Shown here one piece after another: positions 1 to 64,000 of a DNA stretch of 64,000 nucleotides. Position 1 is the first letter of the stretch; every line of letters starts with the position of its first letter. Under the pieces are notes generated by a model. It made no database searches. It saw only the letters and a list, made by a program, of their open reading frames with translations, and had not been told where the DNA came from. Source of the stretch: Pseudomonadales bacterium. GTDB taxonomy: Bacteria; Pseudomonadota; Gammaproteobacteria; Pseudomonadales; Azotimanducaceae. The translations under genes and the position numbers were made by a program. The stretch lies in the NCBI GenBank assembly GCA_022827905.1, contig JAJEIQ010000078.1, forward strand, positions 62,001-126,000, in the 5' to 3' direction.

Positions 1-140
1 CAGCCGCGCACCAAGTTGGCGGGGACCTTGTGCGCATCGTTCAGATTCGGCAGATCCTTGCCGAGGTCGATGACGAAACGGTACTTGTCCTCCCAGCCGT
101 CGAAGAAGGCGAAGGCTTCGCGGATCTCGTCCAAGTCCAT
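1..140 (-). CDS. sufE: SufE-family Fe-S assembly protein (N-terminal part, truncated by window edge)
   Basis: Reverse strand from ATG at 138-140 reads MDLDEIREAFAFFDGWEDKYRFVIDLGKDLPNLNDAHKVPANLVRG, typical SufE N-terminus; follows suf genes. Confidence 0.85.
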   Translation of the reverse strand, partial: MDLDEIREAFAFFDGWEDKYRFVIDLGKDLPNLNDAHKVPANLVRG

Positions 141-150
141 GGATTCGTCC

Positions 151-675
151 CTAAAATAGGCCGAGTTCGAGCTGGGCCTCCTCGCTCATGCGCTCCCGTG
201 ACCATGGCGGGTCAAACACCAGTTCCACGTCAACTGCGGTGACGAAGGGCACTTGGGCGACGCGCGCCTTGACCTCATCGACCAGCACCGGCCCCATGCC
301 GCAGCCGGGCGCGGTGAGGGTCATGTCGATGTGGACTCGACCATCCTGGATGCGGCGGGTGTAGATCAGCCCCAGATCGACGATGTTGACCGGTATTTCC
401 GGGTCGAAGACGCTCGACAGCGCGGCATCGACCTGCCCGGCATCGACGGCGCCGTCCGCCGGTGGCTCGAATTCCAAGGTCTCCGGGGTCAGGCCCAGCG
501 CATCCCCATCGGCCCCGTCGATGCGCGCCATGTTGCCGTTGAAGATGACGGTGTAGCTGCCGCCCAGTGCTTGGGTGAGGGTGACGAAGGTGCCGCCGGG
601 AATGCTGACCGGATCGCCGGTGGGGACCAGCTTGCCCTGCACAGGCCGGGCGGTGGGAATGATCCGCCGCTCCAT
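151..675 (-). CDS. sufT: SufT / MIP18 (DUF59) family Fe-S assembly protein
   Basis: 174 aa; DPEIPVNIVDLGLIY...LTAPGCGMG DUF59 motif; within suf operon. Confidence 0.88.
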   Translation of the reverse strand: MERRIIPTARPVQGKLVPTGDPVSIPGGTFVTLTQALGGSYTVIFNGNMARIDGADGDALGLTPETLEFEPPADGAVDAGQVDAALSSVFDPEIPVNIVDLGLIYTRRIQDGRVHIDMTLTAPGCGMGPVLVDEVKARVAQVPFVTAVDVELVFDPPWSRERMSEEAQLELGLF

Positions 676-678
676 GGG

Positions 679-1053
679 CTAGCCCCCGTCGTCAGCAGCC
701 AGTGAAAAGCTCTCGCCGCAGCCGCACTCGGCGGTTGCGTTGGGATTCTTGAACTGCAGGCTGGAGTTCAGGCCCTCGGTCACCAAGTCCACCTCGGTTC
801 CCCGCACTAGGCGCAGGTCGTCCTGGCGGACGTAAAGCGCTAGGCCCTCGGCGATTTCAAAGGCGCGGTCGTCCGCCTGCGGCCGGTCGATGTAGTCGAG
901 CACGTACATGTAGCCATTGCAGCCGCTCTCCTTCAGGCCCAGGCGCAGGCAGGAGCGCCCGGAGCGGGCGATCTGGCGCGTGATGTGCGCCACCGCCGCG
1001 TCAGTGGCGGTGATTGCGGCGGCATCGGCGGGGTTGAAGGTGGCTACGCTCAT
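679..1053 (-). CDS. IscA/SufA/HesB family iron-sulfur carrier
   Basis: 124 aa; GCNGYMY...NPNATAECGCGESF conserved Cys pattern. Confidence 0.9.
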   Translation of the reverse strand: MSVATFNPADAAAITATDAAVAHITRQIARSGRSCLRLGLKESGCNGYMYVLDYIDRPQADDRAFEIAEGLALYVRQDDLRLVRGTEVDLVTEGLNSSLQFKNPNATAECGCGESFSLAADDGG

Positions 1054-1077
1054 GGTTCCGGCCTCGTCGGCATCGGT

Positions 1078-2289
1078 TCAAACGAACTCAATGGCCTTTT
1101 CGACGCCGGCGACCAGCCGCTCGACGTCAGTGGCTGAATTATACAACGCGAATGAGGCGCGGATGGTGCCGGGAATGCCGAGCCGCTCCATCAGCGGCAT
1201 GGCGCAGTGGTGTCCGGTGCGCACGGCGATGCCCTGCTGGTCGAGCAGGGTGCCGAAGTCATGGGGATGGCCGCCATCGATCAGGAAGGAAACCACTGAT
1301 GCCCGCTCCCGGGGCTCACCGACCATCCGTACGCCGGGAATCTGCTTGAGGTGGCTGACGGCCTGGTTGACCAACGCCGCCTCCCGTTCGCGCAGCGCTT
1401 GGCAGGGCAGGTCGCTGAAATAGTCCACGGCTGCTCCGAACCCGATGGCGCCGGCGATGTTCGGGGTGCCTGCCTCGAACTTGTAGGGCAGTTGGTTGTA
1501 GGTGGTGCGCTCAATGCTCACGTGCTCGATCATCTCGCCGCCACCCTGGTAGGGCGGCAGGTCCTCAAGCAGGGCGGCCTTGCCGTAGAGCGCGCCAATG
1601 CCCGTGGGACCGAACAGCTTGTGCGCCGAGAAGGCATAGAAGTCGCAGCCGAGGCGGCCCACGTCCACATCGAGGTGCTGCACCGCCTGGGCGCCGTCGA
1701 TCAGGGCCAAGGCGCCTTGGCGATGGGCCGCTTCGACCAGTTCCGCAACCGGATTCACGGTGCCGAGCGCATTGCTCACGTGGCCGAGGGCCACCAACTT
1801 GGTTCGGGGACCGAGCTTGGCATGGAAATCCTCAAGGTCGATCTCCCCGGATGGCGTCACACGGCAGGCGGTCAACGCCGCGCCGCTGCGTTGGCAGAGA
1901 AGTTGCCAAGGCACGATGTTGGAGTGGTGCTCCATTTCCGTGATGAGCACTTCGTCGCCGGGTTCGAACCGGTCCGTCAGGCAGGCGGCAGCCAGATTGA
2001 TTCCCTCCGTGGTGCCTCGGGTGAAGATGAGTTCCCGGGCCTCGCCCGCGCCGATCAGGGAGGCAACCTTCGCGCGAGCCGCCTCCATCGCCGCGGTGGC
2101 CTCGTCCGCCAGCAGGTGGGCGGCGCGATGGACGTTGGCGTTGTAGTGCTCGTAGTAACGGCGAATCGCATCGATGACCGCCTGCGGCTTTTGCGTGGTG
2201 GCGGCGCTGTCGAGGTAGGTGAGCGGCTGGCCGTTGACCTGCCGGACGAGTATCGGGAAGTCGCCGCTGATGTCCAAGGACGAAGCCAT
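1078..2289 (-). CDS. sufS: SufS cysteine desulfurase
   Basis: 403 aa; LDSAATTQKP, SAHKLFGPTGIG PLP-Lys motif, RTGHHCAMP active Cys loop. Confidence 0.95.
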   Translation of the reverse strand: MASSLDISGDFPILVRQVNGQPLTYLDSAATTQKPQAVIDAIRRYYEHYNANVHRAAHLLADEATAAMEAARAKVASLIGAGEARELIFTRGTTEGINLAAACLTDRFEPGDEVLITEMEHHSNIVPWQLLCQRSGAALTACRVTPSGEIDLEDFHAKLGPRTKLVALGHVSNALGTVNPVAELVEAAHRQGALALIDGAQAVQHLDVDVGRLGCDFYAFSAHKLFGPTGIGALYGKAALLEDLPPYQGGGEMIEHVSIERTTYNQLPYKFEAGTPNIAGAIGFGAAVDYFSDLPCQALREREAALVNQAVSHLKQIPGVRMVGEPRERASVVSFLIDGGHPHDFGTLLDQQGIAVRTGHHCAMPLMERLGIPGTIRASFALYNSATDVERLVAGVEKAIEFV

Positions 2290-2290
2290 G

Positions 2291-3406
2291 TCAGTCGCCC
2301 TTGAAGTGCGCAGCGAACGCCGTTGCGGCCCGCTCGGCGAATGGCCCGGCGAGGCCGTCGCGCAAAAAGCCGAGGCTGAGCAGGCGCTGGGCCTGCTGCG
2401 GGTCCAAGCCCCGGCTGAGAAGATAGAACAGCGCCTCCGCGTCCAACTGCCCGACGGTGGCGCCGTGGGCGCAGCGCACGTCGTCGTTGTAGATCTCCAG
2501 CTCCGGCTTGGTGTTGACCTCCGCGCTGGGGTCGAGGGCGAGATTGCGGTTGGAGAGGTCCGCGTCGGCGCCGACTGCCCCGGCGTGGATGTGGATGCGC
2601 CCGTTGAACGTGCAGCGGCTCCTGCCCGCCGCCAAGTTGTGCTGCTTGATGCGGCTGACGGTGCCGCCGCTGGCGTGTTCGATCACGAGCTGTTGATCCA
2701 GGCGTCCGCCATCGCAAATCAATGCGGCCCCAACGCTGGAGAGGCGGGCGCCCTGACCGTCGAGAACGACGTTGATGTCCTGGCGCCGGAAGTTGGCCAC
2801 GGCGCCTTGGTGGTTGAGCGTCAGCGCGGCGTTGCCGTGCAGGTGGGCCTGCAGCAGCGACCATTGATCGACCATCGGTGCGAGTTCCGCCGTGGCCCAG
2901 TGCGCCTCGGAATCCGCAGCCAGCGACAGCACGAGGACCAGTGCTCCGAAGCCCGCTGTGTCAGCCGTCTCGGCCGCTTCCTGTTCGATATCGACCCGGC
3001 ATTCCGGAGCCACTTGCACGAGCAGCGGGGCGTTGATCCGACCGCCGGGAGCCGCAAGGCGGAGGGGACGGCTAGGCGTTCGCTTGACTTCGATCAGCCA
3101 GCAGGCCCCGGCGCGGGCGGCGACGATGCCCGCCAGTGGATAGCGGTTCAGATCAATCCCGAACCGCGGCGGCGCATCCAGTTTATCAAAGCGATGCAGG
3201 GCTGTTCCCGGGGGCAGCGCCAGGTCCGGCGGCTCTTGATGCACATTGGCGTCGATCAGCGCGTCGGTGACCTTCGGCAGTGGCGAGTACTTCCAGGTTT
3301 CCCGCACCAACTTGCCGCCCAAGGCTTGGCGGCAGCGCGTCAATCCCTCGGCGCCGAGCCAAGGCGGTGCCTCCAGCGATTGCAGCGCCTCTATCCCGAC
3401 AGCCAT
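2291..3406 (-). CDS. sufD: SufD, Fe-S scaffold complex subunit
   Basis: 371 aa; NDDVRCAHGATVGQLDAEALFYLLSRGL signature. Confidence 0.93.
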   Translation of the reverse strand: MAVGIEALQSLEAPPWLGAEGLTRCRQALGGKLVRETWKYSPLPKVTDALIDANVHQEPPDLALPPGTALHRFDKLDAPPRFGIDLNRYPLAGIVAARAGACWLIEVKRTPSRPLRLAAPGGRINAPLLVQVAPECRVDIEQEAAETADTAGFGALVLVLSLAADSEAHWATAELAPMVDQWSLLQAHLHGNAALTLNHQGAVANFRRQDINVVLDGQGARLSSVGAALICDGGRLDQQLVIEHASGGTVSRIKQHNLAAGRSRCTFNGRIHIHAGAVGADADLSNRNLALDPSAEVNTKPELEIYNDDVRCAHGATVGQLDAEALFYLLSRGLDPQQAQRLLSLGFLRDGLAGPFAERAATAFAAHFKGD

Positions 3407-4133
3407 GCGTAGCCCTCGGCCTCCAGCTTTTCGGCCAGATGCTTGTCGCCGCTGGCGACGATGCGGCCTTCGGTGAGCACATGCACTCGGTCCGGAACGA
3501 TGTGGTTGAGCAGCCGCTGGTAGTGGGTGATCAGCAGCACGCCGTTGTCGGCGCTGCGGAAGCGGTTGACTCCGGCGGCGACGGTCTGCAGGGCGTCGAT
3601 GTCGAGGCCGGAGTCGGTTTCATCGAGAACGGCGAGCTTGGGCTCGAGCAGCAGCAACTGCAGGATTTCGTTGCGCTTCTTCTCGCCGCCGCTGAAGCCC
3701 TCATTGACCCCGCGCTTGAGGAACTCCGGGTTCAGCCCGAGGCCCTTCGCCAGAGCGCGGGCGCGCTTCATGAAGCCCACCGCCGATTCGGGTTGCGAGC
3801 CTTGGGCGGCCCGGTGGCTGTCCCAGGCTGCCTTGAGAAACTCCATGTTGCTGACGCCGGGAATCTCCACGGGGTATTGAAAGGCCAGGAACAATCCCGC
3901 TTGGGCCCGTGCCTCGGGTTCGACGCCGGCTAGGCCGATGCCATCAAATGACACCTGCCCGGCTGTGACTTCGTAGCCCGGCCGTCCGGCCAGCACGTTG
4001 GCCAAGGTGCTTTTGCCGGAGCCGTTGGGGCCCATGATGGCGTGAATTTCCCCGGCCTCGACGCGCAGGCTCAGGTCCTTGAGAATCGGCTCGCCGTTGA
4101 CGCTGGCGTGCAGGCCATCGATATCCAGCAGGC

Positions 4134-4137
<4 letters not shown>
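3391..4137 (-). CDS. sufC: SufC, Fe-S assembly ATPase
   Basis: 248 aa; [16 protein letters not shown] Walker [37 protein letters not shown]. Confidence 0.96.
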
Positions 4138-5591
<1,454 letters not shown>

Positions 5592-5648
5592 GGCAAGCCT
5601 TTCTGAACGCGATTGATGGTGGCGCACATTGTAACTGTGGCGGGCCGG

Positions 5649-5675
5649 AATACCCAACTAAATTAGTCGGGTATT
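5649..5675. promoter_or_regulatory. Near-perfect palindrome AATACCCAACTAAATTAGTCGGGTATT resembling IscR type-1 / Rrf2 operator
   Basis: Read directly; 24 of 25 positions of ATASYYGACTRWWWYAGTCRRSTAT match; about 60 bp upstream of the proposed sufB start. Confidence 0.75.
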
Positions 5676-5734
5676 GGGCGGCTTAAGGCTCTGTCAACCC
5701 CAAATGCGCGGGTCAGTGGCAGCGGGACAGGACG

Positions 5735-6037
5735 CTACACGACCGACAAGCCTTGCCCAGCAATCTCGTCCACCCGTTGCCGGGTGGCGGCCTTGTCCTC
5801 GAACCACTGCGCGTTAATGGCGGTGAATTCAGCCGTCTCCGACGGCACTTGGTCATCCGCAAAGATGGCGCCCACGGGACAGGCCGATTCGCAGGCGGCG
5901 CAGTCGATGCACTCATCCGGATGGACATAGCACATACGGTCATCGCCTTCGTCGAAGTAGATGCAATCCACCGGGCAGACTTCGATGCAGGATTGATCCT
6001 GCACGTCGATGCAGGCGCTGGTGATAACGAAAGTCAC
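5735..6037 (-). CDS. Ferredoxin (FdxA-like, two 4-Cys/3-Cys clusters)
   Basis: CIEVCPVDCIY and CIDCAACESACPVGAI motifs, 100 aa. Confidence 0.92.
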   Translation of the reverse strand: MTFVITSACIDVQDQSCIEVCPVDCIYFDEGDDRMCYVHPDECIDCAACESACPVGAIFADDQVPSETAEFTAINAQWFEDKAATRQRVDEIAGQGLSVV

Positions 6038-6140
6038 TGGAATTGGACGTTCCCTTCAGAAGCCGCATAGGCTAGCCAAATTGTCGTGCGTTGCCAATGG
6101 GCGGGGGTCTTGCGGTCGGGGGTCTCGTGCGACCCGTCAC

Positions 6141-6518
6141 TCAGGCTTTCGGTCCATCGAATGACTTGATGTGCTCATACCACCCGGACCCTTTGACCCG
6201 CAGGGGAATCCCGCCGAGCCGTTCGCCGGTTTCGAGGTGCTTCTTGCGACCGTCCCAAGCGTCGGGGTCGCGCTGCCATTCGTTGAGGACGCGCTCCGCT
6301 TCCTCATAGCTCGGCGCTTCAACCTCATAGAGCGAGAGGTACTCGGAAACAGTCTCCCCGTCCAAGTGCGGTCCGCTCAGCTTGAATACGCTGCCGCGAA
6401 TGAAGTTGGGGCACTTGGCGGTGTCCTCGATGTGCTGGTCAACGAACCACTCCTCGAAGGGCGCTTGGCTGGCGGCATCCGGTGGCTCGCAAAGGCCGAT
6501 TAGAACGAAACGGGGCAT
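6141..6518 (-). CDS. Small protein, possible EthD/dimeric alpha-beta barrel-like fold
   Basis: MPRFVLIGLCEPPDAASQAPFEEWFVDQHIEDTAKCPNF...; general resemblance to EthD-type proteins. Confidence 0.55.
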   Translation of the reverse strand: MPRFVLIGLCEPPDAASQAPFEEWFVDQHIEDTAKCPNFIRGSVFKLSGPHLDGETVSEYLSLYEVEAPSYEEAERVLNEWQRDPDAWDGRKKHLETGERLGGIPLRVKGSGWYEHIKSFDGPKA

Positions 6519-6634
6519 GGCTTTTTCCTTTCCTTGTTGAGTTGGACACACATACCGAGTTCGCGTTAATTTACCGCATCAGCCGCAGTACACCACAGCG
6601 AACTGCAAGCAGCGCACAAGCGCGGGAGAAACAC

Positions 6635-8071
6635 ATGGCCACGGGGTGCCCCTTTGCATTGGATATCTTTGCTGAACCGGAGGATCGCGCCAAAGATCCC
6701 GGCGCTCAATTCGACTTTCCCCTGATGCCCGAAGGCGAGGCCTATGACATGGGTCATGCGCCGGACGGCACGCCGCTATTCGATCCGCGCATCCTCCAAT
6801 CCGCTGAGTTCTTCCGCAATCCCTACCCTTACTACCGTATTCTGCGGGACCACTACCCGGTCTATCATGACCGGCTGCACAACACCTACTATGTCACCCG
6901 TTACGAGGACATCACCCGCTGCTACTTTGACGATGAGGGCTTCAACACCATCCCCAAGGGCAGCTCCAGCGGTGTGCTCGGCAATACCCAACTCGAGCTT
7001 TCCGGCGTGGAGCACCGGCGGCGGCGCAATCTCTACGGCCAGCACTTGGTCGGCCAGTCGCTCAAGAACCGCATTCCCGCGATTCAGCGCCAAGCACGGG
7101 AGATGATCGAGGCTTGGGACGGCGTCAATGATCCCGCTGTGGTGTCCGAGACCAACGGGGTGCGCACGGTGGAGTTGGGCATGGCCTTCGCCAACGAATT
7201 CCCCATTCGGGTGGTCTGCGAAGTGCTCGGCTTCCCCAAGGAGGCCCAGGATGACTTTTATTATTGGTACAACTCCATGATGTCCGGGCTGGGTGGTTCG
7301 GAGACCCATCAGCAGGGGCTGGAGGCTCGCCAGCACCTGGAGGACTACGTGGAGGGCATTGTCGAGGCGCGGCGCAAGCAGGCCACCTACCTGTACGACG
7401 AGGCCGGCAATCCGATTAGCAAGGACATCATCTCCAAGCTATGCGAAACGAAGGTGGATGGCGACTACCTCTCCACGGAGGAAATCACCTCCAACATTGC
7501 CTTGGTGGTTGGTGGCGGCGGCGAAACCACCCGGGGCGCCATCCTCAACATGTGGTACCTGCTGCTGCAGCACCCGGAGCAGTTCGAGGCGGTGTGCAAC
7601 GACGATTCGCTTTGGGACGCAGCATTCCACGAGACGCTGCGCCATTCCTCATCCATCGGTGGTCAGCCGCGCCACAACACCTACGACGTCGTGATGCACG
7701 GGGTGAAGGTGCCGGCGGGTTCGCTCATGGAGATGGTGGATTTCTCCGCCAATCACGACGAGCGGGTGTTCAAGGATCCGGAGACGTTCAACATCTTTCG
7801 CGATGACCTCTACTCCGGCAAGATTCTGCGCAGCGGCTACAACAAGAACGGACGCCGCAACCACATGGCCTTCGGGGTGGGTCCCCATCTATGTCCCGGC
7901 GCTTGGATCTCCCATCAGGAGGCGGTGGAAGGTTCTCGCATCCTATTGAAATACCTAAAAAACCCGCGTATCAACGTGGAACGAATGCCGAAGGACATCG
8001 ATGGCGAGAGCTTGCAGCCCCTTGGTATCGTGTCGGTACGCGAACTGCACCTGGATTATGAACTCGCCTGA
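6635..8071 (+). CDS. Cytochrome P450
   Basis: I-helix GGGGETT, ExxR HETLRHS, heme loop FGVGPHLCPG. Confidence 0.95.
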   Translation: MATGCPFALDIFAEPEDRAKDPGAQFDFPLMPEGEAYDMGHAPDGTPLFDPRILQSAEFFRNPYPYYRILRDHYPVYHDRLHNTYYVTRYEDITRCYFDDEGFNTIPKGSSSGVLGNTQLELSGVEHRRRRNLYGQHLVGQSLKNRIPAIQRQAREMIEAWDGVNDPAVVSETNGVRTVELGMAFANEFPIRVVCEVLGFPKEAQDDFYYWYNSMMSGLGGSETHQQGLEARQHLEDYVEGIVEARRKQATYLYDEAGNPISKDIISKLCETKVDGDYLSTEEITSNIALVVGGGGETTRGAILNMWYLLLQHPEQFEAVCNDDSLWDAAFHETLRHSSSIGGQPRHNTYDVVMHGVKVPAGSLMEMVDFSANHDERVFKDPETFNIFRDDLYSGKILRSGYNKNGRRNHMAFGVGPHLCPGAWISHQEAVEGSRILLKYLKNPRINVERMPKDIDGESLQPLGIVSVRELHLDYELA

Positions 8072-8095
8072 TTGGGCTGGCGAGGCACGGCGGCC

Positions 8096-9430
8096 ATGAC
8101 GGGGAGCGGCCTGACCGTTATTGGCGCCAATGGCGTGGCCATTCCGGAAGGCACCCGAGGCGATGCCGGATTTCGCACTTACGAAGTGTTTCAGCGGGAG
8201 CGGGTCGGCCAATCCACTGCCAAGATCAAACCGGCGCAGCTGGTCTCTCGGGAGTTTGCCGATGACCCCTATCCGCTGCTGGCCATCCTGCGTGAGAACT
8301 ACCCGTGCTACCGGGATTGGCTGAACAACTGCTTCTGGATCACCCGCTACAACGACGTCACCTCGGTGTTCACCGACGATGCCAATTTCGAGACCCGCTC
8401 CAAGGCTTGGCGACTGGGGATCGAAGGCTTCGGTAGGGACTTGCGGGCGGCGTTGCCGGTGCTGGCCGCCCAGGCAAACGCGTGGGACGCTAGCGTCGGG
8501 CGTTTGGCCGAGGCTGCCATCGCGGATTTTGCGGCGCGCGGTGAAGCCGACCTCGCCACCGAGTTCGCAGCGCGTCTGAACATGCAGCTTTGGTTGGCGA
8601 TGCTTGACGTTCCCGAAGAGAGCGCGCCGCAAGTCGCTGCCTTGCTGTGGCGGCTGCACCGAGGCGTGAGCTGGGATCCCCGCGTTCGCTTGGACGGCAT
8701 TGCGGCAGCACAGGAGCTAGCCGCCGAATTGGCGCCCTTGCTTGAGGTGCGGCGCCAAGTGCCGGGCGGCGATCTGATCTCGGCGGTGGCCGGCTTGGAG
8801 CTCGCCGATGGCCCGGCCCAGCCCAAGGACCTGGTGGCGACGCTGCTGGAAATGGACTTCGAGACCCTGCACGGCGCGCTCGCCAATCTGTGGCTGGCGC
8901 TGGTGACTGATGCGGAGGAGTTCGAAAAGGTGCGCGGCGACTTGTGGTACGTGAAGCTCGCGGTGTTGGAAACCTTCCGCCATTCCACGCCGGTGATCGC
9001 CGCGCCACGCTTTGCCCGGCACGAGGTGGAGCGGTTCGGTCGCCTGATTCCAAGGGGCGGGTTGCTGCTGTGCTCGGCGGCGGCTGCCAATCGAGATCCG
9101 CGCATCTTTGCCAACCCGGACCGCTTCATAGTCGGCCGCAAGGACATTTGCCACCGGGAGGCTAGGGGTCAGTACCGGGCGGACGGCCTGGCGATGGGCA
9201 TGACGCCGGGTCTAGGGCCACCCACCGAGCATCCAGCGGTGCCGGAAGATCGCCCCCGGTCACTGTACGCCCTGACCCGGGACGTCTTGGTCGCCGCATC
9301 CAAAACGCTGCTGGAAGCACTGGATGACGTCGCGTTGGCGGATGGCGTCGAACGGCCGCGCGCCAGCTGCCGCAGAATCGGGGAGATGCACGCCTGCTGG
9401 CGCCTGCCGGTGCGTTTTCGGACACGTTGA
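8096..9430 (+). CDS. Cytochrome P450 homologue lacking the heme-ligating Cys (putative pseudoenzyme)
   Basis: P450-like throughout with ETFRHS ExxR; heme loop reads LAMGMTPGLGPPTEHP (Cys position is Gly), I-helix MDFETLHG. Confidence 0.8.
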   Translation: MTGSGLTVIGANGVAIPEGTRGDAGFRTYEVFQRERVGQSTAKIKPAQLVSREFADDPYPLLAILRENYPCYRDWLNNCFWITRYNDVTSVFTDDANFETRSKAWRLGIEGFGRDLRAALPVLAAQANAWDASVGRLAEAAIADFAARGEADLATEFAARLNMQLWLAMLDVPEESAPQVAALLWRLHRGVSWDPRVRLDGIAAAQELAAELAPLLEVRRQVPGGDLISAVAGLELADGPAQPKDLVATLLEMDFETLHGALANLWLALVTDAEEFEKVRGDLWYVKLAVLETFRHSTPVIAAPRFARHEVERFGRLIPRGGLLLCSAAAANRDPRIFANPDRFIVGRKDICHREARGQYRADGLAMGMTPGLGPPTEHPAVPEDRPRSLYALTRDVLVAASKTLLEALDDVALADGVERPRASCRRIGEMHACWRLPVRFRTR

Positions 9431-9480
9431 AACGGCCTGCGGCTGTCCGCTTTTCGGGCCGTTCCGTTTTGTTTTTTTGT
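9431..9480 (+). terminator. Possible rho-independent terminator/attenuator between P450 genes
   Basis: AACGGCC...GGCCGTT inverted repeat followed by CCGTTTTGTTTTTTTG. Confidence 0.6.
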
Positions 9481-9493
9481 TTGGGGGAGATTT

Positions 9494-10813
9494 ATGGAGG
9501 CCAAAACGCCTAGCCACGCGCCCAGTCCCGTAGGCTGCCCGGCACGTTTGGAGGACGTTGATCTCTTTGCGCCGGGCGCGCAGGAGTATTGGTATGAGGC
9601 CTATGACATTCTGCACGAGCAAGCGCCGGTGCATCGCATCCCCGGGGAGGGTTTTGAACCGGGCACCGATGCCTTCATCCTCAGCAAGCACGAGGACATC
9701 GCACGGGTGGTGCGCGACGAGCAGCGCTATCCGGTCATTGGCAGCTTGTTTCTGCAGCAACTGCTTGCAACTGGCGAGCCGCCTTACGATCAACCGGGCG
9801 TCGGCGCGATCACGGCCTCGATGGCTAGCTTGCGTCCCAATCCGAAGCTCTGGCGGGCGCATCGGCAGGAACTGACCGATCCTTGGGTTGGCCCCGGCGC
9901 TGGCCGCAACGAACCGATGATTAAGCAGGTGGCCCACCAATTGATCGACCGTTGGATCGATCGCGGGCGGGTCGAGTTCGTTTCCGAGTTCGCCCAGCCC
10001 ATGCCGCAGATGGTGATGGCCAACATACTTGGCTGGCCGCTTTCCGACCTCAAGCTGCTCAAGCGCTTTGGCGACGGCACCGTGAAGCCCTTTGTGTATG
10101 GCCGCAAGCACAACAATCTACTGGACCAGCAGGAGATAACTGAGCAGCAGGGGGTGCTGGAGGAGTTCAAGCAGTACACGGCCAGCCTGATTCAGGAAAA
10201 GCGCCGCCGTCCCCAGGAGGACATGATCAGTTTCCTGACCGAGGTGGAGTATTCCCCGCTAGAGCGCAAGCTGACCGACTTGGAGATCAACGGCATCGTG
10301 TACGCCATGGTCATTGGCGGCCTGGAAACCACTCAGTATGCTCTAGCTGAAGAAGTGCAACTGCTGATCGAAAGGGAAAGCGTGTGGGATGCGATTCGGT
10401 CCGACCGCGGCAAGATGCGGGCCTTCATCGAAGAGGGCATGCGCCTGCGCTCCCCGACCCAAGGGCTGTCCACCCGGATCACCAGTCGAGACGAAGTGTT
10501 TCAAGGGGTGAAGGTGGCGAAGGGTTCCTACCTGCATCTGCGCTGGGCGGCGGCCAACATCGACCCCGATGAGTGGCGATGTCCGCAAGAGCTGCAGCTG
10601 GACCGCAAAGCCGGTACCCGGCATCTGGTGTTCTCCCAAGGCCCGCGGGTATGCCCTGGCGCTCAGTTGTCACGCATCGAGCAACTGGTTGCTTGGAATG
10701 CCCTGTGCGACCGCGTCAAAGGGTTTTCATACGGAGAGGGCAACCGTTTCCTGCACCAGCCGGGAATCATGCTGGGAACCCTGGAACTTCATCTCGAATT
10801 CGAAGCCGCCTAG
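9494..10813 (+). CDS. Cytochrome P450
   Basis: IGGLETTQ, EEGMRLRSP, FSQGPRVCPGAQL. Confidence 0.93.
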   Translation: MEAKTPSHAPSPVGCPARLEDVDLFAPGAQEYWYEAYDILHEQAPVHRIPGEGFEPGTDAFILSKHEDIARVVRDEQRYPVIGSLFLQQLLATGEPPYDQPGVGAITASMASLRPNPKLWRAHRQELTDPWVGPGAGRNEPMIKQVAHQLIDRWIDRGRVEFVSEFAQPMPQMVMANILGWPLSDLKLLKRFGDGTVKPFVYGRKHNNLLDQQEITEQQGVLEEFKQYTASLIQEKRRRPQEDMISFLTEVEYSPLERKLTDLEINGIVYAMVIGGLETTQYALAEEVQLLIERESVWDAIRSDRGKMRAFIEEGMRLRSPTQGLSTRITSRDEVFQGVKVAKGSYLHLRWAAANIDPDEWRCPQELQLDRKAGTRHLVFSQGPRVCPGAQLSRIEQLVAWNALCDRVKGFSYGEGNRFLHQPGIMLGTLELHLEFEAA

Positions 10814-10908
10814 GGAATGTGTCCCTGTCTGGGGTGCGTCCGTATCCCAAGCGCTGCAGTATTCGCCTATACTCCCCGGTACGCTAAGAGACACTTGGGA
10901 GGATAATC

Positions 10909-12207
10909 ATGGCCGAAGCCGTGCAGGAGCAGCAGGCGCCCGCGCTTCCCAACGAAATCGACCCCCGGGAGTTCGATGGCCCGGCGTTTCAGCGCGATCC
11001 CTTCCCGCTCTATCAGCGGCTGCGTGACCACCACCCCCTGTTTCATGACCGGTTTCACAACCGCTGGGTGCTGTCTCGCTATTGGGACATCGACGGCGCC
11101 TTTCAGGACAACGAGAGCTACGACCGTGCCGTGTACAAGCCGGACGGCCCATACCAATTCGGCTCAACCCACGTCTTCGGGCCGAACATCCTGGAGTACG
11201 GCAACAGCCCGCAGCACCGCTGGCTGCGCAACATCGTCGCCGGGCAATTCGTGGGCAATCGGCTGCAGGTGTTTCTGCCGATGGTGGCGCAGATCTGCGA
11301 TGAGGTGATCGCCACCTTCAGGGAGGCCGGCGAAGTGGAACTGGTCAGCCAATTCTCCAGCCAGGTGCCCATCCGCGTGATTTCCAACATGCTAGGCCTG
11401 CCCCGGGAGGATGAGGACACCTTTGTGGGCTGGTACCAAGCCCTCATCGCCGGCTTGGGTTTCGGAGGCGAGCATCTGGCCCGGGGCATTCAGGCGCGCA
11501 ACGAGATGTGGGACTACCTGGACCCGCTGATCGCAGCCCGCTCCAAGACGCCGGGCGAGGATCTTCTGTCGCGCATCGTCAGCGCCGAGCTCGATGGCGC
11601 CCGCATGAGCCCCGATGAGGTGAAGGGCTTCGTCGCCCTACTGCTTGCGGCGGGCGGCGACACCACGGATAAGGCGATCGCCAACATGTGGTACCACATG
11701 ATGTACACCCGCCCCGACCAATACGCCGATGTGCAGGCCGACCCCGATCTTTGGGATGCCGTCTTCACCGAGATGATGCGCTATGATCCCGTGGTGCATG
11801 CCCAGTTCCGCCACACCACCCGTGAGGTGGAGTTGCATGGCCGGGTTATCCCGGAGCGGGCAGGCATAATTCTCTACCTCGGCGCCGGCAACCGGGACGA
11901 GCGGGTTTTCAAGGATCCGGATACCTTTGACGTCCACCGCAGCGACCTGCACATCGGCCGCGAAAATCGCTCCGGGCGCTACAAGGACGGCAAGCCGGGC
12001 CATTTGGGCTTCGGCATCGGCCAGCACTTCTGCATGGGCTACGCCATGGCGCGGCAGGAGGCCATGATCGCCTGCACCAAGCTGATGGCGGCCATGGGCG
12101 CTGTGCAGCCGAAGTTTGACAGCCATCCCGGCATCAATTCGCCGTCCATAGACTCGGGCGGCTTCCGTTCGCCGCAGGAGTTGGTCCTGACGTTCAACCC
12201 GACATAG
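10909..12207 (+). CDS. Cytochrome P450
   Basis: AAGGDTTDK, EMMRYDP, FGIGQHFCMGYAMAR. Confidence 0.96.
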   Translation: MAEAVQEQQAPALPNEIDPREFDGPAFQRDPFPLYQRLRDHHPLFHDRFHNRWVLSRYWDIDGAFQDNESYDRAVYKPDGPYQFGSTHVFGPNILEYGNSPQHRWLRNIVAGQFVGNRLQVFLPMVAQICDEVIATFREAGEVELVSQFSSQVPIRVISNMLGLPREDEDTFVGWYQALIAGLGFGGEHLARGIQARNEMWDYLDPLIAARSKTPGEDLLSRIVSAELDGARMSPDEVKGFVALLLAAGGDTTDKAIANMWYHMMYTRPDQYADVQADPDLWDAVFTEMMRYDPVVHAQFRHTTREVELHGRVIPERAGIILYLGAGNRDERVFKDPDTFDVHRSDLHIGRENRSGRYKDGKPGHLGFGIGQHFCMGYAMARQEAMIACTKLMAAMGAVQPKFDSHPGINSPSIDSGGFRSPQELVLTFNPT

Positions 12208-12217
12208 TCCCTTCACC

Positions 12218-12412
12218 ATGAAGGTTCACATCGACTTGGACAAGTGCTACCGCTCCGGCGAGTGCTACTACAATCACCCGGAACTGTTCGAGATGAGCGA
12301 CGCGGGCGATCCGGTGCTGAAGGCGGCGGATCTGACCGATGCCGCAATGCGGCTGCATGCCGAACAGGCAGCGGAGGTCTGTCCAGCCGGCGCCATCCTG
12401 GTCGAGGACTAG
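12218..12412 (+). CDS. P450-type single-cluster ferredoxin
   Basis: 64 aa; MKVHIDLDKCYRSGECYYNHPELFE...EVCPAGAI. Confidence 0.88.
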   Translation: MKVHIDLDKCYRSGECYYNHPELFEMSDAGDPVLKAADLTDAAMRLHAEQAAEVCPAGAILVED

Positions 12413-12418
12413 TCCGGG

Positions 12419-13585
12419 ATGGTGACCCGCCGCAGCTTCGCCGCATTGACCGTGCTGGGTGCCGGGTCGCTGCTGGCGGCTCCAGGCCGTCCCCCGAGGC
12501 TGTTGCCAGGCAAGCCGCACTTGCGCGTGTTGGGCGTCTCGCCCCTCAATGCCGAAACCCCGGCGCACCTGCTTGATGAGCCGATCACGTCGGCACGGCG
12601 CATGTTCGTGCGCAACAACGGCCTGCTGCCGGCGAGCACCGAGCCGACGGGTTGGAGGCTGACCATCGACGGCGAAGCATGCCTCCTGCCGCGCCGCTTC
12701 TCGCTGGCTGAACTGCGCACTCAATTTGACGCGCACACCTACGCGCTGACCATCGAATGCGGCGGCAACGGCCGGGCCGAGTTCCATCCCCCGGTGCCGG
12801 GCAACCAGTGGACCACCGGCGCGGTGAGCTGCGCCCACTGGACGGGCGTTCGCCTAAGCGATCTGCTCAATGCCGTCGGCATGACCTCCGATGCGGTCTA
12901 TGTGGCTTACTACGGGCGCGACCGGCACCTGTCCGGCGATCCCAACAAGGTGGTCATTTCCCGGGGCGTGCCGGTGGCGAAAGCCCTGCAGCCGGAAACC
13001 CTGGTCGCTTGGGCCATGAATGATGCACCCATCCCGGCGCTGCATGGCGGCCCCCTGCGTTTGGTGGCGGGCGGCTGGCCGGGCTCGGTCAGCGGCAAGT
13101 GGCTGCATCGGCTTGCCATCCGCGACCGCGTGCACGACGGTCCAAAAATGGGCGGCCACTCCTACCGGGTGCCCTGCGAGCCGGTGGCGCCGGGTGCCAA
13201 CGTGGCTGCCGAGGACATGTGCATCATCGAGGCCATGCCGGTGAAGTCGTTGATCACTCATCCGGCATCCGGAGTTCGACACCCTCTCGCCGAGCCCTTG
13301 GCCCTGCGAGGCCATGCTTGGGCAGGGGAACGGGCCGTGGCCCGAATGTTCCTATCCGCTGACTATGGACAAACCTGGCAGCGCGTTGCCCTCGAAGAGC
13401 CCGTCAATCGCCTGGCTTGGCAGCGCTTTCGCGGTGAAGTTCGCTTCACGAGCGCTGGCTACTACGAAATCTGGGCGCGGGCCGAGGACGATGAGGGCGT
13501 CGCCCAACCGATGCTGGTGCCCGGCTGGAACCCCAAGGGCTACCTGAACAACGCATGCCACCGCATCGCCGTGCAAGTGGTTTAG
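12419..13585 (+). CDS. Sulfite oxidase-family molybdopterin oxidoreductase (SorA/SoxC-like)
   Basis: TIECGGNGRAEFHPPVPGNQW with Mo-ligand Cys, GGPLRLVAGGWPGSVSGKWLHRL, VTRRSF Tat-like N-terminus. Confidence 0.88.
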   Translation: MVTRRSFAALTVLGAGSLLAAPGRPPRLLPGKPHLRVLGVSPLNAETPAHLLDEPITSARRMFVRNNGLLPASTEPTGWRLTIDGEACLLPRRFSLAELRTQFDAHTYALTIECGGNGRAEFHPPVPGNQWTTGAVSCAHWTGVRLSDLLNAVGMTSDAVYVAYYGRDRHLSGDPNKVVISRGVPVAKALQPETLVAWAMNDAPIPALHGGPLRLVAGGWPGSVSGKWLHRLAIRDRVHDGPKMGGHSYRVPCEPVAPGANVAAEDMCIIEAMPVKSLITHPASGVRHPLAEPLALRGHAWAGERAVARMFLSADYGQTWQRVALEEPVNRLAWQRFRGEVRFTSAGYYEIWARAEDDEGVAQPMLVPGWNPKGYLNNACHRIAVQVV

Positions 13586-13944
13586 TCCGCCTTGCTGCCG
13601 CAGTCCTATTGACTGCGCCGTTGGCGCTCTGCACGGGAGCGGCGGGCACGGCTGCGGATCCCCAAGTGGGCTTGGTCGAGGCGCCGGGTTGGAAGCTGGT
13701 GTACGCCCATTGCAGCGGTTGCCACGGGTTGGAATTGGTCACCGCGCAACAGGGCGATCGAGCCTTCTGGACCGCCGCGATCCGCCGCATGCAAGCCAGT
13801 GAAAACCTGTGGCAGTTCGAGGCGCGCGTTGAGGACCAACTGCTGACCTACCTGTCCCGCCATTACGGAGTGCCCCCATTCGCCGGACGGCGGGCACCGC
13901 TCCCCGCCAGCCTGCGGCCAAGCACTGTGGGGAGGGAGGACTGA
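13555..13944 (+). CDS. c-type cytochrome (single CSGCH), probable partner of upstream molybdoenzyme
   Basis: signal peptide-like N-terminus, YAHCSGCHGLELV; overlaps upstream CDS (true start may be internal). Confidence 0.75.
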   Translation: MPPHRRASGLVRLAAAVLLTAPLALCTGAAGTAADPQVGLVEAPGWKLVYAHCSGCHGLELVTAQQGDRAFWTAAIRRMQASENLWQFEARVEDQLLTYLSRHYGVPPFAGRRAPLPASLRPSTVGRED

Positions 13945-13983
13945 AACGCGAAGCGGCCCAGACGGCACCCCCACTGTCCTCCA

Positions 13984-14304
13984 CTACTTGATGGGCGAAA
14001 AGCTGGCTGGCCGCAGTATCTTGATGTTCTGCTCAATGATGGCGTCGAGTGCCCAAATTTCATCAATGAACTGATCCCACCGCGGATCGGCCTCCATCTT
14101 GGCCCGGCGCGCCTCCCGGTCGCCCAAGCTGTCATAGCCCCACATGAACACCACTTGGTGCAGGTTGCCGATCTCGGTGGTGAACAGCCCCAGGAAGGTG
14201 CCGAGATGCTCCTTCTGTATGGGCAGGCCGTCGGATTCGTACTTGGCCAGCCAGCGCCGCATCGTGCCCGGCCTGAAGCTGTAGGTTCGGTGGTCGATGA
14301 TCAT
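13984..14304 (-). CDS. NIPSNAP family protein
   Basis: MIIDHRTYSFRPGTMRRWLAKYE...MWGYDSLGDREARRAKMEADPRW. Confidence 0.85.
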   Translation of the reverse strand: MIIDHRTYSFRPGTMRRWLAKYESDGLPIQKEHLGTFLGLFTTEIGNLHQVVFMWGYDSLGDREARRAKMEADPRWDQFIDEIWALDAIIEQNIKILRPASFSPIK

Positions 14305-15953
14305 CTCGCGGCTCCTGTTTCGGGATGGGTGGAGGGATTGAGAATCAGGTCGCTGGCCCTTTCCGCAATCATGATGGCGGGCGCATTGGTGTTGCCTCGC
14401 GTGATGCTGGGCATGATCGATGCGTCCACCACCCGCAGGCCTTGCAGGCCATGAACCCGCAACTCGGAGTCCACCACCGCGTCCGCGTCAGCGCCCATTT
14501 TGCAGGAGCCCACGGGATGCAGGGTCGTCATTGCCGCGCCGACTAGCCACTTGCGCAGTTCGGCGGGGGTCTTGAGCGCCGGTCCGGGTGCTAGTTCGTC
14601 GCCGAGCACCTGATCGAAGGCCTTGGTGGCCATCACTTCACGCATCATTTCCACCCCGGCGATCATGGTCTCAGCATCACCCTGATTCTCCAAGTAGTTG
14701 GCGAAGATCAGTGGGCTGTCCTCTGGACTCGCCGAGCGCAGCGCAATGCGTCCTCGGCTGGATGGCTTCACTGGCCCGATGCGGACGGTGAAGCCGTGTT
14801 CCCGGGCGATATCCTCGGAACCGCCTGATGACAGCAGTGACCAATGCATGTTGGCCGTCTCCTCGGTGGCGGGCATGAAGTGGGTTTGGATGTCCGGGGC
14901 CTCCAAGGCGGTTGAGCTTCGCATGAACGAGCCTGCCTCATAGGGAAAGGAGGTGACGAAACCGGTGCCGAACAAGGCCGCTTGCGCCACGCTCAACGCC
15001 ACCCGGTCCACTCGCAGGTTGTCGCGGATAGAAACCGGCGCCCGACAGGAATGCACCAGGCAGCAATCCACATGGTCCTGCACGTTCTTGCCCACGCCTG
15101 GAAGGTGGTGGACTGGGGCGATCCCGTGGCGCTCAACTTCCTGGCTGTCACCGATGCCCGAGAGCATCAACAGTTGGGGGGAATTGACCACTCCGCCGCA
15201 GACCAGAACTTCCCGCGCCGCCCTGGCTATAGTCAGGCGTCCGGCCGATCTGAATTGCACGCCTGTGGCACGGGTACCCTCCATGAGGACGCGATGGGCC
15301 AGCGCGTTGGTCGCGATGTCCAGATTGGGGCGCTTCATGGCGGGATGGAGGAAGGCCCTAGCCGCGCTGCACCGTTTGCCGTTCTTGATGGTGAAGTCGT
15401 AGCGGCCAAAGCCCTCCTGCCGTTCTCCGTTGAAGTCGTCTGTGAAATGGTGCCCAGCCTGTTCGCCGGCCTCGACGTAGGCGTCAAACATGGGATTTTC
15501 TCCCCGGGCCCGCCGCACGGTGAGCTCGCCGCAGTCACCGTGATACCGGTCGGCACGGTCCTCGTGGCGCTCGGAGCGTTTGAAGTAGGGCAGCACCTCA
15601 GCATAGGACCATCCCGGGTTGCCGGCCGCCGCCCAGCCATCGTAGTCGGCTGGATTGCCGCGCACGTAGATCATGCCGTTGATGGTGGAACTACCGCCCA
15701 GCGCCTTGCCGCGCGGCCAGTACACGCGGCGGCCATCCAGATGCGCCTCGGGCTCGGTGTGGTAGCCCCAGTTGTAGATGCCGGAATGCATCAGTTTGCC
15801 CATCAGCATCGGCAGGCGAAACAGAATGTTGCGGTCGCGGCTGCCAGCCTCGATCAGCAAGACGCGGTGTTCGCCGCTGGCCGTGAGGCGGTTGGCCAGT
15901 ACGCAGCCCGCTGAACCGGCGCCGACGATGATGTAGTCGTATTCCTTGTTCAT
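14301..15953 (-). CDS. GMC family FAD oxidoreductase (choline dehydrogenase-like)
   Basis: MNKEYDYIIVGAGSAGCVLANRL, GGSSTINGMIYVRG, HPVGSCKMG. Confidence 0.95.
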   Translation of the reverse strand: MNKEYDYIIVGAGSAGCVLANRLTASGEHRVLLIEAGSRDRNILFRLPMLMGKLMHSGIYNWGYHTEPEAHLDGRRVYWPRGKALGGSSTINGMIYVRGNPADYDGWAAAGNPGWSYAEVLPYFKRSERHEDRADRYHGDCGELTVRRARGENPMFDAYVEAGEQAGHHFTDDFNGERQEGFGRYDFTIKNGKRCSAARAFLHPAMKRPNLDIATNALAHRVLMEGTRATGVQFRSAGRLTIARAAREVLVCGGVVNSPQLLMLSGIGDSQEVERHGIAPVHHLPGVGKNVQDHVDCCLVHSCRAPVSIRDNLRVDRVALSVAQAALFGTGFVTSFPYEAGSFMRSSTALEAPDIQTHFMPATEETANMHWSLLSSGGSEDIAREHGFTVRIGPVKPSSRGRIALRSASPEDSPLIFANYLENQGDAETMIAGVEMMREVMATKAFDQVLGDELAPGPALKTPAELRKWLVGAAMTTLHPVGSCKMGADADAVVDSELRVHGLQGLRVVDASIMPSITRGNTNAPAIMIAERASDLILNPSTHPETGAAR

Positions 15954-15964
15954 GCCCCGCCCAA

Positions 15965-16825
15965 CTACCAGTTTATCGGCGCTTGGTTCATGGCTTTGAG
16001 CTTTCGATTGCACTCGATGAACGGATTGTGGCGGCCAAGGAAGGCATCGCCGGCGGCAGGGTGCGGTGCCACAACCGCCGATGGATGGTCAGGGGCATTG
16101 AAGCCCACGGTCAAACCGCCTTGGCTGGCGGCTTGACAGGCCGCATCGCCGAACAGAATGAACACGGCCCGCCGCGGCCCAGCGTCGAGAAGATGCCGAA
16201 TGATGTGCGCTACGAAAGGCCGCCAGAGAGGGAGGTGCCCGCGGATCTGATGAGGGTCGCCGTCCACCGAAAAGCGGCTGATGGTCAGGCTCGAATTCAA
16301 CAGCAGCACACCTTGGTCCACCCAGTGCTGAGCCAGCGCGCTCGGAGCGGGAAAGCGGTTGCGCGGATCGGAGACCGCCGCCAAGGCGCAGGGCCATTCA
16401 GCCACGCCCCGTGCGTAGCTTGGATCGCCGCAGCGGGCGGCATACACACACTGAATGAGGCTTCGCATGCTGTGCGAGGCCATGCCGTTGAGGTCGCTCC
16501 AACGGCTGTAGGCACCGGCTTCAAAGGCGCGGCCGGTGGAGAAGTGGACGTCTGGATAGGGATCCTGGCCCAGCAGCACGCAGCGAACCTCCGTCGGGGC
16601 AATGCCGTCAAAGGCGTGGAATAAATGCGCCCCTTCGGGTGCGCCCGGCAGGGCCTGGTTGCGGCGACCGGGGTAGACGAGTTCCCCGTCTTCGATGCGC
16701 AGGCTCGGATCTATCGCGATGATGGGCAGGTCAAAGCCGGTGAACAGCGACCGCCATGCGAAGGGCAAGTCGGATCGCCATCCGTCAAGCCATCGGTGCA
16801 TGAATTGGTTGAGCGGCTCGGCCAT
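15965..16825 (-). CDS. Uracil-DNA glycosylase superfamily protein
   Basis: VLLGQDPYP and APHPAAGDAFLGRHNPF motifs, LLNSSLTIS. Confidence 0.82.
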   Translation of the reverse strand: MAEPLNQFMHRWLDGWRSDLPFAWRSLFTGFDLPIIAIDPSLRIEDGELVYPGRRNQALPGAPEGAHLFHAFDGIAPTEVRCVLLGQDPYPDVHFSTGRAFEAGAYSRWSDLNGMASHSMRSLIQCVYAARCGDPSYARGVAEWPCALAAVSDPRNRFPAPSALAQHWVDQGVLLLNSSLTISRFSVDGDPHQIRGHLPLWRPFVAHIIRHLLDAGPRRAVFILFGDAACQAASQGGLTVGFNAPDHPSAVVAPHPAAGDAFLGRHNPFIECNRKLKAMNQAPINW

Positions 16826-16914
16826 CAGCAGGCTGTGCTAGTATCCCGACGGCCTTGGCGGCGAAGCAGCCCCGCTAAACGGCGCAGCAGTCCCTTGATA
16901 CGGAGAACGGCGAC

Positions 16915-17532
16915 ATGGCCCGTGCGTCCAATCCCCGCGACCAGAAGGAAGCGCAGATTCTGCGTGCGGCGGAGAAGCTGCTCGCGACCCGTGGCCTGCA
17001 CGGCACCCGGATGGAGGACATCGCCCGCGCGGCCAAGCTGCCCCGTCCCAACCTCTACTACTACTTTTCTTCCAAGCGCCAGATCTACCGGCGCATCATC
17101 ACTCAGCTGCGCGCCGATTGGGTGCGGGCCTTCGAGCAAATCGTGCCGGACCGCGAGCCCGCGGAGGCCATCAGGGACTACATTCGGGCGAAGATCGAGT
17201 ACTCCAAACGGCATCCGGTGGCGTCCAAGGTGTTCGCCAAGGAAGTCATTCGGGGCTCCGACATGCTGACCCGGGAAGAGCACGAAAGCATTCGGTCCCT
17301 GACCGAGGAGAAGTGCGCCGTGCTGCGCCAGTGGATGGACGAAGGCAAGATGGACCGTCTCGATCCCCGCCATTTCTTTTTTCTGGTGTGGGGCGCCACC
17401 CAATACTATGCGGACTTTGAGCAGCAAATCCGTAGCATTCTCGGCGTCCGCCGTCTGACTGCGGCGCACTTTGAGGACGGCGTCGACACTGTGACGGGCA
17501 TTGTGCTCAAAGGCTGCGGCCTCAAGTCCTGA
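16915..17532 (+). CDS. TetR family regulator, RutR-like
   Basis: HTH AAEKLLATRGLHGTRMEDIARAAKLPRPNLYYYFSSKRQIY; adjacent to pyrimidine catabolism genes. Confidence 0.88.
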   Translation: MARASNPRDQKEAQILRAAEKLLATRGLHGTRMEDIARAAKLPRPNLYYYFSSKRQIYRRIITQLRADWVRAFEQIVPDREPAEAIRDYIRAKIEYSKRHPVASKVFAKEVIRGSDMLTREEHESIRSLTEEKCAVLRQWMDEGKMDRLDPRHFFFLVWGATQYYADFEQQIRSILGVRRLTAAHFEDGVDTVTGIVLKGCGLKS

Positions 17533-17617
17533 TTTCGATCTGCTCGCCATTCAATCCCTTGCGGTCTCTTGCGTTGCGTGGGGCTCCGCCCCTTGCTTAC
17601 TGGCAAGCTATCCGATA

Positions 17618-17633
17618 TTGACATATGTGTCAA
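17618..17633. promoter_or_regulatory. Operator 1: TTGACA-tatg-TGTCAA
   Basis: Inverted repeat read directly. Confidence 0.75.
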
Positions 17634-17650
17634 ACTAATTCGTCAGAAAA

Positions 17651-17670
17651 ATTTGACATCTATGTCAAAT
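17651..17670. promoter_or_regulatory. Operator 2: ATTTGACAT-ct-ATGTCAAAT (perfect arms)
   Basis: Inverted repeat read directly. Confidence 0.8.
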
Positions 17671-17679
17671 CCAAGTACG

Positions 17680-17697
17680 TTTGACACGACTGTCAAA
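17680..17697. promoter_or_regulatory. Operator 3: TTTGACA-cgac-TGTCAAA
   Basis: Inverted repeat read directly, 18 bp upstream of TonB receptor ATG. Confidence 0.78.
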
Positions 17698-17714
17698 TCA
17701 AGAGGGTGGCCAGA

Positions 17715-20000
17715 ATGCGAAACAAGCAGCAAAAGGGGGTTGGATCCAATTTGTCGATTGGTTTCCAGAGACTGCCTCATGTGGCCGCATGGTGTGTCGC
17801 AGGGCTTGCGGCGGTCACTGGCTCGGGTGTGGTGAGTGCGGTGGAATCGGCGGCAGCACCCGCTGGCGCCATTGAGGAAGTGATTGTTACGGCGCGTAAG
17901 CGGCAGGAATCGCTGCAGGAGACGCCCATCTCCATCACCGCCTTCTCGGAGGTCGATCTCGAGCAGGCCAACATGATCGACCTGCGCGATATTGGCAAGT
18001 TCACGCCCGGCATGTCGTTTACCTCCTACGGCATGGGCAGCGCAGAGGCGGGGGCTATTTTCCTGCGCGGCATTGGTCAATCGGATCACATGGTGACCAC
18101 TGACCCGGGCGTCGGCCTGTACATTGACGGCGTATACATGGGCCGCAATCAGGGTGCCGCCTTGGACTTGCTTGATCTGGAGCGGGTGGAGGTGCTGCGC
18201 GGTCCCCAAGGCACCCTGTTCGGCAAGAACACCATCGGCGGTGCGGTCAACGTGGTCAGCCGCAAGCCGAGCGGTGAGCCCGGTGGACACGTTGCGGCCA
18301 CCTTTGGCGAGGATGGGCGCATCAATCTGGAAGCCTCGGCTGAATTTGGGTTGAGCGATGGCTTGGCGTTCCGTGCGGGCATCCTGAGCCGCAACCGGGA
18401 CGGCGTCGGCGAGCAGGTGTTCACCGGCGATGAGCTTGGCGATGAGGACAGCTTGAGCGGGCGAGCGCAGTTGCATTGGAGTGGCGCGGCCTCGGAACTG
18501 TCGGTAGTAGTGGACGCCAGCAAGGCGCGCCAAGGGGCGGTGCCGCACAGCTTCTACGAGTTTGCCGATTGGATGGTGGCCTTCTTCGGCGCTGCACCCT
18601 GCTTTGCCAGTGCTGGGGACGGCCAGTACGCGCCCTGCCCGAGCGGTGCGGACGCCGACCCGTTTGACAGCTACTCCCTTGATGATCTGAACACCGAGCA
18701 GGACCTGCTCGGCGTTTCCGCCACTTGGCAGTGGGACCTGTTCGAAACTCTAACCCTGAAGTCGATTACCGCCTACCGGGACATGGAGTACGTCGGCAAC
18801 TTGGAGTTCGACGGAGCGCCTCAGGTCGTCGTCCACTACTTGGAGACCGGGGCTTCGGATCAGTTCTCCCAGGAAATCCAATTGCTGGGCGGAAACGAGG
18901 CGGGCACGGTTGATTGGATTGCCGGCCTCTACTACTTCACGGAGGACGGCCACAATCTGCAGGATGACAATCAGTTCGGTGCCCTCGATCAGCGCCGGTC
19001 GCAAGTGGAGACTGAGAGCTATGCCGCCTTTGGCCAAGTCACCGTCGATCTGAGCGAGCGCTTGAGCTTGACGGCGGGGCTGCGCTACACCGACGAGGAG
19101 AAGGACTACGACATCTACTATCAGTCGCTGGACGCCAGCGGCGCGCCGGCCGTCGATGACAGCGGCCAACTGGTGTACAGAATCCCGCCCAGCAGCCTCG
19201 GCGATTCATGGGACGCCGTTTCGGGCACCGTCAACGGCAAGTTCCAAGTCTCCGATGAACTCATGCTCTATGCAACATACTCCCGGGGATTCCGCAGCGG
19301 TGGCTTCGCTGCCCGGCCTGCCGCACCGGCCAGCGTCGGCGCCTACGACCCGGAGTACGTGGACATGATTGAAGTGGGCCTCAAGGCACAGGCCTTCGAT
19401 GATCGAATGCGGCTCAATGTCTCGGCCTACACCAGCGACTACGAGGACTACCAAGCCCAGGTGAACCGAGTGGGCAACGCCTTCGACACCCGAGTGCTGA
19501 ACGCCGCCGAAGCGGAAATCGACGGCTTTGAGATGGAGTTGACCGCCCTGTTCTCCCCTTGGCTCCGGGTGGTGGCCACCTTGGGCTACACCGATGCGGA
19601 GATTACCAAGGTGGATCTCGACCCGGCCCTGGAGGCCAACTTTAGCAAGGGCTCGCGGCTGCCTTACGTAAGCAAGGTCACCTACAGCATTTCGCCCCAG
19701 GCCATGTGGCCCCTTGCGAACGGCGCCAGCCTTCTGCTACGGGCCGACTACGCCTACCGGGACGACTTCTACGGCCAGATCGCCAACTCGCCGTTTGAAA
19801 AGGAGGATGGCTACGGCTTGGTGAACGCCCGCATCGAATTCTCAAGCCCCGGGGAACGCTGGCGGCTCTCGCTCTACGGCATCAATCTGGCGGACAAGAA
19901 GTACACGCGGGTGCGCAACTACTACCCTGGGTTTCTCGGCTTCGCCCTGTGGAACACCGACCGCCGTGAAATCGGCATCAGCGGTCGCCTTGAGTTCTAG
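17715..20000 (+). CDS. TonB-dependent outer membrane receptor (putative pyrimidine/nucleobase uptake)
   Basis: IEEVIVTARKRQESLQETPISITAFSEVDLEQ plug, VEVLRGPQGTLFGKNTIGGAVNVVSRKP, C-terminal ISGRLEF. Confidence 0.95.
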   Translation: MRNKQQKGVGSNLSIGFQRLPHVAAWCVAGLAAVTGSGVVSAVESAAAPAGAIEEVIVTARKRQESLQETPISITAFSEVDLEQANMIDLRDIGKFTPGMSFTSYGMGSAEAGAIFLRGIGQSDHMVTTDPGVGLYIDGVYMGRNQGAALDLLDLERVEVLRGPQGTLFGKNTIGGAVNVVSRKPSGEPGGHVAATFGEDGRINLEASAEFGLSDGLAFRAGILSRNRDGVGEQVFTGDELGDEDSLSGRAQLHWSGAASELSVVVDASKARQGAVPHSFYEFADWMVAFFGAAPCFASAGDGQYAPCPSGADADPFDSYSLDDLNTEQDLLGVSATWQWDLFETLTLKSITAYRDMEYVGNLEFDGAPQVVVHYLETGASDQFSQEIQLLGGNEAGTVDWIAGLYYFTEDGHNLQDDNQFGALDQRRSQVETESYAAFGQVTVDLSERLSLTAGLRYTDEEKDYDIYYQSLDASGAPAVDDSGQLVYRIPPSSLGDSWDAVSGTVNGKFQVSDELMLYATYSRGFRSGGFAARPAAPASVGAYDPEYVDMIEVGLKAQAFDDRMRLNVSAYTSDYEDYQAQVNRVGNAFDTRVLNAAEAEIDGFEMELTALFSPWLRVVATLGYTDAEITKVDLDPALEANFSKGSRLPYVSKVTYSISPQAMWPLANGASLLLRADYAYRDDFYGQIANSPFEKEDGYGLVNARIEFSSPGERWRLSLYGINLADKKYTRVRNYYPGFLGFALWNTDRREIGISGRLEF

Positions 20001-20064
20001 TCGCTCGTGCAAGTCCTGCACAGCAGGCCTTTGATCGTCGATTCCAAGAGGAGGACGCCTAGCG

Positions 20065-21736
20065 ATGGCTGTGGTCGATAACGCCATCGAGAGCTCGCCG
20101 CTCTACTCTCCTGACTTGGCGCCGGTGTCCTCGGAGCGCTGCACTTGGAGCCTTTGGAATCTGGCGGCCGTCTGGGTCGGCATGGCGGTGTGCATCCCGA
20201 CCTGGCTGCTGGCGAGCTACATGATCCGTAGCGGCCTCGGTTGGGTGGAGGCGTTGGCGATCATCTTCATTGCCAATGTCATCGTCACCGTGCCGATGAT
20301 CCTCAACGGCCACGCGGGGGTACGCTACCGGCTGCCCTTTGCGGTGTTGGGACGCGCTGCCTTCGGCGTTGGCGGCGTTCATGGTCCCGCGCTGGTGCGG
20401 GCGCTGGTGGCTTGCGGCTGGTTTGGCATTCAGACTTGGATCGGTGGCCTCGCCATTCACGCCATGGGCTGCGTCTTGGCGGGCATCCCTGTGGACGCTG
20501 GTCTGACGCCCGGCAAGTTCGCCGGGTTTGCGCTCTCCTTGGCCCTCAACGTGCTCATCATCTGGCGGGGGATCGACTCGATTCGCCGTCTTGAAACCCT
20601 GGCCGCGCCGTTGCTGCTTGGGGTAGGCCTGCTGCTGGTGGCTTGGGGTGCCAATGAGGGTGGTGGATTCGGGGCGGTGCTGGGGCAAAGTACCCAACTC
20701 GAACATCCCACAGCGAGCTACGACGCCGAAGGAAGCCTACTGCTGGCGCCCTTGCGCGACGGGCGCGGCGCGGTCAAGGCCGATGAATTCCGCGTCGGCC
20801 CACGGGATGACATCGAGGCCGCACCTTGGCGGTCGTTGGGGATGGATGGCGCTCGCGTGGCGGCTGCGGAACTGCCGCAAGGGCCATTGGCCGTCCAGTT
20901 TCGCCGCAACGGCACCAGTTCCTCGGCGATCGCCCCGGCCAAGGAGGCTGATGCGGCCTCCAAGATCGGCGTGTGGCTGTTCTGGACAACCGCCATGGTT
21001 GGATTCTGGGCCACGATGTCCATCAGCATTGCCGACATAACACGCTACAGCCGTTCCCAAAAGGCGCAGGCGGTCGGTCAACTGCTCGGCTTGCCCGGTG
21101 CCATGCTGCTCTACAGTTTCGTCAGCGTCTTCGTCACTTGCGCGGCGTTAATCGGATTCGACGGCATTCTCATCGCCGAGGATGCGCCTTGGGATCCGGT
21201 GACCCTAATCGCCCATTTTGACAACCCGCCGCTGGTGCTGGCCGCGCAGCTGACGCTGCTCATCGCCACGGTGACCACCAACGTCGCGGCCAACGTCATT
21301 GCCCCGGCCAATGCCTTCGCCAACCTCAATCCGCGGCGCTTGGATTTCCGGCGCGGCGGCCTCATTGCCGCATTGATCGGCGTCCTAATTGCGCCTTGGT
21401 GGCTGTTTGACCGCATCAGCGACCTGCTGGTGTTCGTTAGCGGCCTGCTGGGACCGGTGCTCGGCGTCATGTTGGCGGACTATTACTGGGTTCGCCAGGC
21501 TCGTTTATCGGTTGCGGCGCTATTCGACCCCAACGGCCCTTACGCCTACCGCGGCGGCATCAACCCGGCCGCGGCACTGGCCTTGGCTGCCGGGGTGGCG
21601 GTGGCCTTGATCGGCTACTTCGTCCCACCGTTGGAATGGCTTTACACCGCTTCCTGGTTTTCCGGCTGCTTGGCCGCGTTTCTCCTCTATGGCGTTGCGG
21701 CGCGGCGCCAGCAGACTGCTTGGCGAAGGAGGACTT

Positions 21737-21756
<20 letters not shown>
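20065..21756 (+). CDS. NCS1 family nucleobase:cation symporter with an extended internal loop
   Basis: VGFWATMSISIADITRYSRSQKAQAVGQLLGLP, NVIAPANAFANLNPRRL; 563 aa. Confidence 0.9.
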
Positions 21757-23131
<1,375 letters not shown>

Positions 23132-23139
23132 GAAGCAGC

Positions 23140-24009
23140 ATGGCGGCTCGAACCTTGAAATGCGGACTGATTCAGATGTCGCTGCCGGAGAACGGGGCGA
23201 GCGGCGAGATTGCGGAGGTCGCGGAGGCGATGATCGCCAAGCATGTGCCGCTGATCGAGGCGGCAGGGCGTCAGCGGGTGCAGGTCCTTTGCTTGCAGGA
23301 GATTTTCAGCACCCCGTACTTTTGCCCCAGCCAGGATACCGCTTGGTTCGCCGCCGCCGAGCCAGTGCCCGGGCCAACCACTGAGCGCATGGCCGAATAC
23401 GCTGGCCGCTACGCCATGGTGATGATCGTGCCGGTTTACGAGAAGGAGGGCAGCGGCCTGCTCTACAACACCGCTGCGGTGATCGATGCCGATGGTCGTT
23501 ACCTCGGCAAATACCGCAAGACACACATTCCGCAGACATCGGGCTTTTGGGAGAAGTTCTTCTTCCGTCCGGGAAACCTCGGCTATCCGGTGTTCGACAC
23601 CGCCTATGCCAAGGTGGGGGTTTACATTTGCTACGACCGCCATTTTCCGGAAGGCGCTAGGGCTTTGGGCCTCGGCGGTGCGGAAGTGGTGTTCAACCCC
23701 TCCGCCACGGTCAAGGGGCTGTCGGATCACCTGTGGGCGATTGAGCAGCCCGCCCATGCCGTCGCCAACGGCTACTTTATGGGCTGCGTCAACCGGGTGG
23801 GGGTGGAAGCCCCCTGGAATCTGGGCACCTTCTACGGCAGCAGCTACTTTGTTGATCCGCGAGGCAGGATTTTCGCCCAAGCCTCGGAGACGGACGACGA
23901 ACTGCTCGTTGCCGAGCTCGACCTCAGCGTGATTGACGAGGTGCGCAGCGTCTGGCAGTTCTATCGGGACCGCCGCCCCGACGCTTACCAAGCGGTCACG
24001 GCGCCATGA
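23140..24009 (+). CDS. Beta-ureidopropionase / nitrilase-superfamily amidohydrolase
   Basis: CLQEIFSTPYFCPSQD, YRKTHIPQ, GVYICYDRHFPEGAR. Confidence 0.92.
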   Translation: MAARTLKCGLIQMSLPENGASGEIAEVAEAMIAKHVPLIEAAGRQRVQVLCLQEIFSTPYFCPSQDTAWFAAAEPVPGPTTERMAEYAGRYAMVMIVPVYEKEGSGLLYNTAAVIDADGRYLGKYRKTHIPQTSGFWEKFFFRPGNLGYPVFDTAYAKVGVYICYDRHFPEGARALGLGGAEVVFNPSATVKGLSDHLWAIEQPAHAVANGYFMGCVNRVGVEAPWNLGTFYGSSYFVDPRGRIFAQASETDDELLVAELDLSVIDEVRSVWQFYRDRRPDAYQAVTAP

Positions 24010-25349
24010 GTGCCGTCCAGTCCGAAGGCGATGCGCTGTCCCGTGCCGATGGGCAAGGCGCCAAGGACCGGGTGCTCGACCAGTACCGAGCCCACATCTT
24101 CCCCCAGGTGAAGAGCATTCACTCCGACCCCGTGGTGGTGGTCGAAGGCCGGGGCTGCCGGGTCAAGGACATTGACGGCAACAGCTACTTGGACTTTTTC
24201 GGCGGCATCCTGACCGTGTCCGTCGGCCACGCTAACGAGGAAGTCAACACCGCCGTCATAGCCCAGGTCCGGCGCCTGACTCATATCTCCACCCTGTATC
24301 CCACCCTGCCCATGGCGGAGCTTGCCGAACGCCTCGCCCGCATCACCCCGGGCGCACTGCAGAAGTGCTTCTTTACCAGTTCCGGCAGCGAGGCTGACGA
24401 GGCGGCGGTGATGATGGCACAAAGCCATACGGGCAACAGCGAGGTGATCGCGTTGCGCCACGGATATTCGGGCCGCACCCTGCTGGCCCAGGGCTTGACC
24501 GGCCATGCGGGCTGGCGCAGCAACGCACACCTTGCCCCCGGCATTCGTCACGCCCCCTCCCCCTACTGCTACCGCTGCCCGCTCAAGTTGACCTACCCCA
24601 AGTGCGGCTTAGCCTGCGCCCACGACCTTGATGAGCTCATCGACACCACCACCAGCGGACGGGTTGCGGCGATGCTGGCGGAACCCATCCAAGGCGTCGG
24701 CGGGTTCATCACGCCTCCCGTCGAGTACTTCGCCATCGCGGCGGACATCGTGCGCAAGCGCGGCGGCGTGTTCATCGCCGATGAGGTCCAGACCGGCTTT
24801 GGCCGCACCGGGCGTTTCTGGGGCATTGAGCACTATGGCGTTGAACCCGACATGATGACCATGGCCAAGGGCATCGCCAACGGCCTGCCCTTGGGCGCTT
24901 TGGTGGCCAGTGCGCCCATCGCGGATTCGATGACCAAATCCACCCTGTCCACTTTTGGCGGCAATCCGGTTAGCTGCGCGGCAGCGAACGAGGTGATCGG
25001 CATCGTGCAGCGGGATCGGTTGGCGGAGGGCGCGGCGGCCCTCGGCGGGCAGTTGCGGGAGGGCTTGACCCGCATTCAAAGCCACTTTCCGGCCATGGTG
25101 GGCGATGTGCGGGGCATGGGGCTGATGCAGGCCATCGAGTTCGTCGCGGACGAAACTCGCCAAGACCGCACACCGGCGCCCGAACGCACCGGCGTGTTTG
25201 TCGAAGCCGCCCGCCAACGTGGCTTGCTGTTAGGCCGTGGGGGCGTTTACGGCAACGTGGTGCGCATCGCACCACCTTTGACCGTCTCTTCCGGAGAGAT
25301 TGACGAAGCGTTGCGGATCATTGAGGACGCGCTCACCGATGTCGATTGA
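24006..25349 (+). CDS. Class III PLP aminotransferase (probably beta-alanine/beta-aminoisobutyrate acting)
   Basis: FIADEVQTGFGRTGRFWGIEHYGVEPDMMTMAKGIANGLPLGALV. Confidence 0.92.
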   Translation: MSAVQSEGDALSRADGQGAKDRVLDQYRAHIFPQVKSIHSDPVVVVEGRGCRVKDIDGNSYLDFFGGILTVSVGHANEEVNTAVIAQVRRLTHISTLYPTLPMAELAERLARITPGALQKCFFTSSGSEADEAAVMMAQSHTGNSEVIALRHGYSGRTLLAQGLTGHAGWRSNAHLAPGIRHAPSPYCYRCPLKLTYPKCGLACAHDLDELIDTTTSGRVAAMLAEPIQGVGGFITPPVEYFAIAADIVRKRGGVFIADEVQTGFGRTGRFWGIEHYGVEPDMMTMAKGIANGLPLGALVASAPIADSMTKSTLSTFGGNPVSCAAANEVIGIVQRDRLAEGAAALGGQLREGLTRIQSHFPAMVGDVRGMGLMQAIEFVADETRQDRTPAPERTGVFVEAARQRGLLLGRGGVYGNVVRIAPPLTVSSGEIDEALRIIEDALTDVD

Positions 25350-26667
25350 TCCGGTTCAGCAATGGCCGCTGGGCGAGGGGCTTGACCCCAATCGGCTGGA
25401 ATGCCGCTTCGAGGACGCCAAGCCACCCTATACGCCCGCAGAAGCGCTCGTTGAGGCGAACCGCTGCCTGCACTGCTTTGACGCGCCTTGCGTGCGCGGT
25501 TGTCCCACGGCCATCGACATTCCCAAATTCATCGCGCAGATCAGTTCCGGCAACTTGCGTGGGGCAGCAAAGACGATCTTCCGCCAGAACATGCTCGGTG
25601 CCTCCTGTGCCCGAGTCTGCCCCGTGGAGGAAATGTGCGCTGGCGCTTGTGTTTACCATGCCCTCAACGGCCAGCCAATCGCCATTGGCCGTCTGCAGCG
25701 CTACGCTACTGACGTTGCCTTGGCTGATGAGCGGGCCAGCGGACGGCGCTTGTTTTCGCCGGCGTCCGCCAACGGTCGGCGGGTGGCGCTGGTCGGCGCC
25801 GGCCCCGCCAGCTTGGCTTGTGCCGCGCATTTGGCCTTGGCAGGCGTGTCGGCAAGCATCTACGAGCGGGACGGCTTGCCGGGTGGGCTGAACACCACTG
25901 CCGTTGCGCCTTACAAGATGCGTGCCGAGTCGAGCCTGGCGGAGGTTGAATGGCTGCTTAGCCATGGCGTTGAACTCAGGACGGACACAACGGTTGGGAC
26001 GGACATCGCCTGGCCTGAACTGATGGCCACCCACGACGCCGTGTTCATTGGCGTGGGCTTGGGGCAGGCCAGATCCCTGGAGCTTGAAGGCCCAGGTGTC
26101 TGGGGCGCCACTGAATTGATCCGTGCCATCAAGAACGAGCCCGGGTTCGAGTTGCCCGGCGATGTTCGCCGGGCCGTGGTCGTCGGCGGCGGCAACACCG
26201 CCATCGATGTGGCCCGTGAGTTGGCGATGCTGGGCATCGCTGAGGTGACCTTGGCCTATCGTCGCAGCCGCGCGGACATGAGCGCCTACGCCCATGAGTG
26301 GGCTGGTGCCCGCCAGTCCGGCGTCCGCCTGCAGACGCGATTGCAGCCGTGCCGCACCGTGCATCATCGGCAACGGCTGGTGGGTGTGGTGTTTCAGGAT
26401 GCGGTCAACGGACGTGAAGTGGAATTGCCCTGCGAATTGCTGGTGGTCGCGGCGGGTCAGTCGCCTTGGGCGGCGCTGGTTGATGCCGGGATTCGCCTCA
26501 ACGCCGATGGAACGGTTTGGACGCAACCGGAAACCCGAGCGACCTCCTTGGCAGGCGTCTACGCGGGAGGAGACTGCGTCAATGGCGGCAAGGAAGTGGT
26601 GGACGCCGCGGCTGACGGTCGCATCGCCGCTCACGCCATGCTGGAGGAGTGGGGAGCTTGTGGCTGA
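25339..26667 (+). CDS. preT: NAD-dependent dihydropyrimidine dehydrogenase subunit PreT
   Basis: CLHCFDAPCVRGCPTAIDIPKFI Fe-S motif, VGAGPASLACAAHLA, overlaps upstream aminotransferase. Confidence 0.9.
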   Translation: MSIDPVQQWPLGEGLDPNRLECRFEDAKPPYTPAEALVEANRCLHCFDAPCVRGCPTAIDIPKFIAQISSGNLRGAAKTIFRQNMLGASCARVCPVEEMCAGACVYHALNGQPIAIGRLQRYATDVALADERASGRRLFSPASANGRRVALVGAGPASLACAAHLALAGVSASIYERDGLPGGLNTTAVAPYKMRAESSLAEVEWLLSHGVELRTDTTVGTDIAWPELMATHDAVFIGVGLGQARSLELEGPGVWGATELIRAIKNEPGFELPGDVRRAVVVGGGNTAIDVARELAMLGIAEVTLAYRRSRADMSAYAHEWAGARQSGVRLQTRLQPCRTVHHRQRLVGVVFQDAVNGREVELPCELLVVAAGQSPWAALVDAGIRLNADGTVWTQPETRATSLAGVYAGGDCVNGGKEVVDAAADGRIAAHAMLEEWGACG

Positions 26668-28006
26668 CTTGAGCGTAGAATTCTGCGGCATCGACAGCCC
26701 CAACCCGTTCTGGTTGGCATCCGGTCCGCCAACCAACAGCGGCGAACAGGTGATGCGGGCCTTTGACGCGGGTTGGGGCGGCGCGGTTTGGAAGACGTTG
26801 GGCGAGCCCATCGTCAATTTGAACAGCCGGTTTGGCGCGTTGGACATCGGCGGCGTCAAAGTAGCTGGATTCAACAATATCGAACTGATTACCGACCGCC
26901 CCTTGAGCGTTAACTTCCGGGAGATGGCGGAAGTCAAGCGGCGCCATCCAGACCGTGCACTAATCGCGAGCCTGATGGTGGAGTCCCGTGCGGAATGGCG
27001 CGACCTCATTCAACGCTCGGAGGATGCCGGCTGCGACGGCATCGAACTGAATTTCGGCTGCCCGCACGGCATGTGCGAACGGGGCATGGGCAGCGCCGTC
27101 GGCCAGGAGCCTCGGGTGTTGGCTGAAATCACCGGATGGGCCAAAGAATTCGCCTCGGTGCCCGTGCTGGTCAAGCTCACACCCAATGTGGATGACATTT
27201 TGGTTCCGGGACGGGCGGCGGTGGAGGCGCGGGCGGATGGCTTGTCCCTCATCAATACCATCAAGAGCCTGATCGGCGTCGATCTCGACCGCATGGCGCC
27301 CCTACCGTCGGTGGCCGGCGAAGGCACCCATGGCGGCTACTGCGGCCCGGCCGTCAAACCCATTGCCTTGCACATGGTGGGCGCACTGGCCCGCGACCCC
27401 GGCATCGATGTGCCGCTCTCAGCCATTGGCGGCATCGCCACTTGGCGAGACGCCGCTGAGTTTATGGCCTTGGGCGCTGCCAACGTCCAAGTCTGCACCT
27501 CGGTCATGCACAAGGGCTACCGCATCGTCGAGGACCTGATCGAAGGCTTGAACGAATTCCTGGATGCCAAGGGCATCGCATCCGCTGCCGAACTGGTTGG
27601 CCAGGCAGTGCCGAACTTCCGCGAGTGGGGTGATCTCGACCTAAACTATCGCATCGTGGCCGACATCGATGCCGATCGCTGCATCGGCTGCCATCTCTGC
27701 TACATCGCCTGCTTGGACGGCGCCCATCAGTGCATCCACACGGCCCAGTCGCCGTGCGGCGCATGGCACGGGGAGCCGGATCACGGCCAACGCCCGCGCG
27801 CCACGGTCCTGCCGCCCGTCCGCCATGAACCGCGGCCGGGCTTGACCGCTCAGGTGCCTTGGGTGGACGAAGCGGAATGCATCGGCTGCAACCTTTGCGC
27901 GTTGGTCTGTCCCGTGCCCGGGTGCATCACCATGCGGGAGTCCGAATCAAGCAATGAACGGCTGAGCTGGAAGGAACGTTCCGCATCTGCCGACCAGAAG
28001 GCGTAA
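26660..28006 (+). CDS. preA: NAD-dependent dihydropyrimidine dehydrogenase subunit PreA
   Basis: VADLSVEFCGIDSPNPFWLASGPPTN (GTG start); C-terminal CIGCHLCYIAC and CIGCNLCALVCPVPGC ferredoxin domains. Confidence 0.93.
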   Translation: MADLSVEFCGIDSPNPFWLASGPPTNSGEQVMRAFDAGWGGAVWKTLGEPIVNLNSRFGALDIGGVKVAGFNNIELITDRPLSVNFREMAEVKRRHPDRALIASLMVESRAEWRDLIQRSEDAGCDGIELNFGCPHGMCERGMGSAVGQEPRVLAEITGWAKEFASVPVLVKLTPNVDDILVPGRAAVEARADGLSLINTIKSLIGVDLDRMAPLPSVAGEGTHGGYCGPAVKPIALHMVGALARDPGIDVPLSAIGGIATWRDAAEFMALGAANVQVCTSVMHKGYRIVEDLIEGLNEFLDAKGIASAAELVGQAVPNFREWGDLDLNYRIVADIDADRCIGCHLCYIACLDGAHQCIHTAQSPCGAWHGEPDHGQRPRATVLPPVRHEPRPGLTAQVPWVDEAECIGCNLCALVCPVPGCITMRESESSNERLSWKERSASADQKA

Positions 28007-28036
28007 AGCCAACCTCACAATTCACGAGGAACTGAT

Positions 28037-29305
28037 ATGAACTCTCTCCCGCCGCTCTTTAGGGTTTGCACGGCTCTGGCAATTGCCGCGATCACTGGAT
28101 TGGGCTCGGCCCAGTCCCTGGCTGCGACCTACACATACTTGCTGTGGTCGTCGGAGGCAACCCAGCCCATCTATCCTGACGTGAGTTGGCTGCCTGATCC
28201 GTACAAGCCCTACTACGAAAAGGATTCAATCGAAGATACGGTGAAGTTGTTTCTTGCGAGTTCAATGAAAAATGATGGCGTTGCGTACAATTCGATCAGT
28301 GTTTCTGTTGACCAGTCCACCGGTGGTCTAACCGTCACAATCGACTCTGACGATACTAGAGCGGGCGACTATCGAGCAGTGCATCCGAAGTTCTACCAAA
28401 ACTACGGAAGCGCCACCTTGGGAATCAGCAAGTGCAAGAACCAATCGGGATGTTGGAACAAGAACAACTCCAACCCGAATGAGCCTTGGGCATTCTTCCC
28501 CCAATTCGGCTTGCCCATGGTCAATCAGAAGTCCGTTTTGCTGCTCAACTATCCGCCCGCCAGCGCACTCACTGGCAAAGACTATTTGAACACCTTCACC
28601 ATGTCACGCTGGACAAGGCTGCTTTCGGGGGTGGGAATAGACAACCCCACCTTGTTCGAGACCATTGTGGATGTGCGTCCCATTGCCGCGCCGGGAAGCG
28701 GGACGTCACAAAACCTGCCGGATGCCATCACGTATTTCAACGATCAAACTGGGCTAACCGGCGGCTATTACATCACGCCCCAGTTGAATCTGATGTTGGA
28801 TCCCCCAGCCAACTGGGATGCTGACTCGGCACTTCCCTTGGTCATCCTCGGCGGACCCGCCCGCGCCACTTGGAAAGCGATGACCCAGCTGGACGATTCC
28901 GTGCTCAGCACGGGAACCACGTACCTTCCCGGCGCGACCAAGAAGGTGCCCTACATTCTCGGCAACCATCCGGATGTCACCACCTATCAGTGCTGTCCGG
29001 GGGACACGAGTTCGAGTTGCACGTCGCATCAGCTTATCGAAATGGAGGAGATCGACGTTCAAATCGGGTGCTGGGCGGACCAAATGGCCCAAGACCCCAC
29101 AAAGGACCCGGCCCAGGTCCTAGCCTCCTGCAAGTCGCTATGGGTCACGAATCGCTCGGCAGACAACGATCTTGCGTTTTGCGCGTTGGCGCGGGCTGAC
29201 AGCAACGAGTGTTTCGATAAAGGCTTGACTTGGGAAGAGGCAATTGCCTATTGCAAAGCGAACAACAACAATCCCTGCGCAAGCTATGCTTGCCCCGTTC
29301 CATAG
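28037..29305 (+). CDS. Secreted Cys-rich protein of unknown function
   Basis: 422 aa with signal peptide ending AQSLAA; many Cys; no recognised family; good RBS context (gaggaactgat). Confidence 0.75.
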   Translation: MNSLPPLFRVCTALAIAAITGLGSAQSLAATYTYLLWSSEATQPIYPDVSWLPDPYKPYYEKDSIEDTVKLFLASSMKNDGVAYNSISVSVDQSTGGLTVTIDSDDTRAGDYRAVHPKFYQNYGSATLGISKCKNQSGCWNKNNSNPNEPWAFFPQFGLPMVNQKSVLLLNYPPASALTGKDYLNTFTMSRWTRLLSGVGIDNPTLFETIVDVRPIAAPGSGTSQNLPDAITYFNDQTGLTGGYYITPQLNLMLDPPANWDADSALPLVILGGPARATWKAMTQLDDSVLSTGTTYLPGATKKVPYILGNHPDVTTYQCCPGDTSSSCTSHQLIEMEEIDVQIGCWADQMAQDPTKDPAQVLASCKSLWVTNRSADNDLAFCALARADSNECFDKGLTWEEAIAYCKANNNNPCASYACPVP

Positions 29306-29324
29306 ATTCAGTCTAGGAGGAACC

Positions 29325-30782
29325 GTGCGACTGAAGGACAGTGGGCTGCTGCGCACCCAAGCTTACGTCGATGGCGAATGGATAAACGCTGATGACGGCG
29401 GATTCGTTGCTGTAATCAATCCGGCCAGCGGCGCCACCGTGGCCGAAGTGGCACGCTGCGGTGGTGCGGAGACGCGCCGGGCCATTTTGGCTGCGCAGCG
29501 GGCGCAGGCGGATTGGCGGCGGCGCACCGCCAAGGAAAGGGCGGATGCGCTGCGGATGCTGTTTGATCTGATGATCGCCCACCAGGAGGACTTGGCGCAG
29601 ATTCTCACCGTCGAGCAGGGCAAGCCATTGGCCGAAGCCCGCGTCGAGATCGCCTACGGCGCCAGCTACTTTGAGTGGTTCGCGGAGGAGGCCAAGCGGG
29701 TTTACGGGGACACCATACCGGCACCGGGTTTGGACAAGCGGATCGTCACGGTGAAGCAGCCGGTTGGCGTGGTGGCCTGCATTACGCCATGGAATTTCCC
29801 CAACGCCATGTTGGCGCGCAAGATTGCGCCGGCCTTGGCGGTTGGCTGCACAGTGGTCTGCAAACCTGCCACAGCAACCCCGCTTTCGGCGCTGGCCATC
29901 GGCGCGCTGGCGGAGCGAGCTGGCGTGCCCGCCGGCGTCATCAACATCCTGGCTGGTGACACCCGCTCGATCGGCGATGAACTGACCGGTAACCCGGCTG
30001 TGCGCAAGCTGACCTTCACCGGCTCCACCGAAGTGGGCAAAACCTTGATTCGCGCATGCGCCGGCACGGTCAAGCGAACGTCGATGGAGTTGGGCGGCAA
30101 TGCGCCGTTCATTGTCTTCGACGACGCGGACCTCGACGCTGCGGTGCGCGGCGCCGTGGCCTGCAAGTATCGCAACGCCGGTCAGACCTGCGTATCGGCC
30201 AATCGCATGCTGGTGCAGTCCGGGGTGTTTGACGAGTTTGCCCAACGCCTAGTCGACGCGGCGCAGGGCCTTACCTTGGGTGACGGCCTGGACCGGCACA
30301 CCACCATGGGGCCGCTAATCGACGCGCCTGCCGCCCGCAACGTACGGGAACTGGTTGACGACGCCGTGGCGAACGGCGCTTCCGTGTTGGCCGGATCAGA
30401 CCAAGCCGAGAACGGGGAAACCTTCGTCAGGCCAACGGTGCTGGCAGGCGTGACGGCGGACATGCGCGTCTGCCGGGAGGAGATATTCGGTCCCGTAGCG
30501 CCGCTGATGCGCTTCGACACTGAGGAGGAGGCCATTCGTCTGGCCAACGACACCCCCTTTGGTTTGGCCGCCTACTTCTACGCCCGCGACCTCGGTCGTG
30601 TCTGGCGGGTGGGAGAGGCGCTCGACTTTGGCATTGTCGGCATTAACGAAGGCATTATCTCCAACGCCGCCGCACCATTCGGCGGCGTCAAGGAATCGGG
30701 CAATGGCCGCGAAGGCTCCAAGTACGGCTTGGACGACTACTTGGAGATCAAGTACCTGTGCATGGGCGGCATTGACGCCTAG
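29325..30782 (+). CDS. Aldehyde dehydrogenase family (succinate/malonate semialdehyde dehydrogenase-like), GTG start
   Basis: ITPWNFPNAMLARKIAPALAVGCT, FTGSTEVGKTL, MELGGNAPFIVFDDADLD, NAGQTCVSANR. Confidence 0.94.
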   Translation: MRLKDSGLLRTQAYVDGEWINADDGGFVAVINPASGATVAEVARCGGAETRRAILAAQRAQADWRRRTAKERADALRMLFDLMIAHQEDLAQILTVEQGKPLAEARVEIAYGASYFEWFAEEAKRVYGDTIPAPGLDKRIVTVKQPVGVVACITPWNFPNAMLARKIAPALAVGCTVVCKPATATPLSALAIGALAERAGVPAGVINILAGDTRSIGDELTGNPAVRKLTFTGSTEVGKTLIRACAGTVKRTSMELGGNAPFIVFDDADLDAAVRGAVACKYRNAGQTCVSANRMLVQSGVFDEFAQRLVDAAQGLTLGDGLDRHTTMGPLIDAPAARNVRELVDDAVANGASVLAGSDQAENGETFVRPTVLAGVTADMRVCREEIFGPVAPLMRFDTEEEAIRLANDTPFGLAAYFYARDLGRVWRVGEALDFGIVGINEGIISNAAAPFGGVKESGNGREGSKYGLDDYLEIKYLCMGGIDA

Positions 30783-30913
30783 TGTTTCTGCGGGGTTACC
30801 CGATTCGAGCGCATCTTGCCTTCTCGTGGAATCGCCCCGACTCAAGACGAGGGTGCGACATCCGCGAGCTGGGGAACCCCATGTTGGGCGGTTGAAAGAA
30901 GGGAGGGAACGGC

Positions 30914-32080
30914 ATGATCGAAAATTCGCGCGGCGATTCCGGTTTCGGGGCGATCATCGCCACCGGCGCCTGCGCAGCCATGATCTTCAACACTTTGCCG
31001 CTGTTCCTCGGCGCGGCGACCGATGCCCACCAACTCAGCCATGCCGCTACGGGCGGGCTGGGCAGCCTCTACCTAGGGGCCTTCGGCCTTTCATCAGTCG
31101 CGGCAGCCTATTGGATGGAGCGGGCGGATCGCCGGGTTCTGGCGTTGGGCCTCTTTCTTGGTGCGGCCACTATGCTGGTGCTTGCCGCAACGGCCGATGG
31201 CTGGCCGTTCTTTGCTGCTTCCCTGTTCGGAGCAGGTTTGCTTCTCGGGGCGCTCTACAGCTTGTCCTTTGTGATCGCCGGCGAGCGGTCGAATCCGACC
31301 CGTGCCTTCGGCATCAAGCTGTTGGGCGAGGTGGCGCTTGGTGCCGCGCTCTTAGCGGTCATCCCTCTTTACCTCCTGCCCGTCTTCGGCATGGCCGGGA
31401 TGCTGATGGGGTTCGCCGCGGTGGCGTTGGCCGGTTCGCTGTGCGTTCCCTGGATTGCCCGTCGGGCACCGCTGTCCAGCACGGCGCAGCCATCGGCGGG
31501 AACTGCCCTTCCGGGGTTGCCGATGGCCGCCGTGGCCTGCTTGGCTGCATTGTTCGTTTTCACCATCGGCCAGAGCGCCGTCTGGTCCTTCGTTGAGCGA
31601 CGCGGCGCAGCTGCTGGATTTGATGGTGCGGCCATCGGAGCAGCGTTGTCGGTTGCCGCCTTCGCCGGCGGTTTGGGCTCCTTGGCCGCGGCCTGGATTT
31701 CGGAGCGCCTCGGCCCGGTCACGCCATTGCTCGTCGCCGCCTCCCTGCATGCGCTGGCCCTTATCCTGTTCGCAGCAGTGAGTGGCTTCCCTGCATTCGT
31801 TGCCGCCGTCAACCTATTCATGTTTGCTTGGCTGTTTGCGCTCCCCTATATGACCGCGGCGGTGTCGGCATCGGATCCGAATGGTCGGGCAACTTCCGTG
31901 GTCGCCGCCTGTTTGGCGTTCGGCAGCATGGCCGGCCCCGGCCTGGCTGGCCAACTCGTGGCTGGAGGCGGCTTCGGCTGGCTGTATGCTGGCGCGGCCG
32001 GCGCGGCGCTTGCCGCCTATGTGGCGTTTGGCCGTCTTGCGAACACCCGCATCGGGCCAAAGACCGGAATGGCGGACTAG
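30914..32080 (+). CDS. MFS family transporter
   Basis: about 12 hydrophobic segments, MFS-like architecture. Confidence 0.82.
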   Translation: MIENSRGDSGFGAIIATGACAAMIFNTLPLFLGAATDAHQLSHAATGGLGSLYLGAFGLSSVAAAYWMERADRRVLALGLFLGAATMLVLAATADGWPFFAASLFGAGLLLGALYSLSFVIAGERSNPTRAFGIKLLGEVALGAALLAVIPLYLLPVFGMAGMLMGFAAVALAGSLCVPWIARRAPLSSTAQPSAGTALPGLPMAAVACLAALFVFTIGQSAVWSFVERRGAAAGFDGAAIGAALSVAAFAGGLGSLAAAWISERLGPVTPLLVAASLHALALILFAAVSGFPAFVAAVNLFMFAWLFALPYMTAAVSASDPNGRATSVVAACLAFGSMAGPGLAGQLVAGGGFGWLYAGAAGAALAAYVAFGRLANTRIGPKTGMAD

Positions 32081-32081
32081 C

Positions 32082-34238
32082 TCATCCAGAGGAATTCGGC
32101 TCCGCCATCAGTTCTTGCATCAGGAAGGTCGCCACCAGGGCATCGCGGCGGGCGAGTTGGGCCAGGTTGGCGGCGGCGCTGTGGCCGCCTTCGGTGTTTT
32201 CGTAGTAAAGGGCTTCATGGCCCTGGGCCTTGAGGCGGGCCGCCATCTTGCGGGCGTGGCCGGGATGCACCCGGTCATCCTTGGTGGAAGTGGTCAGGAA
32301 CACGGGCGGGTAGGCCGCTTCCGGATGGGCGTTTTGGTAGGGCGAGTAGGCAGCCAGCCAGCGGCGGTCTTCGGGGTTGTCCGGGTCGCCGTACTCGCCG
32401 GTCCAGGAGGCGCCGGCCAGGAGCTTGTCGTAGCGCAGCATGTCCAGCAGCGGCACCGCCGACACCGCGGCTCCGAAGAGCTCCGGGCGTTGGGTGAAGG
32501 CCACGCCCACCAGCAAGCCGCCGTTTGAGCCGCCATAGATGCCGAGTTGCTGCGGACGGGTGACGCCGGTCGCGGCCAAGTGCTCGGCGACGGCGGCGAA
32601 GTCGTCGTAGGCCCGCTGGCGATTGGCTCCGAGCGCCGCCTGATGCCATTCGGGGCCGTACTCGCCGCCGCCGCGTATGTTGGCAATGGCGAACACGCCG
32701 CCCGCTTGGAGCCATGCCGTGGCCAAGGGCGACAGGTAGCTCGGCGTCAAGGCGATCTCGAAGCCGCCATAGCCGTACAGCAGGGTGGGCAGTGGGCCGC
32801 GCCGTCCTTTCGGCTCGATCACGAAGCAGGGCACCTTGACGCCATCGCTGGAGGTGGCGAACGTCTGCCTGGCGCTGAGCTTGGCGGCGTCGAATCGCGC
32901 CGGCAACTGCGCCACCGGATGCGGGGCCTGGCCAAGCGTGATGGCGTAAAGCGTATCCGGCTTCAGGAAGGCTTCGAAATTCACCAGCGCCAAGTCACTG
33001 TGGGCATTGGCGGAGACGATGCTCAAAGAGCCGTTTTCCGGCAGTGGCACCGCTTGGTGGCTCCACCCGGTCTTTTGCGGGCGAAGTTCCAGCAGTTGCA
33101 TCACCACATCCTCGGTGACGCTGACGTAAAGGCTCAATCGGCCAACCCGCACGTCGGTGACAGCGCGGCGCGCGGTGGGGCGCACCAGCGTCTCCACGCT
33201 CGACAGCCGACCGGCCAGAAGATCGCCGAGTGGGACGGCGAACAGCGCCCCTGCTGGAACGGGTTCGCCAGCCGTTTTTGCCTTGGGATGCCATTCGCTG
33301 CGAGTCAGGCCAATCAGGCGATCCTGAAACAGGCCGCGCCAGTCCACGTCCTTGGGCAGCGGCAGTTTCTTCGGCGCGTCCTCGCCCTCCAGCGCATCGC
33401 CCAAGGCATAGACCGTCTCTTCAAAGAAGGTCGGTGAATCGACAGCGAATGGGAAGGTGCCGAGCGCGTTTCTCAGCACGGCGCCGCTAACCGCGACGTG
33501 ATCGGAAGGCACCTCCAGCAGCACTTGGCTGGACTTAATCGGCTCGCCGCGATGCCAGAGCCGCAGCTCGGCGCCGTACCCCGAGTCCGTGGCCCGAAAG
33601 CCGTCGCCGGCCTTGGCGATCAGCAGCCGATCCACGTCCAGCCAAGTGACGGATTGCTTGGCCTCGGAACTGACGAAACCGTCCGTCACGAAGTGCTTGG
33701 CGTCAAGGTCGAACTCGCGCAGGGTCACCGCATCGCTGCCGCCCCGGGAGAGCATCAGCAGGCAGCGGCTGGCATCCGGTTCCAGGCACGCGGCACCCTT
33801 GTACACCCAGTTTTCGCCCTCCGCCTCGGCCAGTTGGTCGAGATCCAGCATCACCTCCCACTGCGGCTCGCCAGCCAGGTAGGCCTTCAATTCGGCGCTG
33901 CGCAGCAGGCCGCGCACGTGGGACTCATCCTGCCAAAAGTTCAGCATCCGCTGACCGGCTTGACGGGCATAGGGGATGCGGTCGGTTGCCGCATAGACAG
34001 CGTAGGCGGCGGCCTCAATGGCGGAGAAACGTGGATCAGCGGTCAGCCGGGCCTCGGATTCCCGGTTCTGCGCCTCGACCCAAGCCAATGCCCGTTGCCC
34101 CTCAATGTCCTCGAGCCAGAGATAGGGGTCGGCTGGCTCAGCGGCCAAGAGGCTGGCCTCGGCAAAGATCAGGAAAGGGAGAGCACGGCCGGCGCCGGCG
34201 AGCAGCCGACGCAATCCTTGAGCTTTCAGTGCGGTCAT
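32082..34238 (-). CDS. Prolyl oligopeptidase family serine peptidase (S9), secreted
   Basis: DPYLWLEDIEGQRALAWVEAQN, GIYGGSNGGLLVG, EGGHSAAA. Confidence 0.94.
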   Translation of the reverse strand: MTALKAQGLRRLLAGAGRALPFLIFAEASLLAAEPADPYLWLEDIEGQRALAWVEAQNRESEARLTADPRFSAIEAAAYAVYAATDRIPYARQAGQRMLNFWQDESHVRGLLRSAELKAYLAGEPQWEVMLDLDQLAEAEGENWVYKGAACLEPDASRCLLMLSRGGSDAVTLREFDLDAKHFVTDGFVSSEAKQSVTWLDVDRLLIAKAGDGFRATDSGYGAELRLWHRGEPIKSSQVLLEVPSDHVAVSGAVLRNALGTFPFAVDSPTFFEETVYALGDALEGEDAPKKLPLPKDVDWRGLFQDRLIGLTRSEWHPKAKTAGEPVPAGALFAVPLGDLLAGRLSSVETLVRPTARRAVTDVRVGRLSLYVSVTEDVVMQLLELRPQKTGWSHQAVPLPENGSLSIVSANAHSDLALVNFEAFLKPDTLYAITLGQAPHPVAQLPARFDAAKLSARQTFATSSDGVKVPCFVIEPKGRRGPLPTLLYGYGGFEIALTPSYLSPLATAWLQAGGVFAIANIRGGGEYGPEWHQAALGANRQRAYDDFAAVAEHLAATGVTRPQQLGIYGGSNGGLLVGVAFTQRPELFGAAVSAVPLLDMLRYDKLLAGASWTGEYGDPDNPEDRRWLAAYSPYQNAHPEAAYPPVFLTTSTKDDRVHPGHARKMAARLKAQGHEALYYENTEGGHSAAANLAQLARRDALVATFLMQELMAEPNSSG

Positions 34239-34280
34239 GGTTGTGCATCCGGGCAGCGGCAGGCGGCATGGCGCCGGTCC

Positions 34281-35276
34281 CTACTGCCCTCCGGCCTCCT
34301 CGGCTTCCTCCAGGCGCGCCCCGGCGAGAATGCCGGGGAGGGCGTAGTTGCCCTCGTGGCAGGCGTATTCGTAGATTCGCCCGTCGGCGGGCCGGAAGCT
34401 GACTTCGCCGCGCCAAGGCTCCGTGTAGAGGGCTGGGTCCTCCACCTCGAAGCCGTACTCTATTTCCGCCTCGCCCACCCGGCGCAGCGTCTCGGTGACC
34501 ACCCCTTCCGGACTGAGCAGGAGCTGGTGCTTGACCGCGGCGCGGAAGGTCTGCCCAGGATGGAAGTTGGTGGTCTCCACCACTAGGGCGTCGTCCTCCC
34601 AACGGCCGATGGAATCACCCATCCAAGGCCGCACTTGAGCGGGGGGATGCTCGCCGCCTAAGCGGATGATGCGGGCGTCGTGGTTCATCTCCACGTGGAT
34701 CATCACGTGATCGGGGGTCTGCACGATCTGGTAGTTGTTGTTGTAGAGCACAGGCAGCATCGGTGGCCCGCCGGTGGAGCCGAAGCCGACCACGCAACGC
34801 TCGCCCAGGGGTCGCTGCTCTGGGCCGTCGAAGGCGTTGATGACGTTGCCCATGAAGTTGATGAGCTTGATGCGCGCGCCCAAGCGGTACGGCAGCTTGC
34901 CGCTTTCCGGGGAGGTGATGATCGAACTGCGCGCCTCGCCGTCCACCCGCAAGGCCCTGGTGCCGGGGTCCATCCAAAAGGAGTTGTAGCCGCCGACGTC
35001 CTCGCCGGCTTCGAGCCCCCCTTCGGGGACGTTGTCGATGGCCTCAAAGAACCCCGCCGTCTGTCGCTCCCAGTCGGCCGCTTCGGCCTCGGTCAGTACC
35101 AAACGGTCGAATTGATCGGGGCGCTCCAGGGCGGTGATGGTGGCGTTGGTCCAGGTGCCCTGCAGATCGGGATGACCGAAGTCGGTGCGCGGCGTCTCAT
35201 AGGCCTTGGCATGGGCGGCGGCGGTGAGGGCTGCGGCGCACAGGACGGCGGCGTGTAACCGGATGGTGCGGTTCAT
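34281..35276 (-). CDS. Secreted conserved hypothetical protein
   Basis: 331 aa, signal peptide, PDLQGTWTNATITALERPDQF; 4 bp overlap with mobA. Confidence 0.75.
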   Translation of the reverse strand: MNRTIRLHAAVLCAAALTAAAHAKAYETPRTDFGHPDLQGTWTNATITALERPDQFDRLVLTEAEAADWERQTAGFFEAIDNVPEGGLEAGEDVGGYNSFWMDPGTRALRVDGEARSSIITSPESGKLPYRLGARIKLINFMGNVINAFDGPEQRPLGERCVVGFGSTGGPPMLPVLYNNNYQIVQTPDHVMIHVEMNHDARIIRLGGEHPPAQVRPWMGDSIGRWEDDALVVETTNFHPGQTFRAAVKHQLLLSPEGVVTETLRRVGEAEIEYGFEVEDPALYTEPWRGEVSFRPADGRIYEYACHEGNYALPGILAGARLEEAEEAGGQ

Positions 35277-35878
35277 GGCGGCTTCTCCATTGCGGGGGCA
35301 GGGGTGTCCATAAAGTCCTGCCTCGAATTGAAGTTGCGAAAGGCTTCTTCCTGACCCCTGAATTGCACATCGACCGCGCCCACGGAGTCAAGCCAGCCGA
35401 GCGCTGAGCGATGGCCGCTGGCGAGATGGCGATCCAGCGAGTCGATGGCCTCGGTGCGCAGCAGGCAATGCAGCGGGTGGCGGCGCACCTCGTCGTGAGC
35501 CACCGCAACCAGCGGACTGGAATCGGTTGGATGCGCCTCCAGCGCGGCGCGCAGGCGCTCGGCCAAGTCCAGCGGAACCAGGGGCGCATCGCCCGGGCAC
35601 ACCAAGGCCAAGGGCGTTGCGCAACGCCGCAGCGCCGCCGCGATACCCGCCAGCGGGCCTTGGTATGGCGGCAGTTCATCGGCCACCACCGGCGCAAGCC
35701 GGCGGTAGGCGTCGATGTTGCGGTTGGCGCTGATCAGCAGCGCGCTCACCTGCGGGCGGAGCCGCTCGGCAAGGCGCGCCACCAACGTGTGTCCGCGCCA
35801 GAGGCGCAGCGGCTTGTCGGCGCCTCCAAGGCGGCTTCCGCGTCCGCCGCAGAGGATGATGCCGGTGATCTCAGTCAC
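35273..35878 (-). CDS. mobA: Molybdenum cofactor guanylyltransferase MobA
   Basis: ITGIILCGGRGSRLGGADKPL nucleotidyltransferase motif. Confidence 0.85.
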   Translation of the reverse strand: MTEITGIILCGGRGSRLGGADKPLRLWRGHTLVARLAERLRPQVSALLISANRNIDAYRRLAPVVADELPPYQGPLAGIAAALRRCATPLALVCPGDAPLVPLDLAERLRAALEAHPTDSSPLVAVAHDEVRRHPLHCLLRTEAIDSLDRHLASGHRSALGWLDSVGAVDVQFRGQEEAFRNFNSRQDFMDTPAPAMEKPP

Positions 35879-36165
35879 AGGTCGAGGACCAGTTGGGGCG
35901 TGCGCGAACGCGAGCAGCAGATCATCATCAGATCGTTGCGCTGGCGCTCCTCGGCGGTGAGGATGTCGTCCTGGTGGTCGGGCAGGCCAGCCAGCACCCG
36001 GGTCTCGCAAGCGCCGCAGATGCCGCTGATGCAGGAATTGGGCGCATCCACTCCGGCAGCCTCGACCGCTTCGAGTATGGACTGTCCGGCGGCGACCCTC
36101 AGGCTTAAGCCGGACTTTGCCAGCACGACTTCAAAGCCCCTCTCCACGGGTGGGTTGGCGTTCAT
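35875..36165 (-). CDS. Stand-alone plant-type [2Fe-2S] ferredoxin (like C-terminal domain of PDR/VanB reductases)
   Basis: APNSCISGICGACETRVLAGLPDHQDDILTAEER...MICCSR. Confidence 0.88.
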   Translation of the reverse strand: MNANPPVERGFEVVLAKSGLSLRVAAGQSILEAVEAAGVDAPNSCISGICGACETRVLAGLPDHQDDILTAEERQRNDLMMICCSRSRTPQLVLDL

Positions 36166-36219
36166 TTGCCGCTTGTTTCCGAAGTTGGCGGAACAGGTCC
36201 CAAGAGAGTACAGTAAACC

Positions 36220-36262
36220 CCGGAGCAAGCGAACGCGAAGCTCCGGCCCCTGAAGGGGCCGG
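36220..36262 (+). other. Two overlapping hairpins in the leader of the cupin gene
   Basis: CCGGAGC(13 nt)GCTCCGG and CCGGCCCC-TGAA-GGGGCCGG share CCGG at 36243-36246. Confidence 0.5.
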
Positions 36263-36314
36263 GGCCTTGTTTGGAGTTTCGCGGCAAATTTTGAAATCGA
36301 TGAGGAGAACTCTT

Positions 36315-36782
36315 ATGGCATTGCCGCAAGACATATCGCCGGTGAACAGCGAACTCATGGACGGCTTGGCCGCCGCCTCGCAGATGGAATGGATGGACTA
36401 CGACCAGCCGGGGGGGAAGATCAAGGTCCTCTGGTTGGGCGCGGAGAGCGGCCGCTGGGCGGTGCTGTTCAAGTGGGACAAGGGCTTTGTCGCCCCCCCG
36501 CACAAGCACCTGAGCGCTGCCTTCGCCTTCATCCTGAAGGGCAAGCTGCAGGTGCGCGACGGCACACTGGATGAGGGCGACTTCGTCTATGAGCCGAACG
36601 GCATGGTGCATGGCGCCACCACGGCCTTGGAAGACACTGAATACCTGTTCTTCTGCGACGGCCCGGTGCTGTTCTATGACGAAGAGGAGGGCTTCACCAG
36701 CTATCTCGGTTGGGAGGAGCTTGAGCGCATTCGCCAAGCCAACGAGGCCGCCGCAGCGATGCCTCAGGCGGCGACGGCCTGA
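36315..36782 (+). CDS. Cupin-domain protein (ChrR/acetylacetone dioxygenase-like)
   Basis: FVAPPHKHLSAAFAFILKGKLQVRDGTLDEGDFVYEPNGMVHG. Confidence 0.85.
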   Translation: MALPQDISPVNSELMDGLAAASQMEWMDYDQPGGKIKVLWLGAESGRWAVLFKWDKGFVAPPHKHLSAAFAFILKGKLQVRDGTLDEGDFVYEPNGMVHGATTALEDTEYLFFCDGPVLFYDEEEGFTSYLGWEELERIRQANEAAAAMPQAATA

Positions 36783-36797
36783 CAACCCCTCGGGCCG

Positions 36798-37709
36798 TTA
36801 GGGGGGTGGCGAGTCGCCTGTATTGTGTTCGGCGACTTGCACCGCCACCGTAAGCCGCTGCTCGCCGCCGCCCTGAATGAAGCCTATGGTGGGGCTGACG
36901 TCGCCGTAGTCCCGACCCCACGCCAACGTGACGTGCGATTGGCGCGGCTGCTGGTTGTTGGTGGGGTCGAAGTCGGTCCAGCCGAACTTCGGGCACCAGA
37001 CGGAGAACCAGGCGTGGGAGGCGTCTGAGGCTGCGCCTTCGGCGACGCCCTCGGCGGCCCCGTGACGACGGGTCGTGCGCACGTAGCCGCTGACGTAGCG
37101 GGCGGCCAAGCCGTGGGTGCGCAGGCAGGCTATGGCGGCGTGGGCGAAGTCCTGGCAAACGCCTTGGCGATGGCTGAAGACCTCCGCCACCGGGGTGCTC
37201 ACGCTGGTGACGCCTTCACAGTACTCGATGGAATTGAAAATGCGCTCGCACAGCCCCCAGCCAATGTCGAGCACGGAACGGCGCGGGACGAACAGGTCGC
37301 GGCAGAAGTCCAAGGCACCGTCGAGCGCCACCCGGGGCGAGGGATAGCAGAACTGGGCGGCTTCCCAACTCGGCCCGTCGATGGGCGATTGCAGGCGCTC
37401 CGCCGTGTGCTCCCAACTCGGGCTGGCCTGCAGGTCGATGCCATCGGTGGGCACGAGTTCGATCTGCGTTTCCGCTTCGATGTCGAGGGCCCGGTGCTCC
37501 TCAAGAATCAGCAGTGCGGTGAGTTGGTTGCCAAAGGCATCCAGGCGCGTGGCCATTTCCTGGGGCTGCGGCGAAACTTCGATGCGCGTCGATAGCACGC
37601 GCTGACCCGGTGCTTGGCGCGGCGTCAGGCGCAGTAGTTGACGCGACTGGCTGACTGGCAGTTGGTAGGCGTAGTGGGTCCGGTGCGATAAGGTGAGCGT
37701 CGCCGTCAT
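36798..37709 (-). CDS. Transglutaminase-like protein with N-terminal bacterial transglutaminase domain
   Basis: HRQGVCQDFAHAAIACLRTHGLAARYVSGYV, SHAWFSVWCPKFGWTDFDPTN. Confidence 0.92.
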   Translation of the reverse strand: MTATLTLSHRTHYAYQLPVSQSRQLLRLTPRQAPGQRVLSTRIEVSPQPQEMATRLDAFGNQLTALLILEEHRALDIEAETQIELVPTDGIDLQASPSWEHTAERLQSPIDGPSWEAAQFCYPSPRVALDGALDFCRDLFVPRRSVLDIGWGLCERIFNSIEYCEGVTSVSTPVAEVFSHRQGVCQDFAHAAIACLRTHGLAARYVSGYVRTTRRHGAAEGVAEGAASDASHAWFSVWCPKFGWTDFDPTNNQQPRQSHVTLAWGRDYGDVSPTIGFIQGGGEQRLTVAVQVAEHNTGDSPPP

Positions 37710-40144
37710 CTTGGGCTTCCTTCGTCATCCGGACCAGGCGGTGTCGTTTGCGGTTCGAACCACATCGCTGAGACGAGCGCCGAAATTTCCGCGGCGCGGG
37801 CGCTTGCCGAACTCAGCAGCCGCCGCGCTTGGTCATCTTGGGCGGCCTCCTGCACGCGGCAGGCATCGGCCAACTCATCGATTAAGGCGCTTGCGCAGGC
37901 TCGGGCTTCGCCGAGGCCGGTGGACGATTGCTCCGGCGACAGCCGCTCGAGGCATCGGCCGATGCGCTCCGCCTGGTGGCACATGGACCTCGGGTGGTCG
38001 GCGTCGCACACCAATCGGTGCCACGCCGCGTTGGCATCAGCCGCCCAAGCGGCTTGGCTGTCAGCCAGGTTGTGCAGTTGCGCCAGCAGGTGCAGCCGAT
38101 TGGGGTCCATCGGCGCTGGCGCCACGCCAAACTCGATGTTGATGGCGGCGAACAGGCGTAGGCGTTCGATGTGCTTGCCGAGCCGCTGCAGCCAAAAGCC
38201 CTGATCCCGGGGCTGCGATTCGTCCAGCAGTCCATTGACCGCCGACAGCCGCAACGCCAAGCCATCGAGCAGGTGGAGAGCACCGGCTAGGGTCCGCACC
38301 CGCCAGCGCGACTGTTGCGCTTGGTGGATGCTCTCGATGGCCTGCCATGCGGCCGTCGGCAGAATCCCGCGTCGGCGCATTCCGGTGTGCCGCAAGCGCT
38401 CCAGGAGGTTGATCAGGCTGTCGTCACCGGCCGTGTCAAAAAGCAGGCGGCAAAGCCCCGCCTCGTCGGGCGCCCCGGTCGAGCGGCCGTCAGCGGTGGC
38501 GGCGAAGGCCAAGGCGGACAGTAGCTGGAGTGGCACCTGCGCGGCATCCGGGTTCGACGGGCGCCCTTCGGCAATGAGATGTCCCAGAGCGGTGAAGATT
38601 CGGACTGAAGTTTGCGCCCGTTCGAGGTAGCGGCCGAACCAGAACAGGTCATCGCCCAGGCGCCGGGTGATGACGGCCGATCCGGCCGCGGCGTTGACCG
38701 GCGTCGGTTGGGCGTGCGCCGGACTTGTATCGGCGATCCAAACGTCCTTGAGGCGGGAGTTCACGCCATTGGCCGCCCACGCCAATCCTCCGGGCAGCAC
38801 CCTATAGCCGGTTGGCGTGGCAACGGCAAACAGACGCAAGGTCACGGGAGCCGGCTTGAGCTGGCCATCGGCCACAAGGCAAGGCGCGGTGGACGGATCT
38901 AGAGGCTCGCGGCCCGCGAACCGATAGGGCTGGGCTTGAATGGCCGTCCGCAGCGCCTCGCCGGTTGCCGCATCGGGTGTGGCCGGGGTCGGGTCGCCCT
39001 CGAGCCCGCAGGGACCGCCAAAAGCCTCCCCGACAGCGAGTTGGTCGAGCCGCTCCAGTACTTGGGCTGCCTCCCGCCGCTGTCCGCACCACCAGGTGGC
39101 TAGGCTGGGCAGCAACAGAGGCTCATCGAGCAGGTGTTCGCACAGGGCGGGCAAAAAGGGATTGAGCGCATCGCCCTCCACTGCGCCGCTGCCGATCGGA
39201 TTGATGACCGCCACGCCCCGCTGGGTGGCCGAGTTCAGCAGCCCGGGCGCTCCCGACAGCGACGTGGGCGACAGGGTCAACGGGTCGCAGTTGTCAGACT
39301 CCACCAAGCGCAGGATCGCCGCCACGGGCTTGAGTCCCTTGAGGGTTTTGGCGAATACCGAACCCTCGCGCACAGCGAGGTCATTGCCTTCCAACAAGGG
39401 AAATCCGAGGTGCTCTCCGAGGGCTCTCCAGTCCGCGTAGTCCGGCCGGGTGGCATCTCCGGCCAGCAGGACGCAGAGGCTGTCGCGGGGCGTCCCGGTG
39501 GCCTGTCCCCGCTGGTGGATTTCGGCTCTGAAGCCGTTGAGGACATCGTCCGGAGACGCAACGGCGACCGCTTGGGCGGCATCCGTCAGCGCGTTGACGG
39601 TGTGGATTCTGTTTTCAAGGGCGAGCCCCAGCCCCGTGGGCGTTTCGGTGCGATCGGCGAGCACCCGCCAACCGCCGTCGGGTGCGCGGCCGAGGTCGAA
39701 GGCGAGCAGGCCGAGGGCAGCGCCGCTGGCCGAAAAGCCGGGCCGGCAAGCGGGCAGGTAGCGGCGGTTGGCGAAGACCAAGGCGGGCGGAAAGCCCTGT
39801 TCACGCAATAGCCTTTGGGCGCCGTAGAAGTCCGTGTTGATGGCGTTCAGCAGCCGGGCGCGTTGCTCAAGGCCCGCTTCGATGGTTCGCCACTCCTCAG
39901 CCGCAATGAGGAAGGGGAGGGGGTCCCGGCGGCGGTCAGGGGAGCCGCCGGTGGCGTTTGGCGCGCCGCGGACATCCTCGAGTGGTTGCCTAAGCAGGGG
40001 CAGCCAATGCGCCCGGACTTCGCCCTCGCGCAGCAATTCGTCATACGCAGAGGGGCTTGCGCCGTAGTGGGCGAGCGCTTCGACCCATTGCGGATGGACG
40101 CCGGCCAAGCCGGGCTGGCTGGATTGGCTAGAATGCCGCTTCAT
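37706..40144 (-). CDS. Circularly permuted ATP-grasp type 2 / alpha-E domain fusion protein
   Basis: N-terminal CP_ATPgrasp_2-like region; C-terminal RRLGDDLFWFGRYLERAQTSVRIF alpha-E; overlaps transglutaminase gene. Confidence 0.87.
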   Translation of the reverse strand: MKRHSSQSSQPGLAGVHPQWVEALAHYGASPSAYDELLREGEVRAHWLPLLRQPLEDVRGAPNATGGSPDRRRDPLPFLIAAEEWRTIEAGLEQRARLLNAINTDFYGAQRLLREQGFPPALVFANRRYLPACRPGFSASGAALGLLAFDLGRAPDGGWRVLADRTETPTGLGLALENRIHTVNALTDAAQAVAVASPDDVLNGFRAEIHQRGQATGTPRDSLCVLLAGDATRPDYADWRALGEHLGFPLLEGNDLAVREGSVFAKTLKGLKPVAAILRLVESDNCDPLTLSPTSLSGAPGLLNSATQRGVAVINPIGSGAVEGDALNPFLPALCEHLLDEPLLLPSLATWWCGQRREAAQVLERLDQLAVGEAFGGPCGLEGDPTPATPDAATGEALRTAIQAQPYRFAGREPLDPSTAPCLVADGQLKPAPVTLRLFAVATPTGYRVLPGGLAWAANGVNSRLKDVWIADTSPAHAQPTPVNAAAGSAVITRRLGDDLFWFGRYLERAQTSVRIFTALGHLIAEGRPSNPDAAQVPLQLLSALAFAATADGRSTGAPDEAGLCRLLFDTAGDDSLINLLERLRHTGMRRRGILPTAAWQAIESIHQAQQSRWRVRTLAGALHLLDGLALRLSAVNGLLDESQPRDQGFWLQRLGKHIERLRLFAAINIEFGVAPAPMDPNRLHLLAQLHNLADSQAAWAADANAAWHRLVCDADHPRSMCHQAERIGRCLERLSPEQSSTGLGEARACASALIDELADACRVQEAAQDDQARRLLSSASARAAEISALVSAMWFEPQTTPPGPDDEGSPR

Positions 40145-40176
40145 CGGACTAAGGCTGACTTGGGACCATTAGGAAG

Positions 40177-40863
40177 TTGCCTGCCAACAAGAGTAGTTCC
40201 CCGGCGCGACGGCATCAATGGCGGGTCTCGCCCGCGAAGGCGCGCGCCATCCAGTTGCGGTTGGCCGCCGAGGTTCGGCTGGCGCCGCTGCAACGGGTGT
40301 CCACGGTCGCCGGGCTGGACTGCGCCTTTGGCGGCGACCGGGTGTTTGCCGCCGTCGTGGCCTGGGACATTGAGCGCCGCCGGGTGATCGAACGCCTCGC
40401 CCTCAGCCGCCCGCTACAGTTCCCCTATGTGCCGGGTTTGCTGTCCTTTCGGGAGGCCCCGGCGCTGCTGGCGGCGCTCGGCCGGCTGCGCACGCCGGTG
40501 GACGCCTTGCTCTGCGACGGCCAGGGCATCGCCCATCCGCGACGATTCGGATTGGCCTGCCACCTGGGCGTGCTGCTCGGCCTGCCTGCCGTGGGCTGCG
40601 CCAAGTCGCGTTTGATCGGCGACTGGGCTGAACCGGGCCGGGAGCGCGGCGAGCGCTCGTCGCTGACCCATGATGGGGAGCGCATCGGCACCGTACTGCG
40701 CACCCGCACGGGGGTGAAGCCTCTGTTCGTCAGTCCCGGCCACCTTTGCGATTTCGAGGGTGCGGCGGACTTGGTGCTGCGCTGCGGCGGCGGCCTGCGC
40801 CTGCCGGAACCGGTGCGCTTGGCCGACCGGCACGTCGGCCTGTTCAAACAACAGAGCACCTAG
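40177..40863 (+). CDS. nfi: Endonuclease V (deoxyinosine 3'-endonuclease)
   Basis: VAGLDCAFGG, FPYVPGLLSFREAPALLAAL, CDGQGIAHPRRFGLACHLGVLL, VGCAKSRL. Confidence 0.92.
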   Translation: MPANKSSSPARRHQWRVSPAKARAIQLRLAAEVRLAPLQRVSTVAGLDCAFGGDRVFAAVVAWDIERRRVIERLALSRPLQFPYVPGLLSFREAPALLAALGRLRTPVDALLCDGQGIAHPRRFGLACHLGVLLGLPAVGCAKSRLIGDWAEPGRERGERSSLTHDGERIGTVLRTRTGVKPLFVSPGHLCDFEGAADLVLRCGGGLRLPEPVRLADRHVGLFKQQST

Positions 40864-42230
40864 CGCTTAAGGGTGGCGAAGTAGTCCTTGGCGGCGGCCT
40901 TCACCTTGGGGGCTAGAATCAGGGCGGACACCATGGTCGGTATGGCCATCATGGCGAAGGCACCGTCGATGATGCTGATGGCGGCTTGCGGCGTGATCAG
41001 TGCGGCGACCACGATGAACGCCAGCAGCAGCCAGCGGTAGTAGCGCTTGGCACCGGTGCCGAACAGAAAGCTCGCGCATTGCGAGCCGTAGAAGGCGTAA
41101 GTGAACATCGTGGTGGTGGCGAAGCACAGCACCGCCACGAACACGACCGCCAGGCCCGGTGCGCCGAGCAGGGCGCCAAAGGCGTTGGCGGTGAGGGTGA
41201 CGCCGTTGGATTCGCCGGACTGCCAGACCCCCGCCATCAGGATCATGAAGGCGGTGGCCGAGCAGACCAGCAAGGTGTCGATGATGGGGCCGAGCATGGC
41301 CACCAAGCCCTCTCGAATGGGCACCCGGGTGCGCGCGGCGCCGTGGGCCAGCGCCTCGGTGCCGATGCCCGCTTCGTTGGAGTAGGCGCCGCGCTGCACG
41401 CCGTAGAGAATGACCGCCAGCAGGCCGCCGCCCGCCGCCGCTTCGCCGGTGAAGGCGTCGCGCAGGATCAAGGTCATCACCGCAGGTAGTTTCTCCGCGT
41501 TCAGCGTGATGGCGACCAGGGCGCTGCCCAAGTACAGCGCGGCCATTAGCGGCACCAGCGCCGCGGCGACCCGGGCGATGCGCTTGAGGCCGCCGAGGAT
41601 CACCGCGCCGGCGGTGACGCACAGCAGAACGCCGACGCTGAGATTGAAGGGCAGGGGATCGGCGCGGGCGTCCAGCCAACCGTTGCCCACGAACAGCACT
41701 TCGCGCAGTATCTGGGTGAGTTGGTTGGCTTGGAAGACGGGCAGGGCGCCGATCATGCCGAAGGCGGCGAACAGATAGGCGAGGAATCGCCAACGGCGGT
41801 GCAGCCCTTCACGGATCACGTACATTGGCCCGCCCTGCAGCACGCCGTCGCTGTCCCGGCCCCGGTACATCACGGCCAGCGAGCAGGTGAAGAACTTGGT
41901 GGCGATGCCGAGCAGGGCGGTCATCCACATCCAGAAGATGGCGCCGGGGCCGCCAATGCCGATGGCCAGCGCCACGCCGCCGATGTTGCCCATGCCGATG
42001 GTGCCCGCCAAGGCCGAGGAGAGCGCTTGGAAGTGGCTGATCCGCCCGGGATCGGCCGGATCGTCGTAGCGACCCCGCAGCACCTGCCAGGCATGGCCCA
42101 GATGACGCAGTGGCACCGCGCCGGAAAAGACCAGGAAGAACAGCCCGCCGCCGAGCAGCAGCACCAGCAGCCAAGGCCCCCAGGCGAGTTGCGCAAAGAG
42201 GGTTGCGGCCTGTTGCAGGTCGTCCAGCAT
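40860..42230 (-). CDS. Alanine/glycine:cation symporter (AGCS family)
   Basis: FQALSSALAGTIGMGNIGGVALAIGIGGPGAIFWMWMTALLGIATKF, GVQRGAYSNEAGIGTEALAHGAA. Confidence 0.95.
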   Translation of the reverse strand: MLDDLQQAATLFAQLAWGPWLLVLLLGGGLFFLVFSGAVPLRHLGHAWQVLRGRYDDPADPGRISHFQALSSALAGTIGMGNIGGVALAIGIGGPGAIFWMWMTALLGIATKFFTCSLAVMYRGRDSDGVLQGGPMYVIREGLHRRWRFLAYLFAAFGMIGALPVFQANQLTQILREVLFVGNGWLDARADPLPFNLSVGVLLCVTAGAVILGGLKRIARVAAALVPLMAALYLGSALVAITLNAEKLPAVMTLILRDAFTGEAAAGGGLLAVILYGVQRGAYSNEAGIGTEALAHGAARTRVPIREGLVAMLGPIIDTLLVCSATAFMILMAGVWQSGESNGVTLTANAFGALLGAPGLAVVFVAVLCFATTTMFTYAFYGSQCASFLFGTGAKRYYRWLLLAFIVVAALITPQAAISIIDGAFAMMAIPTMVSALILAPKVKAAAKDYFATLKR

Positions 42231-42275
42231 GGCGGGGTATTGTAGAGTGTTGGCGACTTAGAAAAACCGAACGCC

Positions 42276-43097
42276 GTGCCCTCAACAGAAATCCCCCTCG
42301 GTCGCCGTTCGCCGCCCGTCTCGGGCCATCGTCCGGAGACGCTGTACCCTATTGCCCGGGCCGACGCCCGGCAACGGCTTGGCATCGACGGCGACGCCCT
42401 GCCCTTTGAGGGCGAGGACCGTTGGACCGGCTACGAACTGTCGTGGCTGGACTTCAGCGGCAAGCCGCAAGTCGCAGGGTTGGAGGTGCGGGTGCCTTGC
42501 GCATCGCCGAACATGGTGGAGAGCAAGTCGTTCAAGCTGTACCTGAACGGTTTGGCGCAGGCGGGCTTCCGGGATCGGAGTGAGGTGGCCGAGGTGCTGT
42601 TGGCCGATCTCAGCGCCGCAACCGGTGCGGAGATCTCGGTGCGCCTGTTCGACCTCGCGGACTTGGCGTTTGCAGGGGAAGGGCTGCCCGGCCAGAGCCT
42701 CGATGGACTTGCCCCCCCGCGATTCGAGTACCAATACAACCCCGAGTTGCTGCAGCCGGCGGAGCCACTGGAGCCGTCATCGGAAACCTGGCACACCGAC
42801 CTGTTCCGCAGCCTCTGCCCAGTGACCGGCCAGCCGGATTGGGCCTCCATCGTCGTGTCCTACGCCGGCCGGCCCATCGTTGCCGAGTCGCTGCTGGCCT
42901 ACTTGGTGTCGTTCCGCGAGCACGCCTGCTTCCACGAGGACGCCATCGAACGCATCTACATCGACATCCAACAGCGCTGCCAACCCACCCGCCTGACCGT
43001 CTCCGGCCACTTCCTGCGTCGCGGCGGCATGGACATCAACCCCCACCGATCCAACGACCGCGCCCGCGCACAGACGGGCCGCCTGCATAGACAGTAG
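42276..43097 (+). CDS. queF: NADPH-dependent 7-cyano-7-deazaguanine reductase QueF (GTG start)
   Basis: GYELSWLDFSGKPQVAGLEVRVPCASPNMVESKSFKLYLNG, VTGQPDWASIVV, RRGGMDINPHRS. Confidence 0.96.
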   Translation: MPSTEIPLGRRSPPVSGHRPETLYPIARADARQRLGIDGDALPFEGEDRWTGYELSWLDFSGKPQVAGLEVRVPCASPNMVESKSFKLYLNGLAQAGFRDRSEVAEVLLADLSAATGAEISVRLFDLADLAFAGEGLPGQSLDGLAPPRFEYQYNPELLQPAEPLEPSSETWHTDLFRSLCPVTGQPDWASIVVSYAGRPIVAESLLAYLVSFREHACFHEDAIERIYIDIQQRCQPTRLTVSGHFLRRGGMDINPHRSNDRARAQTGRLHRQ

Positions 43098-43191
43098 GCC
43101 TGGCCAAGCCGTATTGGAAGAAACCCCGCCCACCTGTTTTCGCTCGCTAACTTCCGCTAGACTGCGCTGCCCGGATGGCCGGATCGATGGC

Positions 43192-43292
<101 letters not shown>

Positions 43293-43323
43293 GGATCGCC
43301 GCCCGGCGAGCAAGCGCAAACCC

Positions 43324-43408
43324 GGAGAGGTGTCCGAGCGGTCGAAGGAGCACGCCTGGAAAGTGTGTATGCGGAAACGCATCGAGGGTTCGAATCCCTC
43401 CCTCTCCG
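43324..43408 (+). tRNA. tRNA-Ser (GGA)
   Basis: Acceptor GGAGAGG/CCTCTCC, anticodon loop CTGGAAA, long variable arm, GGTTCGAATCC T-loop. Confidence 0.95.
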
Positions 43409-43433
43409 CGCTCTTGCATAGCAAGACGGCTGA

Positions 43434-43574
43434 ACCCATGTCGCGACCAAAGGCAGCCATTGGCAGGTCACGCATCACGCCAAGCACGGACGGGTCACTG
43501 TGCTGCGTCTGAACAAGGATATTCCGCATGGCACAGTGGCTTCGATCTACCGACAGGCAGGCTGGATTCCTTGA
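43434..43574 (+). pseudogene. HicA toxin remnant, N-terminally truncated
   Basis: Frame reads THVATKGSHWQVTHHAKHGRVTVLRLNKDIPHGTVASIYRQAGWIP*, HicA-like but preceded by a stop and lacking the N-terminus. Confidence 0.72.
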
Positions 43575-43588
43575 GGAGGGCGAACTGA

Positions 43589-43955
43589 ATGCGCTGTGTA
43601 GCTTTCATCCATCGGGGCGACGCCGACTACGGCGTTAGCTTCCCCGACTTTCCGGGCTGCGTGTCGGTGGGGGATGCGATTGATGACGCTGTCCGTCTGA
43701 CGTGCGAAGCCTTTGCCTTTCACGTGGAGGGGCTTGGCGAGGATGGCGAGCCGATTCCGCCGCAGTGTTCGATGGATGCCACAAAGGCCGACCCTGAACT
43801 CGCCAACTGGTAGCGCGGCGGTGACATCGTGCTGCTCCACTGCTGATCGACTATGTTTGCCGTTGGTGAGTGACCGTCGCCCTTGACCACGGGTTGCTCA
43901 AAGCCATCGACGATGAGGCAAGGCAGCGCCGAAAGGTGTTTTCAGCGTTCTGACA
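43589..43955 (+). pseudogene. HicB antitoxin, N-terminal domain intact (43589-43813) then broken by stops/frameshift
   Basis: MRCVAFIHRGDADYGVSFPDFPGCVSVGDAIDDAV... then stop; downstream frame reads VTVALDHGLLKAIDDEARQRRKVFSAF, a HicB C-terminal-like segment. Confidence 0.68.
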
Positions 43956-44484
43956 CCCGGCGCGAGATTGGGGCTCGATATGAGGAGTAGTGTAGGGCTG
44001 ACTGGAATCTGTCTGTGCAAAGCCTTTGCTTTCGAATTCGAGGCCGGTTGCGAACTACGGACAAGGCGCGCCAGCGCCTAATGGTCGCTGGTGCGGCCCA
44101 TCGCTGCTGAGTAGATGCGCGACCGCTGTTGGACAAGCTTCAACGGTCGGATTGGTGGTGAATAGAGCAAGCCGCACCAGCTTCGGTCCTGAGGGGACCG
44201 CCAGTGGTAGGACAACGCCGACAGAGACGCTGCCCGGGAGTCAAGGCGCCTTGGCTTGACCAGATCGCGGGCAGATGGCACTGTCGTTCGGTCTGTCGAC
44301 GAAGAAGAACAACGATTGGGAATCGCGACAATGCTTCAACAAATTGATGGCGAATCCACGGAGCAATGCGAGTTCGAGTGGAAGTGCTCAAATGTTCGCA
44401 AACAATCCAAAGTGATACTTGATTCCTATTTGGGAAGTGGCACCCAGGTGTTGGGTCGGCAAGTGCTAGTTGGCGGAGTTGCAG

Positions 44485-45651
44485 ATGCCTGAACACGATC
44501 CAGCGAAGTTTGTGGCCTCGCTAGGCGCAAAGCTAGCCGCCCGTTCTCGACACGTGTGTATGTTGCTTGGTGCTGGCGTTGGGAAGGCTTGCGGGTTGCC
44601 CGACGTTCAAGAACTGCAAGACAGTGTTCTAGCAGACCTGTCGGACAGCCATCGTGCCGCCTTCCAGCGCGTACTGGAAAATCGAACTTTGGAAGAAGCG
44701 CTAAGCCGACTTCGTCGAATTTCAGCACTGCTTAGCGGTGACGAGACAGTGGACAATTTGACTGCAGCGTACGCACGAGAATTGGACGGTTTAGTGTGTA
44801 CTGCGATTGCCAAGGCACTGCAGATCGACGAGGCGGATAAGCTCGGTACGCGTTATCTGGCCGCGTGGGCAGCTCGCGCTAGTTATCGTCTGCCATTAGA
44901 GCTATTCACGGTCAGCTACGATCTCCTGCTAGAAACTGCTCTGGAGGAAGCTCGCGCAACGTATTTCGATGGATTTATGGGCAATCTAAACGCACGATTT
45001 CATACTGAGCTCGTGGAGTCGATGCCCGGAGACGATGAAGAATCGATGCCATCGTTCCTAATCAGACTCTGGAAGCTCCACGGTTCACTGAATTGGAAGT
45101 GGACCCAGAGTGGAGATCTGATCAGGATCGGACAGGCAGTGCGAGACGGCCTTGCGGCAGCTATCTATCCGTCGGACGCCAAATATGAGGAGTCTCGGCG
45201 GGTGCCGTTTGTGGTCCTTCAGGACAGATTGAGGAGATCGCTGAACCAGCCTGAGACACTCGTCTTGGTCAGCGGATATTCATTTGGTGACGAACACCTC
45301 AATGAAGTGCTGTTCGATTCAGCTCTTCGGAGAGAGCGATCCGAGTACATAGTGTTTTGCTACGATGGTATACCGAAGGTGCTTGTCGATCGTGCGTCGG
45401 AGGCGCCCAATTTGCAGGTGGTATCACCTCAAGAGGCTATTATCGGAGGGCTTCGGGGAAAGTGGGGAGAGCCGGAGGATGAGTTTTCAAACCTATGGAG
45501 TGACAAGGGGCTGGCCCTGTGCGACTTTAATCAATTGGCCAAATACCTTGCTAGGAGCACGGCTCGGGAGTACGGTCAAGGAGGATCGCTCTCCGGTGTG
45601 ATGAAGGAAGTTTTTGGAACTCTCGCACAAGCTGAAGTCTCAATCGAATGA
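44485..45651 (+). CDS. SIR2-like domain protein (defence NADase candidate)
   Basis: CMLLGAGVGKACGLPDV, IRLWKLHGSLNWKW, LVLVSGYSFGDEHLNEVLFDSAL. Confidence 0.85.
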   Translation: MPEHDPAKFVASLGAKLAARSRHVCMLLGAGVGKACGLPDVQELQDSVLADLSDSHRAAFQRVLENRTLEEALSRLRRISALLSGDETVDNLTAAYARELDGLVCTAIAKALQIDEADKLGTRYLAAWAARASYRLPLELFTVSYDLLLETALEEARATYFDGFMGNLNARFHTELVESMPGDDEESMPSFLIRLWKLHGSLNWKWTQSGDLIRIGQAVRDGLAAAIYPSDAKYEESRRVPFVVLQDRLRRSLNQPETLVLVSGYSFGDEHLNEVLFDSALRRERSEYIVFCYDGIPKVLVDRASEAPNLQVVSPQEAIIGGLRGKWGEPEDEFSNLWSDKGLALCDFNQLAKYLARSTAREYGQGGSLSGVMKEVFGTLAQAEVSIE

Positions 45652-47411
45652 AGTCGAGCGATCCAACGAGTATAGGGCGGGTCCAGCATGTTCTTGGAGC
45701 TACAGTTACGGTTGCTTTGGACCAGGATATTGCCGGAGTAGCGCCGATCTACCGTGGAGAGCTGCATCGAATCGGCCAAATCGGCTCGCTAGTACGCATA
45801 CCGCAGGGTTTGGTGGACTTGATTGCAACCGTGGAGCTTGTCGGCATCTCAGAACTAACGGGATCCTTGCAGCCCACTGAGTCAGTACAGCGTGATCAAC
45901 GGTGGTTGCAAGTACAACTATTGGGAGAGATCGACCGCGGCACTGGTCGCTTCCAACGTGGCGTGGGTGCCTATCCTGGACTGGATGACCCAGTGCACTT
46001 CGCTACTCCGGAACAACTGACAGCGATTTTTCCGGAGCCCGGTAGCGAACATCTCCGTCTGGGTCGTTTGGCCGCATCGGAGAACGTCCCGTTGTGCGTC
46101 GATTCATCTCGGTTCGTTGTTCGACACGCTGCGATTGTTGGATCAACCGGTTCAGGAAAGACCAGTGCTGTTGCCTCGTTGCTCCAAGGCTTCGTAAGGG
46201 GAGGTTGGGAAGCAGCCAACATTGTTGTCATCGACCCCCACGGCGAGTATGGACAGGCGCTTGCGGAAGCAGCCTGTGTCAAGAGTGTGCTTGCCCCTGG
46301 AGAGAGTGGTTTGAGCGTCCCGTTTTGGGCATTGGCGGCTAAAGATGTATTGCGAGTTTTTGGAGTAAGTGCCAACACCATGTTCATGGATCGCTACACG
46401 GAACTGGTGACAACCGCCCGTCGAAGATTCGTGGCCGAAGCAATCTGGCTCGATCTGGAAGAAGCGGCAGTAACAGCAGATACTCCTGTGCCATTTGATA
46501 TCCGAGAAGTGTGGCATAAACTGGATTCCGAAAACAACGAGACTGTCGCGTCTTCGAGCGATGGAGGTGAACCATGCGTGGAGGTACAGGGCTCTTCAGC
46601 GGAGTTGCGTCCCACCAAGTACAAAGCATATGGTCCTGGTAGTACGCCGCCCAACAAAGGGCCGTACCATGGCGCATACGGGACATCACCCGACCAATTG
46701 CGTCGAGGTCTGTTAGATCCGCAGCTTCGTTTTTTTCGAGGGCCTGAGGGCACCCCGGATGGCGATGACCCGTTGGTACGAGTGGTACAAGACTGGCTCG
46801 GCAGGGACAGTGCTGTTTCCGTGCTTGATTTTAGCGGGGTACCCAGTGTGGCGGCAGACTTGGCGGTGGGGTTAGTGCTAGACCTAATCTTCGAAGTCGC
46901 TGTTCGGTCAGAGCGAGACACCGTGGGCATCGGTCGCCCGAGACCGGTACTGGTTGTTTTGGAAGAAGCACATAGATATTTGGGAGGCGAGGCCAGTGAT
47001 CTGACGCGAAACTCTGCCAATCGCATAGCTAGGGAAGGAAGGAAGTACGGAGTAGGTCTTCTCCTCGTAACCCAACGGCCATCGGAACTGCCCGATACTG
47101 CTTTGGCGCAATGCGGTACGATCCTAGCGCTAAGGCTGTCCAACGCGGAAGATCAGGGTACAATCAGAGCTTCTCTGCCGGACATGATTTCAGGCTTAGC
47201 TTCAGTTTTGCCTAGCCTGCGCACAGGAGAGGGAATTGTTAGCGGAGAATCGGTAGTATTGCCTGCTCGCGTTGTACTCGACTTGCCCAAACCGCAGCCG
47301 GATGCGGCAGATCCGTCGCTGGCGCCTTGGCGTGAAGAGCCGAGTGTACCTGACGTCAGCTCTGCTCTAGCGGCATGGCGCGGAACGTTCGGAGGAACTA
47401 CTGATGATTAA
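45648..47411 (+). CDS. HerA-like (DUF87) ATPase
   Basis: AAIVGSTGSGKTSAVASLL Walker A, PVLVVLEEAHRYLGGEA Walker B, GLLLVTQRPSELPDTALAQCGTILALRLSNAEDQ; ATGA overlap with SIR2 gene. Confidence 0.92.
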   Translation: MKSSDPTSIGRVQHVLGATVTVALDQDIAGVAPIYRGELHRIGQIGSLVRIPQGLVDLIATVELVGISELTGSLQPTESVQRDQRWLQVQLLGEIDRGTGRFQRGVGAYPGLDDPVHFATPEQLTAIFPEPGSEHLRLGRLAASENVPLCVDSSRFVVRHAAIVGSTGSGKTSAVASLLQGFVRGGWEAANIVVIDPHGEYGQALAEAACVKSVLAPGESGLSVPFWALAAKDVLRVFGVSANTMFMDRYTELVTTARRRFVAEAIWLDLEEAAVTADTPVPFDIREVWHKLDSENNETVASSSDGGEPCVEVQGSSAELRPTKYKAYGPGSTPPNKGPYHGAYGTSPDQLRRGLLDPQLRFFRGPEGTPDGDDPLVRVVQDWLGRDSAVSVLDFSGVPSVAADLAVGLVLDLIFEVAVRSERDTVGIGRPRPVLVVLEEAHRYLGGEASDLTRNSANRIAREGRKYGVGLLLVTQRPSELPDTALAQCGTILALRLSNAEDQGTIRASLPDMISGLASVLPSLRTGEGIVSGESVVLPARVVLDLPKPQPDAADPSLAPWREEPSVPDVSSALAAWRGTFGGTTDD

Positions 47412-47625
47412 TTGGATTCCAGTGACCGGTTCTACCCGCATCGTTGCGGAAGCCTATGATCCCGACGCTCAAAGGATCTACGTAAGGTTTCCCAATGGCG
47501 TTGAATGGTGGTATGGCGCGTGTCCACCAGCAGTGTGGAAAGAGTTCACAGCTCCAGGTCAATCTCGGGGCAAGTACATTAGCCGTGTGCTGGATCACAA
47601 GCCGCATGGTCGGTGGGGTGGCTAG
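47404..47625 (+). CDS. KTSC-domain small protein
   Basis: 73 aa MINWIPVTGSTRIVAEAYDPDAQRIYVRFPNGVEWWYGACPPAVWKEFTAPGQSRGKYISRVL; 8 bp overlap with herA-like gene. Confidence 0.82.
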   Translation: MINWIPVTGSTRIVAEAYDPDAQRIYVRFPNGVEWWYGACPPAVWKEFTAPGQSRGKYISRVLDHKPHGRWGG

Positions 47626-47784
47626 ACCGGATGTTGCGGAAGTTGCCCGATGTCAGAGGGCTTGGATTCGACGCGGCTTGGTCTGACTGGCGTAAGCGGA
47701 TGGCTCTCTTAGGATGGCTGACGTACTTGTAGTCAAGGGCACTCCGCTGTTCTTCTACTAAGCTGGTGCAAAAGTGCAGGAACA

Positions 47785-48264
47785 ATGGGCGAGTTAAACT
47801 TATCTGGTTGGGACATTGTCGTCACGTTGGCGATATCAGTACTGGCAGCGTTCGTTGCCCAACGTCTCCAGAAGGCATACGGAGACAAGTTCAAACAAAG
47901 AGTGCAGAGCACATGGGAGGCCATGGCTCCCTACCTTACGTTGGTGGTTCTCTTCCTTGGTGCCGCTCTTTTGCAATCGGTGCTGCTTGCCTCGAAGTCG
48001 GGCAGCAACCAAACTGAAATTGCTTGTGTTGAAAGCTGCTCAGAGCTGGATAGAAGCAAAATAGCTCTTTGTCACCACGAAGCTCGGGCTGCTGGTCGGC
48101 AAGTCAGCCGTCGAAGCGTTGGTGAGCGGGAGGCCGATAGCTATTTTGAAGCCTGTGTAGCCGCTTTGGATTTCACTCTCAAGCGGACTGACTGCCGTAG
48201 CAATCTAGATGCATCAAAGGTTTGCATTCGGCTCCCGTCGTTGTCAGTTATGGCTGATCGCTAG
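47785..48264 (+). CDS. Small membrane protein of unknown function, two predicted TM helices
   Basis: 159 aa; IVVTLAISVLAAFVA and YLTLVVLFLGAALLQSVLLA hydrophobic segments. Confidence 0.6.
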   Translation: MGELNLSGWDIVVTLAISVLAAFVAQRLQKAYGDKFKQRVQSTWEAMAPYLTLVVLFLGAALLQSVLLASKSGSNQTEIACVESCSELDRSKIALCHHEARAAGRQVSRRSVGEREADSYFEACVAALDFTLKRTDCRSNLDASKVCIRLPSLSVMADR

Positions 48265-48272
48265 CACCTAAG

Positions 48273-48403
48273 GGAGACAGGGACACACACGAATTCAGTT
48301 CCACATCTGACATTGCAGTGAAGTCAAACCGAACAAGCGGGCGATTGCATAGCGGGCGAACGTCAACCAGTCGCCAACACACGAAAGGCTGAGCTACTTC
48401 ACC
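48273..48403 (+). repeat. Diverged direct repeat copy 1
   Basis: GACACACACGAATTC...CATCTGACA...GTCAAACCGA.CAAGC.GGCGAT.GCAT matches copy at 51372-51500 by eye. Confidence 0.7.
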
Positions 48404-48512
48404 GGAATTCGCAGCGAGCGGCCATGTTACAGGCCCGTTAGTGCAACCTCCTGCGACGGCTTTTGGTAATGACGTGCTGCCTGCCAGCCGATACCCAGTC
48501 ACCCGTGACGGG

Positions 48513-48556
48513 CGTGGGCTGGCGCTTCCGAAGTTCCCTTCGGGGCGAAGCCCACG
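48513..48556 (+). other. Hairpin-forming sequence of unknown role
   Basis: CGTGGGCT...CCGAAG-TTCC-CTTCGG...AGCCCACG. Confidence 0.5.
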
Positions 48557-48614
48557 GGTCCACTAGTTTGACTTCCATGTGTCAATGTCAATCGAAAATT
48601 GCAGGGAGCAGTTT

Positions 48615-48707
48615 TTATGTTGCCATTGACACGGGGCCATGCCACGACCTAGGCTCCGGTTCGAGCTGCCTCAGCCCCGACACGACGTTCGTGTCCACCA
48701 GTATCAC
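48615..48707 (-). pseudogene. Truncated PIN-domain toxin (FitB/VapC-like)
   Basis: VILVDTNVVSGLRQLEPEP then truncated after about 30 aa. Confidence 0.65.
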
Positions 48708-48720
48708 GTCGCGCCCGGAT

Positions 48721-48966
48721 TCAGTCGAAGGACGGGGGCTCGCGGGAGCCGCTCCGCGGACGCAGCTCCAAGCCCACACCGTTAGTTGGTCCGAAGTACA
48801 ACCGGATGATGCTTGCGAGGTCGCGCTTCTCCGCATTGGCCCCAACGGCATCGCCTGGAGTCAGCCGGGCCTCCTCCTCCTCCATGGATCGGCCGTTGCC
48901 GACCGCGCGCACGCGCAGCCGCGCCTTAACGTCGTTGTCGAGGTTCCGGATCGTGATACTCGCCAT
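48721..48966 (-). CDS. FitA/VapB-like ribbon-helix-helix antitoxin
   Basis: MASITIRNLDNDVKARLRVRAVGNGRSMEEEEARL...LASIIRLYFGPTNGVGLELRPRSGSREPPSFD. Confidence 0.75.
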   Translation of the reverse strand: MASITIRNLDNDVKARLRVRAVGNGRSMEEEEARLTPGDAVGANAEKRDLASIIRLYFGPTNGVGLELRPRSGSREPPSFD

Positions 48967-49207
48967 CGGCGCAAGCGTCTCTAAGTCAGAGCACCCCAAC
49001 GTACGTCCTGATTGCGATGCGATCAAGCGCCGAAACCGAGCGCTAGTGTCTTCACCGATTCGTGTGCTGCTTGGACTGTCGTGGATCAAAGCCTCGAGAA
49101 TTGGCCGGAGGCCGCAAGCTGAATCGGCGGGTCGCGCAATTGCCCCGAAGGAGTGCATGGGCATGTGTGTGCGAATTCGGTCAGCACACTGACGAGGAAA
49201 TGGGGTA

Positions 49208-50338
49208 GTGGCTGGAGTAGAATTCACCCCAGAGAAATTGGAGAAAAACATGCCGCCGAGAACCACGCTTTGGCCGCAGGATGAACAAACTCAGGGAAAA
49301 CACTTGGTGCTACGCTCTTACCTTGATGGGTGGTTCCCGATACTCGGATCGTGGAACAATCGCCTTCTGTTCATCGATGGTTTTGCCGGACCAGGTGAGT
49401 ACGACCATGGGGAACCCGGATCTCCAGTGATCGGACTCGACTGCGTTAAGCGATGCAAAATCGCAGGTGGATTGGAGGGCGTAGAGGTCGTATCTGTGTT
49501 CATAGAGTCTGACAAGGGAAGATTCAAACACCTTGAAAGCCTTATGAAAAAGCGCGAGCGAGAGGATGGGAAGCACGGTATCGAACACCAAGTGCTATAT
49601 GGAAGCTTCGACGATCACATGACGCTTTTACTCGACTATCTCGACCAGCAGAACCAGAATCTCGCACCGGCGTTTGTCATGATTGACCCATTCGGAGTCA
49701 AAGGAAGTCGCATGGGCCTCATCGAGAGGATCCTTGGCAATCCGAGGAGCGAGTGCATGATATCTTTCATGTACGAACCTATTCGACGATTTCAAAGTCG
49801 GCCGGAATTTGAGCAACCTTTAGATCAGCTGTTTGGAGATACGAGTTGGCGCGAGTGCTTGAACATGGAGGAAAAGGCGTCAAAGTCGTTTCTTCACGGT
49901 CTCTTTAGGAAACGCCTCAAAGCTTGCGGAGCTAAGCATGTCGTCCTATTTGAGGTTTGGCGCGAAAACAGACACATATACACAATCTACTTTGCTACAG
50001 GGCACGAAAAAGGGTGTGACTTGATGAAGCAGGCCATTTGGAAGGCAGACCCCAGCGGAGGCTATGCAGTACGGGGCTATGCAGGCCGTCATGGCGTGTT
50101 GTTCGGCGCGGACACGGAGCCTTTAGCCAAGCAGCTTCGCGACCATTTTGGCAATGCTCCAACACCAATTGAGGACATTGAGCAGTTTGTGATGAGCGAT
50201 GCCACCGTATTCCATAAAGGTCAATTGCGGCAAAAAACACTTGCCCGTCTAGAGAGAAAGGCCCGGATTTCCGTCCATCGCCCCCAAGGTAGCCGGGGAT
50301 TTCCATCCGGCCGTGGCATCACCATTCAGTTTTGCTGA
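49208..50338 (+). CDS. tcmP: Three-Cys-motif partner protein TcmP family
   Basis: WPQDEQTQGKHLVLRSYLDGWFPILGSWNNRLLFIDGFAGPGEYDHGEPGSPVIGL; next to a Gp37/Gp68-type gene. Confidence 0.85.
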   Translation: MAGVEFTPEKLEKNMPPRTTLWPQDEQTQGKHLVLRSYLDGWFPILGSWNNRLLFIDGFAGPGEYDHGEPGSPVIGLDCVKRCKIAGGLEGVEVVSVFIESDKGRFKHLESLMKKREREDGKHGIEHQVLYGSFDDHMTLLLDYLDQQNQNLAPAFVMIDPFGVKGSRMGLIERILGNPRSECMISFMYEPIRRFQSRPEFEQPLDQLFGDTSWRECLNMEEKASKSFLHGLFRKRLKACGAKHVVLFEVWRENRHIYTIYFATGHEKGCDLMKQAIWKADPSGGYAVRGYAGRHGVLFGADTEPLAKQLRDHFGNAPTPIEDIEQFVMSDATVFHKGQLRQKTLARLERKARISVHRPQGSRGFPSGRGITIQFC

Positions 50339-51148
50339 CGGGAATTCATCCCAAGTTTGCCCGTCCAGCGTTCGGCCGCTGGACTTCTTGCCAAACCGAC
50401 CCATCAGGGTTGAATAGCGGGAATCGGTTGAGCGGGGAATCAAATCGAGGGAGCTGGTCGGTGCCCAATCGCCCCACTGTTTGAAATGGAAAGGCACTTC
50501 ATGCTGCACACACTGGTCCCGAAGGCTGCAGAACCAATCGGGATCGGTGGGCCTAGCCTTGGTGCCGCCACTTTCGCCGCCAGCGATGATCCAGTGCAAG
50601 GTGCCTTGACTGAGCCAGCCGCTAAGGTCAACCGCGCCCAGCAGGGGTTCGCAGGATAGGAATCGAATGCGAGCCGGGTTTCTTTCCAAATGGGGCAACC
50701 GCTTCTCTGCCCAGCGCTGGTTTTCCGCCGTTGCGCCGAGCCAAACGTTGTCCGGCCAGCATTCCCCCCAAGGAGTTAACCGCTGAACTGCTTGGGGTCG
50801 CTTGGTAAGGAGCAGCCAATCCAATGAGGGCGTTTCCTCGATGAGGCGCCACAGTCGTTGACGCCACTTGGACAACTCCGTTCCCCACTCGAAGACATCG
50901 GCCATTGAGGCGCAGAACACGCGCGCCCTGTGGCCTTGTCGTTCTGCCTTGGCATTCCAGCGGTGGGGTTGCTCCCAATAGGAGTCGTTCAGAAACCGCC
51001 GTGGCCGTCCATTGCTCCAAATGTCGAGACCAAGCCGCTTTGCCCAGACTTCAGCGTAGCAGTGGTCGCAGGCCGGAGACACCTTGGTGCAGCCCCACCA
51101 CGGATTGAAGGTGTGGTCAGTCCATTCGATACGCGAGTTTTCTGCCAT
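50249..51148 (-). CDS. DUF5131 / phage Gp37-Gp68 family (three-Cys motif) protein
   Basis: MAENSRIEWTDHTFNPWWGCTKVSPACDHCYAEVWAKRLG...RPRRFLNDSYWEQPHRWN. Confidence 0.9.
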   Translation of the reverse strand: MAENSRIEWTDHTFNPWWGCTKVSPACDHCYAEVWAKRLGLDIWSNGRPRRFLNDSYWEQPHRWNAKAERQGHRARVFCASMADVFEWGTELSKWRQRLWRLIEETPSLDWLLLTKRPQAVQRLTPWGECWPDNVWLGATAENQRWAEKRLPHLERNPARIRFLSCEPLLGAVDLSGWLSQGTLHWIIAGGESGGTKARPTDPDWFCSLRDQCVQHEVPFHFKQWGDWAPTSSLDLIPRSTDSRYSTLMGRFGKKSSGRTLDGQTWDEFPSAKLNGDATAGWKSPATLGAMDGNPGLSL

Positions 51149-51371
51149 GGACCAGTACCTCACTGCCATATAGTGTTTTAATATACAGTATTCGACCTGT
51201 ATAGCGCCAGTTTTCCCGGTGGCCCGACGTGGACCCGTTTCCGTGAAGGCCTGCATCAAGACGCTTGCGATTGCGTGGCATGATAAGCGGACGCCCATGA
51301 AATCGCAAGGAGATTGGCCCATAAGCTATTGATTATTAAACAAACGATGCGCTATATCCTTGAGGCTATGA

Positions 51372-51500
51372 GGAGCTGGGACACACGCGAATTCAACCCC
51401 GCATCTGACACTAATGTGATGTCAAACCGAGCAAGCAGGCGATCGCATGGCTGGCGAACGCTAGCTGCTGGACAACACACCACAGGCTGATCTACTTCCC
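51372..51500 (+). repeat. Diverged direct repeat copy 2
   Basis: See copy at 48273-48403. Confidence 0.7.
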
Positions 51501-51706
51501 AGTGACGACTGTCTACTGGGCGGGCGGCTTCAACTAGGGGTGCTTCTCCTTCATCCCAACCTACGACCCTGTGGACCTGTTCGCTTACGAACCCGGCTAC
51601 AAGGGCTACACGTTCAACCGTGAAGCGCTCCGACGTGTTGTGGGCGCTTAAGGTTCAGACAATCGGCTAGCAGAAACTCGAGCAACCAGTCTCATGGCAT
51701 CGGATC

Positions 51707-53182
51707 CTAGATGCAGTCAAATTCGATCTCTATCGTTGACGACTCCCCGCTGGGAGTGTTGTGGATGATTCGATTGAGATCGCTTCCTTGCTGCTTCCAT
51801 AGCTTCCGCATCGCCCGACACGCCATCCGCATCCTGTTTTCTTTCGACTCGCCGACCACTCGGCGATGCAAGTCGCCCGAAACCACCGGGATGGAAGTGT
51901 GGCCGGCATTTCGAGCATTGCGAAGCAATTCGAGAAGTTCCTCGTCAAAGTCCCGCTGTGCAAAAGGGGGCGACGTGGCCGCGGCCGAATCGGTGCCCGT
52001 CGGATTCGGCCAGTCGAGGCCGTCGAGAAAGGACTTGGCGACCTTGCCGTGGAGACCGAAGGCGTTCTGAAGTCGCTCATTCAGCCATGCAAGTCCCTCG
52101 GCAGATAGATTAACCCCTGCCTGCTGCAGGTATGCGCGGCGGGGATTGATGTTCCCATGTCCGCGTGCTGAGTTGCGCTGGGTGGACGCGAACGAGTCCG
52201 CGTCGAGCGATTCCATTAGCGCGTTGAGCGACACGCCGTCTCCCACCGTGCCATCGACGAACTCGGCGTGGTGGACGCGCACATAGTAGGGCCAGTCAAG
52301 GACCCACTCGCGTAGTGCAATGTCATCAGCGGTCGGTTCGTCACGCCCGGGCTGATGCTCAAGTGCGATGGCACGGCCAAAGACTCGAATGTCCGGCTCG
52401 TCAGTCAGCCGAGCAATGAACATGACCGCGCCATCCTTGAGGGCTCTGGGCCACTTGGTCTTGGAATAGTTAAGTGTCCGATGGCAGCCCGACACCTGAA
52501 CTTCCTCCTGGATGGAAGTTGAGGTGGGGGCACGGTCTTTCGCAGTACCAAGGAATTTCACGAACGCTTGCGGGGCCTCCGAGAATATTGTCGGCGCCTC
52601 GGCTCTCGGTTGGTCGATGAAGCCCGCATCGGCTCCAAAGTCATCGAGTCCGGCTGGTGCGTGAGGTCGTCCCCCGGAGGCGAGATGGCGCTTGACCCTG
52701 CCATCCCACTCCTCCAGCCGATCGCACAAGAGATCGGTCCCCGCCCGCTGCCAGAGATCGTCAAAGTAGTCATGGCAGCTGGCGACGGCAGCCACGTCTT
52801 CCGTGGCCATGCCCAGTTCGCGGTTCCTGCCGAGCCCAGCCTCCGTCAGGTTGACGGAGGCGACAATCGCCCGGCTCGATCCAAAAAGGTAGAGCTTGGC
52901 GTGAAGCCCGCTGATTCCCCGGATGGCTGCGCCGGCATTCAGCAGCGCTCTCAACGCGTCGATATCGCTCACGCCTTCAGCAAAGTCCCGCAGGTTAAAT
53001 CGGGTTATGACCTGAATGCTCTCAGCTCGTGGGGAGAGAAGGCGGTCAATCGAGCGGCGCTTGATGAACGGGCACACAATCCGGAGCTTCGTGTGGTCTA
53101 AACGCAGGGCATCGCTCAACTCAGACGCCCAGTTGCGGTCTACCAATCGGAAAGTCACGTGACTAACTCCAAACTGCTGCAA
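51707..53182 (-). CDS. Phospholipase D-like domain protein (putative nuclease) with uncharacterised C-terminal half
   Basis: GLHAKLYLFGSSRAIVASVNLTEAGLGRNRELGM (HxK...N...E PLD pattern); 491 aa. Confidence 0.78.
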   Translation of the reverse strand: MQQFGVSHVTFRLVDRNWASELSDALRLDHTKLRIVCPFIKRRSIDRLLSPRAESIQVITRFNLRDFAEGVSDIDALRALLNAGAAIRGISGLHAKLYLFGSSRAIVASVNLTEAGLGRNRELGMATEDVAAVASCHDYFDDLWQRAGTDLLCDRLEEWDGRVKRHLASGGRPHAPAGLDDFGADAGFIDQPRAEAPTIFSEAPQAFVKFLGTAKDRAPTSTSIQEEVQVSGCHRTLNYSKTKWPRALKDGAVMFIARLTDEPDIRVFGRAIALEHQPGRDEPTADDIALREWVLDWPYYVRVHHAEFVDGTVGDGVSLNALMESLDADSFASTQRNSARGHGNINPRRAYLQQAGVNLSAEGLAWLNERLQNAFGLHGKVAKSFLDGLDWPNPTGTDSAAATSPPFAQRDFDEELLELLRNARNAGHTSIPVVSGDLHRRVVGESKENRMRMACRAMRKLWKQQGSDLNRIIHNTPSGESSTIEIEFDCI

Positions 53183-53563
53183 ATGGCCGATGCCGCTAGG
53201 TCATGGCGTGATCGACTATGGGAGGGCTGACTCAGGAGCCGGGTACTTTATCACCGTCAAAGCAATGCTGTTTGCACTTCGATCTGATCACTGAGTTTCA
53301 TCCTAGTGAGGCTGAGGCGATAGCATAGGAACGTAGAGGCCGTGGTGAATTCAGAATTGAAGAGCTTCAGCAATAGTGCAACTCGCCTATCGATACTTCT
53401 GGTCACGACAACTAGGCCCTCGCTACCGTGGTGTGAGCGTCCAGCCAACGCCAAAGTCGCCAAAGCATGGGTCTTGGGCTACCTCGTTGACTCCGGGCCG
53501 GACGACCCGCGATCACCCCGAAACTTGCCCTGACGCCACCAGTCCATCACACTACCGGCCAGA

Positions 53564-54541
53564 ATGAGCGATCCCATCCCCACCACGGTCGCGGACCAGC
53601 CGCCCCTCGACAATCAAGCCCCGGCTTCCCCGTCGCCCGGCGCGAACCGCAGCAGTGCGGTTCGCCAGCAGCACCTGATTCCGCCGTGCCCGTATCGTCG
53701 GCTCTCGGATTCCGCTTCTCGCGTTTCCGCAATTGTCGATCCCCTGCTGATCTGCGGGGACGCTGGGCGAGCGCTTCGCCTGCTGCCTTCTGAATCCATC
53801 CAGACCGTCGTTACGTCGCCGCCGTACTGGTCGCTGAGGGACTACCAAGTGCCCGATCAGATTGGCTGCGACGACAGCCTAGGCTCGTACGTCGAAAGCC
53901 TCGTCAGCGCTTTTGACGAACTGCGGCGTGTGCTTCGCCCTGACGGCACCGTTTGGCTCAACGTCGGCGATTCGTACACTTCGGGCAACAGGCGCTACCG
54001 AGCTCCGGATCGCAAGAATCGAGCGCGCGCCATGCAAGTCAGGCCGCGAACGCCCAAAGGGCTCAAACCCAAGGATCTGATCGGAGTCCCGTGGCGGCTC
54101 GCGTTCGCGCTGCAGGATGCTGGCTGGTGGGTTCGCAGCGAGGTCATTTGGCACAAGCCCAATGCGCACCCCGAGTCCGTGCGAGACCGGCCCACTAAGG
54201 CGCATGAGACCGTATTCCTGCTTTCGAAGGAGCAGGACTACTATTACGACGTCGCCGCCGTGACTGGCCCCAACGGTCGGCGGCTGCGAAACGTATGGGA
54301 CATTCCGACTGAGCCGCTGAAGCGGGCGAACGGTCAAGACGACGACCATCCCGCCATGATGCCCCTGTCGCTCGCCCGGCGGTGCGTTGCGGTCACGAGC
54401 AGAACGAACGATGTCGTGCTCGATCCGTATGCTGGCTCCGGCACAACGCTGCTAGCCGCTCAAGGGCTCGGTCGCCGGTGGGTCGGCATCGAACTCAACC
54501 CATCTTTCGTGGAGCTCATTGAACGACGGCTTGGCCTGTGA
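53564..54541 (+). CDS. Type II DNA methyltransferase, amino (N4-C/N6-A) class with motif IV before motif I
   Basis: VVTSPPYWSLRDYQ ... VLDPYAGSGTTLLAAQGLGRRWVGIELNPSF. Confidence 0.93.
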   Translation: MSDPIPTTVADQPPLDNQAPASPSPGANRSSAVRQQHLIPPCPYRRLSDSASRVSAIVDPLLICGDAGRALRLLPSESIQTVVTSPPYWSLRDYQVPDQIGCDDSLGSYVESLVSAFDELRRVLRPDGTVWLNVGDSYTSGNRRYRAPDRKNRARAMQVRPRTPKGLKPKDLIGVPWRLAFALQDAGWWVRSEVIWHKPNAHPESVRDRPTKAHETVFLLSKEQDYYYDVAAVTGPNGRRLRNVWDIPTEPLKRANGQDDDHPAMMPLSLARRCVAVTSRTNDVVLDPYAGSGTTLLAAQGLGRRWVGIELNPSFVELIERRLGL

Positions 54542-55299
54542 CGCTTGAGGAACTCAAGGCGAGACTCGATTCGTTCTCCCCGGCCAAGATCGCCTTCGTT
54601 GCTACGGTCGTCGAGTCGCTGTCTAACCCATCTCAGGCCAACATCCGCTCCCAAGGCACTTGGCTTACCGGGGTCCCTGAGTGGATCGAGTACTTCGGAC
54701 TCGCACTTTCGGTCCATCACGCAGCGACCACGGTTCCCCTTGGATTGACTTCGTTCGAGGCCGTGTTCCGCAATGCGTGCTCCCATGTTGGATGGCCTGT
54801 GACGCCACCCAGTTCGGCCACCCAGCGCTTTGTGGACCTCTCTGTGCGCGCCGGCTCCGGCCGTGCGAGGCACCTTTCGTTGAAGTCCACCGCTGCCAAG
54901 GGGCTTTCTCCAACGACCGTTCACATTTCGAAGCTCACCGAAGCGGCGTGGATACAGGACACTCGCACGCCCGCGGCTCGACGGCAGGCCACGCTTGAGC
55001 TCTTCGCAGCCTACCAAGGTGTCGTGACGTCCATACTCATGCTCCGCGCCTTCCGTGCGGAAGAGGATGACGAGGCTCCGCGACTCTATCAGCTCGTCGA
55101 GATACCCGGAGGGCTGTTCGACTCGATCCAGCACGAGCCGCTTGCCGCCTTCCAGAGCGATGCACCCGTCATTCCGTGCAGGGATGCCGACGGGCAGACA
55201 ATCGCCCGGGTCGCGTTGGACCGTTCCGATGCGAAGATCACGGTGCGCAGCATCCAACTTGATGCCTGCACGGTGCACGCCGAGTGGGCTCGGGACTAG
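54538..55299 (+). CDS. Putative type II restriction endonuclease, SmaI-like
   Basis: 253 aa; ATGA-type overlap with methyltransferase; ARHLSLKSTAAKGLSPTTVHISKLTEAAWI, YQLVEIPGGLFDSIQ, ITVRSIQLDACTVHAEW resemble R.SmaI as I recall it. Confidence 0.72.
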   Translation: MTLEELKARLDSFSPAKIAFVATVVESLSNPSQANIRSQGTWLTGVPEWIEYFGLALSVHHAATTVPLGLTSFEAVFRNACSHVGWPVTPPSSATQRFVDLSVRAGSGRARHLSLKSTAAKGLSPTTVHISKLTEAAWIQDTRTPAARRQATLELFAAYQGVVTSILMLRAFRAEEDDEAPRLYQLVEIPGGLFDSIQHEPLAAFQSDAPVIPCRDADGQTIARVALDRSDAKITVRSIQLDACTVHAEWARD

Positions 55300-55340
55300 C
55301 GCAAAGCCATTGACATGGGCAGCTACGCCGGCCGCCTCGG

Positions 55341-56273
55341 CTAAAGCGCCCCTGCTAGCACCCGTTCCCCGTCCTCGCCGATAAAATCCAACAGCGCGGC
55401 TAGGCACCGCTCCGGCTCCTCGAGCTGCAGGAAGTGCGTTGTGTCGGGCACAAAGTCGTAGTTCAACGCGACGATCTCGTCCATCGCCACGGTTGGCAGG
55501 AACGAGTGCGGTGCCACGGGGTCGCTCCCGATCACCTTGACGGGGCAGGAGATGGCATCGACGTCCACGGTCGAGGCGTGCTGGTAGCCCTGTTCGTAGA
55601 TGCGCGCTTCGTACTCCCGCGGGCACCTCAGGACGAACTCCGATCCGCCGTTCACGGCACGCAGCGTGGTCTGCGCCAGCAGGCCCGCGACCCCGGGACG
55701 GAGAAGCTGGAACGCCGGCGTGTTGCGCAGCCGCTGTGCGAACGCCGCTTCGCTGTCGAACGATCCGCGGCGATGCCGGGCACCTTCGACCATCCGCCCC
55801 ATGGTCGTGCGCAAACGTTCCCGGTGACCGGGGTGACATCCGCGCGGGCAGATGAACGGGTCGAACAGCACCAGCGCGGCGAACGATCCCGCGCCCGAGC
55901 ACGCCTCGATCGCCGCTGCCTGGCCCGACAGCGAGTGGAACACGCCGACCGCGGGCTTGGGCCCAAAGTGCGCTTCGATGGCCTGGGCCACAGCCGCCAT
56001 GTCGCGCACGAAGGTCGCAATGGCGTGGGTCTCTAGCGCCCCGACCGGGTTCCAGCCGTGATTGCGCAGGTCGAAGACCACCACGTCGAACCGATCCATG
56101 AGCAGCGACCAGAACGGGTAGTACGCATCCACGGCGAAGCCGTTGGCATGGCTGAGCACGATGCGTGGCCCGGCAGGATTGCCATGCCGACGCACCAGGA
56201 TTGCGGTTTCGTCGTCCATCCGCGCTTCGCCCACCGCCAGGGGCGCGGGGACCGTCCATCGCGGATCGCTCAT
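55341..56273 (-). CDS. Alpha/beta hydrolase
   Basis: IVLSHANGFAVDAYYPFWSLL, DLRNHG, GVFHSLSGQAA. Confidence 0.9.
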   Translation of the reverse strand: MSDPRWTVPAPLAVGEARMDDETAILVRRHGNPAGPRIVLSHANGFAVDAYYPFWSLLMDRFDVVVFDLRNHGWNPVGALETHAIATFVRDMAAVAQAIEAHFGPKPAVGVFHSLSGQAAAIEACSGAGSFAALVLFDPFICPRGCHPGHRERLRTTMGRMVEGARHRRGSFDSEAAFAQRLRNTPAFQLLRPGVAGLLAQTTLRAVNGGSEFVLRCPREYEARIYEQGYQHASTVDVDAISCPVKVIGSDPVAPHSFLPTVAMDEIVALNYDFVPDTTHFLQLEEPERCLAALLDFIGEDGERVLAGAL

Positions 56274-57718
56274 TCGCCCACGCACGCCTGCTCGCCGAGC
56301 GAAACGACCAAGTCTAGCGTCCTGCGCACGTCTTCCCAGGTCGTGGTGTGATTCAGGATGCACAGCCGCAGAGCGAAGACGCCCTTCAACGAGGTTGACG
56401 AGAGAAACGCCAACTCGTCCCAGAACACCTGTGCCAGCACCTTGCGGTTGGCCCGCTCCAAAGCCGCTTCATCGTGGCCGCCGGGATTGACGCGGAAGCA
56501 CAGGATCCCCAGCGACACCGGCGCCATTGGCTCGAGCATCGGGGAGGACGCCACATACGCCTCGGCGCGGTGCGCGAGATCGAGCCCGTTTTGCACCGCG
56601 GCGCGAAACGCCGCCATGCCGAAGGTTTGCACGGACATCCAGATCTTGAGGGCGCGCGCCGTCCTGCTTAGCTGAAGCCCGCGGTCGGCGAAGTTCGGAT
56701 GGTTGGCGCCCCAAACGGTGTCCTGGAGAACGTCGTTGCCGATGGTGAAGGCGGCTTCGAGATGCTTGGCGTTCCTCACCATCAGCGCCCCCACCTCGTA
56801 GGGCTGGAAGAACCACTTGTGGGCGTCCAACCCCACGGAGTCCGCCCGGTCGATGCCGGCAAGCCGTTCCCTGCCGGCCTCCGTCACCAGCGAGAATCCG
56901 CCGTAGGCCGCGTCCACGTGCAGCCAGATGCCTTCGCGCGCGCAGTGTTCCGCCAGGTCCTCAAGAGGGTCTATGGCGCCCGTGCTGGTCGTTCCCGCAT
57001 TGGCGCATACCGCTACCGGCACCAGCCCATTGGCGCGGTCCTCGCGGATCAGGCGCAGCAACTCGGTGACGTCGATGCGGAAGTCGTCGCCGGAGCGAAC
57101 CAAGCGAATGTGCTCACGCCGCACGCCGGCGACCAGGGCCGCCCGCTTCAAGGCGCCGTGGGACTGGTCGCTCATGTAAACGGCCGGACTCTGCGGATGT
57201 CCGGCCGCCTCCCGTGCCGCCACCAGCGCTTCGACGCTGGCCGCGGAGCCGCCGCTGGTCAGCAGCCCCCCGGCAGCCTTCGGATAGCCGAGCCAGCCGC
57301 GCATCCAATCCACGACGATCAGTTCCAGTTGGCTGGTGCCGCTCGACACCAGCCAGGTGCAGGAGTTGATGTTGAATCCAGAGGCTAGGAAGTCCGCCAC
57401 CACGCCGGGCCAGGTGGGGGACGATGGCACGAAGCCAAAGAACCGGGGATGATCCAGCCGGGCCGCGAACGGCAGCACGTCGCGCACCACCTGGTTTAAA
57501 ACCTCCTCCGCTGGCCGGCCGTCTTCCGGCGGCGCCAACGGCAGACGGTCCTGCAGGGCTTGGCGGAACTCACCGTCCCAGGCATTGGCCTCGCCCAGGC
57601 CACTGATTCTCTCGATGAGCAGTTCCATTGCAGCGGTGCCCAACTGCCGCATCGACTGCGGCGTCATCGTCAGTTCACCCCCAGTCCTGCCCCTAGCCAC
57701 TTGCTTTTTCCGCTCCAT
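56270..57718 (-). CDS. Group II PLP-dependent decarboxylase (aromatic-L-amino-acid type)
   Basis: PRFFGFVPSSPTWPGVVADFLASGFN, LHVDAAYGGF, SVGLDAHKWFFQPYEVGALM; overlap with hydrolase gene. Confidence 0.93.
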   Translation of the reverse strand: MERKKQVARGRTGGELTMTPQSMRQLGTAAMELLIERISGLGEANAWDGEFRQALQDRLPLAPPEDGRPAEEVLNQVVRDVLPFAARLDHPRFFGFVPSSPTWPGVVADFLASGFNINSCTWLVSSGTSQLELIVVDWMRGWLGYPKAAGGLLTSGGSAASVEALVAAREAAGHPQSPAVYMSDQSHGALKRAALVAGVRREHIRLVRSGDDFRIDVTELLRLIREDRANGLVPVAVCANAGTTSTGAIDPLEDLAEHCAREGIWLHVDAAYGGFSLVTEAGRERLAGIDRADSVGLDAHKWFFQPYEVGALMVRNAKHLEAAFTIGNDVLQDTVWGANHPNFADRGLQLSRTARALKIWMSVQTFGMAAFRAAVQNGLDLAHRAEAYVASSPMLEPMAPVSLGILCFRVNPGGHDEAALERANRKVLAQVFWDELAFLSSTSLKGVFALRLCILNHTTTWEDVRRTLDLVVSLGEQACVGE

Positions 57719-57883
57719 TCATTGCTTGTTGAGCGACTCCTGAGTGACCGCGCCGTCGTTGACCGGTTCCCTGCCCTGCGCCGTCGGAGAGAGTTGCAGC
57801 CTCCCGGGTCGTTGTCAACACAAAGGCTGCCCGCTGTTCTTGGAGATGCACACCATGAGACATTTGTGTATCATTGCAGCGGT

Positions 57884-58984
57884 ATGAAGTCGAACTCCAC
57901 ACGAAAGGATGCGGGTCAACTGGCGTTCGACCCGGCTCGGGCGCTGCCCACGGCCGCGTACCGGGACCCTGCGTGGCTCGCGGCGGAGAAGGACCGCATC
58001 TGGCATCGCGACTGGGTGTTCGCGACCACTGAGGATGCGCTCGCGCAACGGGGCGACCAAATTCCGGTGATGATCGGCGATCAGCCCGTCCTGTTGCTGC
58101 GCAACCAGGCGGGCGAGCTGGTGGCCTTGTCGAATCTGTGCGCCCACCGGGGGACGCTGCTGGTTGATCAGCCGGGCAATGCCAAGCGCATTCAATGCCC
58201 CTACCACGCTTGGACCTATGACGACGCCGGGCGACTGGTCGGCGTGCCGTTCGCGCCGAGTGACGCCATCGACCGGCCGACCCACGCTCTCCCATCGTAT
58301 CGTGTGGAGTCTTGGCATGGCCTGGTGTTCGTCAGCCTCGACAACCGCGTGGAGTCGCTTGCCCAGCGTTTCGCGTTGATCGAAAGCCATGTGTCCGCTG
58401 GCGGAATCGACGGCCTGCATCACCACTCGGAATTGCAAACGACGGAAACCTGGGCCTGCAACTGGAAGGTCGCGATCATCAATGCGATGGAGAGCTATCA
58501 CCTGTTCAAGGTCCATCCCGAGACCCTTGAGCCCTTCACGCCCACTCAGGATGCCTACTATGTCGCGGGCTCCGCCCGGGCGACGGCCACCGGCGGCATC
58601 TTCAAAGGCCAAGACGACTATCTGCTGATCAGCCTGCCGCCTGGCTTCGTCGGGGTGCTCACCCAAGGCAGCTTCATCTGGCAGGCAGTGCACCCGGTGG
58701 ACGCCGATCGCTGCGCGGTCCGCACCGGGGGAGCCTTCGTGTCGGACCGGCGTGCCGGCCCCTTTGGACGGATCGGCAAGTGGCTGACTCGGGCCGCTGC
58801 GGTTGCCTACCCGCAATCGGACTTCCTGCTGGAGGACAAGGCGATCTGCGAGCGCGTGCAGCGCGGCGCCAGCGGCGAATTCATTCCCGGCAGCCTAGTG
58901 CCCATCGAGCGGGTGGTGGGGGATTTCGGGGACTACCTCAACTGGCGGCTCAACGATGTTGAGCCGCCTCCGGCTCGCAACTGA
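57884..58984 (+). CDS. Rieske non-heme iron aromatic ring-hydroxylating oxygenase, alpha subunit
   Basis: CAHRGTLL(16)CPYHAWTYDDAGRL Rieske motif; NWKVAIINAMESYHLFKVHPET iron site. Confidence 0.94.
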   Translation: MKSNSTRKDAGQLAFDPARALPTAAYRDPAWLAAEKDRIWHRDWVFATTEDALAQRGDQIPVMIGDQPVLLLRNQAGELVALSNLCAHRGTLLVDQPGNAKRIQCPYHAWTYDDAGRLVGVPFAPSDAIDRPTHALPSYRVESWHGLVFVSLDNRVESLAQRFALIESHVSAGGIDGLHHHSELQTTETWACNWKVAIINAMESYHLFKVHPETLEPFTPTQDAYYVAGSARATATGGIFKGQDDYLLISLPPGFVGVLTQGSFIWQAVHPVDADRCAVRTGGAFVSDRRAGPFGRIGKWLTRAAAVAYPQSDFLLEDKAICERVQRGASGEFIPGSLVPIERVVGDFGDYLNWRLNDVEPPPARN

Positions 58985-58988
58985 TCCC

Positions 58989-59248
58989 ATGACGCCAGTC
59001 GGCACCCCACCGCCCAGCCGATTCCAGTCGTGGCCGACCTGGGCCGCACTGGCGGCCATTTGGTGCGCCCTGTTCCTGGACCTGGCTTGGATGTTCTCGC
59101 TTTTGCTGCTGGCGTGGGCCTTTATGACATCCGCACCGGGGAGAGCCTGTTCATACAGCGCATCACCCGGCGGGAGCAGCCGGTGACGTATTGGCTCATC
59201 GTGGCGACTTGGATTTCGTTTGGCGTCCTCGGGTTCCTGTACCCGTGA
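58989..59248 (+). pseudogene. Small membrane protein, apparently split by a frameshift
   Basis: Frame 1 MTPVGTPPPSRFQSWPTWAALAAIWCALFLDLAWMFSLLLLAWAF continues in another frame as YDIRTGESLFIQRITRREQPVTYWLIVATWISFGVLGFLYP. Confidence 0.55.
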
Positions 59249-59267
59249 AGGACTGAAGCCCTAAACC

Positions 59268-59825
59268 CTATCGCAGCCCCTCCGTCAGCGTGCGCACGGC
59301 CAAGTCAGTCGCCGCATCGACGCTGAGGTAGCCTTCGGCAATGGCGTTCCACGCCGTCCAGACCAGTTGATCGATCTGCGCGACGACCCAAGGCGAGGGG
59401 ACGTCCCGGGCGACATCGCCTTGGTCCTTGAGGTCTTCCACCAAGGCCTCGGCCCAGTGCAGTTGCGTCGCATAGCCCTCGCGCACCTTCGGGTCGTCCG
59501 TGTAGTCGGTACCGAGGAAGCTGTATCGGTCGCCGAGCGGAATCACCGCTCGAAACATGCTTCGCAGGCGGTCCACGGCCGGTTGGCCAGCCGTTGCCTG
59601 TGCTCGGACCGCCGCGTTCATTTCCTCGACGCAGCGGATGCCGATGGCGCTGACGAGGTCGTCCCGGGTGCGGAAATGACGGTGCAGCGTGGCTCGGCCA
59701 ACGCCGGCCTGAACCGCAATCTCGCTCATCGTCGCGCCGGCATTGGCATTCAGAACGCGAACGGCGGCTTCGACGATCGCCTCCAAGGTTGCTGGGCGAA
59801 TAGCGTGTTTTCGAGGTGTGTTCAT
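59268..59825 (-). CDS. TetR family transcriptional regulator
   Basis: RVLNANAGATMSEIAVQAGVGRATLHRHFRTRDDLV. Confidence 0.9.
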   Translation of the reverse strand: MNTPRKHAIRPATLEAIVEAAVRVLNANAGATMSEIAVQAGVGRATLHRHFRTRDDLVSAIGIRCVEEMNAAVRAQATAGQPAVDRLRSMFRAVIPLGDRYSFLGTDYTDDPKVREGYATQLHWAEALVEDLKDQGDVARDVPSPWVVAQIDQLVWTAWNAIAEGYLSVDAATDLAVRTLTEGLR

Positions 59826-59898
59826 ACCTCAGTCCTCATCGATTTTCCTCTAGTGAATGTGGGTTCGATCTCTCCTGTTGTCCGGCAGTACCGTGCCG

Positions 59899-62784
59899 TC
59901 AGGTACCCAAGCGCCAGCGGAAGCGGGCGTACAGGGTGCGGCCCTTGATGTCGTGCACGAAGCCGTCGTAGCCGGGCCGCAGGTTGTGGCGGTACAGGTC
60001 ATCGCGCCCGTTCGGCAGCGGCGGCGGGTTGCGGTCGGTCAGGTTGCGTGCGCCGAGGTAAAGCGTGGCCTCGCCGCCGAATAGGTCTGGGGCGGTGTAG
60101 GCGTAGTTCAGGTCCAGCGTCGTCCAGGATGCGATCTTCGGCAACGACACCACCTCGTCATTGCGGTAGGCGTCCACGTAGCGGACCGCGAGGCCGGCGG
60201 CGTGCCGTCCCCGGTGCCACGCGAGGCCGAGGTTGAGTCGCAGTTCGGGGGTGGGCGCGAAGCCGTTGGTGTCGTTGCGGTTGCCGAGCCGGTCCACGTA
60301 GCCCTCGCCGGTGGCGTTGACGTCGAAGCGGGTCAGGAGCGTGGCGTCGGCGCTGATGCGCAAGTCGCCGGCGGACAGCGCGATGTCGTAGTGGGCGTTC
60401 AAGTCGAGGCCCCGGGTGCGCACGGCCCCGACGTTGTCGTAGTCGGTGGTCACGACGCTCAACTGCCCGGAGGTGTCGCGCCGCACCCGAGGGTCGTTGG
60501 GCCGGCCGTCGTCGCGGCAGTCGTCGTCCACGATGGCTTGGAAGCTGCGCCCCTGGGCGATCACGTCGCGGTAGTCGAGCGTCCAGTAGTCGAGGCTGAC
60601 CGCAGCGTTGTCGAGGGGTTGCAGCAGCACCCCAAAGTTCGCCGATCGCGCCGACTGCGGGCTTAAGCCCCCGCCGCGCAGCAGCGTGGCGACGGCGAAG
60701 TTGTCGCCGCGGTTCAGGATCGCTCCGGAGTCGTCCACCGTGCAGCTTCCGACGCCCTGGCCGTCGAAGCGGAACGGATCGGTGAGTGTGCGCGAACTGG
60801 TGTTGCCGGCCATCTGGAACACGCTTGGGGCCTGGAAGGAGGTGCCCCAGGACGCGCGCAGCGACAGCCAGTTGTTGGCGAAGAACTGCGCGGCGATCTT
60901 CGGGTCGGTGGAACTGCCCACCTGGTCGTAGCGCTCGTGGCGGGCCGCTAGCTGCAGCTCGGCGCGGTGGCCGAACTGGGTCAGGCTCTCGGCGAAGAGC
61001 GCCCAGGTGCGCTGCTCCGCCGCCACCGGAAACTCGCGGATGCCCCGCGGACCCTCGCCGGCCGCGTTCAGCGGGTCCGGCTTGAACCGATAGCTCAGCT
61101 CCCGGTACTGTGCGCCCACCGCCAGCGTCACCGGCCGGCCGTCCCAGTCGAACGCCTCGCCGCTGGCGATCAGTTCGGCGACGTTCTGAACGCTCTTGGC
61201 GCGCTCCCATCGCTCGCTCTCGAACCGCGCCAAGGTCTGTGCATCGTTGGCGGCGCGTCGGCCGGCCAACGCCGGCGTCAAGCCGTCATCCGCCACGGTC
61301 TTGGGCGTGACCAGGTCGGGCGCGACCAGCCGGGTGCCGAAGGGATTCCACAGCCCCTCCGTGAGCGCCCGGGCAAACTCGGCGGCGATCCAGTGGCGCT
61401 CCGAGCGCACTGAGAGGTCCGTCCTGGCGCGGGTGAAGTGCCCTTCGCCCGTCCAGCCGCCGGGCAGTTCGGCCTCGAACCCGACCACCGTCCTCAAGCT
61501 GTCAAAATCGCGAACCTCATCGCCGGAGTTGGGGCCGGCTGCCTCCGCCCCGAGCGGCCGGCCGAAGTAGCCGAGGGGAACCGCCTCGTGGGCCTCGGGG
61601 TTCCAGTCGGACGGCGCAACGTAGGTGAGCGCACCGTCACCGTCGGGGTCCGTCCAGAAGTTGAAGGGGTGGTTGGCGGGCACGAAGAACTCGTTGGTCC
61701 GCTCGACGTTGCCGTTGAACAGCAGCATGTTGCCGACCCGGTCGGTCACCTCGTTGGCCGAATAGCCGATTTCCGAGAAGAGCGTCACCGGGCCAAGGTG
61801 GATGTCGGCCTCGGCGAAGATCTGTGCCCGCTGTTCGGCGGCAATCATCGTGCGCTGATCCGAGAAGTCCATGCGGCACAGGGCGCCGCTCGGATAGCCG
61901 CCGCCGGCCCGGCAGTCCGGGTCCGGGAAAAGCGGCGTGTCGAGGCCGTTCACTTGAAATGGGGAATAAGTGCCGTCGGGATTGGCCACCGCGCGCCGGA
62001 AGCTGCCCGGCGAGCCTCTTCCTGAGTCGAACGAGCCGTCCACGATGTCGCCGTCGCCATTCGGGTCGATGGCCCGCGGGGGCAGCCAGTCGAACTCGGT
62101 GCGGAAGTTCTCGTCCTGCTCGTACCATGAGCCGTAGAGGCTGAATTGGCCTCTCGACGCCTCCTTGCCTGCGGCGAAGCTCAGGTCGTAGGCCTGGTTG
62201 CTCGCGTCCCGATAGCCGCCACCGATCTCGAACCCGGTGAAGCCCTTTCGGGTGACGATGTTGGCCACGCCCGCCACCGCCTGGGAGCCGTACGTGGCCG
62301 AGGCCCCGTCACGCAGTATTTCGACCCGGTCGATCATCAGCACCGGCAGCGTGTTGATGTCGAAGAAGCTTTGCCCGGCGTCATTGGAGACCGGCGCGAA
62401 CCCGGCCCGGCGGCCGTTGATCAGGGTCAGGGTGGACGAGAGCCCAACGCCGCGCAGGCTGAACTGCGCGACGCCTTGCAGATAGGTCTGCTGGGTGGCC
62501 AGGTAGGAGCCGGTGTTGGCGGTGAGGCTGGCGAGAATGTCCACCGGCTGGGCGGCACCGGCCGCCTCGAATGCCGCCCCGTCGAGCGTCTGCACCGGCG
62601 CGCGGCCTTCGTACACTGCCGCCCTGCGGATCAGGGAGCCGACCACCACGATCTCCTCGATCATCGGATTGTTGACCGTGGGGGCGCCGGGCTCATTTGC
62701 AAATGCGGGCAAAGAACCGGCCAGCGCGGCAAGTACCCAAGCAATTGTGAAGACTGGCCGGGCGAGGGAGGCGGTCAGACGCAC
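59899..62784 (-). CDS. TonB-dependent receptor (GTG start proposed; ORF open to 63024)
   Basis: MIEEIVVVGSLIRR, VEILRDGASATYGSQAVAGVANIVTRKGF, C-terminal ARFRWRLGT. Confidence 0.92.
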   Translation of the reverse strand: MRLTASLARPVFTIAWVLAALAGSLPAFANEPGAPTVNNPMIEEIVVVGSLIRRAAVYEGRAPVQTLDGAAFEAAGAAQPVDILASLTANTGSYLATQQTYLQGVAQFSLRGVGLSSTLTLINGRRAGFAPVSNDAGQSFFDINTLPVLMIDRVEILRDGASATYGSQAVAGVANIVTRKGFTGFEIGGGYRDASNQAYDLSFAAGKEASRGQFSLYGSWYEQDENFRTEFDWLPPRAIDPNGDGDIVDGSFDSGRGSPGSFRRAVANPDGTYSPFQVNGLDTPLFPDPDCRAGGGYPSGALCRMDFSDQRTMIAAEQRAQIFAEADIHLGPVTLFSEIGYSANEVTDRVGNMLLFNGNVERTNEFFVPANHPFNFWTDPDGDGALTYVAPSDWNPEAHEAVPLGYFGRPLGAEAAGPNSGDEVRDFDSLRTVVGFEAELPGGWTGEGHFTRARTDLSVRSERHWIAAEFARALTEGLWNPFGTRLVAPDLVTPKTVADDGLTPALAGRRAANDAQTLARFESERWERAKSVQNVAELIASGEAFDWDGRPVTLAVGAQYRELSYRFKPDPLNAAGEGPRGIREFPVAAEQRTWALFAESLTQFGHRAELQLAARHERYDQVGSSTDPKIAAQFFANNWLSLRASWGTSFQAPSVFQMAGNTSSRTLTDPFRFDGQGVGSCTVDDSGAILNRGDNFAVATLLRGGGLSPQSARSANFGVLLQPLDNAAVSLDYWTLDYRDVIAQGRSFQAIVDDDCRDDGRPNDPRVRRDTSGQLSVVTTDYDNVGAVRTRGLDLNAHYDIALSAGDLRISADATLLTRFDVNATGEGYVDRLGNRNDTNGFAPTPELRLNLGLAWHRGRHAAGLAVRYVDAYRNDEVVSLPKIASWTTLDLNYAYTAPDLFGGEATLYLGARNLTDRNPPPLPNGRDDLYRHNLRPGYDGFVHDIKGRTLYARFRWRLGT

Positions 62785-62926
62785 CGGCCGGCGCTCATGA
62801 CGCTCGTTCGGGATAGCGATAGCCAGCGCCCCAAGCAGGAACCTCGTCGTCAGACGGAGCACGGATTCGAATCGACTGCCGGGCACGGCCAAGTGCCCCA
62901 AAACCGCTACGGCAGGACCGACCGAG

Positions 62927-63382
62927 TCATGGGATGGGTCGCTTAGCGAAATGCAATTCACTTCGCGGATCATACCTTCGCATGGCTTTTGAGACCCACG
63001 AAGTAAGCTGGCGTTCGCCGTCATCCTTCACCCAGTCGTACATGGGGTAGCCATCCAGCATTGGCATAGGCGAACTGGACACGAAATCTTCTCCCCTTGC
63101 CATGCCGCCTACATCTATCCCCAGCAGGCCTTTGCCTAACGATTTGCTAAGCCCTATTTCGTATCCTACCCAGCGGCTCGCTGCGGTCTTGGGCCCAACC
63201 AGCACCACTGTGACTGCTGCCTTCTCCAGTGCATCGTCAATCCACTGCTTGATTTCTCCATCGCTGCGCACTCTTTCTACCTCCAAGATAGCTGTGCCGC
63301 CGCCAGCCAGCCAAACGGACCGGACCGCTTGCGCTTTCCATGCATCGTGATGGAACTTGTAGCTCAAAAAGATGTTGTGCAT
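62927..63382 (-). CDS. TIR-like (DUF1863 / Thoeris ThsB-like) domain protein
   Basis: MHNIFLSYKFHHDAWKAQAVRSVW...AVTVVLVGPKTAASRWVGYEIGLSKSLGKGLLGI. Confidence 0.85.
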   Translation of the reverse strand: MHNIFLSYKFHHDAWKAQAVRSVWLAGGGTAILEVERVRSDGEIKQWIDDALEKAAVTVVLVGPKTAASRWVGYEIGLSKSLGKGLLGIDVGGMARGEDFVSSSPMPMLDGYPMYDWVKDDGERQLTSWVSKAMRRYDPRSELHFAKRPIP

Positions 63383-63403
63383 CGTGGTTTTCCCACTTAG
63401 GGG

Positions 63404-63802
63404 TTACACGAAAAGATAGATAGCCGCAAACCCCGATGAACCCGCCAGCAACAGGTAGTATGGCGCGAGTGTCATGGAACACGCTGCGGATAGTGTGGAT
63501 CCTCGAACTTTGGACACATCCATCGCAAAGTCCACCTGCTCGTCCGCCAACTTCCGTACATTGTCATAGTGGCGGCGGTAGGCTCGCTCTTCGCTCAGGA
63601 ACCGAGCGTCCAACGCCCAGAGAAATAGAGCGGCGATCGGGGCCAATGTGAGCAACACTCTATCTTCTGCCGAAGAAAAAGCCAGCAGAATTGCGGCCAC
63701 TTGAATGAGCGCGAGCGTCTTTAAGCGAAACGAGTGTTGAGACAGCCTAGCGACCACACTCTGGATCATCTCCAAGTGCTTGATCATCTTTTCGTTGTTC
63801 AT
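63404..63802 (-). CDS. Two-TM membrane protein paired with TIR-like gene
   Basis: MNNEKMIKHLEMIQSVVARLSQHSFRLKTLALIQVAAILLAF...LLTLAPIAALFLWALDARFLSEERAYRRHYDNVRK; 21 bp upstream of TIR start. Confidence 0.75.
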   Translation of the reverse strand: MNNEKMIKHLEMIQSVVARLSQHSFRLKTLALIQVAAILLAFSSAEDRVLLTLAPIAALFLWALDARFLSEERAYRRHYDNVRKLADEQVDFAMDVSKVRGSTLSAACSMTLAPYYLLLAGSSGFAAIYLFV

Positions 63803-63889
63803 GGCCGAGTCACTTTCACAAGACCAAAGGCGGATTGAGGCATTGGACCACCAACTGGCCCGCGAGGCAACGAGGCGCAACCCCCATGT

Positions 63890-64000
63890 TCAGAAGGACT
63901 TGCGAATCGAGATTCCCACGGTGCGCGGCTGATTGACCCGGAACCCGAGCCGCGCGCGACCGCCGCGTTCCCGGTCAAACGACAATCGCGCATTCTCGTC
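63890..64000 (-). CDS. TonB-dependent receptor C-terminus (truncated by window edge)
   Basis: Reverse strand reads DENARLSFDRERGGRARLGFRVNQPRTVGISIRKSF*, OM beta-barrel terminal strand ending in F. Confidence 0.72.
   Translation of the reverse strand, partial: DENARLSFDRERGGRARLGFRVNQPRTVGISIRKSF

Follow-up and report, generated by a model that had tools for sequence, protein, structure and literature searches.

The 64,000-nucleotide stretch of Pseudomonadales DNA analysed here, which we call the window, holds a SIR2-like gene, a gene for a HerA-like ATPase and a small KTSC-domain gene in close succession, and the question it raises is whether the third gene belongs to the SIR2-HerA module and, if so, in what capacity. 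SIR2-HerA pairs have been described as two-gene antiphage NADase systems. The original prediction read the three ORFs as one co-translated operon and suggested that the KTSC protein might be a sensor, an inhibitor or a nucleic acid-binding accessory of a three-component variant. The layout was confirmed to the base: the operon spans 44485-47625, the SIR2 and HerA ORFs share 4 bp (ATGA), and the HerA and KTSC ORFs share 8 bp.

The gene order is that of SIR2-HerA systems, with the SIR2-like gene immediately 5′ of the HerA/FtsK-type ATPase gene (Table 1) and the sequence ggcggag standing before the SIR2 ATG. The SIR2 ORF matches PF13289 (SIR2_2; E = 2.8e-12) and the PADLOC SIR2 model (E = 5e-99), and the HerA ORF matches PF01935 (DUF87/HerA; E = 1.6e-27) and the PADLOC HerA model PDLC04105 (E = 4e-130), with an intact Walker A motif (GSTGSGKT) and the pair Glu439-Glu440, all at columns that are invariant in the alignment. 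The KTSC gene is preceded by a Shine-Dalgarno sequence, GGAGG, 8 nt 5′ of its ATG and within the 3′ end of herA. It is the sole PF13619 match in this 4.4-Mb genome, and its product had no match among the PADLOC and NCBIfam models. The PF13619 score of 26.6 bits is slightly above the curated cut-off of 25, and the AF2 model (pLDDT 91.5) superposes in Foldseek on the KTSC crystal structures 7x8c and 4rgi with TM 0.79-0.83, so that both curated score and fold place the protein in this family. Judged by pN/pS against the two nearest relatives, KTSC is under purifying selection (0.16-0.23), the corresponding values being 0.16-0.19 for HerA and 0.22-0.27 for SIR2.

Table 1. Genes of the operon and the substituted SIR2 codon, in window coordinates.
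Feature	Positions	Strand	Length	Basis
SIR2-family NADase-like effector gene	44485..45651	+	388 aa	Pfam/PADLOC, PDB 8w9l E=8e-41
HerA/FtsK-type hexameric ATPase gene	45648..47411	+	587 aa	Pfam/PADLOC, tree
KTSC-domain gene, split-gene counterpart of the C-terminal KTSC domain of PDB 8wiv HerA	47404..47625	+	73 aa	
Codon AGC, Ser144 at the catalytic Asn position	44914..44916	+		Aligned with N168 of E. coli chain 8j4u

When HerA loci were collected from public genomes, plasmids and prophage contigs, KTSC turned out to accompany every HerA of one clade (42/42 loci, some of them near-duplicates, namely L078/L079/L080 and L082/L084), as the next gene in 40 loci and in frame with HerA in two. Outside this clade, none of 82 loci, each with at least 400 bp of downstream sequence, has KTSC behind HerA. 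The claim that KTSC is a true third member is thereby upheld, and the survey of HerA neighbourhoods, which had been proposed as the place where a merely sporadic association would come to light, gave the opposite outcome. An additional order-level sample yielded three more clade loci, each with both KTSC and SIR2. SIR2 is present at every clade locus whose upstream region was included, and an endoDNase in its place was seen at none of the loci in the clade survey. In the next-gene loci the KTSC start lies between -20 and +26 bp from the HerA stop, leaving aside L033, whose HerA is frameshifted and whose distance was taken from the first piece. The frameshift in this locus (7350-7410) breaks the HerA of a relative that is 77% identical to the window protein, and it reflects either a mistake in assembly or a pseudogenised herA.

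We used 15 KTSC-linked loci to build a HerA profile, and scoring every collected locus with it gave a sharply bimodal distribution: KTSC is present at each of the 39 loci that exceed 420 bits, and no locus under 405 bits has a KTSC gene adjoining HerA. One locus of far lower score, L039, in which a remnant of the HerA C-terminus precedes the KTSC gene, was placed in neither group. This locus, from a Rhodococcus qingshengii plasmid, has its KTSC gene (5789-6216; 62% identical) after that short remnant and represents a decayed system. Since the sequences behind this profile were themselves KTSC-linked, to argue from the score gap alone would be circular, and the trees serve as the independent test. 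They recover the KTSC-linked HerA proteins as one clade with a single change, supported by 99% SH-aLRT in the alignment of 115 rows and by 100/99 in that of 47 rows, and the window HerA falls inside this KTSC-type (8wiv) clade with 100/99 support.

Several simpler accounts of the association were considered. Chance adjacency was rejected: the 399 genomes of the phylum that were searched for PF13619 contain 71 KTSC genes, of which 8 adjoin a clade HerA and 63 lie away from HerA, yet each clade HerA has a KTSC adjoining or fused to it. Since many genomes carry KTSC away from HerA, the domain has other uses as well. That the gene is an oddity of the window alone was rejected by the relatives with KTSC beside HerA. 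That KTSC follows SIR2 rather than HerA is not favoured, the KTSC distances correlating with those of HerA at r = 0.79 (Mantel p = 0.0005; r = 0.61 without the window lineage) and with those of SIR2 at 0.75; the correlation between SIR2 and HerA (0.89) is tighter than that between KTSC and HerA.

The role of KTSC is best approached through the natural fusions and the solved structures. The closest HerA in the PDB is 8wiv (696 aa; E = 1.6e-97), a member of the KTSC clade, in which a KTSC domain makes up the last 69 residues (628-696; E = 6e-27); a KTSC search of PDB chains gave strong scores only for 8wiv, 7x8c and 4rgi. Locus L083 encodes an intact in-frame HerA-KTSC fusion of 681 aa, which 8wiv matches over its full length (E = 3e-195). 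In the second in-frame locus, L064, HerA is interrupted by an IS3-type element, and this fused ORF was treated as weak evidence. When 8wiv is added to the tree it nests among split-gene members (100/100), and the L083 and 8wiv fusions come out as two separate events, a single origin being found in 0% of the bootstrap trees. The window KTSC model also superposes on the KTSC part of the better HerA chains of 8wiv, 8wj3, 8wld and 8wof (TM 0.76-0.80), of which the first two entries contain HerA alone and the last two the SIR2-HerA complex. Because Foldseek compares coordinates, the domain is resolved, and therefore ordered, in both kinds of entry; several HerA chains in the same entries are without visible KTSC. 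The AF2 model of L083 has a linker of pLDDT below 50 and agrees with 8wld and 8wiv to 3.5-4 Å rmsd over the core only, as against 25 Å over the full length. Since the linker is disordered in the model and its placement of KTSC disagrees with the cryo-EM chains, we claim no particular interface between KTSC and HerA. The PDB titles of this series name a SIR2/HerA antiphage complex. We take the source of 8w9l, 8wiv, 8wj3, 8wk0, 8wld, 8woc, 8wod and 8wof to be Paenibacillus sp. 453MF as studied by Liao et al. in 2024 (NAR 52:11336), whose abstract reportedly speaks of a unique C-terminal extension that stabilises a split spiral.

Independent fusions to HerA, at least two in number, together with the ordered position in the maps, point to a structural subunit of the HerA ring. 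The window operon is most likely the split-gene form of a known SIR2-HerA type with KTSC as a dedicated ring subunit, and we consider it likely that its three genes form an antiphage module of the KTSC type, in which KTSC is a separately encoded C-terminal domain or ring subunit of HerA. What is observed is the composition of the operon, the constancy of KTSC across the clade, its fusion to HerA, its fold and its ordered position within the solved complex; that KTSC acts in the assembly or stability of the HerA ring is what we infer. HerA would be the hexameric motor, and SIR2 would form an NAD-cleaving effector layer, possibly a nuclease too. KTSC would pack onto the HerA ring so that the ring assembles or stays closed, a role that would parallel the C-terminal hook of DUF4297-HerA, which strengthens neighbouring subunits (PMC11291478); according to a review, Liao et al. 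(2024) found no hook of the DUF4297-HerA kind in SIR2-HerA (PMC12198126). The HerA-KTSC ring may then recruit SIR2 and switch it on, and with translational coupling the output of KTSC would match that of HerA. Against the view of KTSC as a HerA subunit it counts that other SIR2-HerA families work without KTSC, that the domain has other uses, that several HerA chains show no KTSC, and that the correlation of distances weakens once the window lineage is removed.

In the window the effector itself is questionable. Among 40 SIR2 homologues of the clade the catalytic Asn is kept in 39, including both closest relatives, and is Ser in the window copy only, where Ser144 is encoded by a codon one base away from an Asn codon; the conserved GAG, Asp146 and His199 are retained. 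In Vibrio cholerae SIR2, the substitutions N168A and H227A each abolish immunity (PMC11559045). While descent of the window protein from the SIR2-HerA family is secure, its effector is probably impaired, on the evidence of this residue, unless Ser can stand in for Asn or the base itself is wrong, and that the window copy is an active NADase, as the description of such pairs would lead one to expect, is doubtful. The module in this genome may accordingly be on its way to decay or depend on some other activity. A decayed or repurposed module without effective NADase, kept passively or acting through a SIR2 nuclease or HerA activity, would concern the window copy only and is compatible with KTSC as a HerA subunit. 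The near-universal Asn of the clade and the V. cholerae N168A phenotype speak for it. All three ORFs are open, however, constraint remains overall as the SIR2 pN/pS indicates, Ser might retain partial activity, and a single-base change in an 81-contig genome could be an assembly or sequencing error. We put this account at slightly less than an even chance.

Other roles for KTSC have been weighed against the same observations. As a subunit that senses the trigger or binds nucleic acid, it would detect phage DNA or RNA, or a DNA end, and gate HerA-SIR2. One paper describes the domain as DNA-binding in its coupling with HerA (PMC9503650), and another as an RNA-binding domain in lysyl-tRNA synthetase (PMC7824862). 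Within the clade KTSC diverges faster than HerA, as a sensor might, window-type KTSC sharing about 19-26% identity with the other clade members, compared with 33-38% for HerA. But fast divergence equally fits a small structural subunit, and the domain is ordered with and without SIR2, which suggests a constitutive part, so that we think such a sensor unlikely. We give still less probability to KTSC as the activation switch of the clade, a dedicated adaptor through which a signal of infection would be read on the HerA ring and SIR2 licensed. The clade would then be a mechanistically distinct three-component type spanning bacteria and archaea, and in the window KTSC would drive a SIR2 effector that is not an NADase. 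That KTSC restrains SIR2 or HerA, as an inhibitor or an antitoxin-like safety catch, is suggested by a small, downstream, translationally coupled gene as in many toxin-antitoxin modules. This is very improbable given that KTSC is fused in cis to HerA in two lineages, the solved complex included, that it follows HerA rather than SIR2, and that it is absent from the 82 HerA loci outside the clade, many of which have SIR2. The free sensor, inhibitor or nucleic acid-binding accessory of the original prediction is thus not supported as stated, since fusions to HerA have arisen in two or more lineages and KTSC is ordered in the solved complex, and we retain the HerA-ring subunit as the preferred role.

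Among known systems, the 8wiv-series complex is the closest. It shares with the window the HerA clade, a SIR2 with homology along most of the protein (E = 8e-41) and a KTSC domain that goes with HerA. However, its KTSC is part of the HerA chain, while the window encodes KTSC in a gene of its own that overlaps herA; its SIR2 has the catalytic Asn where the window protein has Ser; and the two HerA proteins belong to different deep sub-branches of the clade. Nezha and the E. coli and V. cholerae SIR2-HerA systems (PDB 8su9, 8sub; PMC11559045) have the same SIR2 and HerA core, and their active-site residues N168 and H227 align with Ser144 and His199 of the window protein, but their HerA (610 aa) is of another subfamily, the window HerA matching it at E = 5e-24 as compared with 1.6e-97 for 8wiv. 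DUF4297-HerA (PMC11291478; PDB 8xau, 8ziq, 9c1m) likewise combines a HerA hexamer and an effector into a supramolecular complex, with a PD-(D/E)xK nuclease as effector and a C-terminal hook where the window type has KTSC. In a single sentence that gives an unpublished observation, Iyer, Burroughs and Aravind (2022, PMC9503650) mention HerA coupled with a KTSC protein, described as DNA-binding, and with an endoDNase that takes the place of the sirtuin; this too is a conflict operon with HerA and KTSC, whereas the window operon contains no nuclease gene and has SIR2 upstream instead of the endoDNase. Besides this paper, only jumbo-phage work names both KTSC and HerA within the literature searched. 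SIR2-HerA and a solved member with fused KTSC are therefore already known, and what appears new, within that literature, is the constancy of KTSC as the third component throughout one SIR2-HerA clade, in which it is usually a gene of its own and has been fused to HerA at least twice. The literature and detection models searched treat SIR2-HerA as two genes, while this branch has three parts. If KTSC is needed, two-gene clones of split-gene members miss a piece that the solved complex carries within its HerA, and negative results from such clones would mislead. A small, widespread and poorly understood domain also gains a concrete, testable job.

The deep sub-branch of the window includes two gammaproteobacterial MAGs (HerA identity 82% and 77%) and plasmids of Methylocystis (68%), Paraburkholderia (67%) and the archaeon Natrinema zhouii (59%), and among the remaining clade members are rhizobial, roseobacter, enterobacterial and Pseudoalteromonas plasmids and prophage-like contigs. 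Bacillota and archaea were represented in the survey by plasmids, prophage contigs and PDB entries only. A near-identical copy of the E. coli operon of the clade was found on one E. coli plasmid (strain C5) among 5,426 genomes. In Natrinema zhouii (L036) an ADP-ribosylglycohydrolase-family gene, annotated in two pieces (7762-8854), follows the KTSC gene, and its product could reverse ADP-ribosylation by the SIR2 system.

The surroundings of the operon in the window show further features. A low-GC island (43324-53600; GC 0.52-0.62, compared with 0.65-0.68 outside) abuts a tRNA-Ser(GGA) gene at 43324-43409, has a HicB-like first gene (43589-43813), and looks like a tRNA-side defence island. A 121-nt direct repeat (48280-48400 and 51378-51498, 79% identical) surrounds a pair of converging genes at 49208-51322, tcmP (three-Cys-motif partner) and a DUF5131 gene, which overlap by 90 bp at their 3′ ends and match the PADLOC candidate systems PDC-M30/M41. 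A 491-aa PLD-domain protein of DrmC type is encoded at 51707-53182, apparently without other DISARM genes nearby, and at 53564-55299 an N6/N4 DNA methylase gene is followed by an overlapping gene for a SmaI-like restriction enzyme.
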